Below, piece by piece: positions 1 to 64,000 of a DNA stretch of 64,000 nt. This DNA comes from Leisingera sp. SS27 (GTDB lineage: Bacteria; Pseudomonadota; Alphaproteobacteria; Rhodobacterales; Rhodobacteraceae). The stretch lies in the NCBI RefSeq assembly GCF_028368855.1, contig NZ_JAQNCY010000001.1, forward strand, positions 124,001 to 188,000, given 5' to 3'. A program made the translations under genes and the position numbers. The notes under the pieces are model-generated. The model had not been told where the DNA came from. It did no database searches and saw nothing but the letters and a program-made list of their open reading frames with translations. The stretch's first letter is position 1, and each line of letters begins with the position of its first letter.

Positions 1-492
1 GGCTTCCTCAACTACAACGTCGAGGAAAACGACAGCTGGACCTGGGGCAACATCGGCTACAAGGCCACCGGCGTCGACGGCGAGATCGGCAACGGCGACG
101 CGATCATCGACCTGGTCTATGCGCTGGGGGCGGAATACCGCGCCAATGCCACCTTCATTCTGAACTCCAAGACCGCGGGAATGCTGCGGAAACTGAAGGA
201 CGCCGATGGCCGCTTCCTGTGGTCCGACGGCCTGGCCGCGGGCGAGCCTGCGCGCCTCATGGGCTACCCGGTGCTGATCGCCGAGGACATGCCGGACCCG
301 GCCGCCAACAGCTTCCCCATCGCCTTCGGCGACTTCCGCGCCGGCTACACCATTGCCGAACGCCCGGACCTGCGGGTGATGCGCGACCCCTTCAGCGCCA
401 AGCCGCATGTGCTGTTCTACGCGACCAAACGCGTCGGCGGCGACGTCAGCGACTTTGCCGCGATCAAGCTGATGAAATTCGGCCTGAGCTGA
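1..492 (+). CDS. GTA major capsid protein (HK97 fold), C-terminal part
   Basis: The reading frame is open from base 1 to the TGA at 490-492, giving the last 163 residues of a protein that is normally about 400 residues long; the start lies outside the window. The sequence (NGDAIIDLVYALGAEYRANATF, then a P-domain/A-domain stretch ending in KLMKFGLS) matches the phage HK97-type major capsid family, and the genes that follow are the ordered GTA head and tail genes, so this is g5 of the gene transfer agent cluster. It forms the small head that packages random host DNA. The capsid gene is followed by a large GC-rich hairpin region rather than by the usual start-stop overlap. Identification is from sequence family and gene order; confident. 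Confidence 0.93.
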   Translation, partial: GFLNYNVEENDSWTWGNIGYKATGVDGEIGNGDAIIDLVYALGAEYRANATFILNSKTAGMLRKLKDADGRFLWSDGLAAGEPARLMGYPVLIAEDMPDPAANSFPIAFGDFRAGYTIAERPDLRVMRDPFSAKPHVLFYATKRVGGDVSDFAAIKLMKFGLS

Positions 493-507
493 CCGCTCAG
501 CGCTGAT

Positions 508-606
508 GGCGGACCGGCAGCCCGGTCCGCCGGCTGGCACGCACCCCATATTCCCTGCCGTCTAGCTGCTCCCCCTCCGTCCGAGCGGCAGGGAACGGTG
601 CGTGCC
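508..606 (+). repeat. Compound inverted repeat between capsid and adaptor genes
   Basis: Two structures are visible. A perfect 10-bp hairpin pairs 508-517 with 522-531 around a 4-nt loop. A second, longer one pairs 536-545 (GGCACGCACC) with 597-606 and 551-560 (TTCCCTGCCG) with 586-595, around a 25-nt loop. There is no T-run, so a classical terminator is unlikely. The position just after the most highly needed structural gene suggests an RNA processing, stabilising or attenuation element; this is inference. Confidence 0.7.
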
Positions 607-671
607 GGCCGAACCTTAAAAACCGGACAGCAGATCAGGGCCGGCACAAGGGGGAGGCCCGCAGGAGTGAG

Positions 672-1274
672 ATGATGATGCTGAGCGAAGTGCCCCCCGT
701 GCCCGAGGCCGCCCTGCCGCTGGCCCCCTTCAAGGCGCACCTCCGCCTGGGCACCGGCTTTGGCGAGGACAGCCTGCAGGACGAGGTGCTGATCGGCTTC
801 CTGCGCGCCGCCGTGGCCGCGGTGGAAGGAAGAACCGGCAAGGCACTGATAACACGTGAATTTGAGATCGAGATCCGCCACTGGCGCGACCGTGCCCGGA
901 TGGTGTTTCCCATCGCCCCGGTGCAGGCTGTGACAGAGGTGATGATCCGCGGCGCCGCTGGCGCTGAGACGGTGCTGGACCCCGCCGCCTACCAGCTGGA
1001 GCGCGACAGCCAGCGCCCGGCGCTGTGTCCCGCGGGCAGCCTGCTGCCCGCCATTCCCGCCGGCGGCCTGGCACGGATCACCCTGCAGGCCGGCATGGCC
1101 GCGGACTTGGGCGGCTTGCCCGCCGATCTGGGCCAGGCGGTGATGCTGCTGGCCGCGCATTACTACGAATACCGGGCCGACACCGGCCTCCATGGCGGCT
1201 GCATGCCCTTTGGCGTCACCAGCCTGATTGAACGTTACCGTACCCTGCGGCTGACATTGGGAGGCCTGGCATGA
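672..1274 (+). CDS. GTA head-tail adaptor protein (g6, phiE125 gp8-like)
   Basis: 200 residues. In the RcGTA particle the g6 product binds the portal and starts the head-tail connector. The position directly after the capsid gene, the length and the alpha-helical start (LAPFKAHLRLGTGF...DEVLIGFLRAAVAAVEGRTGKAL) fit the phiE125 gp8 / HK97 gp6-like connector family. Three in-frame ATG codons lie in a row at 672, 675 and 678; the AGGAG at 663-667 is spaced better for the second or third, so the true start may be 3 or 6 bases later. It ends in an ATGA overlap with the next gene, so the two are probably translationally coupled. Confidence 0.88.
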   Translation: MMMLSEVPPVPEAALPLAPFKAHLRLGTGFGEDSLQDEVLIGFLRAAVAAVEGRTGKALITREFEIEIRHWRDRARMVFPIAPVQAVTEVMIRGAAGAETVLDPAAYQLERDSQRPALCPAGSLLPAIPAGGLARITLQAGMAADLGGLPADLGQAVMLLAAHYYEYRADTGLHGGCMPFGVTSLIERYRTLRLTLGGLA

Positions 1275-1603
1275 AACGCCCCCCGAACCTGACCCGCAAA
1301 CTGGTGCTGGAAGACCCCCAGCGCGCCCCCGACGGCGCCGGCGGCTATACCGAGACCTGGGTGGCGCTTGGCACTCTCTGGGCTGAGGTGAAATCTCTCA
1401 GGGGGCGCCTCAACAGCGACAGCCTATCTTTGCAAAAATACCGTATCACCCTGCGCGCCAGCCCGGATGGCTTTGCGTCCCGTCCGCGCCCGGATCAGCG
1501 GTTCCGGGACGAGGGCCGCCTCTACCGTATTGATGCAGTTACGGAAAATGGACCGGACGCCCGCTATCTCACCTGTTTCGCGGTTGCGGAGGTGAGCGCA
1601 TGA
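1271..1603 (+). CDS. GTA head closure / stopper protein (g7, SPP1 gp16-like)
   Basis: 110 residues. The protein is a small beta-barrel head-completion protein that sits under the adaptor ring and holds DNA in the head. The pattern NLTRKLVLEDPQ...GGYTETWVALGTLWAEVKSLRGR...YRITLRASP fits the SPP1 gp16 / HK97 gp10 head-tail joining family. It overlaps the preceding and following genes by 4 bases (ATGA) on both sides, which is typical of this operon. Function is assigned from family and from its fixed place between adaptor and terminator genes. Confidence 0.9.
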   Translation: MKRPPNLTRKLVLEDPQRAPDGAGGYTETWVALGTLWAEVKSLRGRLNSDSLSLQKYRITLRASPDGFASRPRPDQRFRDEGRLYRIDAVTENGPDARYLTCFAVAEVSA

Positions 1604-2007
1604 CCTATGCCATCGCAGGCGGGCTGCAATCCGCCGTCTACACCCATCTGACCGGCGACGCGGATCTGACGGCGCTGGTCGGCAGCGCGATTTATGACGC
1701 CATCCCCGCAGGCCCCTTGCCGCAGACCTATGTGGCGCTTGGCAGCGAGGAGGTGCTGGATCGCTCCGACAAGACCGCAGGCGGGGCTGAGCACCGGTTT
1801 TTCATTACCGTCACCACCGACATGGCCGGTTTTGCCACCGCCAAATCCGCCGCCGCCGCCGTTTGCCACGCGCTGGTCGGGGCCCAGGTGCCGCTGCCGC
1901 GCGGGCAATTGACCGGCCTGTGGTTCGACCGCGCCAAGGCAGAACGGCTGAGCACCGGCGGACATCAGATCACCCTGCGGTTCCGTGCGCGGGTGGATGA
2001 CGTTTGA
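1600..2007 (+). CDS. GTA tail terminator protein (g8, DUF3168)
   Basis: 135 residues, DUF3168 family. It caps the tail tube and joins it to the head connector. Family features are the opening GLQSAVYTHLTGDADLTALVG, the following IYDAIPAGPLPQTYVALG and the C-terminal strand ITLRFRARVDDV. The start overlaps the g7 stop by 4 bases. Downstream, the operon's overlap pattern breaks and a 153-bp GC-rich hairpin region precedes g9. Confidence 0.9.
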   Translation: MTYAIAGGLQSAVYTHLTGDADLTALVGSAIYDAIPAGPLPQTYVALGSEEVLDRSDKTAGGAEHRFFITVTTDMAGFATAKSAAAAVCHALVGAQVPLPRGQLTGLWFDRAKAERLSTGGHQITLRFRARVDDV

Positions 2008-2021
2008 TGTTCGACAACAGA

Positions 2022-2113
2022 GGGCAGCGTCCGGCCCGTCCGGGGTGGAAGCGAAGCGCCCGCCCCGGTGGGGGGCGGGACGGGCGCTGCCCGGGGCCTT
2101 CGGCCCAGGCGGG
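2022..2113 (+). repeat. GC-rich nested hairpins between g8 and g9
   Basis: An outer stem pairs 2022-2029 (GGGCAGCG) with 2085-2092 and continues with GCCCGTC against GACGGGC after a small bulge. Inside it is a CCCGCCCC/GGGGCGGG hairpin, and immediately 3' is a short GGGCC-TTC-GGCCC hairpin. The layout (outer GGGCNGCG...CGCNGCCC stem, inner hairpin, then a second GC hairpin) is the same as that of the element inside g14 at 5624-5699. It lies just upstream of the abundantly needed tail tube gene. Role unknown. Confidence 0.65.
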
Positions 2114-2160
2114 GTCCTCAAGAACCGATGCCTAACATATGATTTTACAGGAGAAACCCC

Positions 2161-2574
2161 ATGACAGTTCAAAACGGCAAGGACCTCTTGGTCAAAGTGG
2201 ACATGAACGGCGCAGGCCTGTTTGAAACCATCGCCGGCCTGCGTGCCACGCGCATCAGCTTCAACGCAGAAAGCGTCGATGTGACCAGCCTCGAAAGCCA
2301 GGGCGGCTGGCGCGAACTGCTGGCCGGCGCCGGTGTGCGCTCCGCCAGCATCTCCGGCTCCGGCATCTTCCGGGATGAGGCCACGGACGAACGCGCCCGG
2401 CAGCTGTTCTTTGACGGGCTGACGCCGGAGTTCCAGGTGATCATCCCCGACTTCGGCATCGTGCAGGGGCCGTTCCAGGTCACCGCGCTGGAATATGCCG
2501 GCAGCCACAATGGCGAGGCGACCTATGAACTGTCGCTCGCCAGCGCCGGCCAGCTCAGCTTTGCGGCGGTCTGA
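2161..2574 (+). CDS. GTA major tail tube protein (g9, TP901-1 family)
   Basis: 137 residues, TP901-1 family phage major tail protein, which stacks in rings to form the tail tube. Family hallmarks are the N-terminal NGKDLLVKVD, then SFNAESVDVTSLES, and the C-terminal VTALEYAGSHNGEATYELSLASAG, the usual beta-sandwich repeat of tail-tube proteins. The start has a strong AGGAG site at 2148-2152, unlike the upstream genes that start within ATGA overlaps. This is consistent with separate, higher translation of a protein needed in many copies. Confidence 0.92.
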   Translation: MTVQNGKDLLVKVDMNGAGLFETIAGLRATRISFNAESVDVTSLESQGGWRELLAGAGVRSASISGSGIFRDEATDERARQLFFDGLTPEFQVIIPDFGIVQGPFQVTALEYAGSHNGEATYELSLASAGQLSFAAV

Positions 2575-2577
2575 CCG

Positions 2578-2898
2578 ATGGTGAACCCGCATGCAGGTGA
2601 GGCAGAATTGCTCGTGAATGGAACGCCTTACGCGTTGAAGCTGACACTCGGCGCATTGGCGGGGCTTGAGGCCGCGCTGGAGGAAGGCACCCTGGTGGAT
2701 CTGGTGCAGCGGTTCGAACAGGGCCGGTTTTCCGCCCGCGACGTGCTGGCGCTGCTGGCCGCCGGCCTGCAGGGCGGCGGCCATGATCTCAGCCGCGAGG
2801 ACCTTGCCGCGGCCGCCATCACCGGCGGCCCGATGCAGGCGGCGCGGGTGGCGGCGGAGCTGCTAGTGCGCAGCTTTGCCGTGCCCGAAAGCCCATGA
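2578..2898 (+). CDS. GTA gp10 tail assembly chaperone-like protein
   Basis: 106 residues, of the family specific to gene transfer agents and related phages (GTA_gp10). The core reads VNGTPYALKLTLGALAGLEAALEEGTLVDLVQRF in two segments, resembling the N-terminal halves of tail tube assembly chaperones that hold the tape measure during assembly. It starts 3 bases after the g9 stop and overlaps the next gene by 4 bases. The paired small genes here and at 2895 sit where lambda has gpG/gpGT; here they are separate genes and no slippery frameshift is needed. Chaperone role is inference from position. Confidence 0.85.
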   Translation: MVNPHAGEAELLVNGTPYALKLTLGALAGLEAALEEGTLVDLVQRFEQGRFSARDVLALLAAGLQGGGHDLSREDLAAAAITGGPMQAARVAAELLVRSFAVPESP

Positions 2899-3110
2899 GT
2901 GCGCTCGACTGGCCCGCGCTGATGCACGCCGGGATGGCGGGGCTGAAACTGCTGCCGCGCGATTTCTGGCAGCTGACGCCTGCCGAACTGCGGCTGATGC
3001 TGGGCGATCCGGCGGCGCCGCAGCCGCTGGGCCGCGACCGGCTGGCAGCCTTGATGCAGGCATTCCCGGACACCGCCGGCGCGAAGAACAAGGAGACAAC
3101 AGATGACTGA
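2895..3110 (+). CDS. GTA g10.1 tail assembly chaperone (TAC_6)
   Basis: 71 residues, phage tail assembly chaperone of the rcc01693/TAC type. Characteristic stretches are LDWPALMHAGM at the start and LLPRDFWQLTPAELRLMLG in the middle, the signature of this family. It overlaps gp10 by 4 bases and the tape measure gene by 8 bases. With gp10 it probably coats the tape measure before tail tube polymerisation; that role is inferred from the analogous phage gene pair. Confidence 0.88.
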   Translation: MSALDWPALMHAGMAGLKLLPRDFWQLTPAELRLMLGDPAAPQPLGRDRLAALMQAFPDTAGAKNKETTDD

Positions 3111-3762
3111 CTCATCTTCAATGGCAGAACTGGAATTGCAGGGCGAGGCTTTGGGCGAAGCCCTGGGCGGTGCCTCAGGAATGGCCGCGGCCTTTGCAGA
3201 AGTGCTGGGGCGGGTCAAGCAAGGGTTCTCCGAGACCGGCCGCGATGCCCAGATCCTGGACCGCAGCCTTTCCAAGGGCTTGCGCCGCGCCTTTGACGGT
3301 CTTGTGTTCGACGGCGACAGCCTTTCCGAGGCGATGGAGACGCTGAGGAACAGCATGATCCGCACCACCTATAACGCGGCGATGAAACCGGTCACCAACC
3401 ATGTGGGCGGACTGATTTCCGACGGGTTCGGCAGTCTGATCGGAAACATCCTTCCCTTCGCCAATGGCGCCGCCTTCAGCCAGGGCAAGGTGATGCCCTT
3501 TGCCAAGGGCGGCGTTGTCACCAGCCCCACAACCTTCCCGATGCGGGGCGCCACCGGACTGGTGGGGGAAGCGGGGCCAGAGGCGATCCTGCCGCTCACA
3601 CGCGGGGCCGATGGCTCGCTTGGTGTGCGCAGCCAGGGCGGAGGCGCGGTCAGCGTGGTGATGAATGTCTCCACCCCCGACGTCAAAGGCTTTGAACGCA
3701 GCCGCAGCCAGATCGCCGCACAGCTGTCACGCGCGCTGAGCCGCGGCGGACGAAACCGTTAA
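3103..3762 (+). CDS. GTA tail tape measure protein (g11)
   Basis: 219 residues. It sets tail length and its C-terminal part stays in the tail tip. The short length agrees with the short tail of GTA particles. Recognisable parts are the hydrophobic middle (NHVGGLISDGFGSLIGNILPF) and the family motif GEAGPEAILPLTRGADGSLGV at about residues 150-170, common to alphaproteobacterial short tape measure proteins. Translation is coupled to the upstream chaperone gene through an 8-base overlap. Confidence 0.9.
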   Translation: MTDSSSMAELELQGEALGEALGGASGMAAAFAEVLGRVKQGFSETGRDAQILDRSLSKGLRRAFDGLVFDGDSLSEAMETLRNSMIRTTYNAAMKPVTNHVGGLISDGFGSLIGNILPFANGAAFSQGKVMPFAKGGVVTSPTTFPMRGATGLVGEAGPEAILPLTRGADGSLGVRSQGGGAVSVVMNVSTPDVKGFERSRSQIAAQLSRALSRGGRNR

Positions 3763-3779
3763 GGATGGAGGTTAACACT

Positions 3780-4412
3780 ATGAATTTCCACGAAGTCCGC
3801 TTTCCCGCGTCGCTCAGCTTCGGCTCTGTCGGTGGCCCCGAGCGGCGCACCGATGTGGTGACGCTGGCCAATGGGTTTGAGGAGCGCAACACCCCGTGGG
3901 CGCACTCCCGCCGCCGCTATGACGCGGGGCTTGGCCTGCGCGCGCTGGAGGATATCGAGGTGCTGATCGCCTTCTTCGAGGCGCGCCAGGGGCAGCTCTA
4001 CGGCTTCCGCTGGAAGGATTGGAGCGATTACAAATCTGCCCGGCCCAGCGCGGAAGTGGCCTTTGACGATCAAGAGATCGCAACGGGTGACGGCAGCAGC
4101 GTGACGTTCCAGCTCACCAAGACCTACCGCTCCGGCGCGTTCACCTATCAGCGTCCGATTGCCAAACCCGTGTCCGGGACCGTGCGGGTGGGGAGCGAGC
4201 AGGACGAGCTGCGCGAAGGTGTGGATTACGCGCTGGATACCGCCACCGGCCTCATCACCCTGGCGCACCCGCCGGAGCTTGGCCTCAGCATCAATGCAGG
4301 CTTTGAGTTTGACGTGCCGGTGCGGTTCGACACCGCCAGTATCCAGACCAGCGTGTCCTCCTTTCAGGCCGGCGAGGCGCCTGCAGTTCCGGTGGTGGAG
4401 GTGCGGGTATGA
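3780..4412 (+). CDS. GTA distal tail protein (g12, DUF2460)
   Basis: 210 residues, DUF2460 / TIGR02217 family. It forms the ring that joins the tail tube to the hub. The N-terminus MNFHEVRFPASLSFGS, then GGPERRTDVVTLANGFEERN and WAHSRRRYDAG, is diagnostic. An earlier in-frame ATG at 3765 exists, but GGAGG at 3767-3771 lies after it and 8 bases before the ATG at 3780, so 3780 is the start. The stop overlaps the next start (ATGA at 4409). Confidence 0.94.
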   Translation: MNFHEVRFPASLSFGSVGGPERRTDVVTLANGFEERNTPWAHSRRRYDAGLGLRALEDIEVLIAFFEARQGQLYGFRWKDWSDYKSARPSAEVAFDDQEIATGDGSSVTFQLTKTYRSGAFTYQRPIAKPVSGTVRVGSEQDELREGVDYALDTATGLITLAHPPELGLSINAGFEFDVPVRFDTASIQTSVSSFQAGEAPAVPVVEVRV

Positions 4413-5296
4413 CCAGCCTTTCCAGTGGCTTGCGCGACCACCTTCAATCCGGAATCACCACGGTGTGCCGTGCCTGGGCGCTGGAGCGGCGCGACGGAAC
4501 GGTGCTGGGATTTACCGACCATGACTGCGTGCTGTCCTTTGACGGCATCACCTTCCAGCCCGGCAGCGGGCTGACCGCGCGGGCGGTGCAGCAGGCCACC
4601 GGCCTGTCGGTCGACAACACCGAGGCCTTGGGGGTGCTGAGCGACGCCGCGGTGCGAGAGGAGGACATCGAGGCAGGCCGGTTTGACGGCGCGGAGGTGC
4701 GCTGCTGGCTGGTCAATTGGCAAGACGTCAGCATGCGGTGGCTGCAGTTCCGAGGCTCCATCGGCGAGATCCGCCGGGCAGGCGGTGCCTTTGAGGCTGA
4801 ACTGCGCGGGCTGACCGAAGCGCTGAACCAGCCGCTGGGGCGGATTTACCAGAAGCCCTGCACGGCTGTGCTGGGCAGCCGCACCTGCGGTTTCGATCTG
4901 GAAACGCCCGGATATGCCACTGACGTTGCGGTGGCGGAGACAAACCGCAGCGAGGCGTTCCGCTGGGACGCCTTGCCGGGGTTTGAGCCCGGCTGGTTTG
5001 CCGATGGCCGGCTGACGGTCCTCAGCGGTGCGGCAGAGGGGCTGTGGGCTGCCATCAAGGCGGACCGCAGCGATGCTGAGGGCCGCAGGATCACCCTGTG
5101 GGAGCCGGTGCGCGCCGCGGTGCAGCCGGGTGACATGGTCCGGCTGCAGGCTGGCTGCGACAAACGCATGGAGACCTGCCGCCTGAAGTTCAACAACCTT
5201 CTGAACTTTCAGGGGTTTCCCGATATTCCGGGCGAAGACTGGGTGATGGCGGTGCCGCGCCAGTCCGGCACCAACACCGGGGGCAGCCGCAGATGA
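4409..5296 (+). CDS. GTA tail hub protein (g13, DUF2163)
   Basis: 295 residues, DUF2163 N-terminal part followed by a phage BR0599-type C-terminal domain (TIGR02218). It forms the hub between the distal tail ring and the megatron. Four cysteines are visible in two pairs, C151/C160 and C250/C257, the second in the conserved FNNLLNFQGFPDIPG context. Hub proteins of the lambda gpL kind bind an iron-sulfur cluster through such cysteines, so this one probably does too. It overlaps both neighbouring genes by 4 bases. Confidence 0.92.
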   Translation: MTSLSSGLRDHLQSGITTVCRAWALERRDGTVLGFTDHDCVLSFDGITFQPGSGLTARAVQQATGLSVDNTEALGVLSDAAVREEDIEAGRFDGAEVRCWLVNWQDVSMRWLQFRGSIGEIRRAGGAFEAELRGLTEALNQPLGRIYQKPCTAVLGSRTCGFDLETPGYATDVAVAETNRSEAFRWDALPGFEPGWFADGRLTVLSGAAEGLWAAIKADRSDAEGRRITLWEPVRAAVQPGDMVRLQAGCDKRMETCRLKFNNLLNFQGFPDIPGEDWVMAVPRQSGTNTGGSRR

Positions 5297-5826
5297 GCCG
5301 GGTGGTGGAGGCCGCGCGCGGCTGGATCGGCACGCCCTATGTGCATCAGGCGTCCTGCAAGGGGGCGGGCTGCGATTGCCTGGGGCTGATCCTGGGGCTG
5401 TGGCGCGAACTGCTGGGCGCTGAGCCGGAGCTGCCGCCCGCCTACACGATGGACTGGTCCGAACCTCAGGGCGCCGAGGCGCTGTGGCAGGCCGCAACGC
5501 GGCATCTGGCAGCGAAGCCGCTGGATGCGGCGGCCCCCGGCGATGTGATCCTGTTCCGGATGCGCGAGGGATCGGTGGCCAAGCATCTGGGGGTGCAGGC
5601 TGTCGTTAGTACCAAAGAAATGAGGGCTGCGTCTGCCTGGGCGGGCGCGAATGCGCCTGCTGGGGGGCAGGCAGGCGCAGCCCGGCGGTGCCGCCGGGCG
5701 AAACAGGTATGCAGTGTCCCCTCCTTCATCCACGCCTATGCCGGCCACGGGGTTGTGGAAAGCCCGCTGAGCCCGCCCTGGCAGCGCCGCATCGTGGCGC
5801 GGTTTCACTTCCCTGGCACGTCCTGA
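5293..5826 (+). CDS. GTA tail NlpC/P60 peptidase (g14) with in-frame insertion
   Basis: 177 residues, TIGR02219 family, a cell-wall peptidase carried in the GTA tail tip that should cut peptidoglycan during DNA delivery. The catalytic cysteine is expected at C29 (in CDCLGL) and the histidine at H98 (in VAKHLG). The family normally runs almost directly from the histidine strand to the SFIHAYAGHGVVESPL block. Here about 30-40 extra residues rich in Ala, Gly, Arg and Cys (about residues 104-142) separate them, which makes the protein longer than usual. The extra DNA is a nested palindrome (5624-5699). Ends are intact, so the reading frame survived the insertion. Whether the enzyme still works is unknown. 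Confidence 0.9.
   Translation: MSRVVEAARGWIGTPYVHQASCKGAGCDCLGLILGLWRELLGAEPELPPAYTMDWSEPQGAEALWQAATRHLAAKPLDAAAPGDVILFRMREGSVAKHLGVQAVVSTKEMRAASAWAGANAPAGGQAGAARRCRRAKQVCSVPSFIHAYAGHGVVESPLSPPWQRRIVARFHFPGTS
5624..5699 (+). repeat. Nested palindrome inserted within GTA g14
   Basis: A 16-bp stem with one T-G wobble pairs 5624-5639 with 5668-5683. Its loop holds a second hairpin (GCGGGCGC-GAAT-GCGCCTGC), and directly downstream 5681-5699 contains CCCGGCGG-TG-CCGCCGGG. The element is translated as low-complexity Ala/Gly/Arg sequence in the middle of a conserved enzyme. Same architecture as 2022-2113. It looks like a small mobile palindromic element; that is inference. Confidence 0.75.
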
Positions 5827-5842
5827 CAAAGGAGCTGATCTG

Positions 5843-8800
5843 ATGGCAACCATTCTACTCTCTGCTGCCGGCGCGGCGATTGGCGGCGCAATTGGCGGCT
5901 CGGTCGCGGGGCTGTCCTCAGCCGTCATCGGCAGGGCGGTCGGCGCCACCCTGGGGCGGCTGATTGACCAGCGCCTGATGGGTTCAGGCGCGGAGCCGGT
6001 GGAGACAGGCAAAGTGGACCGTTTCCGCCTGACCCAGGCCAGCGAGGGCGCGCCGGTGGCGCAGGTTTATGGCCGGATGCGGCTGGGCGGGCAGGTAATC
6101 TGGTCCTCCCGCTTTCTGGAGACAGTCACCGTCACTCCCGGCAGCAGCGGCGGCGGCAAGGGAAGCCCCCGGCCGCCGCAGCCGCAGGTGACCAGCTACA
6201 GTTATTCGGTGTCGCTGGCGGTTGCGCTCTGCGAGGGTGAGGTCGCCAGCATCTCCCGTGTTTGGGCCGATGGCGAGGAAGTGGCACCGAAGGATCTGAA
6301 CATGACCGTCTACCGCGGCACTGCGGACCAGCTGCCGGACCCGGTGATGGAGGCGGTCGAGGGCGCAGGCCAGGTGCCCGCCTACCGCGGTACGGCTTAT
6401 GTGGTGATGGAGAATGTGCAGCTGGCGCGGTTTGGCAACCGGGTGCCGCAGTTCTCATTCGATGTGCTGCGTCCTGAGCAGCCTGCCAGCAGCACCTATG
6501 AGCAGGATCTGGGGCAGCTGGTGCAGGGGGTGGCGCTGATGTCGGGCACGGGCGAGTATGCGCTGGCGCCTGGCACGGTGATGTATTCCGGCGGGCCGGG
6601 GGATATGAAACCCGCCAATCAGCACACGCCCTCGGGGATGAGCGACCTCAAGACCTCGCTGACCGCCTTGAACGCGGAACTGCCCGCCTGCGGTGCGGCG
6701 TCCCTGATCGTATCCTGGTTCGGCAATGATCTGCGCTGCGGGGCCTGTTCAATTAGGCCGAAGGTGGAGCATAAGGATGCCGAGGGCAGCATTCCCTGGA
6801 CGGCGGGCGGGCTGAACCGGGCGTCTGCCGAACAGGTGCTGCGGGAAAACGGAACGCCGCTTTATGGCGGCACGCCGGCCGATGCCTCGGTGGTGCAATC
6901 GATATGGGAAATGCGGGCGCGGGGCCTGCGGGTGATGTTCTATCCCTTCATCCTGATGGATCAGGCGGCGGGCAACACGCTGCCCGATCCCTGGACCGGC
7001 GAGGACGGCCAGCCGCATCTGCCGTGGCGCGGGCGGATCACCTTGTCGGTGGCACCGGGCCAGGCCGGGTCTCCTGATGGCACCGCGGCAGCGGATGCCG
7101 AAGTGGCGGCGTTCTTCGGCACGGCCACGGCGGCGCATTTCACCGTCGGCAGCGGCACCGTGACATATAGCGGCCCGGATGAATGGAGCCTCAGCCGCTT
7201 CATCCTGCACAATGCCGCCCTGTGTGCGGCGGCGGGCGGGGTTGAGGCGTTCTGCATCAGCTCTGAAATGCGCAGCCTGACCCAGATCCGCGGTGCCAAT
7301 GGCTTCCCGGCGGTGCAGCGGCTGAAGGCGCTGGCGGCAGAAGTGCGCAGCCTGCTGGGGCCGGGCACCAAAATCGGCTATGCCGCCGACTGGTCGGAAT
7401 ACTGGGGCTATCAATCGCCGGAGGGCGACCGCTACTTTCACCTCGACCCGCTGTGGGCGGATGCCAATATCGACTTTGTCGGCATCGATAATTACATGCC
7501 GCTGTCCGACTGGCGCGAGGGCAGCGGCCATCTGGACGCGCAGGCGGGCGTGCCGTCGGTCTACGACCTCGATTACCTGCGCAGCAACGTGGAGGGCGGC
7601 GAGGGGTTTGACTGGTATTACCACTCTCCCCAGGCGCGGGAGGCGCAGATCCGCACCCCGATCACCGATGGCGCCCATGATGAGCCCTGGATCTGGCGCT
7701 ACAAGGATATCCGCAGCTGGTGGACTGAGACGCATCACGAGCGCATCGGCGGGGTGCGGCAGGCTGCGCCCACGGACTGGGTGCCGCAATCAAAGCCCAT
7801 CTGGTTCACCGAACTGGGCTGCGCGGCGATCGACAAGGGCACCAATCAGCCCAACAAGTTCCTGGATCCGAAAAGCTCTGAATCGAAACTGCCGCAGTAT
7901 TCCAACGGGTTGCGGGACGATCTGATGCAGATCCAGTACCTGCGCGCCTTTCTGGGATATTGGGGCGAGGCCGCCAATAATCCCGTTTCCGAGGAATACG
8001 GCGGGCCAATGCTGGATATGTCCAACGCCTATGTCTGGGCCTGGGACGCGCGCCCGTTTCCGGCCTTCCCGAGCCGCATGGAGATCTGGAACGACGGCGA
8101 AAACTACCTGCGCGGCCATTGGCTGAACGGGCGTGCCGGACAGCGGACGCTGGCCTCTGTGGTGGAGGAGATCTGCCGCAGCGCGGGCCTTTATGACATT
8201 GATACAACGGGTCTTTACGGCGTGGTGCATGGGTTTGTGAACCCAGATGTGGCAGACGCCCGCGCGGTGCTGCAGCCGCTTATGCTGCGGCACGGGTTTG
8301 ACGCGGTGGAGCGCGACGGTGTGCTGCGGTTCCGGATGCGCAAGGGCAGCGTGACTGAGGCGCTGACGCTGGAGCAACTGGCTGACAGCGACGAGACGGA
8401 CGGCAGCCTGGAATTGGCCCGCGCCAGCGAAGCCGAACTGGCGGGCCGGGTGCGGCTGCGGTTCACCGAATGGGGCGGCGACCATGCCGCCGGCTCGGTC
8501 GAGGCGGTCCTGCCCGACGAGGAGACGCATAGTGTCAGCCAGAATGAGCTGCCCTTGTCGCTCACCCGGGCCGAGGCGCGCCAGACCGTCGCCCGCTGGC
8601 TGGCAGAGGCGCGGATATCCCGCGACACCGCCCGGTTCACGCTGCCGCCGTCGCTCTTGCATCTGGGAGCGGGCGATGTGGTGTCGCTGCCGGTTGAGGG
8701 CAAGGCGCAGCTCTACCGGATCGACCGGGTGGAGCAGGCGGAGGCGCAGGCGGTGGAGGCGGTTCGGATCGAGCCCGGCTCCTATGATCTGGACGCGGTG

Positions 8801-9772
8801 GCGGAGGAACTGCCGGGCGTCAATGCCTTTGCCGCTCCGGGCCCGGTGCTGCCGCTGTTCATGGACCTGCCGCTGATGCGCGGCGATGAGGTGCCGCACG
8901 CGCCGCATCTGGCGCTGACCGCTGCGGCCTGGCCCGGCAGCGTCGCGGTCTACGGCTCCGAAGCGGATGAAAATTACGCTCTGGAACAGGTGGTTGCGGC
9001 GCGGCAGGTGGTGGGCGTCACTGAGACGCCGCTCTATGCAGCAGGCCCGGGGCGCTGGGATCTGGGCGCGGACTTGCAGGTCAGGCTGATCTCCGGCGCG
9101 CTGGAGAGCCGCACCGCGGAAGCGGTGCTGAACGGCGCCAATGCGGCTGCCATCGGCGATGGCAGCCCTGGCAACTGGGAGCTGTTCCAGTTCTGCGAGG
9201 CGGAGCTGATTGCGCCGCAGACCTATCTTTTGCGCGGACGCTTGCGCGGACAGCTGGGCAGTGATGCGCTGATGCCGGAGGTCTGGGCCGCGGGGGTTTA
9301 CTTCGTGCTGCTGGATGGCAGTGCGGTCCAGATGAGCCTGTCGCCGGAGCAGCGCCGCCGCCTGCGCCACTACCGGATCGGCCCGGCTCGCCGCGGTCTG
9401 GAGGATCCGTCTTATCTGCATCTGCAGGAGAGTTTCGAGGGCGTAGGCCTGCGGCCCTATGCCCCGGTGCATCTGCGGCTGAGCGGCGCGCTCGGGCAGG
9501 ATGTTTCAGCGGACTGGATCCGCCGCACCCGGATCGAGGGCGACAGCTGGGAGCTGGACGAGGTGCCGCTGGGCGAGGAGATCGAGAGCTACCGCATCCG
9601 GGTGATGCGCGGGGCAACTGTGCTGCGGGAAGAAACCTCAGCCACGCCCGCCTGGGCCTATCCGGCAGGGGCGCAGGCGCTGGACGGGGTGCAGGCGGGA
9701 GACGTGCTGGAAGTGGCGCAGCGCTCGGCGCGGTTTGGTGCCGGGGCGGCGGCGGAGGTGGTGCTGGGATGA
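5843..9772 (+). CDS. GTA megatron / baseplate host-contact protein (g15)
   Basis: 1309 residues, the largest GTA gene, encoding the tail-tip megatron that contacts the recipient cell and gates the DNA channel. Parts in order: a small, glycine- and alanine-rich hydrophobic N-terminus (residues 1-45, with GAAIGGAIGGSVAG); a tail-tube-like beta region with VAQVYGRMRLGGQVIWSSRF; the GTA TIM-barrel-like domain, about residues 430-730, with IGYAADWSEYWGY, FVGIDNYMPLSDW and a WFTELG motif (E657); a phage-tail_3 type domain about 780-1000; and a beta-rich C-terminal domain from about 1050. The TIM barrel resembles glycosidases and E657 sits where a catalytic acid would be, so cell-surface glycan cleavage or binding is plausible. 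Full length, no break seen. The next gene overlaps its stop. Confidence 0.94.
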   Translation: MATILLSAAGAAIGGAIGGSVAGLSSAVIGRAVGATLGRLIDQRLMGSGAEPVETGKVDRFRLTQASEGAPVAQVYGRMRLGGQVIWSSRFLETVTVTPGSSGGGKGSPRPPQPQVTSYSYSVSLAVALCEGEVASISRVWADGEEVAPKDLNMTVYRGTADQLPDPVMEAVEGAGQVPAYRGTAYVVMENVQLARFGNRVPQFSFDVLRPEQPASSTYEQDLGQLVQGVALMSGTGEYALAPGTVMYSGGPGDMKPANQHTPSGMSDLKTSLTALNAELPACGAASLIVSWFGNDLRCGACSIRPKVEHKDAEGSIPWTAGGLNRASAEQVLRENGTPLYGGTPADASVVQSIWEMRARGLRVMFYPFILMDQAAGNTLPDPWTGEDGQPHLPWRGRITLSVAPGQAGSPDGTAAADAEVAAFFGTATAAHFTVGSGTVTYSGPDEWSLSRFILHNAALCAAAGGVEAFCISSEMRSLTQIRGANGFPAVQRLKALAAEVRSLLGPGTKIGYAADWSEYWGYQSPEGDRYFHLDPLWADANIDFVGIDNYMPLSDWREGSGHLDAQAGVPSVYDLDYLRSNVEGGEGFDWYYHSPQAREAQIRTPITDGAHDEPWIWRYKDIRSWWTETHHERIGGVRQAAPTDWVPQSKPIWFTELGCAAIDKGTNQPNKFLDPKSSESKLPQYSNGLRDDLMQIQYLRAFLGYWGEAANNPVSEEYGGPMLDMSNAYVWAWDARPFPAFPSRMEIWNDGENYLRGHWLNGRAGQRTLASVVEEICRSAGLYDIDTTGLYGVVHGFVNPDVADARAVLQPLMLRHGFDAVERDGVLRFRMRKGSVTEALTLEQLADSDETDGSLELARASEAELAGRVRLRFTEWGGDHAAGSVEAVLPDEETHSVSQNELPLSLTRAEARQTVARWLAEARISRDTARFTLPPSLLHLGAGDVVSLPVEGKAQLYRIDRVEQAEAQAVEAVRIEPGSYDLDAVAEELPGVNAFAAPGPVLPLFMDLPLMRGDEVPHAPHLALTAAAWPGSVAVYGSEADENYALEQVVAARQVVGVTETPLYAAGPGRWDLGADLQVRLISGALESRTAEAVLNGANAAAIGDGSPGNWELFQFCEAELIAPQTYLLRGRLRGQLGSDALMPEVWAAGVYFVLLDGSAVQMSLSPEQRRRLRHYRIGPARRGLEDPSYLHLQESFEGVGLRPYAPVHLRLSGALGQDVSADWIRRTRIEGDSWELDEVPLGEEIESYRIRVMRGATVLREETSATPAWAYPAGAQALDGVQAGDVLEVAQRSARFGAGAAAEVVLG

Positions 9773-10134
9773 TACGCCCGGTGCTGCCCGGCGATGTGTC
9801 CGCGGTGGCGCGGGTGCTGCTGCTGGTGCCAGAGAGTGAGCGCCTTGCCCTGTGCCGCCGGATATTCAGGGGCGCTGCAGAGGCTGCGGCGCATTGCACC
9901 TTGCTGGGCCGGCTGCATCCGCGCTGGGGCGACGGCAGCTTGAGTGCTGTTTCCCGGCGGTTTGCACTGGCAGATGAGCCGTTTCTGGACGATCCTGAGT
10001 ATCTCAGCTGCACGCGGCTGGTGCTGCGGGAGCTGGCAGCGGTGCTGGAAACGGACCGGGAGGCTCACGCCCGGCAGGCTGGCGGGGTCAAGGAGGGCCG
10101 CAGGCCCCCGCGTACTGGCGCGGCTTGTCCTTGA
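9769..10134 (+). CDS. Small conserved-looking gene trailing the GTA cluster
   Basis: 121 residues. It overlaps the megatron stop by 4 bases (ATGA), exactly as the GTA structural genes overlap each other, so it is co-translated with them. The sequence is helical and rich in Ala, Leu and Arg (IRPVLPGDVSAVARVLLLVP...CRRIFRGAAEAAAHC...CTRLVLRELAAVLETD), with no signal peptide or membrane segment. I do not recognise a characterised family. A weak resemblance of the first 20 residues to acetyltransferase starts is probably chance. A hairpin follows at 10163. Role in GTA production unknown. Confidence 0.7.
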   Translation: MIRPVLPGDVSAVARVLLLVPESERLALCRRIFRGAAEAAAHCTLLGRLHPRWGDGSLSAVSRRFALADEPFLDDPEYLSCTRLVLRELAAVLETDREAHARQAGGVKEGRRPPRTGAACP

Positions 10135-10162
10135 GGCTGACGGACTGGCTATAAACTCGGGC

Positions 10163-10199
10163 AAGCGCTTGAGGACGCAGAATGCGCCCTCAAGCGCTT
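10163..10199 (+). terminator. Strong hairpin at the end of the GTA cluster
   Basis: AAGCGCTTGAGG (10163-10174) pairs perfectly with 10188-10199, and CGC/GCG extends the stem inside after one mismatch. A short, interrupted T-rich stretch (AATCTTTTC) follows after about 10 bases. It is the likely 3' end or stability hairpin of the GTA transcript. Confidence 0.6.
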
Positions 10200-10272
10200 C
10201 TCAGCAAAATCTTTTCTGCATCAGTAACTGCGTGTCTTCCGGCACAAAAATTGACTGCAAAGGCTGATTTCA

Positions 10273-10345
10273 GGCGGCAGCGCCGCGCACCGTAGGTGCG
10301 CGGCGCCGGTCGTTTCGGGCGCAGCCCGAAGCGAAAGACCTTCAG
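10273..10345. repeat. Tandem GC-rich hairpin element
   Basis: Two hairpins in series: GCGCCGCGCACC-GTA-GGTGCGCGGCGC, then one built on TTCGGGC-GCA-GCCCGAA with flanking GGTC/GACC. It lies between the convergent ends of the GTA cluster and the DksA-like gene. The first stem shares GCGCCGCGC/GCGCGGCGC with the element at 44686-44708, suggesting a dispersed family. It could also serve as a bidirectional terminator. Confidence 0.6.
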
Positions 10346-10351
10346 GCGGGT

Positions 10352-10690
10352 TTATCCCGAAGCGCAGGAAATGCACTTGAGCGCGGCCGGGTCCAGTTGC
10401 AGCCGTTTCAGGGCGATGTCCTCGCCGCAGTCCTCGCAAAACCCGTATTCACCCTTGTCCATACGGGCCAGCGCAGCCTTCAGGCGTTGGGTTTCCAGCT
10501 GGCGGCGGGCACCTTGCGCCTTGGCCATTGCCTGCATCTGCAGCGCATCCATACGGGACAGGCGGCCGACCATTTGCTGGTCCAGTTCAACCACTTCCCG
10601 GGCGTCCGCACCGCGGGCATCCTCTGCCGCCAGTTCGGTCAGCCGGATGGTGATCTGATGCTTCAACCCCGCCTGATCGGACTCATTCAT
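10352..10690 (-). CDS. DksA/TraR-family zinc-finger protein
   Basis: 112 residues. DksA-type proteins enter the secondary channel of RNA polymerase and, with ppGpp, adjust transcription in starvation. Seen here: a helical region about residues 1-75 that could form the coiled coil, an ALARMDKGEYGFCEDCG turn, and a four-cysteine zinc finger C85-x2-C88-x17-C106-x2-C109. The start at 10690 is the simplest; an in-frame ATG at 10708 would add six residues and neither has a perfect ribosome binding site. It is divergent from cysE. It is shorter than E. coli DksA, so it may be a DksA paralogue rather than the main one. Confidence 0.88.
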   Translation of the reverse strand: MNESDQAGLKHQITIRLTELAAEDARGADAREVVELDQQMVGRLSRMDALQMQAMAKAQGARRQLETQRLKAALARMDKGEYGFCEDCGEDIALKRLQLDPAALKCISCASG

Positions 10691-10774
10691 TTTTAAAATA
10701 TGCCTCATCACGGGTTTGCGTTTGCTGCAAACCACCTTAGATGGGTAGTCTGAGCGGAGAAAGGACGTTGACCC

Positions 10775-11596
10775 ATGGCAAAAACACAGCAAGCCGTTAC
10801 TCCGGTGGATCCCGTATGGGACCGCATCACCCGCGAAGCTGAGGAGGCCATTGCCGCCCAGCCGCTGATGGGCGGGCTGATTCACGCCTGTATCCTGCAC
10901 CACAAGACGCTGGAAAAGGCGCTGTCCTACCGGATTGCCGCCAAGCTCTGCTCGAACGAAATGTCGATGATGGTGCTTCGCGAGATCGTTGACGAGGCCT
11001 ATGAGACCTGCCCGGAGCTGCTGGAAGCCGCGCGCGCCGACCTGATGGCGATCAATGAGCGCGACCCGGCGAGCCACCGGCTGCTGCAGCCGATCCTCTA
11101 CTTCAAGGGGTTCCAGGCGGTGCAGGCCTACCGTGTCAGCCATTACCTGTGGGACAAGGGGCAGAAGGATCTGGCCTATTTCTTCCAGATGCGCACGTCT
11201 GAGATATTCGGGATCGACATCCACCCCGGCGCCCGCATCGGCAAGGGGATCATGATCGACCATGCCCATTCCATCGTGATCGGCGAGACCGCCGTGGTGG
11301 GCGACAATGTGTCCATGCTGCATTCGGTGACCCTGGGCGGCACCGGCAAGGAAGAGCAGGACCGCCATCCCAAGATCGGTGACGGTGTGCTGATCGGTGC
11401 CGGCGCCAAGGTTCTGGGCAACATCAAGGTGGGCCATTGCAGCCGCATTGCCGCCGGTTCTGTGGTGCTGTCGGAGGTTCCGCCCTGCACCACGGTGGCG
11501 GGCGTGCCTGCGAAGATCGTGGGCGAAGCAGGCTGTGACCAGCCGTCGATCAACATGGACCAGGTGGTGCCGGCGGGATCTCCCTCAGCGGAGTGA
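10775..11596 (+). CDS. cysE: Serine O-acetyltransferase
   Basis: 273 residues. It makes O-acetylserine from serine and acetyl-CoA, the first step of cysteine synthesis. The N-terminal helical domain runs to about residue 140. Then come left-handed beta-helix hexapeptide repeats (IDIHPGARIGKGIMIDHAHS, VIGETAVVGDNVSM, HSVTLGGTGK with the catalytic histidine region) and the tail with VAGVPAKIVG. A GAGAAAGGA ribosome site lies a few bases before the start. It is followed by a clear terminator, then cysK. The two enzymes probably form the cysteine synthase complex. Confidence 0.96.
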   Translation: MAKTQQAVTPVDPVWDRITREAEEAIAAQPLMGGLIHACILHHKTLEKALSYRIAAKLCSNEMSMMVLREIVDEAYETCPELLEAARADLMAINERDPASHRLLQPILYFKGFQAVQAYRVSHYLWDKGQKDLAYFFQMRTSEIFGIDIHPGARIGKGIMIDHAHSIVIGETAVVGDNVSMLHSVTLGGTGKEEQDRHPKIGDGVLIGAGAKVLGNIKVGHCSRIAAGSVVLSEVPPCTTVAGVPAKIVGEAGCDQPSINMDQVVPAGSPSAE

Positions 11597-11620
11597 GGCG
11601 CCTGGCTGCAGGCCCGTGGA

Positions 11621-11653
11621 TTTGAGTATTTCCGGAAAGATGAAAGGGGCGGG
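11621..11653 (+). other. Dispersed 3'-end motif, copy 1 (after cysE)
   Basis: TTTGAGTATTTCCGGAAAGA followed by TGAAAGGGGCGGG. The core tATTT-nn-GGaaAGATGAA recurs after cysK (13009), after the DUF2189 gene (14192) and after uvrA (47797), each time 25-60 bases past a stop codon and running into a G-rich terminator or its remnant. Confidence 0.7.
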
Positions 11654-11668
11654 TTCCGCCCCTTTTTT
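11643..11668 (+). terminator. Rho-independent terminator of cysE
   Basis: AAGGGGCGG pairs with CCGCCCCTT around a 3-base loop and is followed by a run of six T. A 229-bp stretch from here to cysK holds nothing else I can name; it presumably includes the cysK promoter. Confidence 0.9.
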
Positions 11669-11897
11669 GATGTTTGGAAGTGTGGTGAATTTTGTTTTCT
11701 AATAAGGGGTTGCAGGCGGCCGCTGATCTTCTGCAGGCAGGCCGCGCGGCCTGCGGTTCTGCAAATGCCGGATTGTGGCGGAGGCTGGTCTTAATCGCTG
11801 TCTGCGGGGGCCGGCTGGCTTGAACCTGGCGGCGGCGGGGCGCATATTCCTGACCAGCAGCTTCTAATTTTCGCAGTTTCGATTTGGGGGACAGATC

Positions 11898-12962
11898 ATG
11901 ATTTACACAACCGAAGGCCGCGGCCGCCTGTTTGGCTCGATCCTGGAAACGGTGGGCAACACGCCCGCTATCCGGCTGAACAATATCGCTCCGGAACATG
12001 TCACCCTGTATGTGAAATTCGAGGCGTTCAATCCGGCGGGGTCAGTAAAGGACCGGCTGGCGCTCAACATTATCGAGGCGGCTGAGCGCGAAGGGCGGCT
12101 GAAGCCGGGCCAGACCGTGGTAGAGGCGACCAGCGGCAATACCGGCATCGGCCTGGCCATGGTGTGCGCCGCCAAAGGCTACCCGCTGGTCATCACCATG
12201 CACGACGGGTTTTCCGTCGAGCGGCGGCGGCTGATGCGGATGCTGGGCGCCAAGGTGGTGCTGACCCGCAAGGAAGACAAGGCGGTGGGCATGGTGGTGA
12301 AAGCCAAGGAACTGGCGGAGGCCAACGGCTGGTTCCTGGCGCATCAGTTCGAAACCAAGGACAATGCCGATATCCACGAGAGCACCACCGCGCGGGAAAT
12401 TCTGGGCGATTTCGCGGGCGAACAGCTGGATCACGTGGTGCTGGGCTATGGCACTGGCGGCACCGTCACGGGGCTGGGCCGGGTGCTGAAGGATGCGCGC
12501 CCCGGTCTGAAGATCACCCTCAGCGAGCCTGCCAATGCGGCGCTGGTGCAGTCCGGTGAGGCGCAGGCGCGTAACGAGGAGGGTGAGCCTGCGGCGACCC
12601 ATCCTGCCTTCAACCCGCATCCCATTCAGGGCTGGACCCCGGATTTCATTCCGCTGGTGCTGCAGGAGGCGCTGGACAAGGGCTACTTTGATGCGCTGGA
12701 GCCGGTGAGCGGCGATGAAAGCATCAAATGGTCGAAACGGCTGGCGTCGGAAGAAGGCATCCTGACCGGGATTTCCGGCGGGGCCAGCCTGGCGGCGGCT
12801 GTCAAAGTGGCCGAGAGCGCGCCGGAGGGCTCTGTTCTGCTGGCAATGCTGCCGGATACCGGTGAGCGTTATCTGTCGACACCGCTGTTTGAAGATATTC
12901 CTGCGGATATGGATGAGGCGGAGCAGGCGCTGTCGGCCTCGACCCCCGGGTTTCAGTACTGA
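11898..12962 (+). CDS. cysK: Cysteine synthase A
   Basis: 354 residues. It makes cysteine from O-acetylserine and sulfide with pyridoxal phosphate. The PLP lysine is K51 in AGSVKDR; the substrate loop TSGNTG and the phosphate-binding GTGGT follow; GISGGAS is near the C-terminus. The protein has the long alphaproteobacterial tail (LFEDIPADMDEAEQALSASTPGFQY). The last 25 codons plus about 80 bases of 3' flank recur in degenerate form at 14066-14220. Start chosen at the ATG 18 bases after GGGGGACAG. Independent promoter likely, since a terminator separates it from cysE. Confidence 0.96.
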   Translation: MIYTTEGRGRLFGSILETVGNTPAIRLNNIAPEHVTLYVKFEAFNPAGSVKDRLALNIIEAAEREGRLKPGQTVVEATSGNTGIGLAMVCAAKGYPLVITMHDGFSVERRRLMRMLGAKVVLTRKEDKAVGMVVKAKELAEANGWFLAHQFETKDNADIHESTTAREILGDFAGEQLDHVVLGYGTGGTVTGLGRVLKDARPGLKITLSEPANAALVQSGEAQARNEEGEPAATHPAFNPHPIQGWTPDFIPLVLQEALDKGYFDALEPVSGDESIKWSKRLASEEGILTGISGGASLAAAVKVAESAPEGSVLLAMLPDTGERYLSTPLFEDIPADMDEAEQALSASTPGFQY

Positions 12963-13008
12963 AACCGTGTGCTGCCGCTGGCGGTTTGCCGGCGGCGGCT
13001 GTGGCGCA

Positions 13009-13058
13009 GATGAGTATTTGGGAAAGATGAAAAAGGGGGCGGGCGCGCTCCCTTTTTT
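13009..13058 (+). terminator. 3'-end motif copy 2 and terminator of cysK
   Basis: GATGAGTATTTGGGAAAGAT followed by GAAAAAGGGGGCGGG is the repeated motif. AAAAGGG (13031-13037) then pairs with CCCTTTT (13050-13056), followed by T's to 13058. The motif and terminator act as one 3' unit. Confidence 0.75.
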
Positions 13059-13236
13059 GATTGGGAGTTCGGCACCTGCAAATGCGGTCACTGTGCAGGG
13101 CTTTGCCGCTTTGCACGCCCCTTGCCCTTGTGCCGGGGCTGATGCACACTTCCCTTTACAGGAGGGATGTCTGTTTCATTGCCTGGCCCGTTTGCACGGG
13201 GGCCGGCCCAAGGTTCTGCTTTGGAAGGAGTGTGCC

Positions 13237-14076
13237 ATGACAACCGATACTGACCGTTCCCCGTCACCGGAAAAGCTGAAGCCGCGGCAGCCAAGCGTTC
13301 CCGAGGTCAACAGGCTGACTGCGGGTGATATCAGCGCAGCGCTGAAGGCCGGGTTTGTCGATTTTCTGGCGCGCCCCGTGATGAGCGGATTTTTCGGCCT
13401 GTTCTATGCGGTTTTCGGCATCCTGTTTGTCTGGTGCCTGGTTTGGCTGGGCAAGATCTGGATGATCATTCCCGACGCCGTGGGCTTTCCGCTGGTGGCG
13501 CCTTTTGCTGCGGCCGGGCTTTATGAGATGTCGCGTCGGATGCAGGCGGGCGAGAGTTTCGGCTGGTCCGAGATCCTCGGCGTCATGGTCAGCCAGCGCA
13601 ACCGTGAAATGGGCTGGATGGCCTTTGTGACGCTGTTCATTTTCTGGGTGTGGATGTATCAGGTCCGGCTTTGGCTGGCGATCACCCTGCAGAATTCGTC
13701 GTTTTCGGATTTTGATGGGTTCCTGCAGGCGGTCTTTTTCACGCCGCAGGGCTGGGCCTTTCTTGCGGTCGGCACCTGTGCCGGGGCGTTTCTGTCCGCT
13801 GTCCTGTTCACGGTGACCGTTGTGGCCATGCCGATGCTGCTGGACCGGGACACCAATTTCGTGACGGCCATGCTGACGTCGATCCGCGCGGTTGCGGAAA
13901 ATCCGGTGGTCATGCTGGGCTGGGCGGCGATCATCACCGGCGCCATGCTGCTGTCGATGGCGCCGGCGTTTCTGGGCCTGATCGTCACGCTGCCGGTTCT
14001 GGGGCACACCACATGGCATCTGTACCGGCGGGCGGTGCCGTTGGCGGAGGAGGGGGCTGCCGCTGCCGCTGTTTGA
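13237..14076 (+). CDS. DUF2189 integral membrane protein
   Basis: 279 residues, DUF2189 family, function unknown. About six hydrophobic segments are visible (GFFGLFYAVFGILFVWCLVW, FPLVAPFAAAGLYEM, MAFVTLFIFWVWMY, AFLAVGTCAGAFLSAVLFTV, VVMLGWAAIITGAMLLSM, FLGLIVTLPVLGHTTWHLYR). The start at 13237 follows AAGGAG at 13225-13230. The protein ends in an unusual EEGAAAAAV tail. Its stop codon TGA (14074-14076) is supplied by the out-of-frame start of the duplicated cysK 3' end, so the natural end of this gene seems to have been replaced when it came to lie next to that copy. Confidence 0.88.
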   Translation: MTTDTDRSPSPEKLKPRQPSVPEVNRLTAGDISAALKAGFVDFLARPVMSGFFGLFYAVFGILFVWCLVWLGKIWMIIPDAVGFPLVAPFAAAGLYEMSRRMQAGESFGWSEILGVMVSQRNREMGWMAFVTLFIFWVWMYQVRLWLAITLQNSSFSDFDGFLQAVFFTPQGWAFLAVGTCAGAFLSAVLFTVTVVAMPMLLDRDTNFVTAMLTSIRAVAENPVVMLGWAAIITGAMLLSMAPAFLGLIVTLPVLGHTTWHLYRRAVPLAEEGAAAAAV

Positions 14077-14220
14077 CGGCATTCCGGCAGAGATGGGTGA
14101 GGCGGAGCGGGCGCTGTCGGTCTCGGCGCCCGGGTATTCGTGTTAAGCCGAGCGCCGCCGCTGACGGGGGGCTGGCGGTGGTGTTGCGCAGGTGAGCATT
14201 TTGGGAAAGATGAAGGGGGC
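14066..14220 (+). pseudogene. Degenerate second copy of the cysK 3' end
   Basis: From CCGCTGTTTGA at 14066 the DNA aligns with cysK from 12882 on: the codons 14069-14146 read LFDGIPAEMGEAERALSVSA plus PGYSC and a stop, against LFEDIPADMDEAEQALSAST plus PGFQY in cysK. Similarity continues through the 3' flank (GCCGCCGCTGACGG, GGTGTTGCGCAG) into the GAGCATTTTGGGAAAGATGA motif (copy 3 of the dispersed element, 14192-14220). No start codon belongs to it. It is a leftover of a tandem duplication or of an insertion into the cysK end. Confidence 0.85.
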
Positions 14221-14399
14221 GTGGTAGTTCGCTTTTTTGCTACTGTAAATCCCGGGGCTCTGGCGAGCATTAGCTATGCCTTTCGCTCCGCCCGCTATGC
14301 GGGACAAAGCTGCCGTTTCCAGTTCGGTTGGCCACATCAAGGTTACTTGGTTCAATTGATCTATAGTAATGAAATTATTGAATGTACGGAAAGACCCAT

Positions 14400-14936
14400 A
14401 TGCTCAAGTACTACGCCTTCGTAACTTATCTGTGTTTTGGGCATATCTCTCATGCAGAGGGTGGGCCGTTCCGCTATCTGGTCGATCACTATTTGATAGA
14501 AAACTTGGAACGCGACGGTGATTGGGATGTGACATTCCTTGAAACCAGGGTCGTATATGAATGTTTAAAATGCGCAGGATCGGTTAAGGCGGAAATCGAA
14601 GTCTTCCCGGTAAGGGGCAAAGAAAACCGCGCTGATTTCCATGAACGTTACTTGTACCAGCGGAAGCTGTTCTGCACAAATCTCGTCGTTAAAGGCAATG
14701 GTCGGTGTTTGAGCACTGAGGCTAGGCACATGCGGGTTGGTGCTCTTTCCGGGTTCCGCTCGAGCCAAATCATTGAAAATCGACGGGAAGTCGAAACTGC
14801 GTTCTTTAGCTATGATTGGGATCGTCAGCCTATAGTGATGAAGGCTACAGTGTCCTCGGATATTGAGGCGGAATCTACCTTCGACATACTTAGCACGCTA
14901 GAGTGGCATATGCGCAGGCTAACAATGTTCTGGTAG
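14400..14936 (+). CDS. Exported orphan protein in AT-rich DNA
   Basis: 178 residues from the ATG at 14400. An in-frame ATG at 14382 would put six charged or polar residues before the signal peptide, so 14400 is preferred. MLKYYAFVTYLCFGHISHA looks like a cleavable signal peptide. The mature part has four cysteines (in YECLKCAG, FCTNL and GRCLST) that could form disulfides in the periplasm. No family recognised. The DNA is clearly AT-richer than the neighbours and uses codons such as TTA, ATA and AGG that are rare nearby, suggesting horizontal origin. Alone between the cysK remnant and the convergent pdh operon. Confidence 0.65.
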   Translation: MLKYYAFVTYLCFGHISHAEGGPFRYLVDHYLIENLERDGDWDVTFLETRVVYECLKCAGSVKAEIEVFPVRGKENRADFHERYLYQRKLFCTNLVVKGNGRCLSTEARHMRVGALSGFRSSQIIENRREVETAFFSYDWDRQPIVMKATVSSDIEAESTFDILSTLEWHMRRLTMFW

Positions 14937-15000
14937 CATTGAATTCGATGTACTTTGGGCTCGAAACGGGCATTTGGAACAGGCAGTTTCATCGCGAAAG

Positions 15001-15029
15001 AAAAGCCTCGGTGCAGGACCGGGGCTTTT
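15001..15029. terminator. Bidirectional terminator after pdhC
   Basis: AAAAGCCTCGG pairs with CCGGGGCTTTT around a 7-base loop. It sits between the convergent orphan gene and pdhC. Confidence 0.8.
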
Positions 15030-15051
15030 CACTGTGTCGCAATCGGGCCCC

Positions 15052-16371
15052 TCAGGCCAGCATCACCATCGGGTTTTCCAGGTTGTCGACGATGGCCTTC
15101 AACAGATCGGCGCCGAGGGCGCCGTCGATGACGCGGTGGTCGACCGACATGGTGACGCTCATCACGGTGGCGACCTTCAGCTCGCCGTCCGAACCGACAA
15201 CCGGCTTCTTGACGCCGGAGCCGACCGCCAGGATGCCCGCATGCGGCGGGTTCACGATGGCGTCGAAGTTGTCGATGCCGAACATGCCAAGGTTGGAGAT
15301 CGCAAAGCTGCCGCCCTGGTATTCATGCGGCGCCAGCTTGCGGTCGCGGGCGCGGGAGGCGAGGTCCTTCATCTCAGCCGAAAGAGCCGAAAGCGATTTG
15401 GTGTCGCTGTCCTGCAGGACCGGGGTGAACAACCCGCCCTCGATGGCGACGGCAACAGCCACGTCGGAGGCTTTCATCTTGAGCACCCGGTCGCCGGCCC
15501 AGACCGCGTTGGCGTCCGGCACCGCCTGCAGCGCCAGCGCCACCGCCTTGATGATGAAGTCGTTGACCGAGAGCTTCACACCGCGGCCCTCGAGCTGCTT
15601 GTTCAGCTGGGCGCGGAACGCCAGCAGCGCGTCGAGCTGGATGTCGCGGCGCAGGTAGAAGTGCGGGATGGTCTGCTTGGCCTCGGTCAGGCGGGCGGCG
15701 ATGGTCTTGCGCATGCCGTCCAGCTTGACCTCTTCGTACGCGCGGCCCTCGTACATGCGGGCAACCATGTCGGCGGAGGGGCCGGCAGGGGCTGCAGCAG
15801 CGGCAGGTGCGGCGGCCGGGGCGGAAGCTGCCGGGGCAGCGGCTGCAGTGGCCTGCGGTTTGGCGTCGATCACGTCGGCCTTGACGATGCGGCCCTTGGG
15901 GCCGGAGCCCTTGATGGCGTTCAGGTCCAGGCCCTTGTCGGCGGCGATGCGGCGGGCCAGCGGCGAGGCGAAGATGCGGCTTCCGTCGGCGCCCTGCGGC
16001 GCGGCGGGGGCGGCATTGGCCTCTTCCTTGGGTGCGGCTGCGGGCGCCTCCGCTTTGGCTGCAGGGGCTTCTTCCTTGGCCGGGGCAGCAGCGCCGCCGC
16101 CGGAGGATTGGATATCGTCGGCGCTTTCGCCGTCTTCCAGCAGCACCGCGATGGGAGTGTTGACCTTCACGCCCTCGGAGCCTTCGGCGATCAGGATCTT
16201 GCCGACCACGCCTTCGTCCACGGCTTCGAATTCCATGGTGGCCTTGTCGGTCTCGATCTCGGCGATCAGGTCGCCGGAGGAGACGGTGTCACCCTCCTTG
16301 ACCAGCCATTTGGCAAGGGTGCCTTCCTCCATGGTGGGAGAAAGCGCGGGCATCAGGATTTCATTGGGCAT
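15052..16371 (-). CDS. pdhC: Pyruvate dehydrogenase E2, dihydrolipoamide acetyltransferase
   Basis: 439 residues, core of the pyruvate dehydrogenase complex; it passes the acetyl group from lipoyl-lysine to CoA. Domains: one lipoyl domain (residues 1-80, lipoylated K43 in ETDKATMEF), an Ala/Pro/Glu linker, the E3/E1-binding domain about 125-165 ([19 protein letters not shown]), a second Ala-rich linker, and the catalytic domain with the [14 protein letters not shown] active-site motif near the C-terminus. It is the last gene of pdhABC, 11 bases after pdhB. The first 50 residues are nearly identical to those of pdhB, showing shared origin of the two lipoyl domains. Confidence 0.97.
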
Positions 16372-16382
16372 CTTGAGGCTCC

Positions 16383-17756
16383 TTACCGGTATGTCACTTG
16401 CTTCACGGCTTCGACCACCTCATCCGTGGTGATCAGCGCGTGGCGTTCCAGGTTGGCGGCATAGGGCATGGGCACGTCCTTGCCGGTGCAGGTCACAACC
16501 GGCGCGTCCAGATAGTCGAACGCCTGCTGCATCACCTCAGACGCGATGTAGCTGCCGACGGAGCCCTGCGGCCAGCCTTCCTCGACCGTGACCAGGCGGT
16601 TGGTCTTCTTGACCGACTCGATCACCGTGGGCAGGTCCATCGGGCGCAGGGTGCGCAGGTCGATGACCTCAGCTGAGATGCCGTCCTGGGCCAGCTTGTC
16701 AGCCGCTTCCAGCGCGTACTGCATGCCGATGCCGAAAGAGACGATGGTGACGTCGGAGCCTTCGCGCCAGATGCGGGCCTTGCCGAAGGGGATGGTGAAA
16801 TCGTCCAGCTTCGGCACGTCGAAGGCACGGCCGTAGAGGATTTCGTTCTCGAGGAAGATCACCGGGTTGTTGTCGCGGATCGCGGTCTTCATCAGGCCCT
16901 TGGCGTCGGCGGCGGAGTAGGGCATCACCACCTTGAGGCCCGGGATCTGCATGTACCAGGCGGCGTAGTCCTGGCTGTGCTGGGCGCCGACGCGGGCGGC
17001 AGCGCCATTGGGGCCGCGGAACACCATCGGGGCCCCCATCTGGCCGCCGGACATATAGAGCGTCTTGGCTGCCGAGTTGATAATGTGGTCAATCGCCTGC
17101 ATGGCGAAGTTGAAGGTCATGAACTCGACAATCGGGCGCAGGCCGCCGAAGGCTGCGCCGGTGGCGATGCCGGCAAAGCCGTGTTCGGTGATCGGGGTGT
17201 CGATCACCCGCTTGGCGCCGAATTCGTCCAAGAGGCCCTGGGACACCTTGTAGGCGCCCTGGTACTCTGCGACTTCCTCGCCCATCAGGAACACGTCCTC
17301 GTCGCGGCGCATTTCCTCGGCCATGGCGTCGCGCAGCGCTTCGCGCACGGTGGTCTGCACCATTTCGGTGCCTTCCGGGTAGTCCGGTTCCAGCACGCGG
17401 CTTTCGACCGGTGCGGGCGCGGCAGCGGCAGCAGCGGGGGCTGCGGGCGCCTCAGCTGCGGGTGCCGGAGCTTCAGCAGCCGGGGCAGGGGCGGCGGAGG
17501 CGTCGTAGCTTTCGCCGTCTTCCAGCAGCACCGCGATGGGGGTGTTCACTTTCACGCCCTCGGTGCCTTCGCCGATCAGGATCTTGCCGACGGTGCCTTC
17601 GTCGACGGCTTCGAACTCCATCGTCGCCTTGTCGGTTTCAATCTCGGCGAGGATGTCGCCGGAGCTTACGGTATCGCCTTCCTTGACCAGCCATTTGGCC
17701 AGGGTGCCTTCCTCCATGGTCGGCGACAGGGCGGGCATCAGAATTTCAGTTGCCAT
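16383..17756 (-). CDS. pdhB: Pyruvate dehydrogenase E1 beta with N-terminal lipoyl domain
   Basis: 457 residues. The last 320 or so form the E1 beta (transketolase-like) subunit that with E1 alpha decarboxylates pyruvate using thiamine diphosphate. The first 80 residues are an additional lipoyl domain (K43 in ETDKATMEF) and residues 80-120 an Ala/Pro linker, the arrangement known from alphaproteobacterial PDH. The E1 beta part starts about residue 130 with [14 protein letters not shown] and contains [15 protein letters not shown]. It lies 16 bases after pdhA, in the same operon. Confidence 0.97.
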
Positions 17757-17772
17757 GTCTTGTTCTTCCCTC

Positions 17773-18762
17773 TCAGGCGTAGATGTCGGTCCAGAGTTCG
17801 TCCAGGGCCGGCTCGGGGCTTTCCTTGGCGAATTCTGCGGATTTGTTGACGATCTCCTTGATCTCTTTGTCGATCGCCTTGAGATCCTCTTCGGTCGCGT
17901 GCTTGCCGGTCAGCAGCATCTCGCGGACCTGCTCGATCGGGTCGCGCTCCTCGCGCATTTTCTGGACCTCTTCGCGGGTGCGGTACTTGGCCGGGTCCGA
18001 CATCGAGTGGCCGCGGTAGCGGTAGGTCTTCACTTCAAGGATGTAGGGGCCATCGCCGCTGCGGCAGTGGGCCACGGCGCGCTCGCCGGCTTCCTTGACG
18101 GACAGCACGTTCATGCCGTCCACCGCTTCGCCCGGGATGCCGAACGCCTTGCCGCGTTCCCAGATCTCGGCGCTGGAGGTGGAGCGCTGCTGCGAGGTGC
18201 CCATGGCGTACTGGTTGTTTTCGATCACGAAGACCACCGGCAGTTTCCACAGGGCAGCCATGTTGAAGGTCTCGTAGACCTGGCCCTGGTTGGCGGCGCC
18301 GTCACCGAAATAGGCGAAGGTCACGCGGCCGTTGCCCTTGTATTTGTCGGCAAAGGCAAGGCCCGCGCCGATCGGCACCTGGGCGCCGACGATGCCGTGG
18401 CCGCCATAGAAATGCTTCTCCTTGGAGAACATGTGCATGGAGCCGCCCTTGCCCTTGGAGTAGCCGCCTTCGCGGCCCGTGAGCTCGGCCATGACGCCGT
18501 CGGGGTCCATGCCGCAGGCCAGCATGTGGCCGTGGTCGCGGTAGGAGGTGACGCGCTTGTCGCCTTCCTCTGCTGCGGCCTCAAGCCCCACAACAACCGC
18601 TTCCTGGCCGATGTAGAGGTGGCAGAAGCCGCCGATCAGGCCCATGCCGTAGAGCTGGCCGGACTTCTCCTCGAATCGGCGGATCAGCAGCATCTCGCGG
18701 TAGTGTTTGGTCAGTTCTTCGGCAGAAACGTTTGGTTTCTTTGCGCTTTTTCTAGCGGCCAT
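17773..18762 (-). CDS. pdhA: Pyruvate dehydrogenase E1 alpha
   Basis: 329 residues from the ATG at 18762, which has GGGGGAG 9 bases upstream; a longer frame to 18813 is open but would cover the operator. The thiamine diphosphate motif is [20 protein letters not shown], and [13 protein letters not shown] is the usual phosphorylation-loop region. First gene of pdhABC. In most Rhodobacterales I know, pdhA follows the ftsB-like gene directly on the same strand; here an SDR gene on the other strand lies between them. Confidence 0.96.
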
Positions 18763-18791
18763 GGTGGTCAGCTCCCCCTGAAGGCTAGATA

Positions 18792-18805
18792 GTTTAGTGT
18801 TAAAC
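18792..18805. promoter_or_regulatory. Palindrome GTTTA-N4-TAAAC upstream of pdhA
   Basis: GTTTA (18792-18796), GTGT, TAAAC (18801-18805), within TAGTTTA...TAAACAAA, 29 bases before the pdhA start codon. The same core occurs within a perfect 13-bp inverted repeat upstream of lpdA (40326-40355). Candidate operator common to E1/E2 and E3 genes. Confidence 0.6.
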
Positions 18806-18953
18806 AAATCCATAGCGGGTTTTGGCCCGGCTGGATAGTGCTATTCTGCCGCGGGGTGAAGCCGGGGTAAAGATCCGCCGACGGGCACGCAGAAATGCAA
18901 CAATTGGCGGCTGGCGCAGCGGCCGGGCGGTCCGGCCTGGAGCACCCCGCCGG

Positions 18954-19004
18954 CCCGGATCTTGCGGTTACGGCCCAGGCTGCGCGGCAAGCGCAAGATC
19001 CGGG
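18954..19004. repeat. Perfect 13-bp inverted repeat between pdhA and SDR gene
   Basis: CCCGGATCTTGCG (18954-18966) pairs exactly with 18992-19004 around a 25-base loop. It lies 60 bases before the SDR start. The rest of the 301-bp gap 18763-19063 shows the pdhA operator and nothing else I can name. Confidence 0.65.
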
Positions 19005-19063
19005 TCGCACCGCCTGGTCTTTCCTCCTTTCTTGACTGGCATGCAAAACGAAAGGGCATGACC

Positions 19064-19819
19064 ATGGAACTGAAAGACAAGACAATCATCATTACCGGAG
19101 CCAGCAGCGGTATCGGCGCCGCTGCAGCGCTGCTGTTTGCGGCTGAAGGAGCGAATGTGGTGCTGGGTGCACGCAGAGAGGCACGGCTGCAATCCATAGC
19201 CGGGCAGATTGAACAAAGCGGCGGGCGCGCGGCCTTTCTGGCCGGGGATGTCTGCGACGGATCTTTTGCCAAGGCGCTGGTTGATTTGGCGGAGGAACAG
19301 TTCGGCGGGCTTGATGGCGCGTTCAACAATGCGGGCATGATGGGGGATGTGGGACCTGTTGCTGAGATGGAACCCGGCAACTGGGACACCGTCCTTGAAA
19401 CCAACCTCACCAGCGCATTCCTCTCTGCAAGGTCCCAGATCCCTGCGCTGCAAAGACGGGGCGGAGGTGCCATTGTCTTTACCGGGACCTTTGTCGGCGT
19501 CAGCAATGGCGGCATGCCGGGCATGGCGGCCTATGCCGCGTCGAAAGCCGGGCTGCTGGGGCTGATGCAATCGCTGGCCTCAGAGCATGCGGCGGAGGGC
19601 ATCCGGGTGAATACGATCCTGCCGGGCGGCACAAAAACGGATATGGCTGGCGACGATCCGGCAGTGCATGAGTTCATCGCGGGCCTGCATCCGCTCAAGC
19701 GGATGGCGGAGCCGAGGGAGATTGCCCAGTCTGCCATGTTCCTGCTGTCGGACAGGGCAAGCTTTATGACCGGTGCGCCGGTGTCCGTGGATGGCGGTAT
19801 TTCGGCCCGGTTGCTGTAA
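19064..19819 (+). CDS. SDR-family oxidoreductase
   Basis: 251 residues, classical short-chain dehydrogenase/reductase. TGASSGIG is the cofactor loop (about residues 11-18), NNAG follows at about 88, and the catalytic YAASK at about 157-161; the C-terminal VDGGISARLL is typical of the glucose/ribitol dehydrogenase-like branch. GARREARL after the second strand suggests NADP(H). Substrate unknown. AAAGGG at 19051-19056 favours the ATG at 19064 over the one at 19058. It stands alone, on the opposite strand to its pdhA and ftsB neighbours, which normally adjoin; it is probably an insertion into that conserved pair. Confidence 0.9.
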   Translation: MELKDKTIIITGASSGIGAAAALLFAAEGANVVLGARREARLQSIAGQIEQSGGRAAFLAGDVCDGSFAKALVDLAEEQFGGLDGAFNNAGMMGDVGPVAEMEPGNWDTVLETNLTSAFLSARSQIPALQRRGGGAIVFTGTFVGVSNGGMPGMAAYAASKAGLLGLMQSLASEHAAEGIRVNTILPGGTKTDMAGDDPAVHEFIAGLHPLKRMAEPREIAQSAMFLLSDRASFMTGAPVSVDGGISARLL

Positions 19820-19870
19820 GCGTCCTGCTGCCGGCTGCTGTGCGGCCGGCGGCAAAAGTTGCAGGACAGA

Positions 19871-20170
19871 TCAGCGGATCACGATCTCGTCCGCGCGGAC
19901 GAGACCGAGAACCGTGCGTGCCTGTTCGTCGAGGAGGTCGAGGTCGAGGTAGTCGTCGGACAGGCGGCGGGTCAGATTCTCCATCTCGCCGATACGGGAT
20001 TGGAGACGGCCGAGATCCTGCTGAAGTTCTTCTGCTTCGGCCTGAATCTCAACCCGTCTGAACAGCCCGAAGTCGCCCTGAACCGCCGCAAAGGTAAAAT
20101 AGGCGCTGAGCGCGAATGCGATGGCGAAAAAGGCAATGGCGCCGAGAGACGGCCGTGTGCTTCGGGTCAC
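19871..20170 (-). CDS. ftsB: FtsB/DivIC-like septum formation initiator
   Basis: 99 residues. FtsB links the divisome proteins FtsL and FtsQ in the periplasm and helps activate septal cell-wall synthesis. Seen here: a short cytoplasmic start, one membrane segment about residues 10-30 (LGAIAFFAIAFALSAYFTFA), then a heptad-rich coiled coil (about 40-70) and the typical end with LDEQARTVLGLVRADEIVI. It reads toward pdhA, from which it is separated by the SDR gene. Confidence 0.88.
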   Translation of the reverse strand: MTRSTRPSLGAIAFFAIAFALSAYFTFAAVQGDFGLFRRVEIQAEAEELQQDLGRLQSRIGEMENLTRRLSDDYLDLDLLDEQARTVLGLVRADEIVIR

Positions 20171-20307
20171 TTTGGAGGTGCCTGTATGTTACTGCTTATG
20201 TTGTATTTTGCGCCGTTTGCCGGCGTCTGGAACAACTATGCCACAGGCGAATCGTCTTGGGAATCCCAAATCTGTCCACAGGGGCGTTTTTTACTTTGAA
20301 AAGACGG

Positions 20308-20331
20308 TGCCCCGGCACGGAAGCCGGGGCA
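20308..20331 (-). terminator. Probable terminator of pgk
   Basis: TGCCCCGGC pairs with GCCGGGGCA around a 6-base loop just past the pgk stop on the minus strand; the following T stretch is short (CTTTTC). Confidence 0.65.
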
Positions 20332-20358
20332 TGACACATTTTCGGACAGGGTTTGCCC

Positions 20359-21549
20359 TTACTGGTCCAGCGCGGCGACGCCGGGCAGAACTTTGCCTTC
20401 CATCCATTCCAGGAAGGCACCGCCGGCGGTGGAGATGTAGGTGAAGTCGCCGGCTGCGCCGGAGGCGTTCAGGGCTGCCACGGTGTCACCGCCGCCGGCA
20501 ACCGAAATCAGCTGGCCGGAGCGGGTCATCGCGGCGGCTTTCAGCGCTGCGGCGTTGGTGGCGGAATCAAACGGCTCCAGCTCAAACGCGCCGAGGGGGC
20601 CGTTCCAGATCAGCGTCTTGCTGTTTGCAAAGACTTCGATGATGCGGGCGACGCTCTCGGGGCCGGCGTCCAGGATCATGCCGTCCTCGGGGCACTGGTC
20701 CGCGGGCAGCACCTCATGTGGCGCGTTGGATTCGAACTTCTTGGCGACCACGATGTCGGACGGCAGGATGATCTCGCAGCCCGCGGCCTCGGCCTTTGCC
20801 AAAATCTCAGCTGCCGTGTCCTTCATAATTCGTTCAGCCAGGGAGATGCCGACGGGCAGGCCCTTGGCGACCAGGAAGGTGTTGGCCATGCCGCCGCCGA
20901 TCACCAGGTGGTCGACCTTCTCGATCAGGTTGCCCAGCAGTTCCAGTTTGGTGGAGACCTTGGCGCCACCGACCACGGCAGTGACCGGGCGCTTGGGCTG
21001 GCCCAGGGCGCTTTCCAGCGCTTCCAGCTCTGCCTGCATCAGGCGGCCGGCACAGGCGGGCAGCAGGCGGGCAATCGCCTCGGTCGAGGAATGCGCGCGG
21101 TGGGCGGCAGAGAAAGCGTCGTTGCAGTAGACCTCGCCCAGGCGGGCCATGCCGGCGGCCAGGTCGGGATCGTTTTTGGTCTCAGCCGCGTGGAAGCGGG
21201 TGTTTTCCAAGAGGAGGACTTCGCCGGGCTGCAGGGCGTCCGCAGCGGCTTCGGCCCCGGCGCCGACGCAATCAGCTGCGAACAGGACCTTGGTTTCAAA
21301 GGCACGCTCCAGCGTCGGCACCAGCTGGTTCAGAGACAGGTTCTCGCGGCGCTCGCCGCCGGGGCGGCCGAAGTGGGCCAGCAGGATCGGCTTGCCGCCG
21401 GCGGCCAGAATGTCGCGCACGGTGGGGGCGATGCGGCGGATACGGGTGGAGTCGGTCACCACGCCGTCGACGATCGGCACGTTGATGTCCACGCGCACCA
21501 GCACGCGCTTACCGTTCAGATCCATGTCGTCGAGTGTTTTCCAGCCCAT
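20359..21549 (-). CDS. pgk: Phosphoglycerate kinase
   Basis: 396 residues, full length. It interconverts 1,3-bisphosphoglycerate and 3-phosphoglycerate with ATP/ADP. Motifs: [14 protein letters not shown] at the start, [24 protein letters not shown] in the middle, and the nucleotide-binding GNGPLGAFE-like [14 protein letters not shown] plus the C-terminal [12 protein letters not shown] and [14 protein letters not shown]. Glycolysis partner gap is 40 kb away at 61111. Divergent from the cyclophilin pair. Confidence 0.97.
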
Positions 21550-21688
21550 CTGCCGAGCTCCCTATGGTGAAAGTGCAGGTAAATCCGCGGGCTGTTTCGG
21601 GGGTTTTTGCGCATCAGTCAATGCTCCCTTGGCATTTCCGGGCGCTGCCCTTAACTATCGTTGCAAATTTCGACGACAGGAGGGCCTC

Positions 21689-22195
21689 ATGGCCGAGATT
21701 AAAGATCCCGAAAACACCGTCATCATTGAGCTGAAAGACGGCAACGTTGTGATTGAGCTGCTGCCCGACGTGGCGCCGAAGCATGCTGAGCGCATGAAGG
21801 AACTGGCCCGTGCAGGTGAGTATGACAACGTCTGCTTCCACCGGGTGATCGACGGTTTCATGGCGCAGACCGGCGACGTTGCCAATGGCGACATGGAAGA
21901 CGGGTTCAACATCCGCATGGCGGGCACCGGCGGCTCCAATCTGCCGAACCTGCCGGCCGAGTTCTCCAAGCTGCCGCATGACCGCGGCACCCTGGGTGCT
22001 GCGCGTTCCGCCAACCCGGACAGCGCCAACTCGCAGTTCTTCATCAACTTCAAGGACAACCACTTCCTGAACGGCCAGTACACCGTTTACGGCCGTGTCA
22101 TCGAAGGCATGGAGCATGTGGACGCGATCACCAAGGGCGAGCCGCCTGCGAACCCGGACCGGATGATCTCCGTCAAGGTCGCTGCGGATGCTTAA
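21689..22195 (+). CDS. ppiB: Cytoplasmic cyclophilin (peptidyl-prolyl isomerase)
   Basis: 168 residues from the ATG at 21689, which has ACAGGAGGG 6 bases upstream. Cyclophilin-type isomerase that speeds proline cis-trans steps in folding. Family motifs: FHRVIDGFMAQTGDV, GTLGAARSANPDSANSQFFI and HFLNGQYTVYGRVIEGM. No signal peptide, so cytoplasmic. It overlaps the next gene by 8 bases; the two cyclophilins are a tandem duplication specialised for two compartments. Confidence 0.95.
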   Translation: MAEIKDPENTVIIELKDGNVVIELLPDVAPKHAERMKELARAGEYDNVCFHRVIDGFMAQTGDVANGDMEDGFNIRMAGTGGSNLPNLPAEFSKLPHDRGTLGAARSANPDSANSQFFINFKDNHFLNGQYTVYGRVIEGMEHVDAITKGEPPANPDRMISVKVAADA

Positions 22196-22736
22196 ACGCC
22201 TGACAGCCCTGGCCCTGCTGGCGGCAGGACCTGCCTTTGCCTCCGGTCTGGAAATCCAGGTCGAGGGCGAAGCCAACGGCACCATCAAGATCGACCTCTT
22301 TGAGGAGGTGGCGCCCAAGCATGTGGAGCAGATCACCGCGCTGGCGGCGGAAGGCCAATACGATGGCGTGGTGTTCCACCGTGTGATCGAGGGCTTCATG
22401 GCGCAGACCGGCGACGTGGAATTCGGCCGGACCGGCGGAGACATGAGCTATGCCGGACGCGGCGGCTCTGATCGTCCGGACCTGCCGGCCGAGTTCTCGG
22501 ATCTGGCGTTTGACCGCGGCGTGGTCGGCATGGCCCGCTCGCAAAGCCCCAACAGCGCCAACTCGCAGTTCTTCATCATGTTCGATGCGGGCCATTTCCT
22601 GAACGGCCAGTACACGGTTGTCGGCAAGGTCACCGAAGGCATGGATGTGGTAGATGCGATCAAGCGCGGCGCCGGCAACAACGGTTCGGTGATCGGCCAG
22701 CCCGACGCGATGACCAAGGTGACCGTGACCGAATAA
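22188..22736 (+). CDS. Periplasmic cyclophilin
   Basis: 182 residues. Same fold and motifs as its upstream neighbour (FHRVIEGFMAQTGDV, SPNSANSQFFI, HFLNGQYTVVGKVTEGM), but it begins with a signal peptide (MLKRLTALALLAAGPAFA) and so acts in the periplasm like PpiA. The start codon lies within the end of ppiB (8-base overlap), so the pair is translationally coupled. Confidence 0.94.
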   Translation: MLKRLTALALLAAGPAFASGLEIQVEGEANGTIKIDLFEEVAPKHVEQITALAAEGQYDGVVFHRVIEGFMAQTGDVEFGRTGGDMSYAGRGGSDRPDLPAEFSDLAFDRGVVGMARSQSPNSANSQFFIMFDAGHFLNGQYTVVGKVTEGMDVVDAIKRGAGNNGSVIGQPDAMTKVTVTE

Positions 22737-22763
22737 TCCGGTCCTGTTTCAATAAACCAATCG

Positions 22764-22797
22764 GCCCGCACCCGTCGTTCCGGGGGCGGGCTTTTTT
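22764..22797 (+). terminator. Terminator of the cyclophilin operon
   Basis: GCCCGCaCCCG pairs with CGGGgGCGGGC (one A-G mismatch) around TCGTTC, followed by six T. Confidence 0.9.
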
Positions 22798-22888
22798 GTG
22801 CCCAGCGCTGACAGGCAGTCACAAGCCCGTGCTTGCCCCTGTTCCCGGGCTTTTTACCGCCCTCTAATGAGGCGGGGAGGCGCTGGCC

Positions 22889-23851
22889 ATGTTCAGAGGT
22901 TTATTGTTGTGTATGGCGCTGCTGCTGTCGTCGGCTGCTGCCGCCGATCCGCAGGTCTGGCAGCGGGAGTGGCCGCAGACCGATTTCAGCCGCACCAGCG
23001 TGCCGGAGTGGCGCCAGATCCGCTCTGGCGGGGTGGGCAAGGACGCGATCCCGGCGCTGGATGGGCCGCAGTTCGTGGCAGCAGCCAAGGCGCGGCGGCT
23101 GAAGCCGCGCGAGCCGGTGATCACGCTGGAGATGGAGGGCGCAGCGCCGCGGGCCTATCCGCTGCGTTACCTGACCTGGCATGAGATCGTGAACGATGTG
23201 GTGGCAGGGGTTCCGGTGGCGGTGACCTATTGCCCGCTGTGCAATTCTGCGGTGACGTTTGAGAGGCGCACCGCTGCCGGCACGTTGAGTTTCGGCGTCA
23301 GCGGCAAGCTGCGGTTTTCCGACATGGTGATGTATGACCGCGAGAGCCAGAGCTGGTGGCAGCAGGCCACCGGCACCGGCATCGTGGGCCGGATGACCGG
23401 CACCCGGCTGAAGACGCTGCCCAGCTGGGTTGAGAGCTGGCAGGAGTTCACCGAACGCAATCCTGACGGGCTGGTGATGGCGGAGCCGGGGTGGAACCGC
23501 GATTACGGGCGCAACCCCTACCGCGGCTACGACACGGCGAAATGGCCGTTCCTCTATGACGGCAGCCCGCCGCCGCACGGTTTGGCACCAATGGCGCGGG
23601 TGGTGCGGGTTGGCAGCCGGGCCTGGCCGTTGGAGCGGCTGGCGCAGGAGGGAGAGATCCGCGAGGCCGGGCTGGTGCTGAGCTGGCGGGCAGGGCAGGC
23701 CTCTGCACTGGACACCGGGCGGCTGGCGCAGGGGCGCGATATTGGATCTGTCCGGGTGCGCGATGCCCAGGGGCGGAACATGGCCCACGACGTGATGTTT
23801 GCCTTTGCCTTCCACGCTTTCTGGCCGGACGGGCGCTGGATGCTGAAATAG
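22889..23851 (+). CDS. Exported DUF3179 protein
   Basis: 320 residues, DUF3179 family, function unknown. It starts with a signal peptide (MFRGLLLCMALLLSSAAAA). The family core contains ITLEMEGAAPRAYPLRYLTWHEIVND followed by AVTYCPLCNSAVTFERR, with a conserved Cys-Pro-Leu-Cys pair that looks suited to metal or redox chemistry. The neighbouring cyclophilin is also periplasmic but a terminator lies between them, so it is a separate unit. Confidence 0.88.
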   Translation: MFRGLLLCMALLLSSAAAADPQVWQREWPQTDFSRTSVPEWRQIRSGGVGKDAIPALDGPQFVAAAKARRLKPREPVITLEMEGAAPRAYPLRYLTWHEIVNDVVAGVPVAVTYCPLCNSAVTFERRTAAGTLSFGVSGKLRFSDMVMYDRESQSWWQQATGTGIVGRMTGTRLKTLPSWVESWQEFTERNPDGLVMAEPGWNRDYGRNPYRGYDTAKWPFLYDGSPPPHGLAPMARVVRVGSRAWPLERLAQEGEIREAGLVLSWRAGQASALDTGRLAQGRDIGSVRVRDAQGRNMAHDVMFAFAFHAFWPDGRWMLK

Positions 23852-23853
23852 CG

Positions 23854-23881
23854 AAAGGCGCGCCGGGCAGGGCGCGCCTTT
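23854..23881. terminator. Convergent terminator, DUF3179 and RTX genes
   Basis: AAAGGCGCGC pairs perfectly with GCGCGCCTTT around an 8-base loop; it can serve both converging genes. Confidence 0.85.
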
Positions 23882-23905
23882 GCAAGTCTTCAGCGGAAAA
23901 TTCCG

Positions 23906-25630
23906 TCAGAACAAAAAGTTGTCCGCGTCCTGCAACTGGGCCAGGGTGATGTCCTCCACCAGGATGCTGGTGGTCCCGAAATCAATCCGCACGTCATCGC
24001 CCACTGTGGTGAAGGTCAGATCGTCCAGCGATCCTGCCCCGCCGGTGATCTGTATGGTGTCAAAATCTGCGGTGAAATCTGTGACGGTGTCATTGCCGTC
24101 CGCCTCTGCAAAGACAAACACGTCGCGGTGCGCGCCGCCGGTCAGCCTGTCGTCGCCTGCGCCGCCTGTCAGCGTGTCGGCTCCGGAGCCGCCGGCAAGT
24201 GTGTCCGCACCTTCGCCGCCGGTCATGCTGTCGTTGTGGTTGCCGCCGCCCAGCAGGTCGTTGCCGGTGCCACCGTCCATGATGTCATTGCCGGAGCCGC
24301 CCCAGAGGGTGTCATTGCCGCTGCTGCCCCGCATCGTGTCGATACCGTCGCTGCCGACCAGATAGTCGTTGTTCTGGCCGCCATCCATCGAGTCGTCGCC
24401 AATGCCGCCCCACATGCGGTCGTTGTGCCCGCCGCCCATGAGGGTGTCGTTGCCGGCACCGCCCAGGAGGCGGTCGGCACCGAAGTAGCCGGCCAGGAAG
24501 TCGTCGCCGGTGGCGCCGTCCATGCTGTCGCGGCCCCAGCCGCCCCACAGCCGGTCGTTGTCGCCGCCGCCGTTCAGGGTGTCGTCGCCTGCGCCGCCGA
24601 TCAGGGTGTCATTCCCGTCGTCGCCGTGCAGGACGTCGTTTTCATCACCACCATCCAGGCGGTCTCTGCCTATGCCGCCCCAGAGTGAATCGTCCGAGCT
24701 GCCTCCTTCGAGTATGTCATCACCGTTTCCACCGAACAGGCTATCGCTGCCATTATCGCCTTTCAGGGTGTCCTCGCCGTCACCTCCGCGCAGAACGTCA
24801 GAACCTTCTCCGCCCCAGAGTTGGTCACTACCAAGATCGCCCCAAAGTGTGTCATTGTCCCAGCCGCCGAGAAGCAAATCAGAACCAGCTTTTCCGGAAA
24901 TAAAATCATTGCCTTGGCCGCCTTCGACAAATTCAAAGGATGCGCTGCCGGTAATTGTGTCGTTGCCACCGCGACCGTGGATCATTGCCTCACTTAAAAA
25001 TTCGCCACTCGCCCTGCTGACTATTACCTCTGACGCATCGCTACCATCCTGTATTTCCTTGCGAACATCACCATACTCTATGGTTTCAATTCCGGACAGG
25101 TAGTCTTCGACGATTCCATCTGGGGAAAAAATGTTCACACCGCTTGCGTAACTGAAACCAAAGCCGAAACCGGCCCTCTGTTGATCGAGAACATAGGTGT
25201 CGTGCCCACTGCCGCCGATGATGGTATCATTCCCGGTGCCGGATTGGATGGTGTCGTCGCCGCCGTAGGTTTCGATAATCTCGCCGCCGTTCCAGGCTGA
25301 GGTATAGGTGTCATTCCCGGACAACTGCTGCTGCAGCAGGGTGTCCAGGTCCTGCGTGGCCAGTTCCTCGTAGGTAAGGTCCAGGCCCGTCACAGACAGA
25401 ACGGTTGTGCCGTCATAGCGCAGCGTGAAGGCGGATATGGTGCTGCCTGCCGTGACCTCTCCCTGGGAAGTGTAATTGAAGGACCCCTGAAAGGTGATGT
25501 TGAAGCCGTTGAAACCCACCACCAGCCGGGAGGCCGTGGCGTCAATCACGTCCACATCCGCGGGATCGAATGCGGAGAGATCATAATCGGGTACGGAATT
25601 GGAGGCGTCCGTTACAACGACGTTTACCAT
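23906..25630 (-). CDS. RTX calcium-binding secreted protein
   Basis: 574 residues. Residues 1-105 form a beta-rich head without repeats. From about 145 to 500 there are many GGxGxDxLx nonapeptides (for example GGNGDDILEGG, GGAGNDTLMGG) that bind calcium and fold into a beta-roll outside the cell. The C-terminus has the GDDVRIDFGTTSILVEDITL block and ends in DNFLF, the uncleaved type I secretion signal. No catalytic domain is visible. No secretion genes are adjacent. The part encoded around 24880-25200 is AT-richer and less regular in its repeats than the rest. Possible roles are surface layer, adhesion or biofilm matrix. Confidence 0.9.
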   Translation of the reverse strand: MVNVVVTDASNSVPDYDLSAFDPADVDVIDATASRLVVGFNGFNITFQGSFNYTSQGEVTAGSTISAFTLRYDGTTVLSVTGLDLTYEELATQDLDTLLQQQLSGNDTYTSAWNGGEIIETYGGDDTIQSGTGNDTIIGGSGHDTYVLDQQRAGFGFGFSYASGVNIFSPDGIVEDYLSGIETIEYGDVRKEIQDGSDASEVIVSRASGEFLSEAMIHGRGGNDTITGSASFEFVEGGQGNDFISGKAGSDLLLGGWDNDTLWGDLGSDQLWGGEGSDVLRGGDGEDTLKGDNGSDSLFGGNGDDILEGGSSDDSLWGGIGRDRLDGGDENDVLHGDDGNDTLIGGAGDDTLNGGGDNDRLWGGWGRDSMDGATGDDFLAGYFGADRLLGGAGNDTLMGGGHNDRMWGGIGDDSMDGGQNNDYLVGSDGIDTMRGSSGNDTLWGGSGNDIMDGGTGNDLLGGGNHNDSMTGGEGADTLAGGSGADTLTGGAGDDRLTGGAHRDVFVFAEADGNDTVTDFTADFDTIQITGGAGSLDDLTFTTVGDDVRIDFGTTSILVEDITLAQLQDADNFLF

Positions 25631-25677
25631 AATGCGTCCTGTCTAGCGGCTTTAATCATGCAAGAGTTGTTTCCAGC

Positions 25678-25692
25678 AGGGGTAAATCCCCT
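25678..25692. promoter_or_regulatory. Palindrome upstream of the RTX gene
   Basis: AGGGG-TAAAT-CCCCT, a perfect 5-bp inverted repeat with a 5-bp spacer, 48-62 bases before the RTX start. Candidate regulator site. Confidence 0.4.
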
Positions 25693-25750
25693 AGGAAAAA
25701 TGGTAAAGCCGGAACTGGGTGACGTGGCGTTCCCAGGTGCCGAAGCGCAA

Positions 25751-25782
25751 CAAAAAACGCCGCAGGAATGCTCCTGCGGCGT
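25751..25782 (-). terminator. Terminator of the M23/bactofilin operon
   Basis: On the minus strand ACGCCGCAGGA pairs perfectly with TCCTGCGGCGT around a 4-base loop, followed by six T. Confidence 0.93.
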
Positions 25783-25834
25783 CTGTGCGGTCCCTGTCAG
25801 ACCCGGCGGTGCTGAGAACCTGCCGTGCGGCGGC

Positions 25835-26389
25835 TCAGCTTTCGGTTTTGCGGGCCGCGGTGGCGGCCTGAACAGCAGCAGACGGTGCCGGTGCCGGCGC
25901 TGCTGCGGGGGCTGCGGCGGCCGGGGCGGACTTGCGGCCGCCCGGGTTCAGCGGGTCGTCCTGGCGCTGCACGGAGCCTTCGAAGTGGGCGCCGCTTTCG
26001 ATTGCGATGGTCTTGTGGATGATGTCGCCCTCGACCCGCGCGGTGGAGGTCAGGCGCACCTTGAGGCCGCGCACGCGGCCGACGATGCGGCCGTTGATCA
26101 CCACGTCATCGGCGGTGATTTCGCCCTTGATGGTGGCGGTTTCGCCGACGGTCAGCAGATGCGCGCGGATGTCGCCTTCGACGGTGCCTTCGACCTGGAT
26201 GTCGCCGGTGGTCTTGACGTTGCCGGTGATGTGCAGGTCAGAGCTCAGCAGCGATGCGGCGGGCTTGGCCTTGGGCATGCTGGAGGTGTAGTCGCTGGCC
26301 GCAGGTGCGGCTGCCGGTGCCGCCGCGGGTGCCGGGGTTGCTTCGGCCTGCTTCGGCCCGGGCTCGTTGATTTTGCTCTTAGAAAACAT
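25835..26389 (-). CDS. Bactofilin
   Basis: 184 residues. Bactofilins polymerise without nucleotide into cytoskeletal filaments that position cell-wall enzymes. The central beta-helix domain runs from about residue 46 to 150 (SSDLHITGNVKTTGDIQVEG, VEGDIRAHLLTVGETATIKG, VINGRIVGRVRGLKVRLTST), flanked by disordered Ala/Pro-rich tails, the normal plan. The gene overlaps the end of the M23 peptidase gene by 11 bases, so the two are made together. A bactofilin beside an M23 endopeptidase is a recurring pair in alphaproteobacteria. Confidence 0.95.
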   Translation of the reverse strand: MFSKSKINEPGPKQAEATPAPAAAPAAAPAASDYTSSMPKAKPAASLLSSDLHITGNVKTTGDIQVEGTVEGDIRAHLLTVGETATIKGEITADDVVINGRIVGRVRGLKVRLTSTARVEGDIIHKTIAIESGAHFEGSVQRQDDPLNPGGRKSAPAAAAPAAAPAPAPSAAVQAATAARKTES

Positions 26390-27710
26390 TTCTCGCAGCC
26401 TTGATGTAGATCATGGGGTTAACAGCTTGCCCGTTGACCCTGACCTCATAGTGGAGGTGGGTCCCGGTGGACCGTCCGGTGTTACCCATATCAGCAATGT
26501 GATCCCCGCGCGAGACCCTTTGGCCCTTTGTCACGCGGATCCTGGAGTTATGGGCGTATCTGGTTTCGATGCCGAAGGCGTGGCGGATGGTGACCATCTT
26601 GCCGTAGCCCGATTGCCAGCCGGCATGGGTGACAACGCCGTCGGCGGTGGCAAAGATATCGGTGCCGGTGCTGCCGGCGAAATCGGAGCCCTTGTGCAGG
26701 CGGCGGCCGCCTGTTTTCGGGTCGCGGCGGTAGCCGAAGCCGGAGGTCTGGCGCACGTGGCCGAGATTCACTGGCGTCGCAAAGGGCGCCTGCTGGGCGG
26801 CCAGACGGTAGAGGTTCAGCTGGTCGAGCTTGGCCAGGATAGCGTTGGCGCGCAGCGCTTCGGGGCTGGGCTCCTCACCGCGGGTCGACATCGCCAGCGG
26901 CTCAAGCGGGCCGCCCTGGCCGCTGTAGCCGCGGCGCACCTGTTCGAGGATGCGGTCGGGCGGCATGCCGGCGTTGCGGAACATCTTGTCGAGCGGGGTG
27001 ACGGAGACCGCGACCGCCTCTTCCAGCTGGCGGAAGATCTGGCTGTTGCGCTCATTCATCAGCTGCAGTTCCAGCTCCAGTTCGTCGCGCTGTTCAAGCG
27101 CGCCGCGGGCGTCGGCCAGGATCTGGTCGCGTTCGGTTGCGGTGTCGGCCAGCACATTCGCCAGCAGGCCCATCTGCGCCTCGGCGCTGGCCATCATGGC
27201 ATGGGGGCTGGCGCCGCCTTGGGAGTCTTCCTTCAGCTGCGCCAGTTCCCTGCGGGCGCCGTCTCGTTGGGTCATGGTGTCGCGCAGGGTCGACTGAATC
27301 ACCTCAATGCCTGTCTCCAGCTCGCGGCGGCGGGTCTCGGAGGCCAGCAGTTCCGACTGCATCGCAGAGATCTGCGCCAGCGCCGCATTGAAGCGCTCCT
27401 GGGCCGCCAATGCCTCTTCGGCGCGGGCGTCGCGTTCATCGGAAATGGAATTCAGGCGGGTGCGGTAGGTTTGCTGGTCGCGCTTTGCCAGCTCGCGGAA
27501 ATTGCCTGAGCCGATGCTGTCCATCAGCACGATGGCGGTGGCGACAATCGACCAAGCCACAAACAGGGTAACGCCGGCCACGGCCACCAGCTGGGTTTCG
27601 GAGCGCAGCCGGATGAATCTTGTGTCGGTGTCGGATTTCAGGAAGACGCGCCGCTCCGGGAAGCGGCGTTCGAGAAAGCTGTGAATTCTGATCGCGAGCC
27701 GTGTGCGCAA
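26379..27710 (-). CDS. Membrane-anchored M23 metallopeptidase
   Basis: 443 residues. One membrane segment about residues 37-62 (LVAVAGVTLFVAWSIVATA), a long coiled coil (about 70-210, with FNAALAQISAMQSELLASET), then the LytM/M23 peptidase domain (about 305-435) with the zinc ligands in LHKGSDFAG and in THLHYEVRVNG. The peptidase should cut peptidoglycan cross-links in the periplasm. The following overlapping bactofilin gene suggests that the filament places this enzyme at a particular site, controlling shape. All zinc motifs look intact, so it is probably an active hydrolase rather than an EnvC-like activator. Confidence 0.93.
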   Translation of the reverse strand: MRTRLAIRIHSFLERRFPERRVFLKSDTDTRFIRLRSETQLVAVAGVTLFVAWSIVATAIVLMDSIGSGNFRELAKRDQQTYRTRLNSISDERDARAEEALAAQERFNAALAQISAMQSELLASETRRRELETGIEVIQSTLRDTMTQRDGARRELAQLKEDSQGGASPHAMMASAEAQMGLLANVLADTATERDQILADARGALEQRDELELELQLMNERNSQIFRQLEEAVAVSVTPLDKMFRNAGMPPDRILEQVRRGYSGQGGPLEPLAMSTRGEEPSPEALRANAILAKLDQLNLYRLAAQQAPFATPVNLGHVRQTSGFGYRRDPKTGGRRLHKGSDFAGSTGTDIFATADGVVTHAGWQSGYGKMVTIRHAFGIETRYAHNSRIRVTKGQRVSRGDHIADMGNTGRSTGTHLHYEVRVNGQAVNPMIYIKAARNVF

Positions 27711-27928
27711 TGTGACTTCCCTGTCTGTCCCGTCCTCCGGTCCGGGGCGCGCCGCTGCGGGGCGGGGCCGGAACCTTGGCCGAAGTCAATAGACAGGGCT
27801 GGCCATTTGGGCAAGCCTGTTGACCCATCGGGGGCGGAAGGTGCTGGTCAAGGCCGGGGATAGGCGGAATTTTGCCGAAGGTTCAGCGGGATGGAGCGTG
27901 CTGGGCAATAAGGGCCAGTGCTGCGGCG

Positions 27929-29947
27929 TCAAAATGCAAGGTGCTGTGCAAGGAAGGCGGTTGGCAGCATGTGCGGGGCTGGCCGCCTGGCTTGCGCAGG
28001 TTGCGCGACAACGGGCCGGGCGGGGCTTCCGTAGGCGCTGGCGGCGCTGGCACCGGGCCGGAACAATTGCGGGAACAGCGCGGCAATGCCGGCCCGGCCG
28101 GCAGGGCTGAGGGCCCCGAGGGCCATCGGGCCGGGATAGAAGCTTTCGGCCGGGGTGTCTTCGGCGAAGATGATCTGGTGCTGCTCGAACATCAGGTGGA
28201 TGTAGGTCACCTGCCGGATACCGTTGCAGATGCGCGCACCGGGCATTTGCCTCGCGAGATGTTTGGCTGCTATCAGGCGCTGGCCGCCGTGCCCGGCCAG
28301 AATGCGGTGTTGCGGCGACAGCAGCAGATCGCGGCTGGAGTCCAGCACCTCGCGCCGGAACAGCACCGGGCGCCAGTTCGGGTGCAGCTGAAGGTCAGCG
28401 TGATTGAGGCGCCGGGTGCCGATCCAGCACACCGGCTGAGGCCCATTGTCGAGGGTGCAGACAAGGTCGCCGGGGCGCAGCGTCTCAATGGGTCTGCTGC
28501 CCCGCGGCGTGCGGATGGCGGTACCTGCGGTGAAGCAGACAACGCCGGTGTTCTCGGTGGTGAAGGAAGACCTGTCCGCGGACGCGCCGGAGAAGGTGAG
28601 GCTGTCGCCGGCGCCGAATTGGGTGTTGTCGCTGTAGTCGACCGTATTGCCGAAGGTGTCGGTTGTGTTCGACTGGTTCAGGATGCCGTCATCGGCCTGG
28701 TCGGCGTAAAGCTCGGACAGGTGGTCATAGTGGCCCGAGAGGTCGATGAAATCATTGTTGCTGCTGTCGCCATCGTCCAGCGCGCCGGTGTTACCGGTGT
28801 TGAAATCGCTGATGGTGTCATGGCCGGTGGAGACGGCAAAGACGTCGTTGCCTGCGCCGCCGGTCAGCGAGTCATTGCCTGCTCCGCCATCGAGCGTGTC
28901 ATCGCCGCTGCCGCCTGTGAGGTCATCATCGCCGCCCAGGCCGTACATCACGTTCTGGTCGTGCGGGCCGGTCATGGTGTCATTACCGCTTTCGGTGCCG
29001 ATGGCGATGCCCAGGGTTTCCGTATAGGTGTTGGTGTCCGGATCCGTCACCTGCACCGTGATGGTATCGCTGAACAGCGTGTCGGCGTCATGGTCGGCAG
29101 CGAGGGAAATGTCACCGGTATTCGGGTCAATCACGAATTTGCCGCCGGCATCATCGGTCAGCGAATACGTATGACCAGTCGGGTTGTCAGGGTCTGTGAC
29201 CTCAGACACTGAGGCGACAATCGTGCCTGCGGCGATCGTCGGGGCAGTATCGGTGTGGGTTGCCGTGACTTCCGACTGGGTGAGGGCGCGGTCATAGATC
29301 TGCAGCGTATCCATCTCGCCGCCGTAATAGCGGTCGGCGTTGAAGTCGCTGCGGCTGCCGAGGATCACATCGCCGGTCGGGTTGATGGCATCGCCGCCCG
29401 CGGTGCTGCTGTTCTGCTCGGTCCCGTCGAGGTAGACCGTGGAGCCGGTGGCATCCACCGTCAGCGTGTAGGTGTGCCACTGGCCGTCGCCGACAATGCC
29501 GCTGATGTCAAACTGCAGGTCAGTGTTGCTGAGCGTGTCGTTCTCGTCCCGGATCACCGTGCGCATCACGCTGGGGTCGGTGCCGTGGGCATTTTCCGTC
29601 AGAAAGATGTTGATGCTGTTGGTGCTGTTGATGTCGCCGTGGCTGTAAAGGTACTGGAACAGCGAGCCGTCGTTCTCATCGATCCTGAACTGGAAGGTGA
29701 TGGTGAATTCATTGTTCATCTCGACGTCGGGAATGGCGACATAATCGTCCGTTTCGTCGAAGCTGAGCGCGTCGCCGTCCCTGCCGGCCACGGTGGTGGC
29801 GCCATAGACAGTGCCGTTGTTGCTGCCGGCGCTGTCGCCGGCGTCGCCGTCCAGATGGAACAGGTTGGTGAGGCCCGAGTGCATGACCGTGCGGTCCTCG
29901 GTCTCGAGCATGTCATTGGGGATGAATTCGAGGTCTGTCGGATTCAT
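27929..29947 (-). CDS. LamG-RTX-Hint multidomain secreted protein
   Basis: 672 residues. Parts in order: a LamG/concanavalin-like domain about 20-215 (LFHLDGDAGDSAGSNNG to MDTLQIYDRAL); a cadherin-like stretch about 235-315 (GKFVIDPNTGDISLAADHDA); a short RTX block about 320-370 (GLGGDDDLTGGSGDDTLDGG); and a C-terminal Hint domain about 470-615 that starts CFTAGTAIRTPRGSRPIETL with the expected first cysteine. Hint domains cut or rearrange polypeptides (as in inteins and hedgehog). This Hint_2 type is common at the ends of roseobacter RTX proteins, and self-cleavage is possible but not shown. It is followed by a 57-residue Ala/Pro-rich tail. No type I exporter nearby. Confidence 0.88.
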   Translation of the reverse strand: MNPTDLEFIPNDMLETEDRTVMHSGLTNLFHLDGDAGDSAGSNNGTVYGATTVAGRDGDALSFDETDDYVAIPDVEMNNEFTITFQFRIDENDGSLFQYLYSHGDINSTNSINIFLTENAHGTDPSVMRTVIRDENDTLSNTDLQFDISGIVGDGQWHTYTLTVDATGSTVYLDGTEQNSSTAGGDAINPTGDVILGSRSDFNADRYYGGEMDTLQIYDRALTQSEVTATHTDTAPTIAAGTIVASVSEVTDPDNPTGHTYSLTDDAGGKFVIDPNTGDISLAADHDADTLFSDTITVQVTDPDTNTYTETLGIAIGTESGNDTMTGPHDQNVMYGLGGDDDLTGGSGDDTLDGGAGNDSLTGGAGNDVFAVSTGHDTISDFNTGNTGALDDGDSSNNDFIDLSGHYDHLSELYADQADDGILNQSNTTDTFGNTVDYSDNTQFGAGDSLTFSGASADRSSFTTENTGVVCFTAGTAIRTPRGSRPIETLRPGDLVCTLDNGPQPVCWIGTRRLNHADLQLHPNWRPVLFRREVLDSSRDLLLSPQHRILAGHGGQRLIAAKHLARQMPGARICNGIRQVTYIHLMFEQHQIIFAEDTPAESFYPGPMALGALSPAGRAGIAALFPQLFRPGASAASAYGSPARPVVAQPAQARRPAPHMLPTAFLAQHLAF

Positions 29948-30199
29948 GCCGCCACCTGCAGAGATCCTTCAGCGCGCAGGCCGCCGCTTTGGTGGCGCGT
30001 CCAGACTGCCCTTGCTGCGGCGGCGCGGAGATCCCGTCCCCGGTATGTTTTCTTGCGATCAGGCACGACTTGTAAACCACTGTTTCAGTGGAACAGTGTC
30101 GCGGAAATGCTTGAAAAGACCGTTAAGCGGCCCGGGATGCGGGTTGAAAGCCCCTCGGCGCCGGCTCTGGCGGCACGTCAGGAGCGCCCGTGGCAGCGG

Positions 30200-30709
30200 T
30201 CAGTCCTGATGGTCCTCCTGCGCTTCGCTCCAGCCGCTTTCCCAGGCTTGATGGTCGGCATTGTCGAACGCGTAAGGATTGGCGGTGATCGGCTGGCCTG
30301 TCATGCCGGCCTGGAACCCTTCGTCGAAATGGGCGCCGCGCGGGTCCATGCCGCAGGGTTTGTGTGCGGTTTCGCGAAGATGTTCGGCAAATTCCGGGTA
30401 CCGGGCCAGATCGGTCTGATCGAGGCCCTCGGGGTGCTGCTCCAGCGCCCGGCGCCCGCGCCGGGTCAGCTGCCAGAGGCCTGTCCCCAGAGGCTCCAGA
30501 ATGCAGGCCGTCTGCAGATCTGCCAGATGGCCTGCAAGCCGTCCGCGCAGCTCTGCCCGCGGCAGGCCCGGGGTTTCGTTCGCTTGCCGGAACAGAGCGT
30601 CAAGGGCGGTTTCGCAGCTTTCCAGCGTGACCGGCCCCGAGCTGGCCTTGTGCATGATCAAGGCAACAAGGCTGGCGGTGCTCAGCAATGGAAAATCGTT
30701 TTGGAACAT
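30200..30709 (-). CDS. Winged-helix-like protein with RMF-like C-terminal domain
   Basis: 169 residues from the ATG at 30709; a GTG at 30736 would add nine. The first 110 residues look like a winged-helix DNA-binding region (LVALIMHKASSGPVTLE, then ELRGRLAGHLADLQTACILE and a beta-wing GTGLWQLTRRGRRAL). The end (about residues 125-165) reads AHFDEGFQAGMTGQP, then NPYAF, then HQAWESGWSEAQEDH. It follows the ribosome modulation factor pattern GYQAG-x2-G...PY...W-x2-GW-x-EA. RMF drives 70S ribosomes into dimers in stationary phase. The fusion of these two parts is not a family I can name. Between the Hint protein and the DUF455 gene, same strand as both. Confidence 0.7.
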   Translation of the reverse strand: MFQNDFPLLSTASLVALIMHKASSGPVTLESCETALDALFRQANETPGLPRAELRGRLAGHLADLQTACILEPLGTGLWQLTRRGRRALEQHPEGLDQTDLARYPEFAEHLRETAHKPCGMDPRGAHFDEGFQAGMTGQPITANPYAFDNADHQAWESGWSEAQEDHQD

Positions 30710-30789
30710 GGGTTCAGCCGGATTGCCGGGGCGCACAGTCTACGCGCCGGCGGGGCTTTGGTAAAGGCCGGGACTGGCGGCCCTCCGGG

Positions 30790-31632
30790 TTACCAGCCAG
30801 GCAGCGGTTTCACCTGATCCGCCAGCGGCCAGTAGAAATCCGGCGGCAGGCCGGCGTCGGCGCGCTTCTCCTCGTTGAACGGCGGTTTCAGCGCGCCGCG
30901 GAAGTATTTGCGCACCAGCGCGTGGAATTCCTCCTTGGGGTCAAGATTGTCCCGTCCGCAGAGGAAGTTGAACCATTTCGAGCCATAGGCCACATGACTG
31001 ACCTCTTCGGCATAGATGAGTTCCAGCGCCTCCACCGCCTGGGAGAGGTTTGCCTTGCGGAAGATGCCGATCATGCCGGGGGTCACGTCAAGGCCGCGGG
31101 CCTCCAGCACCATCGGCACGACGGCGAGGCGGCCCATCAGATCCTCTGCCGTGTCCTCAGCCGCGCGCCACATGCCAGCATGTGCGGGCAGGGCGCCATA
31201 GTGGCTGCCCAAGGCTTCAAGACAGTCGCACATGAGGTTGAAATGCTTGGATTCCTCATCCGCGGCCTTGACCCAGTCGTCGAAGAACCCCAGCGGCATT
31301 GGCACATGTGAGAAGCGGGCGATGATGTCCCAGTGCAGGTCGACGGCATTCAGTTCGATATGGGCCACCGCGTGCAGCAGCGCGATGCGGCCCGCTTCGG
31401 ATCCCGGCTTGCGCTTGGGCACATCGCGCGGGTTCAGGAGTTCGGGGCTGTCCGGGCGGGCCGGGTGCATCGGCGGACTGGCAGTGCCGATGGGGATTTG
31501 CGGCGCCTCGCCCTTGCGGCTGGCTGACCATTCGGCGGCATGGCGGCGCGACAGGGCGGTTTTGGCGCGCCCGTCCGCCGTGGTCAGCACTTCTGCGGCG
31601 CGTTCGGCGAGCGAAAGGGGCTGATCGGTCAT
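30790..31632 (-). CDS. DUF455 ferritin-like protein
   Basis: 280 residues from the ATG at 31632 (AGGAG close upstream). DUF455 proteins belong to the ferritin-like four-helix superfamily. Candidate di-iron ligands are in HIELNAVDLHWD, DEESKHFNLMCD and YAEEVSHVAYGS. Function unproven; an oxygenase role related to tRNA-modifying MiaE-like enzymes has been suggested for the fold. Some 80 bases upstream of the winged-helix/RMF gene on the same strand, so possibly one unit. Confidence 0.88.
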   Translation of the reverse strand: MTDQPLSLAERAAEVLTTADGRAKTALSRRHAAEWSASRKGEAPQIPIGTASPPMHPARPDSPELLNPRDVPKRKPGSEAGRIALLHAVAHIELNAVDLHWDIIARFSHVPMPLGFFDDWVKAADEESKHFNLMCDCLEALGSHYGALPAHAGMWRAAEDTAEDLMGRLAVVPMVLEARGLDVTPGMIGIFRKANLSQAVEALELIYAEEVSHVAYGSKWFNFLCGRDNLDPKEEFHALVRKYFRGALKPPFNEEKRADAGLPPDFYWPLADQVKPLPGW

Positions 31633-31779
31633 GCGTCTCTCCTGTTGCAGCGGTGCGGCTGGATCACTCAAGAGGCGGGTTCACCTGATTTGAGCGGCAG
31701 AGTCCAGTCCGGAAACCGGTGCACTCCCGCGCCTGCGGGCGATCAGCGGGCTGATCTCCCTGGCCGGCTTGGGCATGGC

Positions 31780-31823
31780 AGCGCGCGTCCCGCGCGCTGC
31801 GCGCCGCCCCGCCGGGGCGGCGC
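31780..31823. repeat. Tandem GC-rich hairpin element
   Basis: Two perfect hairpins in a row: AGCGCGCG-TCC-CGCGCGCT (31780-31798) and GCGCCGCCCC-GCC-GGGGCGGCGC (31801-31823), followed by CGGGCCCAACAGCCGCGG. It lies in the 254-bp gap between the DUF455 start and the bcp stop. Architecture as at 10273 and 44656. Confidence 0.65.
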
Positions 31824-31886
31824 CGGGCCCAACAGCCGCGGTCCGTGCCCGTCAGGGCGCGGGCAGGGCTGGCGGGAGCACGCCGC

Positions 31887-32348
31887 CTAAAGGGCGCGGA
31901 CTGCTTCCAGAACTTCTTCGGCGTGGCCGTCCACCTTCACCTTGCGCCAGACGCGGGCGATGGTGCCGTCGGCACCGATCAGGAAGGTGGAGCGCTCGAT
32001 GCCCCAATGCTTCTTGCCGTACATGCTTTTCTCTTTCCAGACGCCGTAGTCCTCGCAAACGCTGCCCTCTGCATCCGACAGAAGCGGCGTGGTCAGCCCG
32101 TGTTTTGCGGTGAAATTCTCATGCTTCTTGAGGCTGTCCTTGGAAATCCCGAAAACGTGAGCGCCGGCATCGGCGAAGGACTGCAAAGCCTCTGAAAAGG
32201 CGATGGATTCTTTGGTGCAGCCGGGGGTATTATCACGGGGATAGAAAAACAGCACCACGGGCGCGCCCTTGAGGGCGGACAAAGTGACCTCTCCGCCGCC
32301 GCCGCGGGGCAGGGTAAAGGAAGGGGCGGGATCTGAAACGTCGAGCAT
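31887..32348 (-). CDS. bcp: Peroxiredoxin, BCP type
   Basis: 153 residues. Thiol peroxidase that reduces hydroperoxides with thioredoxin. The peroxidatic cysteine is C44 in DNTPGCTKES. The resolving cysteine found five residues later in E. coli Bcp is absent (Ile). A second cysteine, C98 in GSVCEDYGVW, sits where some BCP proteins have their resolving residue, so it is probably an atypical 2-Cys enzyme of that type. Divergent from the YhdP-like gene with only 50 bases between starts. Confidence 0.94.
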   Translation of the reverse strand: MLDVSDPAPSFTLPRGGGGEVTLSALKGAPVVLFFYPRDNTPGCTKESIAFSEALQSFADAGAHVFGISKDSLKKHENFTAKHGLTTPLLSDAEGSVCEDYGVWKEKSMYGKKHWGIERSTFLIGADGTIARVWRKVKVDGHAEEVLEAVRAL

Positions 32349-32398
32349 TGGCCTGTCTCCTGTCTTTTGCGCAAATCACTGCGCGGCGACCATAACCC

Positions 32399-35300
32399 AT
32401 GAGCAGCGAAGGGAAAGCTGAGATCAAACCCGCCGGCGAGAATATCCGCGCCGCCGCCGAGGCGGTGCCGGTGTCCGGTCCCGCTCCGGAAACGGATGCG
32501 GCTGTGCGGACTGTGCCCGGGCGGCGCCGCCGCTGGCGGCTGCTGCGCGGGCTGGCCTGGGTGCTGGCGCTGCTGAGTTTTCTGGGCGCGGGCGCGGTTT
32601 ATTTCGGGATCGGCACGCGGCTGGATGCGCCGGATTGGGTCAGGGACCGGGTTGAGGCCCGGATCGAGCGGCACCTGAACGGGCTGCAGGTTGAATTCGG
32701 CGCCATTCATGTCGTGGTGAACAAGGGCTGGCGGCCGCGGGTGAGCCTGCGGGATGTGGTGCTGCGGCACCCGGACGGCAGCGTCTTTGCCCAGCTGGCC
32801 GATGCCCAGGCGAGTCTTGCGATGCGGCCTCTGCTACGGGGGCGTATCCAGCCTAAGCGGATCGCGTTGAGCGGGCTGTTTGCGGCGCTCAGGCGCAATG
32901 AGGACGGCAGCCTTGCGCTGAGCTTTGCCAGCGGCGCAGCCCCGTCGCGCCGGGCCGCCAGCCTGGTGGAGCTGATCGAGCAATGGGACAGCCAGTTGCA
33001 GAAGCCGGTTCTTGCTGCATTGACTGAAGTCGAAACCAGCGAACTGACGCTGTCCTATACGGACGACCGGCTGGGGCGAGGCTGGACCCTGGATGGCGGC
33101 CGGATCGGATTGCAGCGGGAGGATGGCACGGTCTCCCTGTCGGCGGCCTTCTCGGTCCTCAGCGGGCGCGGCGAGGTGGGCACCGTGGAGGCCAGCTATG
33201 CGTCTGAGATCGGCAGCCCGGAGGCGGAGTTCGGGGTGCTGGTCTCCGAAATCGCCAGCGAGGATATCGCAGCGCAAAGCCCAGCGCTTGGCTGGCTGGG
33301 AGTGCTGCGGGCGCCGATTTCCGGCTCCTTGCGCGGCGGCGTGGCGGCGGATGGCGTGGTGCAGCCGGTGCAGGCAAGCCTGCGGATCGGCGAGGGGGTG
33401 ATCCAGCCGGCGGCGCAGACCCGCCCGGTGCCGATCACCGGCGCCCGCAGCTATTTCACCTATGATCCGGCGCGTCAGCTTCTGGCGTTCTCCGAACTGA
33501 GCATCGAAAGCGGCTGGGTCTCCGGGGTGATGCAGGGTCAGGCGAGCCTGGCCGGGGTGCAGAACGGCCAGCTGGCCGGGCTGGTGGGGCAGTTGCGGTT
33601 CTCGAACCTGAAGCTGAACCCGCGCCGCCTGTTTGAAAGCCCGGTGGAATTCCCTGCGGTGGATGCGGATTTCGATCTGCGGCTCAAGCCGTTCCGGCTG
33701 CGGCTGGGCGAGATGCTGGTGCGCGACGGCGGCAGCCGCATTCATCTTGACGGCACTGTCGGCGCAGGCCCGGAGGGCTGGGACTATGACCTGAACGGCA
33801 GCGTCGATCAGGTGCGTGTGAAGCGGGTCAAGGAGTTGTGGCCCTCGGTGCTGGCGCCCAAGCCGCGGGAGTGGGTGGGCGAAAATCTGCACGCCGGGCT
33901 GGTGCGCAACGTCGGCTTCCATATGCGCGGGCGCGGCAGCGGCAAGCCGTTTGTCAGCCTGGATCTGGCCTTTGAGGACGCCGAGGTGGTGTTTCAGAAG
34001 TTCATGCCGCCGGTGCGGGGCGGCTCGGGCCAGCTGAGCCTCTATGGCCAGCGGTTTGTGGTCACGGCCTCCGGCGGCACGGTCTCGGCGGAACAGGGCG
34101 GCGATGTGGAGGTCGCAGGCACGTCCTTTATCATCCCTGATGTCACTGCCAAGGATGGCACGCCGGGGATTGCCAGGATCAAGGCGCGCGGATCTGCCAC
34201 GGCGGCGCTGTCGCTTCTGAACCGGGAGCCGCTCAGGGTCATGGACAAGGCCAGCCTGCCGGTGGATCTGGCGGAGGGGCAGGTGGAGGCCGAGGGCACG
34301 CTGGCGCTGCCGCTGCAGAAGAAGATACCGGTCGAGCAGATCCTCTATCACTACCGGGGCACGGTGCGCGGTGTTCAGTCGGCTAAACTGGTGCCGGGCC
34401 ATGTTGCGGCTGCACCGCTGCTGCAGATCGAGGGCGACCAGGGGCAGGTTCGGATCAGCGGCAATGGCAGCCTGTCCGGTGTGCCGCTGAGCGCCAGCTG
34501 GAGGCAGATGATCGGGAAGGACGCCGCACCGGACAGCCGGGTTGAAGGAACGATCGAGCTTTCGGCGGCAGCTGTCGAGGCTTTCAATATCGGCCTGCCG
34601 CGCGGTGCTGTGTCGGGCAAGTCGCGGGCGCGCTACGCAGTGGATCTGAGGCCGGGCGTGACGCCGCGGCTGGAACTGGACTCGGACCTGAAGGGCGCGG
34701 GGCTCCGGATCCCGGAAATCAGCTGGCGCAAGGGGGAAGGCGCAGGCGGCAGGCTTTCTTTGACCGCAACCCTGGGCAAGAGTGCCACGGTGGACAGGCT
34801 GGAACTGGAAGCGCCGGGCCTTTCAGCCACGGGCCGGGTCACGACGCACAAGAACGGCGGACTGAATCAGGCGGTGTTCACCTCAGCGCGGGCGGGCAAC
34901 TGGTTTCAGGGCGCGGTGACCTTTACCGGCCGGGGCGCGGCAGCGCCTGCGATTGAGGTGACCGGCGGGCGGCTGGACCTGAACCGGTCGCCGTTTGCTG
35001 ACACGGCAAGCGGTGGCGGAGGAGCCAGCCGCGGCGGCGATGTGCCTGTGACACTGCGGCTGCAGAACCTGCAGGTGACCGACAGCATCGGGCTGCAGAA
35101 TTTCCAGGGCCGGTTTTCCACCCGCGGCGGCATGAACGGGGAGTTCACCGCGCGGCTGAACGGGCAGACACCGGTGGCGGGCACGCTGGTGCCGCAGAAC
35201 GGCGGCACCGCCTCGCGTATCCGCTCCAACGATGCGGGCGGGGTGTTCCGCTCAGCCGGGGTGTTCGGGCATGGCCGCGGCGGCAGCTTTGACATGACAC

Positions 35301-35866
35301 TGGTGCCGGCCGCAGGGGCGCCGGGCGAATATGACGGCAGGGTCACGGTCCGCAACATCCGGGTAAAAAACGCGCCTTCGATGGCGGCGATCCTGAATGC
35401 GATCAGCCTGGTGGGTCTTCTGGACGAGATGACCGGGCAGGGCATCCTTTTCACCAGCATGGAGGGGCGGTTCCGGCTGGGGGCCTCGCATCTGATCCTG
35501 CACCAGAGCAGCGCGGTCGGCCCGTCGATGGGGCTGTCGCTGGACGGCAATTTCGACCTGAACAGCAGCCGGTTGAACATGCGCGGGGTAATCTCGCCCG
35601 TTTACCTGCTGAACGCCATCGGACGGGTGCTGTCGCCGCGGGACGGCGAGGGCCTGTTCGGGTTTACCTTCACCCTGCGCGGCACCGCTGATGATCCGTC
35701 GGTCACCGTGAATCCGCTGGCTGGCCTTGCGCCGGGGTTCCTGCGCGAGATCTTCCGCGGCCCGGCACCGGCGGTGCCCGGGGACAACCGGGCCTTCACG
35801 GCGGACGGAGAGGAGCTGGAGGAAGGCCAGGAGCAGTTCCGCGAGCCGCGGGGATCCGACAAGTAA
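32399..35866 (+). CDS. YhdP-like/AsmA-superfamily inner-membrane protein
   Basis: 1155 residues. One N-terminal membrane segment about residues 47-70 (LLRGLAWVLALLSFLGAGAV) then a very long periplasmic beta-rich region. The DUF3971 domain and the AsmA-like C-terminal domain (about 850-1110, with GRFSTRGGMNGEFTARLNGQ and MRGVISPVYLLNAIGRVL) place it with YhdP/TamB-type proteins, thought to form lipid-conducting bridges from inner to outer membrane. The end is charged (EELEEGQEQF). The start lacks a good ribosome binding site; it is the first ATG in the frame after the bcp start region. Confidence 0.9.
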   Translation: MSSEGKAEIKPAGENIRAAAEAVPVSGPAPETDAAVRTVPGRRRRWRLLRGLAWVLALLSFLGAGAVYFGIGTRLDAPDWVRDRVEARIERHLNGLQVEFGAIHVVVNKGWRPRVSLRDVVLRHPDGSVFAQLADAQASLAMRPLLRGRIQPKRIALSGLFAALRRNEDGSLALSFASGAAPSRRAASLVELIEQWDSQLQKPVLAALTEVETSELTLSYTDDRLGRGWTLDGGRIGLQREDGTVSLSAAFSVLSGRGEVGTVEASYASEIGSPEAEFGVLVSEIASEDIAAQSPALGWLGVLRAPISGSLRGGVAADGVVQPVQASLRIGEGVIQPAAQTRPVPITGARSYFTYDPARQLLAFSELSIESGWVSGVMQGQASLAGVQNGQLAGLVGQLRFSNLKLNPRRLFESPVEFPAVDADFDLRLKPFRLRLGEMLVRDGGSRIHLDGTVGAGPEGWDYDLNGSVDQVRVKRVKELWPSVLAPKPREWVGENLHAGLVRNVGFHMRGRGSGKPFVSLDLAFEDAEVVFQKFMPPVRGGSGQLSLYGQRFVVTASGGTVSAEQGGDVEVAGTSFIIPDVTAKDGTPGIARIKARGSATAALSLLNREPLRVMDKASLPVDLAEGQVEAEGTLALPLQKKIPVEQILYHYRGTVRGVQSAKLVPGHVAAAPLLQIEGDQGQVRISGNGSLSGVPLSASWRQMIGKDAAPDSRVEGTIELSAAAVEAFNIGLPRGAVSGKSRARYAVDLRPGVTPRLELDSDLKGAGLRIPEISWRKGEGAGGRLSLTATLGKSATVDRLELEAPGLSATGRVTTHKNGGLNQAVFTSARAGNWFQGAVTFTGRGAAAPAIEVTGGRLDLNRSPFADTASGGGGASRGGDVPVTLRLQNLQVTDSIGLQNFQGRFSTRGGMNGEFTARLNGQTPVAGTLVPQNGGTASRIRSNDAGGVFRSAGVFGHGRGGSFDMTLVPAAGAPGEYDGRVTVRNIRVKNAPSMAAILNAISLVGLLDEMTGQGILFTSMEGRFRLGASHLILHQSSAVGPSMGLSLDGNFDLNSSRLNMRGVISPVYLLNAIGRVLSPRDGEGLFGFTFTLRGTADDPSVTVNPLAGLAPGFLREIFRGPAPAVPGDNRAFTADGEELEEGQEQFREPRGSDK

Positions 35867-35927
35867 ACCTTGCAGCATGCGAAAATCGCCATAGATTTCT
35901 CCCGCTGCACAGCCTATAGCGCGCGCC

Positions 35928-36977
35928 ATGAAACTCAGCGATTTCGACTTCGACCTGCCTGACGACCTGATTGCCACCCGACCTGCCAATCCGCGCAGCT
36001 CGGCCCGCCTGCTGGTGGCTGAGGGCGGTGCCCTGCACGACGGGCAGGTGACCGATCTGATCCGCTGGCTGCAGCCCGGTGACCGGCTGGTGCTGAACGA
36101 TACCAAGGTGATTCCGGCGCGCCTCAGCGGGCTGCGGCACCGCGACAGCGCGCAAGGCCCCGTTGCGGCCAGGATCGAGGCAACCCTGCTGGAACCCCGC
36201 GCCGATGGCAGCTGGGCGGCACTACTGAAGCCCCTGAAGAAAATCAAGGCGGGTGAGGAGATTGTCTTCTCTGAAAACCTGAGCGCCAGGCTTGAAGCCA
36301 TTGAGGACGGCCAGGGGCAGCTGCGCTTCAATCTGAGCGGCACCGATTTTGATGCTGCATTGGCAGAGGCTGGCGCGATGCCGCTGCCGCCCTATATCGC
36401 CGCCAAGCGTGCCGCGGATGAGCAGGACAAGACCGACTACCAGACCGTCTGGGCCAAAAACTCCGGCGCGGTGGCGGCGCCGACGGCCTCATTGCATTTC
36501 GACGCGTCGCTGCTGGAGGCGCTGAAGGCGCGCGGGGTTGAGATTTCCTATGTCACCCTGCATGTGGGGGCGGGCACCTTCCTGCCGGTGAAGGTGGAGG
36601 ACGTGACCACCCACCGGATGCACGCGGAATGGGGAAAGGTCAGCGAAGAAGCAGCGGCTGAAATAGCGGCCACCAAGGCCGCGGGCGGGCGGGTGATCCC
36701 GGTCGGCACCACGGCGCTGCGGCTGATCGAAAGCGCGGCCAGGGACGGGCAGATCCATCCCTGGGAAGGTGACACAGACATCTTTATCTATCCGGGGTTC
36801 GCGTTCCAGGTGGCGGATGCGCTGATGACAAACTTCCACCTGCCGAAATCAACGCTGCTGATGCTGGTCTCGGCGCTGATGGGGCAGGAAGAGATCCGCA
36901 AAATCTATGCTCATGCCGTTGAAAACCGCTACCGGTTCTTCTCCTATGGCGATGCGTCGCTTTTGATCCCGGCTTAG
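35928..36977 (+). CDS. queA: tRNA preQ1(34) S-adenosylmethionine ribosyltransferase-isomerase
   Basis: 349 residues. QueA transfers and rearranges the ribosyl part of SAM onto preQ1 in tRNA to make epoxyqueuosine. Conserved stretches: [16 protein letters not shown] at the start, [38 protein letters not shown] in the middle, [28 protein letters not shown] and [17 protein letters not shown] near the end. All blocks are present, so it should be active. No other queuosine genes lie in the window. Confidence 0.97.
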
Positions 36978-37181
36978 GCGAATACATCTTAGAATTGCGG
37001 CAAGAAATCGCAGATAAGCGCCGCAATCATGGAACCCGGACAGCGCGCAAAGGGTTCATCAAACTGAAATCTGAATCGGCGATAACGGCCTGGCAGGCTT
37101 GATCGGCCGGACATAACAAACAAAGGTGTTGGCAGCCCGTCCCGTTGTGGAGGGCTGCTTTGCTTTCGAAGGAGGCATGAA

Positions 37182-38456
37182 ATGCTGCAGGTGCTGTCGA
37201 GCGCATGGGCGCTGTTGCTGGGGGTTTGCTTGCTGATGGTGGGCAACGGCCTGCAGGGCACCATGCTGGGTGTGCGCGGCGAGCTTGAGGGCTTTTCGAC
37301 CTTCCAGATGTCGATCGTGATGTCGGCCTATTTCGTGGGCTTCCTGGGCGGCTCGCGGCTGGCGCCGGAGATGATCCGCCGCGTCGGCCATGTGCGGGTT
37401 TTTGCGGCACTGGCCTCCTTCATCTCGGCAGTGATGATCCTCTATCCGCTGCTGCCCAACACGGTTGCCTGGGCGCTGGGGCGGATCGTCATCGGCTTCT
37501 GCTTTTCGGGCGTGTATGTGACCGCGGAAAGCTGGCTGAACAACGCGGCTGACAACACCAACCGGGGCAAGGCGCTGTCGCTCTATATGATCGTGCAGAC
37601 CATCGGCATCATTGCAGCGCAGGGCCTGATCCAAGTTGGCAATCCGGCCGGATTTGAGGCCTTCATCATCGCGTCGATCCTGGTTTCGATCTCCTTTGCC
37701 CCCATTCTTCTGTCGATTTCGCCCACGCCGGCATTCGACACCACTAAGCCAATGACCCTGCGCCAGCTGTTCGAAACCTCGCCCTTGGGGTGCGTTGGCA
37801 TGTTTCTTCTCGGCGGCGTGTTCTCGGCCCAGTTCGGGATGAGCGCGGTTTACGGCTCGGCGGCCGGGCTGACCTTGACCCAGCTGTCGATCTTCGTCTC
37901 GGCTTTCTATGTGGGGGCCATGCTGCTGCAGTATCCCCTGGGATGGCTGTCGGACCGCATGGACCGCCGGGTTCTGATCCTTTTTGTCGCTCTGGTGGGC
38001 GGCGGCGGTGCGGTGCTGGGCTTCCTGTTCGGGATGGAGTTCAAGATGCTCCTGGTGGCGGCTTTCTTCATCGGCGGGTTGTCGAACCCGCTCTATTCGC
38101 TGCTGATCGCCTATACCAACGATTACCTGCAGCATGACGACATGGCGGCTGCATCAGGCGGGCTGGTTTTCATCAACGGGCTGGGCGCCATTGCCGGGCC
38201 GCTGATCACCGGCTGGCTGATGGAGGACGCGGTGTTCGGGCCTGCTGGATTCTTTACCTTCATCGGTGCGCTGATGTTTGCAATGGCTGCCTATGCTGCC
38301 TACCGCGCGACGCAGCGTGCGGCGGTGCCTGTCGATGAAACCGGCAGCTTTGCCGCGATGTCGCCGACAGCAACACCTGTGGCGGTGGAATTTGCCCAGG
38401 AATACGCCATCGAGACCGAACTGGAGGAGCAGGAAACTGCCCAAGAAACAGTTTGA
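37182..38456 (+). CDS. MFS transporter
   Basis: 424 residues, about 12 membrane segments (from SAWALLLGVCLLMVGNGLQG to FFTFIGALMFAMAAYAAYRA). The first-loop region GSRLAPEMIRRVGHVRVFA and the mid-protein GWLSDRMDRRVLIL are major-facilitator loop motifs. The last 50 residues are acidic and cytoplasmic. GGAGG at 37171-37175 sets the start. Substrate cannot be told from sequence. The 204-bp gap upstream holds a weak 8-bp inverted repeat (36994-37001 with 37020-37027), possibly the queA terminator. Confidence 0.9.
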   Translation: MLQVLSSAWALLLGVCLLMVGNGLQGTMLGVRGELEGFSTFQMSIVMSAYFVGFLGGSRLAPEMIRRVGHVRVFAALASFISAVMILYPLLPNTVAWALGRIVIGFCFSGVYVTAESWLNNAADNTNRGKALSLYMIVQTIGIIAAQGLIQVGNPAGFEAFIIASILVSISFAPILLSISPTPAFDTTKPMTLRQLFETSPLGCVGMFLLGGVFSAQFGMSAVYGSAAGLTLTQLSIFVSAFYVGAMLLQYPLGWLSDRMDRRVLILFVALVGGGGAVLGFLFGMEFKMLLVAAFFIGGLSNPLYSLLIAYTNDYLQHDDMAAASGGLVFINGLGAIAGPLITGWLMEDAVFGPAGFFTFIGALMFAMAAYAAYRATQRAAVPVDETGSFAAMSPTATPVAVEFAQEYAIETELEEQETAQETV

Positions 38457-38594
38457 TTGCGCTAACCAGCCGGAATTGTGAGGATTATTTCACACAATGG
38501 GCTTGTCTGACGCAATTTGTGACCCAAGGTTACTTGTAAAGGTAATGTAAAATGGCCTGAAGTTAGGGTCAGGAAAAACTTGGAGTTACGACCG

Positions 38595-39173
38595 ATGACT
38601 GGTCCCGAAGAGATACTTGCGTTCTGGCTCGACAAAGTCGGGGAGAAGGGATGGTATCTGCAGGATGACGCGCTGGATCAGGAGATCCGCGAGACGTTCC
38701 AATCCACATGGGAGGCGGCCTGCGAGGGCCGGTTCTCCTTCTGGCTCACCTACCCGAGCGGCACGCTGGCCTACATCATCCTGATGGACCAGTTCCCGCG
38801 CAACATGTTCCGCGGCGAGGGCCGCGCCTTTGCCTCTGACCGGGCAGCCCTGTCGGCGGCCAAGATCGCCATCAACAAGAACTGGGATCTGAAGATCGAC
38901 GAGCCTGCGCGGCAGTTCTTCTATCTGCCGCTGATGCACTCGGAAAACCTGTGTGATCAGGAACGGTGCATCCGGCTGATGATGGAGCGGATGCCGCAGA
39001 ACGGCACCAGCAACCTGCTGCATGCCCGCGCCCACCGCGAAGTGATCCGCCAGTTCGGCCGCTTCCCCTACCGCAATGAGGCCTTGCACCGCGCCAGCAC
39101 CAGCCCGGAACTGGCCTATGTGCAGGCCGGCGGCTACGGCGAGACCGTGCGGCAGATGCAAGCGGCCGGCTGA
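38595..39173 (+). CDS. DUF924 family protein
   Basis: 192 residues from the ATG at 38595, preceded by TTGGAG at 38580-38585. DUF924 proteins have a TPR-like helical fold and unknown function. Family motifs: EILAFWLDKVGEKGWY, LAYIILMDQFPRNMFRG, DEPARQFFYLPLMHSENL and RFPYRNEALHR. The gap before it contains ATTGTG...CACAAT (38475-38498), a possible operator. Confidence 0.93.
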   Translation: MTGPEEILAFWLDKVGEKGWYLQDDALDQEIRETFQSTWEAACEGRFSFWLTYPSGTLAYIILMDQFPRNMFRGEGRAFASDRAALSAAKIAINKNWDLKIDEPARQFFYLPLMHSENLCDQERCIRLMMERMPQNGTSNLLHARAHREVIRQFGRFPYRNEALHRASTSPELAYVQAGGYGETVRQMQAAG

Positions 39174-39311
39174 CACCGGTCCAATTGGAAGGTATCAGCG
39201 CCGCGCCCCGGTAACGGGCGCGGCGTTTTCTTTTGCGGCCCCTTGCTTGCGGCGCAGCACTTCGGCAGGGAAAAGGTCTGCTTTTTTTGACAAGCCATTG
39301 AGGACAGGCCC

Positions 39312-39767
39312 TTGACCACAGTTCAATTTCCGATGACGGGAAGCTGCCGCTGCGGCGCCACCGCCGTTGAAGCCTCAGCGCCGCCGGTGCTGACCGCGGC
39401 CTGCCATTGCCGCGGCTGCCAGAAGATGAGCGCCAGCGCGTTTTCCCTGACCGCGATGTTCCCGGCAGAGGCGTTCCGGGTTGTCCAGGGCGATCCTGTC
39501 GTTGGCGGCGCCAAGGGTGCCGAATTGGCCCACTATTGCTGCCCGGAGTGCCAGACTTGGATGTTTACCCGTATCACCGGCGTGGAGGAGTTTGTGAACG
39601 TCCGCCCCACGATGTTCGAGGACACCAGCTGGTTCCGCCCGTTCATTGAGACCTGGACAGCGGCCAAACATCCGTTTGTGCAGGTTACCGCTGAGCACAG
39701 CTTTGAGCATTTCCCCACGATGGAGGAGTTCGGCGGGCTGCTGGCAGCCTACGCCGCAAAGGGCTGA
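39312..39767 (+). CDS. GFA family zinc-binding protein
   Basis: 151 residues, glutathione-dependent formaldehyde-activating (GFA) family. Zinc-binding cysteines are visible in GSCRCGA, ACHCRGCQKM and YCCPECQ. Some members act on S-hydroxymethylglutathione but most have no known substrate. The start is TTG at 39312, 8 bases after GAGGAC; the next in-frame ATG (39333) would cut into the conserved N-terminus. It stands alone, about 140 bases after the DUF924 gene. Confidence 0.9.
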   Translation: MTTVQFPMTGSCRCGATAVEASAPPVLTAACHCRGCQKMSASAFSLTAMFPAEAFRVVQGDPVVGGAKGAELAHYCCPECQTWMFTRITGVEEFVNVRPTMFEDTSWFRPFIETWTAAKHPFVQVTAEHSFEHFPTMEEFGGLLAAYAAKG

Positions 39768-39775
39768 GCAGGTGA

Positions 39776-40195
39776 TCAGCTTTCACCGGGGCCGCAAGCA
39801 CTGCCGTCCTTCAGAAGAGGTACGGCGAGAATGATGCGGCTGGCCAGTTCCGCGGCCCCTGTGCGGGCGGCGTCTGCCGCGGCGTGCCGGGGCAGGGTGC
39901 GCATGTCAGCGAGGGCGGTTTGGAACTGTGCAAGGCGTGCCTCCAGCCGGGCGAGCCTTTCGGCAGGAGCCGTGCCGGACTGAACCGAACTGCGAAGACC
40001 GGCAACCTCCTGTTGCAGCTCTGTGACGGCGGTGCGCAGCGGCGCAACCTGGCCGGTGATGGCTTCAGCATTGGCCGTAACGCCCTCGGCTGCGGTCATC
40101 AGTTTCCATCCCAGGAACAGGCACACTGCCAGCAGGATCAGGGTGGCGTTCAAAAGAGCCTTGGCGAAGTCGAAAAGGAGTTTTGTCATGGGCAT
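39776..40195 (-). CDS. Membrane-anchored coiled-coil protein
   Basis: 139 residues. One membrane segment about 14-33 (LLNATLILLAVCLFLGWKL), then a predicted coiled coil about 38-100 (AEAITGQVAPLRTAVTELQQ and onward) and an Ala-rich end. No family recognised. Convergent with the GFA gene, 8 bases between stops, and divergent from lpdA. The start could also be the second ATG (40189). Little more can be said. Confidence 0.65.
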   Translation of the reverse strand: MPMTKLLFDFAKALLNATLILLAVCLFLGWKLMTAAEGVTANAEAITGQVAPLRTAVTELQQEVAGLRSSVQSGTAPAERLARLEARLAQFQTALADMRTLPRHAAADAARTGAAELASRIILAVPLLKDGSACGPGES

Positions 40196-40325
40196 GCGGT
40201 CCAGGGTTGTGGATTGCAGAAAGCTTCCGGCTTATGCTGACCCGGAGCTATCCGTGCTGCCAAGCGGAAACCTGCCGTAAAACGCATGGCCGCTATGCCG
40301 CAGCAGAGGGTGATTGCAGTGCAGC

Positions 40326-40355
40326 AAAAACTAGTTTAACGGTAAACTAGTTTTT
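40326..40355. promoter_or_regulatory. Perfect 13-bp palindrome upstream of lpdA
   Basis: AAAAACTAGTTTA (40326-40338), ACGG, TAAACTAGTTTTT (40343-40355), ending 29 bases before the lpdA start. It contains the same TAGTTTA-N4-TAAAC core as the site upstream of pdhA. In a GC-rich genome such an AT-rich perfect repeat is striking. Probably an operator; it could also fold as a weak terminator. Confidence 0.7.
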
Positions 40356-40384
40356 TGGAACCTGTTCGAGGGCGAGGGAGCAAC

Positions 40385-41779
40385 ATGGCCGCACAATCTT
40401 ATGACGTGATCGTAATCGGCGCCGGGCCGGGGGGCTATGTCGCCGCCATCCGTGCGGCACAGCTGGGCCTGAAGACCTGCGTGGTCGAGCGTGAGCATCT
40501 GGGCGGCATCTGCCTGAACTGGGGCTGCATTCCGACCAAGGCGCTGCTGCGGTCGTCAGAAGTGTTCCACCTGATGGAGCGCGCCAAGGATTTCGGCCTT
40601 AAGGCGGAGAACATCGGCTATGACCTGGACGCGGTGGTGAAACGCTCGCGCGGGGTGGCGAAACAGCTCAGCTCCGGCATCGGCCACCTGATGAAGAAGA
40701 ACAAGATCGACGTGGTGATGGGCGAAGCGTCGATTCCGGCCAAAGGCAAGGTTTCGGTCAAGACCGACAAGGGCACACAGGATCTGACCGCCAAGAACAT
40801 CGTTCTGGCCACCGGCGCCCGCGCCCGCGAGCTGCCGGGGCTGGAAGCGGACGGCGATCTGGTCTGGACCTACAAACACGCGCTGCAGCCGGTGCGGATG
40901 CCGAAGAAGCTGCTGGTGATCGGCTCCGGCGCCATCGGCATCGAATTTGCCAGCTTCTACAACACCCTGGGCGCTGACACGACGGTGGTTGAGGTGATGG
41001 ACCGGGTGCTGCCGGTCGAGGACGCCGAAATCTCCGCCTTTGCCAAGAAGGCCTTTGTCAAACAGGGCATGAAGATCATGGAGAAAGCCATGGTCAAGCA
41101 GCTGGATCGGGGCAAGGGCAAAGTGACTGCCCAAATCGAAGTGGGCGGCAAGGTAGAGAAACAGGAGTTCGACACCGTGATCTCCGCCGTGGGTATCGTC
41201 GGCAATGTCGAGGGCCTGGGGCTGGAAGAGCTGGGCGTCAAGGTCGACCGGACCCATGTGATCACTGATGAATTCTGCCGTACCGGCGTCGATGGCCTCT
41301 ATGCTATCGGCGACATCGCCGGCGCGCCCTGGCTGGCGCACAAGGCGTCCCACGAAGGTGTGATGGTGGCCGAGCTGATCGCGGGCAAGCACGCGCACGC
41401 CGTTAAGCCGGAAAGCATTGCCGGCTGCACCTACTGCCAGCCGCAGGTGGCCTCTGTCGGCTATACCGAAGCGAAAGCCAAGGAACTGGGTTACGACATC
41501 AAGGTCGGCCGCTTCCCCTTTATCGGCAATGGCAAGGCCATCGCGCTGGGTGAGGCCGAGGGCATGGTCAAGACTATATTTGACGCCAAGACCGGCGAGC
41601 TGCTGGGTGCCCACATGGTCGGCGCCGAGGTGACCGAGATGATCCAGGGCTATGTGGTGGGCCGCCAGCTGGAGACCACCGAGGAAGACCTGATGAACAC
41701 CGTCTTCCCGCACCCCACGCTCAGCGAGATGATGCATGAATCGGTGCTGGATGCCTATGACCGGGTGATCCACATGTGA
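40385..41779 (+). CDS. lpdA: Dihydrolipoyl dehydrogenase (E3)
   Basis: 464 residues. It reoxidises dihydrolipoyl groups of E2, passing electrons through FAD to NAD. FAD motif VIGAGPGGYVAA at residues 10-21, redox disulfide C43/C48 in GGICLNWGCIPTKA, NAD-binding GSGAIGIEFASFYNTLG in the middle, and the C-terminal HPHPTLSEMMHE with the catalytic His-Glu pair. The start at 40385 follows GGGAG. Many alphaproteobacteria have two or three lpd genes; the operator shared with pdhA suggests this is the one for pyruvate dehydrogenase, though it is 22 kb from pdhABC. Confidence 0.96.
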   Translation: MAAQSYDVIVIGAGPGGYVAAIRAAQLGLKTCVVEREHLGGICLNWGCIPTKALLRSSEVFHLMERAKDFGLKAENIGYDLDAVVKRSRGVAKQLSSGIGHLMKKNKIDVVMGEASIPAKGKVSVKTDKGTQDLTAKNIVLATGARARELPGLEADGDLVWTYKHALQPVRMPKKLLVIGSGAIGIEFASFYNTLGADTTVVEVMDRVLPVEDAEISAFAKKAFVKQGMKIMEKAMVKQLDRGKGKVTAQIEVGGKVEKQEFDTVISAVGIVGNVEGLGLEELGVKVDRTHVITDEFCRTGVDGLYAIGDIAGAPWLAHKASHEGVMVAELIAGKHAHAVKPESIAGCTYCQPQVASVGYTEAKAKELGYDIKVGRFPFIGNGKAIALGEAEGMVKTIFDAKTGELLGAHMVGAEVTEMIQGYVVGRQLETTEEDLMNTVFPHPTLSEMMHESVLDAYDRVIHM

Positions 41780-41803
41780 GCTGCCCGAGGCAGTGTAGGA
41801 TTG

Positions 41804-41835
41804 AAAAGGCGGCCTGCTGAGGGTCGCCTTTTTTT
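41804..41835 (+). terminator. Terminator of lpdA
   Basis: AAAAGGCG pairs with CGCCTTTT (inner GCC/GGG partly pairs as well), with a run of seven T from 41829. Confidence 0.9.
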
Positions 41836-41911
41836 GCTGGCGCATTGAATTCTTTCAGAAATTCCGCAAATTTCTTGCGTTTTCTCTGCTTCGTGAACCG
41901 CGATGCGAGAA

Positions 41912-43201
41912 TTACCTCTCGACCAAAAGGTCTCTGACCTCACCAATCGAAAAGAATGGATCTCCGCCGTTTTCGTAACGGACGGCGTATCTCGTGTTTT
42001 TTTCCGAAAAAACAATATGCGGCGCCTCATTGTTCGGGGCATCTTTACGTTCGAAGTCCAATATAATGGGTCCGCTTTCAGAAAGATGGTAGATGTAGAA
42101 ATCCACGTCCCCGCTGCTCGCCCTCTTGTAAGCTGAGATTACACCCGCAATGCCGTCAGGCCAGGCTGAAATAAAAGTCGGATGCTCACCTAAGTCGTAC
42201 TGGGGAAAGGGAAAGTCACGAATGACTTCTCCGCTATCTGCGTCATGTACAGCTAAGCCCTCAACGCGACCTACGTTATCGTCCCTTACCAAATAGTTGT
42301 AAATAACCTGGTCTTTCGGAGGTAACCACTTGGCGAACCAGCTTTGATCAGGTTTTGTCAACCACTCTGATGTAAAAACCATGTCAGCTTCAGGAGCCAG
42401 CGGCCTGGGTTTTACGGTTCGATTACCCGGTTCAACAATATAGCTCGCTCCGTAAAGCGTGCCGATGATCAGGTATTTGCCCGAAGGGGACCACTTCAGT
42501 TCATTGACAATGGATGCCTCGTAAACATCACTTGAGATCTGTTTGTAACGCTGTTTTACCTTTAGGTGCCTGCCCTCATAGATAACAACCTGACCGTCAT
42601 GGCCAGTTGCAAAAAGGCTGCCGTCAGGTGACCAGCTCGCTAGATGGGTCTGACGGTGACCGTGATTTAGTTCTACAACCTCATTAGTCTCTAGATTTAC
42701 TGTAATCCCCGACGACCGGAAGTTCGCCGCCGTAAGAAACCGGCCATCAGGTGATAAGATTCCCTGGCTGTTGGACGCAAGGCCCCAATCAAGACCATCG
42801 ATTTCAACCTGCGACCATTCGATACCATCCCATTTTACCAAAGTGTCGTTGACGCCGGGAACGAAAAGTCCCGGTTCCCCGTCGGTTGCGGTGTACCAAG
42901 AGGGAACAGCAGATTGGACTATGTTGTCATCAGACCTGGCGACCAAATCTCCAGTCTCTGCGTTTCGGATCTCCAGATAGCCCCGGTAACGGTCGGCCTC
43001 TAGGCTGTGAACAAAAAGAGTGGCATCCGGAGAAAAACTGTACGTGACATTTGACAGGTTTCCTGCCTTGATCTCAACAGTTCGTTTTCCATTTTCTGCA
43101 TGTGGTCTTGTCACCGGGTTCAGATGATCGAACTCAGTTACTACCAGCGTTACACCAACGACGGCTAGGATGCCGATTGAAAAAGCTATGGATTTCTTCA
43201 T
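41912..43201 (-). CDS. AT-rich orphan, exported beta-propeller protein
   Basis: 429 residues. It starts with a signal anchor or signal peptide (MKKSIAFSIGILAVVGVTLV). The rest shows WD40/PD40-like repeats, recognisable by SFSPDATLFVHSLEAD, ILSPDGRFLTAANF, SWSPDGSLFATGHDG and KWSPSGKYLIIGTLYG, so it folds as a beta-propeller in the periplasm or on the surface. No enzyme motif seen. The DNA is much AT-richer than the flanks and its codon choice differs, pointing to transfer from another source. Isolated between lpdA and an MFS gene; 261 bases upstream hold no clear feature except T-rich tracts. Confidence 0.75.
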   Translation of the reverse strand: MKKSIAFSIGILAVVGVTLVVTEFDHLNPVTRPHAENGKRTVEIKAGNLSNVTYSFSPDATLFVHSLEADRYRGYLEIRNAETGDLVARSDDNIVQSAVPSWYTATDGEPGLFVPGVNDTLVKWDGIEWSQVEIDGLDWGLASNSQGILSPDGRFLTAANFRSSGITVNLETNEVVELNHGHRQTHLASWSPDGSLFATGHDGQVVIYEGRHLKVKQRYKQISSDVYEASIVNELKWSPSGKYLIIGTLYGASYIVEPGNRTVKPRPLAPEADMVFTSEWLTKPDQSWFAKWLPPKDQVIYNYLVRDDNVGRVEGLAVHDADSGEVIRDFPFPQYDLGEHPTFISAWPDGIAGVISAYKRASSGDVDFYIYHLSESGPIILDFERKDAPNNEAPHIVFSEKNTRYAVRYENGGDPFFSIGEVRDLLVER

Positions 43202-43462
43202 GAAATTTGCACCTTAATATTGTGTCGGGGTGTCTTTAAACAACCCTGAACGCTTCCTGAAGCCTATTTTTGTTGGTGCAAAGAGCGATGTCTTTTCCCC
43301 TGTGATAGCGTTCGGAAACAGTGCTTTGAAAGCCGAAGATCAATGAAGCGGCATAGATGAAAGAGGTGCTTGCTTGTTTTTTTCAACGAGCCCCTAACGC
43401 TCTGGCTTCTGGCTGTGCACAGGGGTAACCAGTGGCAGAACAAGATCAAAGGGGCGGCAGTC

Positions 43463-44632
43463 ATGATGGCATCCGGGAAAACCCGCTGGGGCGCGATCCT
43501 TGCGGTCTGGGCTGCGGGCCTTGGCGCTGCTGCGCAATACGGCAAGGTTTCGGTTGTCTTTGACCAGCTGGGCGCGCTGTATCCGGAAGCCGGCGCCAGC
43601 CTGAGCCTCAGCGTGTCGATGACGGGCGTGCTGGGCATTCTGATGGGTGCGGTGGCCGGGTTGTTCGTTTCTTCCTTCGGCTACCGGCGCACACTGGTCT
43701 GGGCCTTATGGACAGGCGCCGTGATGTCGGCGCTGCAGGTGCTGCATCTGCCTTACGGGCTGTTCCTGGTGACACGCGCGGCCGAAGGGTTGTCGCATCT
43801 GGGCATCGTGGTGGCGGGGCCGACGCTGATGGCGCTCTTGGCAAGCGACCGCCAGCGGGGCACGGCACTGACCGTGTGGAGCACGTTTTTTGGTGTTGCC
43901 TTTGCGCTCTTGAATTGGCTGGGGCTGCCGCTGGTGGCCGCGCATGGCCTGCTGTCGCTGTTTGCCGCGCATGCCGCACTGATGGCGGTGCTGGCTGTTC
44001 TGCTGCAGTGGTCGATGCGGGGCCTGCCGATGCCGCCGCGCCAGCCAATGCCGCAGCTGGCCAACCTGGCGGCCCTGCATCTGAAGATCTACCGGTCACC
44101 GTTCAAGCTGGCGCCGGCCGCGGGCTGGCTGTTTTACACCACTTGTTTTGTAGCGCTCCTGACGGTGCTTCCGCCGCATCTGCCAGCTGAGCAGCGGGCC
44201 TTTGTGATGGGGGCGTTTCCGCTGATCTCCATCGCGTCGTCGATGCTGTTGGGGGTGGCATTGTTGCGGGTGATGCCGGCGGTGCAGCTCATTCAGCTGG
44301 GTTTTGGATTATGTGCGGCGGGCGGGCTGTGGCTCTGGGCCATGCCGGGCGATTGGCTGGCGTGTTTTGCGCTGGCGGCGGCCTTTGGCCTGGTGCAGAG
44401 CGGCAGCTTTGCCTGCGTGCCGCAGCTGAACACCACTGCGGCGGATCAGGCCGAGGCGAACGGGGCGATGTCGCAGGCGGGCAACGCAGGCAATGTGATC
44501 GGCACGCCGCTGCTGCTGGGCTCGCTGGGCCTGGCAGGCTATGGCGGCATGATGCTGGTGGTCTGCGCCCTGTTCCTGGCGGGCATTCTGGTGCACCAGC
44601 TGCTGGCCGCACGGCGGCGCGCCTGGGCCTGA
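43463..44632 (+). CDS. MFS transporter (CynX/NimT-like)
   Basis: 389 residues from the ATG at 43463 (AAAGGGG about 9 bases upstream; ATG at 43466 is an alternative). Around 12 membrane segments. Loop motif SSFGYRRTLVWALW matches the major-facilitator loop 2-3 pattern. It resembles the cyanate/nitroimidazole-type permeases, but substrate is unknown. The stop is followed by a large GC-rich hairpin element. Confidence 0.87.
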   Translation: MMASGKTRWGAILAVWAAGLGAAAQYGKVSVVFDQLGALYPEAGASLSLSVSMTGVLGILMGAVAGLFVSSFGYRRTLVWALWTGAVMSALQVLHLPYGLFLVTRAAEGLSHLGIVVAGPTLMALLASDRQRGTALTVWSTFFGVAFALLNWLGLPLVAAHGLLSLFAAHAALMAVLAVLLQWSMRGLPMPPRQPMPQLANLAALHLKIYRSPFKLAPAAGWLFYTTCFVALLTVLPPHLPAEQRAFVMGAFPLISIASSMLLGVALLRVMPAVQLIQLGFGLCAAGGLWLWAMPGDWLACFALAAAFGLVQSGSFACVPQLNTTAADQAEANGAMSQAGNAGNVIGTPLLLGSLGLAGYGGMMLVVCALFLAGILVHQLLAARRRAWA

Positions 44633-44655
44633 GCGGCGGCTCCCGCCCGTCACAG

Positions 44656-44731
44656 GCCCCAAGGGGCCCGTTCCCGTTGGGCCAAGCGCCGCGCAAAGCG
44701 CGCGGCGCAACGGAATTCGTGCCGAATTCCG
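44656..44731. repeat. Triple GC-rich hairpin element
   Basis: Three hairpins in series: GGCCCC-AA-GGGGCC (44656-44669), GCGCCGCGC...GCGCGGCGC (44686-44708) and CGGAATTCG-TGC-CGAATTCCG (44711-44731). It lies between the MFS stop and the uvrA promoter. First-stem sequence is shared with 10273, and GGGCCC/CCAAC wording with 31824. Confidence 0.65.
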
Positions 44732-44788
44732 GGCCGGAAAACCCAGGTTCTCCGGCTGTTGCCAGCTGCTGTCAGCAAGTTTCAACCT

Positions 44789-44803
44789 GTTCGCGCAATG
44801 TTC
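44789..44803 (+). promoter_or_regulatory. SOS box of uvrA (LexA site)
   Basis: GTTC-GCGCAAT-GTTC, the exact alphaproteobacterial LexA consensus GTTC-N7-GTTC, 88 bases before the uvrA start. uvrA is a classical SOS gene in this class, so LexA control is very likely. Confidence 0.88.
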
Positions 44804-44891
44804 TCTTTTTGGGCTTGGCGTTTTCCACAGCATTCCCTATCTGTAGGGCGGGCGTCCGCCAAGGGTTCGGCGGCGCGGGTACGGGGGCATT

Positions 44892-47750
<2,859 letters not shown>

Positions 47751-47752
47751 AT

Positions 47753-47839
47753 AAGAGGGGCGCTGCCCCTCTTGGCCTTTGGCCAATTCACCCCGGGATA
47801 TTTTTGGCGAGATGAACAGAGGGGCGTTGCCCCCCTTTG
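47753..47839 (+). terminator. Hairpin cluster and 3'-end motif after uvrA
   Basis: AAGAGGGGC-GCT-GCCCCTCTT (47753-47773), TTGGCC-TTT-GGCCAA (47772-47786, overlapping), then GATATTTTTGGCGAGATGAA (47797-47816, the dispersed 3' motif, copy 4) and GGGGC-GTT-GCCCC with a short T-run (47821-47838). Confidence 0.75.
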
Positions 47840-48274
47840 TTATGCAGTTTGCGCGGCGGCGGGGCGGGCCAGCAACAGCGGCACCACGAGCAGCCCCAGA
47901 AAGGCCGTGTTCATCACCACGTTGAACCAGGCGCCGGCGGCGAGGGAGCCGAGGCTGTCGGGGATGTACCAGGCCAGCAGCGCCGGGAGCAGCAGGCGGC
48001 GGCCAAGGGCCGGGTCGGCACTGTAGATGTGCTCTGTCACAAGGTAGATCAGAACACAGAAGCCGCACATCAGCCCGCCGCTGATGGCTGTCATCAGGGC
48101 GGCTGCGCCCGGGCTGAGCGCCTGGGCGCCGTCTAGCGGCAGGAAGGCAAGGTCGAGGAAAAGATCGAGTGCTCTTCCCAGAGGTGTTGCCAGCGCCAGC
48201 ACGAGGGCAAGACCGAAGGCTGCGCCCAGGATTGAGACTGTCTTGAGCAGTCGGGTTGCGGCGGTGTGTGTCAT
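47840..48274 (-). CDS. Small integral membrane protein
   Basis: 144 residues from the ATG at 48274, which has AGGAG 6 bases upstream. Four hydrophobic segments (VSILGAAFGLALVLALA, MTAISGGLMCGFCVLIYLV, LLLPALLAWYIPDSLGSL, VVMNTAFLGLLVVPLLLA). No family recognised with confidence. Divergent from the XRE regulator at 48396 with a TTACC-N5-GGTAA palindrome between them, so it is the likely target of that regulator. Confidence 0.8.
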   Translation of the reverse strand: MTHTAATRLLKTVSILGAAFGLALVLALATPLGRALDLFLDLAFLPLDGAQALSPGAAALMTAISGGLMCGFCVLIYLVTEHIYSADPALGRRLLLPALLAWYIPDSLGSLAAGAWFNVVMNTAFLGLLVVPLLLARPAAAQTA

Positions 48275-48331
48275 TGGAAGCTCCTGTGAAATGTCTTCGG
48301 CAAGATGCAGCGGAGAGCGGAGGCAAAACAA

Positions 48332-48346
48332 TTACCTGGGGGGTAA
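48332..48346. promoter_or_regulatory. Candidate operator TTACC-N5-GGTAA
   Basis: TTACC (48332-48336), TGGGG, GGTAA (48342-48346), a perfect 5-bp inverted repeat in the divergent promoter between the membrane protein and the XRE regulator. Confidence 0.6.
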
Positions 48347-48395
48347 GTGTATTCCCCGCTGCAGCCCCCTATGCTGCGGAAAACGGAGGCATCAA

Positions 48396-49166
48396 ATGGC
48401 GGAGAGCTTTGGCGCGGTTTTGAAAAAATGGCGCGGACATAGGCGGATGAGCCAGCTGCAGCTGGCACTGGAGGCCGGTGTTTCAGCCCGGCACTTGTCG
48501 TTTCTGGAGAGCGGCCGCTCACGCCCCAGCCGCGGCATGGTGCTGCGGCTGAGCGAGGAGTTGCAGCTGCCGGGCGGGGCGCAGAACCAGTTGCTGACGG
48601 CGGCGGGGCTTGCGCCGGCCTATGCGCGCCGGGACCTGGCCGATGCGGAGCTGGCGCCGCTGCAACAGGCAGCTGCGCAGATGATGGCGGCGCATACGCC
48701 CCTTCCGGCGATGATGATCGACCGGCATTGGACCCTGCTGGATCTGAACCGCCCCATGGAAATGATGCTGGGCAGCGCCGGTATCAGCCGGGGCAGCAAC
48801 CTGATCGAGGCATTGCTGGACAATTCGGCGTTGCGCGCGGCGCTGGACAATCTGGAGGAGGTGGAGTGGCTCAGCCTGGCGCGGCTGAGGACCGAGCTAG
48901 GCCATTTCGGGTCCGATCCGGTTCTGGAGCAGGCGGTTGCACGGCTGCAGGAAAAAGCCTTGAGCCATGCGGCCCCGGAGGAGGGGGTGCTGCCGGCGGT
49001 GATCCCTGCGCGGTACCGGATGGGCGGCCAGGTGCTGGCGTTCTTTTCCACCATCACACAGTTTGGCGGCACTGGCGACCTTGCGATGTCGGAGTTGAGG
49101 ATCGAGATGCTGTTTCCTGCAGACGAGGCGACGCGTCAAGCCATGACAGCGTTGGCCGGGGCTTGA
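48396..49166 (+). CDS. XRE-family regulator with MmyB-like ligand domain
   Basis: 256 residues. N-terminal helix-turn-helix about residues 8-65 (LKKWRGHRRMSQLQLALEAG, then HLSFLESGRSRPSRGMV). The rest is the MmyB-like ligand-binding domain (PMEMMLGSAGI, SLARLRTELGHFG) found in regulators that usually sit divergent from the gene they control. GGAGG sets the start. It probably binds the TTACC-N5-GGTAA palindrome and controls the adjacent membrane protein; ligand unknown. Confidence 0.9.
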   Translation: MAESFGAVLKKWRGHRRMSQLQLALEAGVSARHLSFLESGRSRPSRGMVLRLSEELQLPGGAQNQLLTAAGLAPAYARRDLADAELAPLQQAAAQMMAAHTPLPAMMIDRHWTLLDLNRPMEMMLGSAGISRGSNLIEALLDNSALRAALDNLEEVEWLSLARLRTELGHFGSDPVLEQAVARLQEKALSHAAPEEGVLPAVIPARYRMGGQVLAFFSTITQFGGTGDLAMSELRIEMLFPADEATRQAMTALAGA

Positions 49167-49182
49167 CCGGGCATCTGCGCCT

Positions 49183-49524
49183 CTACTTGGCGAGAGTGTC
49201 CGCGGCGCCGATCAGGCGCAGCACCTTCTGGGTCTCGCGGTTGACCTGATAGACATAGCCGCCGGCCTGAACATAAGTGCCATAGGGATCCGGCGCCCAT
49301 TGTCCGGGATCTCCGATCCAGATGTATTCGTCCAGGATGTGATCACCGCGGCGGTAGAACTTCTTTACCGGACCCGGCGGCGCGCAGTGCGAGGCTTTCA
49401 TCACCAGCCCGCCGGGGCATTGCAAGCGGTCCCTCTCCTCGCCGCCATTACCTGCGGCCAGCGGAATTGCCAGCGCGCTGGCGGCGGCAAGAACGGTGAT
49501 CGGAACAAGACGGCGGCGTACCAT
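49183..49524 (-). CDS. Small exported protein, RcnB-like C-terminal part
   Basis: 113 residues. Signal peptide MVRRRLVPITVLAAASALAIPLAAG. The end (VKKFYRRGDHILDEYIWIGD, then GTYVQAGGYVYQVNRETQKV) resembles the RcnB-like periplasmic family. Two cysteines (in LQCPGG and SHCAPPG) may pair. Function unknown. Similar roseobacter proteins can carry misleading excinuclease names; nothing in this sequence supports that. Confidence 0.7.
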   Translation of the reverse strand: MVRRRLVPITVLAAASALAIPLAAGNGGEERDRLQCPGGLVMKASHCAPPGPVKKFYRRGDHILDEYIWIGDPGQWAPDPYGTYVQAGGYVYQVNRETQKVLRLIGAADTLAK

Positions 49525-49924
49525 TTACAGCTGGTCCTTTTTTCGCTGCCTTCGTCATAAAGGGCTGCGGGGCAAAGCCAAGGGAGCCGAAAAACGGCGG
49601 CGGCGCGCCGCCAGTTGCCGCTCGGGCGGCGGCAAGAACCCGCGCTTGCAGGTTCTGCGTTGTGCCGGCAGAAGCATTTCGGAACCGGCAGCCGGTTTTA
49701 GCTCAGTGCCGGGATAAAAGCCGCGGATTTTCGCCTGCGCGGCGTTGCGCTGCACGCAACCGATTCCGGTGCAGGACGTGCTGCTGCGGACGTGTTTGGC
49801 TGGCCGGGAAAACATCTTTGCAGGCCCGCGCGCGGTGTTCCGGATGCCAGAGGCCGGCCCTGTGCGGGGCCGGCCTGGCGCCAAGCCGGTTTGGGAGGAA
49901 ACCGCGTGGAGGCGGCCGGGCGTG
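49525..49924. other. 400-bp non-coding gap
   Basis: No gene with acceptable start and codon use is seen. It holds a T-run near 49540, a TTGCCGC/GCGGCAA hairpin (49615-49635) and a perfect 10-bp hairpin AGGCCGGCCC...GGGCCGGCCT (49851-49876) that may end the mmsB transcript although no T-run follows. Confidence 0.5.
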
Positions 49925-50800
49925 TCAGCCCTCCCGGCTGCGCTTCTCGAACCGCGGCAGCATGGCAGAGAAATCCATGCCCTTGCCGTCTTCGTCCTCG
50001 ACGAACTTCTTATAAAGCGCCATCGCCAGTTCCCCCATCGGGGTGTCTGCATCGGCGCTCTCAGCCGCTTGCTGGCTGAGGCCCAGATCCTTGAGCATCA
50101 GTTCAGCTGCAAAACCCGGCTGGTAGTTGTTGTCGGCGGGCGACTGCGGGCCGACGCCAGGGGCCGGGCAATAGGCGTTCATGGTCCAGCTGTAGCCGGA
50201 GGAGGTGGAAACCACGTCGAACATCTTCTGCCGGTCGAGGCCCAGCTTGTCAGCCAGGGCAAAGGCCTCGCAGGTGGCGATCATGGTGACGCCCAGGATC
50301 ATGTTGTTGCAGATCTTGGCGGCCTGGCCTGCTCCGGCCTCGCCGCAATGCACGGCCTTCTGGCCCATGATGTCAAACAGCGGTTCCGCTGCCGCAAACG
50401 CCTCTGCCGAGCCGCCGGCCATGAAGGTGAGCGTGCCGCCCGCGGCGCCGCCGATGCCGCCGGAGACCGGCGCGTCGACGGAGAGGAGACCTGCGGCCTC
50501 TGCCTGCTCAGCCACCGCGCGGGCGGAGTCCACATCGACGGTGGAGCAGTCGATCAGCGCGGCGCCCTTGGCCATGGCCGGGATCACCTCCGCCGCGACA
50601 AGGCGCAGGATGGCGCCGTTGGGCAGCATGGTGATCACCGCATCGGCACCTGCCGCGGCCTCAGGGCCGGAGGCTGCCATTCTGACGCCTTCGATGCTGA
50701 CATCGGCCATGTCGAAACCGGTGACGTCGTGGCCTGCCTTGGCCAGGTTGGCGGCCATCGGCCCGCCCATGTTGCCAAGTCCGATAAATCCGATCTTCAT
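49925..50800 (-). CDS. mmsB: 3-Hydroxyisobutyrate dehydrogenase
   Basis: 291 residues. It oxidises 3-hydroxyisobutyrate to methylmalonate semialdehyde in valine breakdown. NAD motif GFIGLGNMGGPMAANLAKAG at residues 4-23; DAPVSGGIGGAAGGTL near 120; catalytic lysine in GAGQAAKICNNM at about 170. The start overlaps the upstream hydrolase gene by 4 bases (ATGA), so the two are translated together. Last gene of the valine cluster on this strand. Confidence 0.95.
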   Translation of the reverse strand: MKIGFIGLGNMGGPMAANLAKAGHDVTGFDMADVSIEGVRMAASGPEAAAGADAVITMLPNGAILRLVAAEVIPAMAKGAALIDCSTVDVDSARAVAEQAEAAGLLSVDAPVSGGIGGAAGGTLTFMAGGSAEAFAAAEPLFDIMGQKAVHCGEAGAGQAAKICNNMILGVTMIATCEAFALADKLGLDRQKMFDVVSTSSGYSWTMNAYCPAPGVGPQSPADNNYQPGFAAELMLKDLGLSQQAAESADADTPMGELAMALYKKFVEDEDGKGMDFSAMLPRFEKRSREG

Positions 50801-51843
50801 GCGAGTTCCTCCTCAAATGTCAGCGCATCCGCGCCCAAGGGCGCCAGCAGGTCGTCAACCGCCTGTGCCGGCACCGGCTGGCCTGCATATTGCCATTGCG
50901 GATTGCGGTCCTTGTCAATGATCTGGGCCCGGATGCCTTCCAGGAAATCGCTCTGTTCCATGGCGCGGAAGGTATAGCGGTATTCCAGGTCCAGCGCGCG
51001 GCGGATGGCGGGGCCGTCGGCGCGCAGGCGGCGCAGCATCTCCAGCGTGCAGGCCATCGACAGCGGCGAGTTGCGTTTGAGAGATTTCAGTGCGGCAGCG
51101 GCAAACTCGCTATCTCCGGCCTCAAGACCAGCAAGAATGTCCTCCAGGCTGTCCTTGCCGAAGTGTCTGGCGGTGTGCTCGCGGACCGTGCGCAGCTTGC
51201 CCTCAGGCGCGGGCTTGGCGGCATCCTCGACCAGCTTAGCGCTGCCGGTCTCCTCCAGCGCGGCGACCAGCGCGGGCCATTGTTCCTGCGGGATGAAGTA
51301 GTCTGCAAAGCCTGCGAGGATGGCGTCATCCGCGCCCATCCGCGCGGCTGTCATGCCGAGGTATTCGCCCAGGTGATCCGGCGCCAGCGACAGCATCAGC
51401 GAACCGCCCACATCCGGCACCAGCCCGATGCCGACCTCCGGCATGGCGATCTGGCTGCTTTCGCCGACCACCCGGTGGGTGCCGTGGCAGCCGATGCCGA
51501 CACCGCCGCCCATGGTGAAGCCCTGCATGAAGCTGATCACCGGCTTCTTGTACTCGAAAATCCGGGCGTTCAGCCGGTATTCATCGCGCCAGAAGGTGCG
51601 GCCATAGGAATAGTCGCCCTTGGTGCCGGTGTCATAAAGCTCGGCAATGTCGCCGCCGGCACAAAAGGCCTTGTCGCCCTCGGCATCGATTACCACCAGT
51701 TTGACGGCGTCATCCCCGGCCCAGTCGCGCATGGCCGCGTCGATTGCCATGCACATCCCGTAGCTCATCGCGTTCAGCGCCTTCGGGCGGGTGAAGGTGA
51801 TGCGGCCGGCCTGGCCGGATTTGCGGATATGGATATCACTCAT
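50797..51843 (-). CDS. 3-Hydroxyisobutyryl-CoA hydrolase
   Basis: 348 residues, enoyl-CoA hydratase/isomerase family of the hydrolase (ECH_2) type. It releases 3-hydroxyisobutyrate from CoA, the step before mmsB. Motifs: ITFTRPKALNAMSYGMC, the oxyanion-hole FCAGGDIAELYDTG, and GFTMGGGVGIGCHGTHRVVG followed by MPEVGIGLVPDVGGS. The length of about 350 separates it from the 260-residue hydratases. Position next to mmsB supports this over a general enoyl-CoA hydratase. Confidence 0.9.
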   Translation of the reverse strand: MSDIHIRKSGQAGRITFTRPKALNAMSYGMCMAIDAAMRDWAGDDAVKLVVIDAEGDKAFCAGGDIAELYDTGTKGDYSYGRTFWRDEYRLNARIFEYKKPVISFMQGFTMGGGVGIGCHGTHRVVGESSQIAMPEVGIGLVPDVGGSLMLSLAPDHLGEYLGMTAARMGADDAILAGFADYFIPQEQWPALVAALEETGSAKLVEDAAKPAPEGKLRTVREHTARHFGKDSLEDILAGLEAGDSEFAAAALKSLKRNSPLSMACTLEMLRRLRADGPAIRRALDLEYRYTFRAMEQSDFLEGIRAQIIDKDRNPQWQYAGQPVPAQAVDDLLAPLGADALTFEEELA

Positions 51844-51894
51844 CGGGCGTGCTCCGTCAGTATGTGTTGCCGCGGGCAGTGTGCTGATTGCAGG

Positions 51895-53034
51895 TTACTC
51901 TGCAATCAGCTGGCGCGCGACGATCAGGCGCATGATCTCGTTGGTGCCTTCCAGGATCTGGTGCACCCGCAGGTCACGCACGATCTTCTCGACGCCGTAG
52001 TCGGCCAGATAGCCGTAGCCGCCGTGCAGCTGCAGGCAGCCGTTGGCCACGTCAAAGGCGGTGTCGGTAACCATCAGCTTGGCCATGGCACAGAACTTGG
52101 TGGCGTCATGGGCGCCAGTGTCCAGTTTCCATGCGGCCTGGCGCAGGAAGGTGCGGGCGGCCTGCAGGCGGGTTTCATATTCCGCCAGCCGGAACTGCAG
52201 CGCCTGGAACTGGTTGATGGATTTGCCGAAGGCCTTGCGCTCGGACATGTACTGCACGGTCTGATCCAGCGCCGCCTGGGCACCGCCCAGCGCGCCGGCT
52301 GAGATGTTCAGACGGCCGCCGTCGAGACCCGCCATTGCGTAGGAGAAGCCCTTGCCTTCCTCGCCGATCAGGTTTTCCGCGGGGATCGCGCAATCGTCGA
52401 ACTGCACCTGAGAGGTCGGCTGCGCCTTCCAGCCCATCTTGTCCTCCAGCGCCCCGAACGACAGGCCCGGGTTGCCGTCCTCGACCACCACGGTGGAGAT
52501 GCCCTTGGGGCCGTCCTCGCCGGTGCGGCACATCACGACATAGGCGTCGGAGTAAGAGCCGCCGGAGATGAACGCCTTGGTGCCGTTCAGGATGTAGCCC
52601 TCATTGCTGCGCTCGGCGCGGGTTTTCAGCGCTGCAGCGTCAGAGCCGGAGCCCGGTTCAGTCAGGCAGTAGGAGAAGATCTTCTCCATGGTGCAAAGAC
52701 CGGGCAGCCATTTCTGCTTGGTCTCTTCCGAGCCGAACTTGTCGATCATGCCGCCGCACATGTTGTGGATCGACAGGAAGGAGCCGATCGCGGGATCTGC
52801 CATGGCCAGCGCTTCGAACACCAGGGTGGCGTCCAGGCGCGACAGGCCGGAGCCGCCGTATTCCTCAGAGACGTAAAGACCGCCAAACCCCAGCTCCGCC
52901 AGTTGCGGCCACAGGGATTTGGGGATGGTGCCAGCCTTTTCCCACTCACGGGAATGCGGCGCAATATTGTCCTGGCCGAATGCGCGGGCCATGTCGAAAA
53001 TGGCCTGCTGTTCCTCTGTCAGTGCAAAATCCAT
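51895..53034 (-). CDS. Acyl-CoA dehydrogenase, probably isobutyryl-CoA dehydrogenase
   Basis: 379 residues. FAD enzyme that introduces a double bond in acyl-CoA. Family blocks: YCLTEPGSGSDAAALKTRA, the YILNGTKAFISGG substrate region, and QLHGGYGYLADYGVEKIVRD followed by QILEGTNEIMRLIVAR, where the catalytic glutamate of EGTNE lies. Its place as first gene before the 3-hydroxyisobutyryl-CoA hydrolase and mmsB points to isobutyryl-CoA as substrate. A hydratase for the middle step is not in this cluster. Confidence 0.92.
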   Translation of the reverse strand: MDFALTEEQQAIFDMARAFGQDNIAPHSREWEKAGTIPKSLWPQLAELGFGGLYVSEEYGGSGLSRLDATLVFEALAMADPAIGSFLSIHNMCGGMIDKFGSEETKQKWLPGLCTMEKIFSYCLTEPGSGSDAAALKTRAERSNEGYILNGTKAFISGGSYSDAYVVMCRTGEDGPKGISTVVVEDGNPGLSFGALEDKMGWKAQPTSQVQFDDCAIPAENLIGEEGKGFSYAMAGLDGGRLNISAGALGGAQAALDQTVQYMSERKAFGKSINQFQALQFRLAEYETRLQAARTFLRQAAWKLDTGAHDATKFCAMAKLMVTDTAFDVANGCLQLHGGYGYLADYGVEKIVRDLRVHQILEGTNEIMRLIVARQLIAE

Positions 53035-53063
53035 GCGCCGTACCTCCCGTCGCTCAGATGAAT

Positions 53064-53077
53064 TGAACAGTTGTTTA
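53064..53077. promoter_or_regulatory. Near-palindrome upstream of the valine cluster
   Basis: TGAACA-GT-TGTTTA (5 of 6 pairs), 30 bases before the acyl-CoA dehydrogenase start, in the form of a TetR-type operator. Confidence 0.4.
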
Positions 53078-53255
53078 TTTAATAGCGGCCGGCGGACGCT
53101 GAGGCAAGCTGCGCAAATGCAAAGCCGGCGTGCAGCAATGCCCTGCCTGTACGGCCAGGGATGAGGAGAAAATTAAGAAACTTGCGCGAAACTCTGTCTC
53201 AAACCGATCAAGCGCGGGTCAATCCCGCGCGCACATTCCAAAAGGAGTAAGCGCA

Positions 53256-55088
53256 GTGTCAAATTCCGGGGCGCAGCATTTTCTGGCTTCATCAGTTCCG
53301 CAGAGCCCGGACCAGGTCAAGCAAGCTTTTGCTCAGGCTGTGACTGGCAACGCCCGCGCTGATTTTGCCCTGTCTGTCAAGCACGGGACACTGAAGTCAA
53401 ATGGGGGCAGCCCAAAGGAACAGGCCGCGCATTTGATGAAGGATGCCCGGCGAAAGGCCATTGACCGCAGCTTTGACGATGCGGTCTATCTGCTGGAACG
53501 CGCACTGAAGCTTGACCCCAAAAACCGCAAGATCCACACCACCCTCGGCGAAGTTTTCGAGTTGATGGAGAAACGTGATAAAGCTCTTCTTTGTCACATC
53601 GAAGCGTTGCGGCTTGAACCTCAGAATTCGGAATGCCTGGCCTACATCGGAAGCTACCTGATGCGGATTGGCCAGGAAGAAGAGGCTATCAACTATTTTC
53701 AGGATACGCTGAAATTCAACCCTTCGAATGAGGTTGTCTTTGCCCGGATGATGCATCTGAAACGGCAAAAATGCGATTGGGCAGACTTTGATAAAGCGCG
53801 GCGGAAGATCAAGAGCGGTTCGAAAGGTTTGGCGGTCATCGATCCGTTTTCCTTCCTGAGCCTTGCCGACGACCCTGAAATGCAAAAGGAGTATTCTGTT
53901 CTTGCGGCGAAAGCCAACAAGATCTGTAAGACCGAAACGGCCAAGTTCACTGCACCCCTGCCGAAAAAAGACAAGATCCGTATTGGCTATTTCTCCTGTG
54001 ATTTCCTGGATCATGCAACGATGTTCCTTATCGGCCGGATGTTTGAACTTCATGACCGTGAGAAGTTTGAAATCTACATTTATGACTACGGTGCGATGAA
54101 CGACAATGACGGGCGGCTCAGGGCGGAAAAGTCCGCGGATGTCTACCGGCACGTGGGAAATGTCGACAGCGAGACAATTGTCGAACAGGCGCGGGAGGAC
54201 GGTCTGGACATTGCTGTTGACCTGAAGGGGCATACCAAGGGCAACCGGATCAATCTGTTCGATCACCGCATGGCGCCTGTTCAGATTTCCTATCTCGGCT
54301 ACCCCGGAACCTCTGGCGTGGAATCCATCGACTATATGGTTGCAGACCCAGTTGTGGTGCCCCCGAAGTACCGGAAGCATTACACTGAAAAAGTGCTCTA
54401 TATGCCGGACTGTTATCAGTCGAATGATGATGCCCGCAAAGCCGCTGAGCACAAACCTACCCGGGCAGACGCGGGATTGCCGGAGGATGCGGTGGTGTTC
54501 TGCTCCTTTAACAGCCCTTACAAGGTATCACCGGACGAGTTCGACATCTGGATGAAGCTCCTGAAGCTGGTGCCGGACAGTGTTCTGTGGTTCTACGCAG
54601 TCCGTGATGGAGTCCGGGAAAACATCCTGGCTGAGGCGAAGCGGAGGGGTATCGGGCCGGACCGGATTGTCTTTACCGGGTTTGCCAAGCAGGAAGAGCA
54701 CCTGGCCCGTCTCCCGCTGGCGGACATTTTTCTGGATACATTCTTTGTCAACGCTCACACCACGGCCAGTGACGCCCTTTGGGCTGGTGTTCCCGTTGTT
54801 ACGAAAGTCGGCAAGCAGTTCGCGGCACGGGTCGCAGCGAGCCTGCTGCACACAATTGGCATGGATGAGCTGACTGCCACCACGCCGCAACAGTATCAGG
54901 CGCTGGCGCTGAAACTGGCGCGTGACAAGGAATACCTGGCGGACGTGAAGACACGGGTGAAACAGGGGATCGAAACAGGCCCGCTGTATGACACCGAAAA
55001 GTTCACCCGCAACTTTGAGGCGCTGCTGGAGAAAACGCTGGAGCGATTCAATGCCGGGCTGAAACCGGACCATATAAGCCTGAGCTGA
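53256..55088 (+). CDS. TPR-GT41 (SPINDLY/OGT-like) glycosyltransferase
   Basis: 610 residues from a GTG at 53256 preceded by AAAGGAG at 53241-53247. Helical TPR repeats about 60-190 (AVYLLERALKLDPKNRKIHT, LLCHIEALRLEPQNSECLAY, AINYFQDTLKFNPSNEVVFA). Then the GT41 catalytic part (about 230-600) with RIGYFSCDFLDHATMFLIGR, DIAVDLKGHTKGNRINLFDH, PVQISYLGYPGTSGVESIDY and TTASDALWAGVPVVTKVG. It is the family of O-GlcNAc transferase and O-fucosyltransferase SPY, which modify Ser/Thr of proteins. No acceptor or sugar-nucleotide genes are nearby. Somewhat AT-richer than neighbours. Activity on protein is inferred from family. Confidence 0.92.
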   Translation: MSNSGAQHFLASSVPQSPDQVKQAFAQAVTGNARADFALSVKHGTLKSNGGSPKEQAAHLMKDARRKAIDRSFDDAVYLLERALKLDPKNRKIHTTLGEVFELMEKRDKALLCHIEALRLEPQNSECLAYIGSYLMRIGQEEEAINYFQDTLKFNPSNEVVFARMMHLKRQKCDWADFDKARRKIKSGSKGLAVIDPFSFLSLADDPEMQKEYSVLAAKANKICKTETAKFTAPLPKKDKIRIGYFSCDFLDHATMFLIGRMFELHDREKFEIYIYDYGAMNDNDGRLRAEKSADVYRHVGNVDSETIVEQAREDGLDIAVDLKGHTKGNRINLFDHRMAPVQISYLGYPGTSGVESIDYMVADPVVVPPKYRKHYTEKVLYMPDCYQSNDDARKAAEHKPTRADAGLPEDAVVFCSFNSPYKVSPDEFDIWMKLLKLVPDSVLWFYAVRDGVRENILAEAKRRGIGPDRIVFTGFAKQEEHLARLPLADIFLDTFFVNAHTTASDALWAGVPVVTKVGKQFAARVAASLLHTIGMDELTATTPQQYQALALKLARDKEYLADVKTRVKQGIETGPLYDTEKFTRNFEALLEKTLERFNAGLKPDHISLS

Positions 55089-55105
55089 TCAAACCGGACT
55101 ATGAC

Positions 55106-55133
55106 AAAAGGCGCGGAGGATTTCGCGCCTTTT
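55106..55133. terminator. Terminator between GT41 and L,D-transpeptidase genes
   Basis: AAAAGGCGCG pairs perfectly with CGCGCCTTTT around an 8-base loop; can act in both directions. Confidence 0.88.
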
Positions 55134-55165
55134 CCGATTCAGGTCAATTGAACGGAACTGACAGG

Positions 55166-55768
55166 TCAGAGCAGCCGGACCTGGGTGCCGATCTCCACCA
55201 GCTCATAAAGCTCTTCGACGTGCTGGTTATAGAGACCGATGCAGCCGGAGGAGCTTTGCCGCCCGATCTTGCGGGTGTCATGGGTGCCGTGAACCAGGTA
55301 GGCGGGCCAATCCAGGTACATCGCGCGGGTACCCAACGGGTTGTTCGGCACGCCGCCTTCGATGGTCACCGGCAGTGACGGGTCGCGCTCCCGCATCGAG
55401 GCAGTCGGGGTCCAGCTGGGGTTTTCCCTCTTGCGCACAACCTTGGTGTAACCGCGCTTGGTCAGATCCTCGGTCATTGGCACTGAGGAAGGGAACAGCC
55501 GGTAAGTTTCACCGTCCGAACCCCAGTAATGCAGCGCGCGGGAGCTGATGTCGGCCAGCAGGCAGCCAACGCCCAGAGTCTCGAAATGGTCCTGCCAGTT
55601 CTGCTGCGTGAAGGCAGAAGTGTTGCGCTGCACCGGGACTTCCTCGCGGATTGCAGGCTCGCTCTGCGGGAAGGCATCAGAAGATTGGGCGCGCAGAAGG
55701 GCCGGGGTGGCCATCGTGGCGCCAAGACCCATCAGGGTTGCGCGGCGGGTAATGCGGAGTTTGGTCAT
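55166..55768 (-). CDS. L,D-transpeptidase (YkuD), Tat-exported
   Basis: 200 residues from the ATG at 55768. Twin-arginine-like start (TRRATLMGLGATMATPALLRAQ). The YkuD domain follows, with the conserved YLVHGTHDTRKIGRQSSSGC and IGLYN; the catalytic cysteine is in SSGCIGL and the histidine in VHGT. Such enzymes make 3-3 cross-links in peptidoglycan or attach proteins to it. A secretion route through Tat is unusual but seen in roseobacters. Confidence 0.92.
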   Translation of the reverse strand: MTKLRITRRATLMGLGATMATPALLRAQSSDAFPQSEPAIREEVPVQRNTSAFTQQNWQDHFETLGVGCLLADISSRALHYWGSDGETYRLFPSSVPMTEDLTKRGYTKVVRKRENPSWTPTASMRERDPSLPVTIEGGVPNNPLGTRAMYLDWPAYLVHGTHDTRKIGRQSSSGCIGLYNQHVEELYELVEIGTQVRLL

Positions 55769-55916
55769 GGTGCCTCTACCGTGCTGCTCGAAAACTCCGG
55801 CACAAGATAAGCGCAAGCGCGGGTTTTCCTAGGGGCGGCATAGCGGAAAATCCGCGTCTCACAAGCTTGTGTTTTCCCGGGCAGCGGAAGATTGCCGTCC
55901 GGGAACTGTCTGGGGG

Positions 55917-56951
55917 TCAGGCCGCCAGGCTGCGGGCCTGGGCAAAGGACAAGAGGCGCTTGCTGTCCTCATCCCACAGGTGCAACCGGGCATTGGCCAG
56001 GCTTTCGCGGATGGTCATCCGGTTGCCTTCGGCCAGTTCTGCATGGTCGCGCAGAACTTCGGGCAGCCGGTAAAATGGGATGCGGCTGTAAAGGTGGTGC
56101 ACATGGTGGATGCCGATATTGGCGCTGAGCCACTGAAGCACCGGCGGAAGCACGTAATGCGAACTGCCATGCAGCGCGGCGTCATGCAATTGCCAGTCCT
56201 CTTCCTGCTCCCATTGGGTGGTCTCGAACTGGTGCTGCACATAGAACAGCCACAGGCCGGCGGTGGCAGCGATCAAGGTGGCCGGCAGAAAGATCAGCAC
56301 CAGCGGCATCAGGCCGCCGAAATACCAGATCAGCCCCAGCGCGGCCAGGATCGATGCATTGGTGCCCATTGCGCTGATCCAGTAGCGGGCCTGCCCTGTC
56401 AGGCCATAGGGGATGCGGTTCTGCAAAAAGAAAAGGTAACCGGGGCCAATGCAGAACAGCGTCACCGGGTGGCGGTACAGCCGGTAGATCAGCCGGTCCC
56501 AGCGGCTGGCCGCGCGGTATTCGGCAACGGTCATGGTGTGGATATCGCCCATCCCGCGTTTGTCCAGGTTGCCGTGGGTGCTGTGATGGATCGAATGGGT
56601 GCGGCGCCAGACATCATAGGGGGTCAGCGTCAGCACGCCGATGATGCGGCCCACCCAGTCGCTGACATGCCGGTTGTTGAAGAAGGACCCATGCCCGCAA
56701 TCGTGCTGGATGGTGAACAGGCGCAGGAGGAAGGCAGCGATGCAAACTGACAGCGCAAGCGTCAGCCAGTAGCTGACCGACAGCGACCACCAGGCCAGCG
56801 CCCAAAGCACCAGAAAAGGCACCACGGTCACGGCCAGCTCAAAGCTGCTGCGAAAGGAATTGGGTTCGCGGTATTGGGCCAGGATCTTGACCCAGTCGCG
56901 GGCGGTCTTTGCAGCCGCCTGCGGCTGGTCCGGTACTTCTGTCTTGCTCAT
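55917..56951 (-). CDS. Fatty acid desaturase
   Basis: 344 residues, integral membrane di-iron desaturase. Three histidine boxes are complete: HDCGHGS (about residue 89), HSIHH (about 126) and HHVHH (about 280), with four membrane segments between them (AVTVVPFLVLWALAWWSLSV and others). It adds a double bond to membrane lipid acyl chains; position specificity cannot be told. Stands alone between the transpeptidase and mmsA. Confidence 0.93.
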   Translation of the reverse strand: MSKTEVPDQPQAAAKTARDWVKILAQYREPNSFRSSFELAVTVVPFLVLWALAWWSLSVSYWLTLALSVCIAAFLLRLFTIQHDCGHGSFFNNRHVSDWVGRIIGVLTLTPYDVWRRTHSIHHSTHGNLDKRGMGDIHTMTVAEYRAASRWDRLIYRLYRHPVTLFCIGPGYLFFLQNRIPYGLTGQARYWISAMGTNASILAALGLIWYFGGLMPLVLIFLPATLIAATAGLWLFYVQHQFETTQWEQEEDWQLHDAALHGSSHYVLPPVLQWLSANIGIHHVHHLYSRIPFYRLPEVLRDHAELAEGNRMTIRESLANARLHLWDEDSKRLLSFAQARSLAA

Positions 56952-57105
56952 GCGCCTGCCGTTTGTCTGTCTCTTCCAGACCGGATAGACGAGTTACGCT
57001 GCGGAACAAGCAAAAACTGGCTGAAGAGCTTATTTTAACTGACTCCGTGCCGGCAAAACCGCCACGATTTTCAGCAATGCAATTGCATCGGAAAACAGGG
57101 ACTGA

Positions 57106-57134
57106 AAAAGGCCCCGGAATGTCCGGGGCCTTTT
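57106..57134 (-). terminator. Terminator of mmsA
   Basis: AAAAGGCCCCGGA pairs perfectly (13 bp) with TCCGGGGCCTTTT around ATG. Confidence 0.92.
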
Positions 57135-57153
57135 CGTGTTATACCGCAAGTGG

Positions 57154-58653
57154 TTAGTCCATGGCCTTGAAGTTGAACTCGCCGCCTTCCTTGATGCCCG
57201 AGGGCCAGCGGGAGGTCACGGTCTTGGTGCGGGTGTAGAACTTGAAGCTGTCAGGGCCGTGCTGGTTCAGGTCACCGAACATCGACTTCTTCCAGCCGCC
57301 GAAGGTGTGATAGGCCAGCGGCACCGGGATCGGCACGTTGATACCCACCATGCCGATGTTCACGCGGGAGGCGAAGTCACGCGCGGTGTCGCCGTCGCGG
57401 GTGAAGATCGCGGTGCCGTTGCCGTACTCGTGATCCATCGCCAGCTTCAACGCCTCCTCGTAAGTGCCTGCACGCACAGTGGAAAGCACCGGACCGAAGA
57501 TTTCCTGCTTGTAGATGTCCATGTCGGTGGTGACATGGTCGAACAGGTGGGCGCCGACAAAGAAACCGTCCTCGTAACCCTGCAGTTTGAAGTCGCGGTT
57601 ATCGACCACCAGCTTGGCGCCCTGGTCGACGCCGGACTGGATCAGGCCCAGGATGCGTTCCTTGGCAGCGGCGGTTACAACCGGGCCCAGGTCCACGTCG
57701 TCGCCGGCGGTGTAGGGGCCGACTTTCAGCTTTTCGATGCGCGGGATCAGCTTCTCGATCAGCTTGTCGGCGGTTTCCTCACCCACCGGAACCGCAACCG
57801 AGATTGCCATGCAGCGTTCGCCGGCCGCGCCGAAGCCTGCACCCACCAGCGCGTCAGCGGCCTGATCCAGATCGGCGTCGGGCATCACGATCATGTGGTT
57901 CTTGGCGCCGCCGAAGCATTGGGCGCGCTTGCCGTTGGCGGTTGCACGGGAATAGATGTACTGCGCAATCGGGGTGGAGCCCACGAAGGACACGCCCTGG
58001 ATGATCTCGCTGTCCAGAATGGTGTCCACCGCCTCGCGGTCGCCGTTCACCACCTGGAACACGCCCTCGGGCAGGCCGGCCTCAACGAACAGCTCCGCCA
58101 GCATCAGCGGCACGGAGGGATCGCGCTCGGACGGTTTCAGCACCACCGCGTTGCCGCAGGCCAGCGCCGGGCCGACATGCCACAGCGGCATCATGGCGGG
58201 GAAGTTGAACGGCATGATGGAGCCGACAACTCCGAGCGGCTGGCGCATGGAGTACATGTCGATGCCGGGGCCTGCGCTGTCGGTGAATTCACCCTTCAGC
58301 ATCTGCGGCGCGCCGATGCAGTATTCGATCACTTCCAGACCGCGCTGCAGGTCGCCCTTGGCGTCCGGAATGGTCTTGCCGTGCTCGCGGCTCAGCGCCT
58401 CTGCCAGCTTGTCCATGTCGCGGTTCATCAGGCCGACCATCGCCATCATCACGCGGGCGCGTTTCTGCGGGTTGGTGGCGCCCCAAGCGGGCTGCGCCGC
58501 GGCGGCTTTTTCGATCGCATCGGTGGTCTCGGCAGCGCTGGCCATCGGGCACTGGTACTGCACTTCGCCGGTTGCGGGGTTGAAAACATCGTCAAAGCGG
58601 CCCGAGGTGCCGGAGACCAGTTTGCCGTTGATAAAGTGGCCGAGTTCTTTCAT
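57154..58653 (-). CDS. mmsA: Methylmalonate-semialdehyde dehydrogenase (acylating)
   Basis: 499 residues, aldehyde dehydrogenase family. It converts methylmalonate semialdehyde to propionyl-CoA, the step after mmsB in valine breakdown. Family-specific blocks: GHFINGKLVSGTSGR at the start, MPFNFPAMMPLWHVGPALA, FVGSTPIAQYIYSRATANGK, and GAAGERCMAISVAV with the catalytic cysteine. A 6 kb stretch with unrelated genes separates it from mmsB. A LysR regulator is divergent from it. Confidence 0.95.
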   Translation of the reverse strand: MKELGHFINGKLVSGTSGRFDDVFNPATGEVQYQCPMASAAETTDAIEKAAAAQPAWGATNPQKRARVMMAMVGLMNRDMDKLAEALSREHGKTIPDAKGDLQRGLEVIEYCIGAPQMLKGEFTDSAGPGIDMYSMRQPLGVVGSIMPFNFPAMMPLWHVGPALACGNAVVLKPSERDPSVPLMLAELFVEAGLPEGVFQVVNGDREAVDTILDSEIIQGVSFVGSTPIAQYIYSRATANGKRAQCFGGAKNHMIVMPDADLDQAADALVGAGFGAAGERCMAISVAVPVGEETADKLIEKLIPRIEKLKVGPYTAGDDVDLGPVVTAAAKERILGLIQSGVDQGAKLVVDNRDFKLQGYEDGFFVGAHLFDHVTTDMDIYKQEIFGPVLSTVRAGTYEEALKLAMDHEYGNGTAIFTRDGDTARDFASRVNIGMVGINVPIPVPLAYHTFGGWKKSMFGDLNQHGPDSFKFYTRTKTVTSRWPSGIKEGGEFNFKAMD

Positions 58654-58731
58654 CGGATCCTCCTCTGTTCATCTTGCCCATATCGTAGGCTTGCAAAAAA
58701 CATCGGAAAAGAGGAAACATTTCAAAGAGGC

Positions 58732-58747
58732 TTTGCAGGAACGCAAA
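58732..58747. promoter_or_regulatory. Candidate LysR site between mmsA and its regulator
   Basis: TTTGC-N6-GCAAA, an inverted repeat of the T-N11-A kind, 44 bases before the LysR-type gene start and about 80 before that of mmsA. A nearby TTGCAAAAAAC (58691-58701) may be a second half-site. Confidence 0.5.
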
Positions 58748-58790
58748 AGGTTAACGTAAGGTTAGCAGCAGAACGGAGGACCCGGGGCCA

Positions 58791-59687
58791 ATGGATCCGC
58801 AGTGGGATGATATGAAAGTGTTTTTGGCGGTGGCGCGGGAGGCGAGCCTGTCGGGCGCCGGCCGCATCCTCAAGATGGATCCCGCCACCGTCGGCCGCCG
58901 CATTGCCCGGTTTGAGGCGGCACTGGAGACCCCGCTGTTCGTGAAATCGCCGCAAGGTTATGCCCTGAGCGCCGCCGGCGACCGGCTGCTGGTCCATGCC
59001 GAGGCCGCGGAACAGGCAATGCGGGCAGGGACGGAAGCCCTGAGCGGCCCCAGCGACACCATGTCCGGCCAGATCCGCATCGGCGCGCCCGATGGCAGCG
59101 CCAATTACATCCTGCCGCAGGTCTGTGCCGAGATCGCTGAAGCGAACCCGGATCTGGATATCCAGATCGTGGCGCTGCCCCGCGTCATTAACCTCAGCCG
59201 CCGCGAAGCGGATATGGCTGTTACGGTCAGTGCACCCACGGCGGGCAAACTGCTGGTGCAGAAGATCTGCGACTATAAGCTGCACCTTGTCGCCTCGCGT
59301 CATTACCTGAAGGACCATCCGCCGATCGAAAAGCTGGAGGACCTGAAGGGCCACAAGATGATCGGCTATATCCCCGACATGATTTTTGACAAGGAATTGG
59401 ACTATCTGAACGACATCGGGATCGAACGTGTGGCGCTGGCGTCCAACTCTGTCTCGGTGCAGATCAAGATGGCGGCGCAAGGAACGGCGGTCTGCGTGGC
59501 ACATGATTTCAGCCTGCCGGCCCACCGGATGCTGCGTAAGATCCTGACCGACAAGGTGAGCCTGACGCGCAGTTTCCACCTGGTGCGCCACCAGGGCGAC
59601 CAGCGCAGCGAGCGGCTGAACCGCTTTGCCCAGGCCTTGTCCAAGGGCATCCGCGACGAGGTGGCCCGGCTGGAAGCCTTGACTTAA
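58791..59687 (+). CDS. LysR-type regulator, probably of mmsA
   Basis: 298 residues. Winged helix-turn-helix at residues 6-65 (MKVFLAVAREASLSGAGRIL, TVGRRIARFEAALETPLFVK), then the substrate-binding domain (GQIRIGAPDGSANYILPQVC onward). Divergent from mmsA with 137 bases between, the arrangement for a regulator and its target. The inducer is probably a valine-pathway intermediate; unproven. Confidence 0.92.
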   Translation: MDPQWDDMKVFLAVAREASLSGAGRILKMDPATVGRRIARFEAALETPLFVKSPQGYALSAAGDRLLVHAEAAEQAMRAGTEALSGPSDTMSGQIRIGAPDGSANYILPQVCAEIAEANPDLDIQIVALPRVINLSRREADMAVTVSAPTAGKLLVQKICDYKLHLVASRHYLKDHPPIEKLEDLKGHKMIGYIPDMIFDKELDYLNDIGIERVALASNSVSVQIKMAAQGTAVCVAHDFSLPAHRMLRKILTDKVSLTRSFHLVRHQGDQRSERLNRFAQALSKGIRDEVARLEALT

Positions 59688-59742
59688 AGCTGCGTTGCGG
59701 CACACTTAATTTATAGAGAAGTTATTTCCGGAGGTCTCCAGC

Positions 59743-60180
59743 GTGCTCGTTCAAGAGATTTTAAAGTCCAAGGCCGGCTCGGGTGTTGTTACGGTCAGCC
59801 TGTTTGCGAGTGTTTCCGAGGCAGCAAAAGTCATGTCCGACAACCGTTTTGGCACCGTGGTTGTCTCCGCCGACGGAGACTATCCGGACGGCATTCTGTC
59901 TGAGCGCGATATCGTCCGGGAACTGGCCAAATCCGGCTCAGGCTGTCTGGACGAGCCGGTCAGCAGCTATATGACCAAGGAGTTGGTCACCTGCACCAGC
60001 CAGTCCAACGTCGGCGAGGTCCTGCAGCAGATGACCGATGGCCGGTTCCGCCACATGCCGGTGGTGGAAGACGACGGAAAGCTTATCGGGATCATCACAC
60101 TGGGCGATGCCGTCAAGGCGCAGCTTGCCCAGGTCGCGATGGAGAAGGACGCGCTGCAGGACATGATCATGGGCCACTGA
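59743..60180 (+). CDS. CBS-domain pair protein
   Basis: 145 residues, two CBS domains (about 5-62 and 75-130) and little else. CBS pairs bind adenine nucleotides and act as energy sensors. Blocks FGTVVVSADGDYPDGILSER and RHMPVVEDDGKLIGIITLGD are typical. The start is GTG at 59743, 8 bases after GGAGG. Partner unknown. Confidence 0.9.
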   Translation: MLVQEILKSKAGSGVVTVSLFASVSEAAKVMSDNRFGTVVVSADGDYPDGILSERDIVRELAKSGSGCLDEPVSSYMTKELVTCTSQSNVGEVLQQMTDGRFRHMPVVEDDGKLIGIITLGDAVKAQLAQVAMEKDALQDMIMGH

Positions 60181-60303
60181 GCCGCAGGCCGGCGCGCGGG
60201 GCACTTGGCCGCAGGCGGGCTCTCTGTATTTCTGCCTACTTGCATTGGCAGCGGCAAATATGTTTGCGTGTGCAGAAATTTCTGACAAGGCAGGAGGCCG
60301 CCC

Positions 60304-60804
60304 ATGCGCGTTGGTCTGTATCCCGGCACCTTTGACCCGATTACCATCGGTCATATCGACATCATCCGCCGCGCCAGCGCACTGGTGGACAAGCTGGTGA
60401 TCGGCGTCGCCATCAACCGCGACAAGGGGCCGCTGTTCCCGCTGGAGGAGCGGGTGGCGATGATCGAAGCGGAATGCGCCAAGCTGAGCGACGAGACCGG
60501 CACCGAGATCGTGGCGCATCCGTTTGAGAACCTGCTGATCGACTGCGCCCGCGACGTCGGCGCCCAGATCATCGTGCGCGGCCTGCGGGCGGTCGCCGAT
60601 TTCGAGTATGAATTTCAGATGGTCGGCATGAACCGGGCGCTGGACAGCTCGATCGAGACCGTGTTCCTGATGGCGGAGGCACGGCACCAGGCAATCGCGT
60701 CAAAGCTGGTCAAGGAGATCGCCCGGCTGGATGGCGATGTGTCAAAATTCGTCACACCGCTTGTCAATGACAAGCTGATGGAGCGGTTGGGTAAGTCCGG
60801 CTGA
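60304..60804 (+). CDS. coaD: Phosphopantetheine adenylyltransferase
   Basis: 166 residues. Penultimate step of coenzyme A synthesis (4'-phosphopantetheine plus ATP to dephospho-CoA). Nucleotidyltransferase motif TFDPITIGHIDIIRRA (T/HxGH variant) at residues 9-24, RGLRAVADFEYEFQM in the middle and the tail EIARLDGDVSKFVTPLV. Complete. Followed by a clear terminator. Confidence 0.96.
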   Translation: MRVGLYPGTFDPITIGHIDIIRRASALVDKLVIGVAINRDKGPLFPLEERVAMIEAECAKLSDETGTEIVAHPFENLLIDCARDVGAQIIVRGLRAVADFEYEFQMVGMNRALDSSIETVFLMAEARHQAIASKLVKEIARLDGDVSKFVTPLVNDKLMERLGKSG

Positions 60805-60830
60805 AACCAATCACAGCATTGGAAACAAAC

Positions 60831-60856
60831 AAAGCCGGGCTGACGCCCGGCTTTTT
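60831..60856 (+). terminator. Terminator of coaD
   Basis: AAAGCCGGGC pairs perfectly with GCCCGGCTTT around TGAC, five T's in total at the 3' end. Confidence 0.93.
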
Positions 60857-60891
60857 GCTGTCCGGGGAACGCTGCTGGAATGTGAGGGGCT

Positions 60892-61035
60892 TCAGCGCCA
60901 GAATGCGGCCCAGTCGATCAGTGCAAACAGCTTTTTGCCGAGAAAGATCATATGCGTGTCGCCGAACAGGATGATATCGATGACAGCGGCGGTGATCAGG
61001 AACAGCCCGAGGTAGATGGCAATCCGGTTGGTCAT
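60892..61035 (-). CDS. Small (47-residue) membrane protein downstream of gap
   Basis: Reads MTNRIAIYLGLFLITAAVID followed by IILFGDTHMIFLGKKLFALI and DWAAFWR. GGAG lies 6 bases before the ATG at 61035. One membrane segment (residues 5-24), then a short amphipathic end with two tryptophans. Same strand as gap, 75 bases after its stop, with the gap terminator between them. No family name known to me. The good ribosome site and clean hydrophobic profile support a real gene. Confidence 0.7.
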   Translation of the reverse strand: MTNRIAIYLGLFLITAAVIDIILFGDTHMIFLGKKLFALIDWAAFWR

Positions 61036-61054
61036 GAAGGCTCCGCCGCAAATG

Positions 61055-61085
61055 AAAACGCCCGCCCAGATAACCTGAGCGGGCG
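61055..61085 (-). terminator. Terminator of gap
   Basis: On the minus strand CGCCCGC pairs with GCGGGCG across a 13-base loop, followed by four T. It lies just before the 47-residue gene. Confidence 0.75.
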
Positions 61086-61110
61086 CGAATTCTCAAGAGG
61101 CCAGGGGCGT

Positions 61111-62112
61111 TTAGCCCAGCTTGCCCATGGCGACAGCAACGTCCGCCATGCGGACCGAGAAGCCCCATTCGTTGTCGTACCATGCCAGCACGCGCACCAT
61201 GCGGTCCTCGACCACGCGGGTCTGGTCCGGCGCAAAGATCGAGCTTTCCGGGGAGTGGTTGAAGTCAATGGAGACCAGCGGCGCCGGCTCATAGCCCAGA
61301 ACGCCTTTCATCGGGCCCTCTGCGGCTTCCTTGACGGCGGCGTTGACCTGCTCTGCGGTCACGTCGCGACCGGCGCGGAAGGTCAGGTCCACAGCGGAGA
61401 CATTCGGGGTCGGCACGCGGATGGCAGAACCGTCCAGGCGGCCCTTCAAGTTCGGCAGCACTTCACCCAGGGCCTTCGCAGCGCCGGTCGAAGTCGGGAT
61501 CATCGACATGGCGGCAGCGCGGGCGCGGTACAAGTCCTTGTGGCGGCGGTCCAGGGTCGGCTGGTCGCCGGTGTAGGCGTGGATCGTGGTCATGATGCCA
61601 TGCTCGATGCCGAAGGCCTCGTCCAGCACCTTGGCCAGCGGCGCCAGGCAGTTGGTGGTGCAGGAGCCGTTGGAGATCATCGTGTCACCGGCTTCCAGCT
61701 GGTCGTCGTTGACACCGAATACGATGGTCTTGTCGACATTCTTGCCGGGGGCGGACAGCAGAACCTTCTTTGCGCCGCGCTCCAGGTGCGCCTTGGCCTT
61801 CTCACCGTCGTTGAACTTGCCGGTGCATTCCAGAACCACGTCGCAACCGGACCAGTCCAGCTCGTTCATGTCGTAGGTGGAGAACATCTGCATGTCGCCG
61901 CGGCCCAGGTTCATGGTGCCGTCGCCGATGGTCACTTCACCCGGGAAACGGCCATGCACGCTATCGTATTTGATCAGATGCGCCGCGGTCTCCAGCGGGC
62001 CGGTGGCGTTCACCTTGATCACTTCGATGTCGTCGCGGCCCGAAGCGGCAATGTGCGACAGGGTGCAGCGGCCGATGCGGCCAAAACCGTTGATCCCGAC
62101 TTTGATGGTCAT
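61111..62112 (-). CDS. gap: Glyceraldehyde-3-phosphate dehydrogenase
   Basis: 333 residues. NAD-binding start KVGINGFGRIGRCTLSHIA; catalytic SCTTNCLAPLAKVLDE; substrate block STGAAKALGEVLPNLKGRLD and the tail ALGWYDNE-like LAWYDNEWGFSVRM. Acts in glycolysis and gluconeogenesis. Many Rhodobacterales have more than one gap gene, so its main direction is open. The 242-bp promoter region holds four related operator-like palindromes, suggesting carbon-source control. Confidence 0.96.
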   Translation of the reverse strand: MTIKVGINGFGRIGRCTLSHIAASGRDDIEVIKVNATGPLETAAHLIKYDSVHGRFPGEVTIGDGTMNLGRGDMQMFSTYDMNELDWSGCDVVLECTGKFNDGEKAKAHLERGAKKVLLSAPGKNVDKTIVFGVNDDQLEAGDTMISNGSCTTNCLAPLAKVLDEAFGIEHGIMTTIHAYTGDQPTLDRRHKDLYRARAAAMSMIPTSTGAAKALGEVLPNLKGRLDGSAIRVPTPNVSAVDLTFRAGRDVTAEQVNAAVKEAAEGPMKGVLGYEPAPLVSIDFNHSPESSIFAPDQTRVVEDRMVRVLAWYDNEWGFSVRMADVAVAMGKLG

Positions 62113-62202
62113 GAGTACGTCTCCAAGCGAGCAAAACCTTTGGCCGCCATATAGACCGGGGCGGATGTGGCCTAAAGGGGTAAAAGCGTCATTAAATGAA
62201 AC

Positions 62203-62290
62203 TGTTAGCGCAAAATCATTATGTTGGCGGTAACGGTTTCATCCGGTGGCGTTAACGGAAATCAGCGCTCCGTGCGCGGTGGCGCTAACG
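62203..62290. promoter_or_regulatory. Array of four CceR/LacI-like operators upstream of gap
   Basis: TGTTAGCGCAAAAT (62203-62216), TGTTGGCGGTAACG (62222-62235), CGGTGGCGTTAACG (62244-62257) and CGGTGGCGCTAACG (62277-62290). All fit the pattern TGTTAGCGCTAACA to 9-11 of 14 bases and are spaced near whole helical turns (19, 22 and 33 bases). CceR, a LacI-type regulator of central carbon genes in Rhodobacter, uses sites of this form. Confidence 0.65.
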
Positions 62291-62354
62291 CTTGTGCTGC
62301 GGCGCGGAACCGGGCAGATTGCCCCCAAACGCGAACAGGTTTGAAGGATTTGGC

Positions 62355-63326
62355 ATGAGCGGATTGCTGGCGCTGCTGGATGATGTGGCGGGGATTGCCA
62401 AGGTGGCTGCGGCATCAGTCGACGATGTGGCGGCAGCGGCGGGCAAGGCCGGCGCCAAGACCGCAGGCGTAATCATCGACGATGCGGCAGTGACGCCGAA
62501 ATACCTGCAGGGCTTTGCCCCGGCGCGTGAACTCCCGATCATCTGGCGCATCACCCGGGGTTCGCTGTTCAACAAGCTGATCCTTTTGCTGCCCGTCGCC
62601 ATGCTGCTGGCGAATTTTGCGCCTTGGGCAATTACGCCCTTGCTGATGCTGGGCGGGTCCTACCTGTGTTTTGAAGGCGCGGAAAAGGTCTTTCACGTGC
62701 TGTTCCCGCACGCGAGCCACGCTATTGACGAAGATATGAGCATCAAGGACCCCGGTCATCTGGAAGAGCAGAAGATCAAGGGCGCGATCAAGACCGACTT
62801 CATCCTGTCGGCGGAGATCATGACCATCGCGCTGGCCGCCATCGAGGCGCCGAATGTCTGGATGCAGGCGGCAACGCTGGCCGTGGTGGCGATTGGTGTG
62901 ACGCTGGCCGTCTACGGCTCAGTCGCAGTGATCGTGAAGATGGACGACGTGGGCTTGTATCTGGCGGGCAACGCACCAACGCCGGTGGGGCGCGGCCTGG
63001 GGCGCGGGCTGGTCAAGTTCATGCCGGTGCTGATGTGGATCCTGTCCGTTGTCGGCACCGCAGCGATGCTGTGGGTCGGCGGCTCCATCATCATCCACGG
63101 GCTGGAGGTGCTGGGCTTTGGCTGGCTGGGTCATCTGATCCACGATTGGGCCTATGCCGTGGGCCATGCGGTGCCTGAGGGCTGGACCGGCTTTGCCGAG
63201 TGGAGTGCCAAGGCGGCGATGGACGGCGTGTTTGGGGTTGTGTGGGGGCTGCTGCTGATCCCGCTGGCGACCAAGGTGATCGGGCCGGTTTTGGGGAAGT
63301 TTGGCAGCGAGAAGGCGGACCACTGA
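62355..63326 (+). CDS. DUF808 membrane protein
   Basis: 323 residues, DUF808 family, function unknown. N-terminal MSGLLALLDDVAGIAKVAAA plus ASVDDVAAAAGKAGAKTAGV is the family signature, then about six membrane segments (LILLLPVAMLLANFAPWAIT to VVWGLLLIPLATKVIGPVLG). GAAGGA 6 bases before the ATG at 62355. Divergent from gap and shares its operator array. Confidence 0.92.
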   Translation: MSGLLALLDDVAGIAKVAAASVDDVAAAAGKAGAKTAGVIIDDAAVTPKYLQGFAPARELPIIWRITRGSLFNKLILLLPVAMLLANFAPWAITPLLMLGGSYLCFEGAEKVFHVLFPHASHAIDEDMSIKDPGHLEEQKIKGAIKTDFILSAEIMTIALAAIEAPNVWMQAATLAVVAIGVTLAVYGSVAVIVKMDDVGLYLAGNAPTPVGRGLGRGLVKFMPVLMWILSVVGTAAMLWVGGSIIIHGLEVLGFGWLGHLIHDWAYAVGHAVPEGWTGFAEWSAKAAMDGVFGVVWGLLLIPLATKVIGPVLGKFGSEKADH

Positions 63327-63401
63327 GAATGTGTTATTGTCTCTGCTAAACCATAAGCGATAAAGCTCCTTTTAGTCAGTTATGAGGTTCGAACCGAGGT
63401 C

Positions 63402-63455
63402 ATGTTAAAAAAACCATTCAACTTCAAAGATTTGATGTCTTCAATTTATGGCTGA
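63402..63455 (+). CDS. Possible 17-codon leader peptide
   Basis: MLKKPFNFKDLMSSIYG. GAGG lies a few bases before the ATG at 63402 and the stop overlaps the start of the next gene by 8 bases. The downstream gene has no ribosome binding site of its own, so translation of the leader could carry ribosomes into it. Short, so only tentative. Confidence 0.35.
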   Translation: MLKKPFNFKDLMSSIYG

Positions 63456-63954
63456 CGAATTAGCATACTCGCGAAGACAATTGGCAACTGCGGTTAATTT
63501 GTCTGCGCTGTTGGGGTGGACAGGGATTGCATTGCCGCTTTCGTTTGAGATTGGGGTAGGAATTCTCCCTTGGGCAGCAGCCATTGGGCTTCCGATTTCG
63601 TTTTTTTGCTGCTGGTTGATCGCTGCACCAATCTTTAGGCGGATTATGCGTAAAGAAATAAGTTGCTTTAGGGCCGCGTTCTGGGGCGGTGCAATTGCAC
63701 TCTTTATGGCACTAGTGAGTATCGTAGCAGGTCGTTTTCGCGGTTGGATGAAGTCACTCGACCCGAACTATAGCTCTCAGCTTGGTGGAGGTGACTACGT
63801 TCGGGAAATTGACGGTATACTTACAGCTTACGGCTGGCTCATGTTGGCGAAATCTACCGCTGTTTTTGTAGCATTGGGGGTAATAGTTGCGCTTGCGGTG
63901 CGTTGCTGGATCGGGAAGCCCGACACTGTCACTGCGAAGACTGATGCAAATTGA
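63448..63954 (+). CDS. AT-rich orphan membrane protein
   Basis: 168 residues, four membrane segments (LSALLGWTGIALPLSFEIGV, FFCCWLIAAPIFRRIM, FWGGAIALFMALVSIVAG, LAKSTAVFVALGVIVALAVR). No family recognised. No ribosome binding site precedes the ATG; it may rely on coupling with the short frame at 63402. The DNA is AT-richer than the neighbours, like 14400 and 41912. No partner is visible before the window ends. Confidence 0.7.
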   Translation: MADELAYSRRQLATAVNLSALLGWTGIALPLSFEIGVGILPWAAAIGLPISFFCCWLIAAPIFRRIMRKEISCFRAAFWGGAIALFMALVSIVAGRFRGWMKSLDPNYSSQLGGGDYVREIDGILTAYGWLMLAKSTAVFVALGVIVALAVRCWIGKPDTVTAKTDAN

Positions 63955-64000
63955 ATGATCGGTATTCGCTTTTTGTATCGTCTGTTTGTGGAAAAATATC

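Follow-up and report, generated by a model that had tools for sequence, protein, structure and literature searches.

The g14 gene of a GTA cluster in Leisingera sp. SS27 carries extra codons whose DNA folds into nested hairpins, which raises the question of how a palindromic DNA element came to lie in frame within a peptidase gene. We addressed this question in a stretch of 64,000 nucleotides (the window) and in related genomes. We conclude that the extra codons very probably derive from a nested palindromic repeat that belongs to the host bacterial family, that this copy is located in a tolerant turn of the protein, and that it would be translated and probably arrived before the sampled Leisingera species diverged.

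The features of the locus are given below. R1 is a covariance model built from 13 aligned and folded copies of the repeat, namely 12 intergenic copies and the copy in pabB (L042); the g14 copy was excluded, and all E-values from R1 are rough.

2020..2112, + strand: intergenic family copy between g8 and g9; R1 64.2 bits (copy in the training set)
5293..5826, + strand: g14, GTA NlpC/P60 tail peptidase with insertion; TIGR02219 167 bits, cut-off 81.9
5622..5701 (80 nt), + strand: nested palindromic repeat, in frame in g14; R1 1-88 of 88, 46.9 bits, E 6.9e-6
5624..5639, + strand: left outer arm; inverted repeat I1
5640..5661, + strand: inner hairpin, 9 bp with a 4-nt loop (5640-5648 / 5653-5661); minimum-energy structure
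5668..5683, + strand: right outer arm; inverted repeat I1
5680..5699, + strand: second (3') hairpin (5680-5688 / 5691-5699), overlapping the end of the right arm; inverted repeat I5, 9 nt exact
5843..9772, + strand: g15, GTA megatron, directly downstream of g14; NF048004 1913.8 bits

The insertion in g14

Profile matches in the order g13 (TIGR02218), g14 (TIGR02219) and g15 megatron (NF048004) identify the gene as the g14 of a GTA, which encodes a phage-type NlpC/P60 peptidase and lies between the genes for the baseplate hub and the megatron. The product has 177 amino acids. Its score against the Pfam family NLPC_P60 is 20.4 bits, under the cut-off of 23, and a search of solved structures returned one weak match, to lipoprotein Spr (E 0.0048).

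The distance from the AKHLG motif to the FIHAY block is 44 residues in this protein and about 10 in most loci of other genera. This corresponds to approximately 34 extra codons, in line with the original prediction of 30-40 between the histidine motif and FIHAY. The loop measures 17-54 residues across all 21 Leisingera loci (L010-L030), and the reading frame is open through it in every one, with TAA at the end of the match in two rows. Among 67 loci of other genera (L091-L157, drawn from the best 80 of 108 relatives), the loop is 6-12 residues long in 62 and 15-28 residues in L091, L093, L096 and L112; that of L107 was not located, and the lengths in L108, L117 and L142 were read by eye where the search pattern anchored badly or missed. 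Nine more loci (L031-L039) have loops of 10-11 residues.

The structure model of g14 is mostly confident (pTM 0.79), with pLDDT falling below 50 across residues 115-136 and lower confidence at about residues 51-60. The loop links strands 98-106 and 141-149 in this model, which bear the invariant residues H98 and H147; these and C29 are presumably catalytic, as in the NlpC/P60 family. The insert appears as a disordered extension of a beta-hairpin turn, and its effect on the peptidase is probably near neutral. Deletion of the same GTA gene in R. capsulatus (Rcc01697) leaves no native particles according to the accessible text of PMC7296036, so the open frame of g14 matters here if the GTA is active. 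The same text gives the R. capsulatus protein as 150 residues, as compared to 177 here with the repeat-derived loop, a comparison of unaligned lengths only.

The 16-bp stem with an inner and a second hairpin, predicted from the sequence, is real, and the inner stem is 9 bp long. The outer arms of 16 nt are 94% complementary, and none of 200 dinucleotide shuffles folded as stably as the element (z -4.1 as RNA and -4.0 as DNA). The likeness to the hairpin before g9 also held up, since R1 matches both copies, the g9-side copy being in the training set and the g14 copy not. The g8-g9 copy has the same layout, and its fold was reached by 1 of 200 shuffles as RNA. A search of the window against Rfam gave no match at the gathering score; six element loci from elsewhere gave one weak match (23.2 bits, cut-off 38).

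Copies elsewhere in the genome and in relatives

A check set beforehand was whether the genome holds other copies of the g14 element, and it does. BLAST with the g14 region found 8 other partial matches, and BLAST with the g8-g9 copy found 18 other matches, some of which are pieces of one copy. R1 matched at least 18 places besides g14 at E<=0.01, of which 13 had trained the model and 5 had not. These counts are lower bounds because 150 of 7706 first-look candidates were scored; the g14 copy itself is missing from the scan list, though it scores high enough. All 21 Leisingera genomes have R1 matches, 10-40 each at E<=0.001. With stricter filters and at most 25 (family) or 33 (class) candidates scored per genome, at least 60 of 149 genomes of the host bacterial family passed R1 at E<=1e-4, the own genome included, and in a class sample at least 2 of 115 genomes had R1 matches, both from the host bacterial family. 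The element is approximately 60-118 nt long across copies, with nested and tandem hairpins. A weak R1 match at 49849-49893 of the window (21.1 bits, E 0.14) is without the inner hairpin and was left out of the copy counts. Inner hairpin modules of two kinds nest at one and the same element position (L005, L006, L009, L048 and L058; L018 and L019 in g14; L194 and L197 in pabB).

Fifteen of the 18 copies in this genome are clear of genes, and one overlaps a gene end by 3 nt, as judged by a codon-score gene caller. The remaining two are found in pabB and PBP1C. The pabB gene encodes aminodeoxychorismate synthase I (NF005698, 546.6 bits, residues 2-393) and carries the element in frame at about residues 90-120. 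In 15 of the 21 Leisingera loci R1 matched it in this position, one being cut by the contig end; as with the g14 copy, it is trimmed or lost in the rest of the genus. Since L042 trained R1, the pabB row of this genome is not independent of the model, whereas the g14 rows are. The pabB linker is 45 amino acids long here, and it ranges from 21 to 52 across 20 Leisingera loci and from 19 to 33 across 11 from other genera, a comparison that left out 17 weaker rows of other genera (below 152 bits) as probable paralogues. For PBP1C (TIGR02073, 545.4 bits, starting at residue 68), the element directly precedes a hydrophobic stretch. The only ATG, GTG or TTG before this stretch lies upstream of the element, suggesting that the copy (L074, L183) probably forms an N-terminal tail of the protein. 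The PBP1C of G016 resembles it except for a further GTG within the element.

Across the genus we collected 126 copy loci, a biased sample that consists of the better-scoring among the matches listed. Coding sequence on both sides was found for four of them, namely g14 (L176) and pabB (L061, L180 and L274), using a filter that requires 20 codons on each side and misses the PBP1C cases. L287 was dropped as a coding copy since its frame is likely antisense, as judged by eye. A relaxed pass flagged four loci, pabB L180 again and L065, L251 and L284 of one site, where the start codon lies 20-24 codons past the element. Terminal coding copies are thus undercounted, because the relaxed pass also missed PBP1C. 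Among copy loci of other genera, no coding copy was seen in 18 of 19 tested with the stricter filter, and one locus was skipped. Of the 126 copies, 52 are free of stop codons in all six frames, as compared to 47 of 2000 random 89-mers of the window, an excess due to the high GC content.

Pairing, age and turnover

The original prediction called for an alignment of g14 from relatives, and this confirmed that most loci of other genera are without the loop. At E<=0.01, R1 finds the palindrome in 13 of the 21 Leisingera loci and in none of 9 from other genera, and the peptides are unconserved, with differing frames. In eight genomes the frame gives RA(A/M) for the left arm of the g14 element, and in five it gives G(S/R); for the right arm of the pabB element it gives either GRCPA or GRALPG. 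The peptides and frames of both inserts thus differ between species.

The pairing of the palindrome is kept between species while the peptide changes. In g14, 89.9% of the cells are paired, compared to 81.5% in shuffles and 35-48% with the partners slid, and 27 cells are changed on both sides versus 12.4 in shuffles. For pabB, 91.9% of the cells are paired and the changes on both sides number 19 versus 5.7. The alignments were fitted to R1, and few replacement events may underlie these counts. Counted as pairs changed on both sides, g14 is not clearly above the shuffles (7 versus 5.7, reached by 97 of 500), and its further pair types were reached by 236 of 500; the corresponding values for pabB, 49 and 41 of 500, are not strongly above either.

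The eight Leisingera g14 genes without an R1 match all have shorter loops. The ends of the element are recognizable by eye in L027 and L029 (GAGGGCAGCGCCCGG) and not in others of the eight, and L091, from a neighbouring clade in the flank tree, contains what by eye seems to be the right half of the element. Based on the R1 matches in 13 of 21 loci, the remnants in some others and the half element in L091, we infer that the insertion probably predates the sampled Leisingera species. The nearest neighbour by loop is also the nearest by flank in 9 of 21 g14 loci. L017 and the L010-L014 group share a common arm type, yet they are apart in the flank tree. Such disagreement between loop and flank can be explained by strain-to-strain exchange or by fast change, and the g14 element may also have spread within the genus by recombination.

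The 126 genus copy loci represent 55 sites: 26 of these recur and account for 97 loci, and the other 29 were each seen once in this capped sample. Movement is therefore not recent for most sampled copies, since 97 of 126 occupy sites that at least two genomes share, and the sharing of sites suggests that many copies are old or have travelled together with their flanks. The listed flank-identity bands include 215 of the 217 same-site pairs, and 68 of these 215 differ by at least 20 nt in length, often by an inner module, which at one site is in inverted form (L258 as compared to L231 and L288). Elements at the same site are closer to each other (likeness 0.811) than elements at different sites, for which the likeness is 0.742 within a genome and 0.749 between genomes; genome-wide homogenisation of the copies is thus not seen.

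We propose that non-autonomous transposition or palindrome-mediated copying brought the repeat into a turn of the GTA peptidase that tolerates it. Because the repeat is GC-rich and nearly stop-free, an insertion in frame would easily be open. Selection would hold the frame of the peptidase open, leaving the insert free to change, to shorten, to swap inner hairpins or to pass between strains. A bolder reading, tentative and on balance doubtful, is that g14 and pabB each offer a standing "slot" where the element is repeatedly replaced or rebuilt by other repeat variants, such that the arms would change together, the inner hairpins would be swapped and even the reading frame would be altered. If true, noncoding repeat DNA would keep feeding new peptide loops into working genes.

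Copies in the GTA cluster, rival readings and related systems

Three of the at least 19 copies in the genome lie within the GTA cluster of approximately 14 kb, at 1995-2054 of L360 (before the portal gene) and at 2020-2112 and 5622-5701 of the window. The portal-side copy, some 8 kb upstream of g14, follows a gene that has no NCBIfam match, according to the gene context in this genome. It is present in 14 of 20 Leisingera loci, one of the six others being cut short, and is oriented against the GTA direction in 10 and with it in 4, in different Leisingera species; the orientation of weak palindromic matches is uncertain, and strong ones occur both ways. In 17 of the 20 loci, among them that of the nearest relative G018, the g8-g9 spacer is empty (45-47 nt). 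Spacers with and without the copy diverge over most of their length, and no target-site duplication or exact empty site could be defined there; as the rest of the occupied spacer differs too, recombination of a longer tract is possible. All 29 R1 matches in the 20 Leisingera GTA loci are at the portal-side, pre-g9 or g14 places, and four other loci (L091, L093, L096 and Pseudooceanicola L140) have copies between g11 and g12. Copies in the GTA cluster are denser than expected, as was noticed after the fact. One public record, L089, is titled Nocardioides marinus and carries a Leisingera-type GTA locus, so the name is probably wrong.

Could the g14 palindrome be kept because it acts in the transcript or the DNA of the GTA, perhaps as a hairpin in mRNA processing or stability, with translation as a side effect? 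The pairing that persists while peptide and frame change, the three copies in this cluster, the restriction of all 29 matches to three places and the g11-g12 copies are consistent with such a role. However, eight of 21 Leisingera g14 genes are without a match, the pre-g9 copy is absent in most loci, the portal-side copy occurs in both orientations, the same element is found in pabB and in many unrelated spacers, and the enrichment in the GTA was spotted in retrospect, which makes this explanation unlikely. It is less probable still that selection on the Leisingera peptidase shaped the loop, for instance as a substrate or assembly contact, and that it is palindromic by coincidence: all 21 loci have the longer turn (17-54 residues) with an open frame, but the peptide is unconserved, read in two frames and modelled with low confidence, and the same DNA repeat is present in spacers genome-wide and in an unrelated enzyme (pabB). 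A chance palindrome unrelated to repeats elsewhere is rejected, for although GC-rich sequence folds readily (the shuffles average -46 kcal/mol), R1 built without the g14 copy matches it end to end (E 6.9e-6, rough), none of the 200 shuffles equals its fold and the class sample is without a match outside the host bacterial family.

The preferred reading, a family repeat inserted in frame into g14, has counterparts in known systems. Rickettsia palindromic elements (RPEs) are palindromic repeats of approximately 100-150 nt that are found between genes and in frame in genes for conserved proteins, where they are apparently tolerated, and palindromic repeats of a similar kind in Wolbachia are cited in the same source (PMC2229807, as far as its accessible text goes). 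As in those systems, the repeat described here is both intergenic and in frame within conserved genes (g14 and pabB), the insert is absent from most orthologues outside the genus, and the frame of the host gene is kept. RPEs differ in belonging to another host family, and the copies here lie mostly between genes, the exceptions being two coding sites and a probable third; the comparison with RPEs is one of description. The element is a new, separate-looking family among the in-frame palindromic repeats, a kind already known. Neither this family nor palindromes in GTA genes were described in the literature searched, with subscription papers mostly outside it. In-frame palindromic repeats are best known from the intracellular Rickettsia, and the present ones occur in a free-living marine genus, in a GTA gene and in folate synthesis. 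The 21 Leisingera genomes display full, trimmed and re-framed versions of the inserts, and the culturable host allows tests of whether the inserts are neutral and whether the palindrome is kept by processes at the DNA level rather than by selection on the protein.

MITEs such as ERIC, Correia/NEMIS and YPAL are likewise small, structured and non-autonomous, with some in-frame gene fusions, according to the portions available of PMC2229807. They are marked by a target-site duplication and a parent insertion sequence; for the present element no target-site duplication could be defined at the g8-g9 spacer, and the search for a parent insertion sequence covered PF01797. The original prediction of a REP/RPE-like repeat that had landed in g14 and kept the frame stands as regards the R1 repeat family and the open frame. 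The landing is not recent, since the insert is present at the same place across Leisingera, and a REP driven by a RAYT is not supported, as Y1_Tnp (PF01797) has 0 matches in this genome; it is present in 6 of 21 genomes of the genus.

REPs are mostly intergenic and in some cases intragenic, and their CGTC class is common in alphaproteobacteria and not associated with a transposase, as stated in the accessible part of PMC3733652. The element resembles the GTAG/CGTC-tagged REPs described there in being palindromic, mostly intergenic and sometimes located in genes. Those REPs are 20-40 nt long with a terminal tag, as compared to approximately 60-118 nt with nested and tandem hairpins for the element, and the g14 copy is without a module of that size with a tag and a stem of 8-9 bp. 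The nested inner modules found in some other copies have CGTC at their start when read on the opposite strand, as in alphaproteobacterial REPs, with stems that by eye are shorter, a matter of resemblance only.
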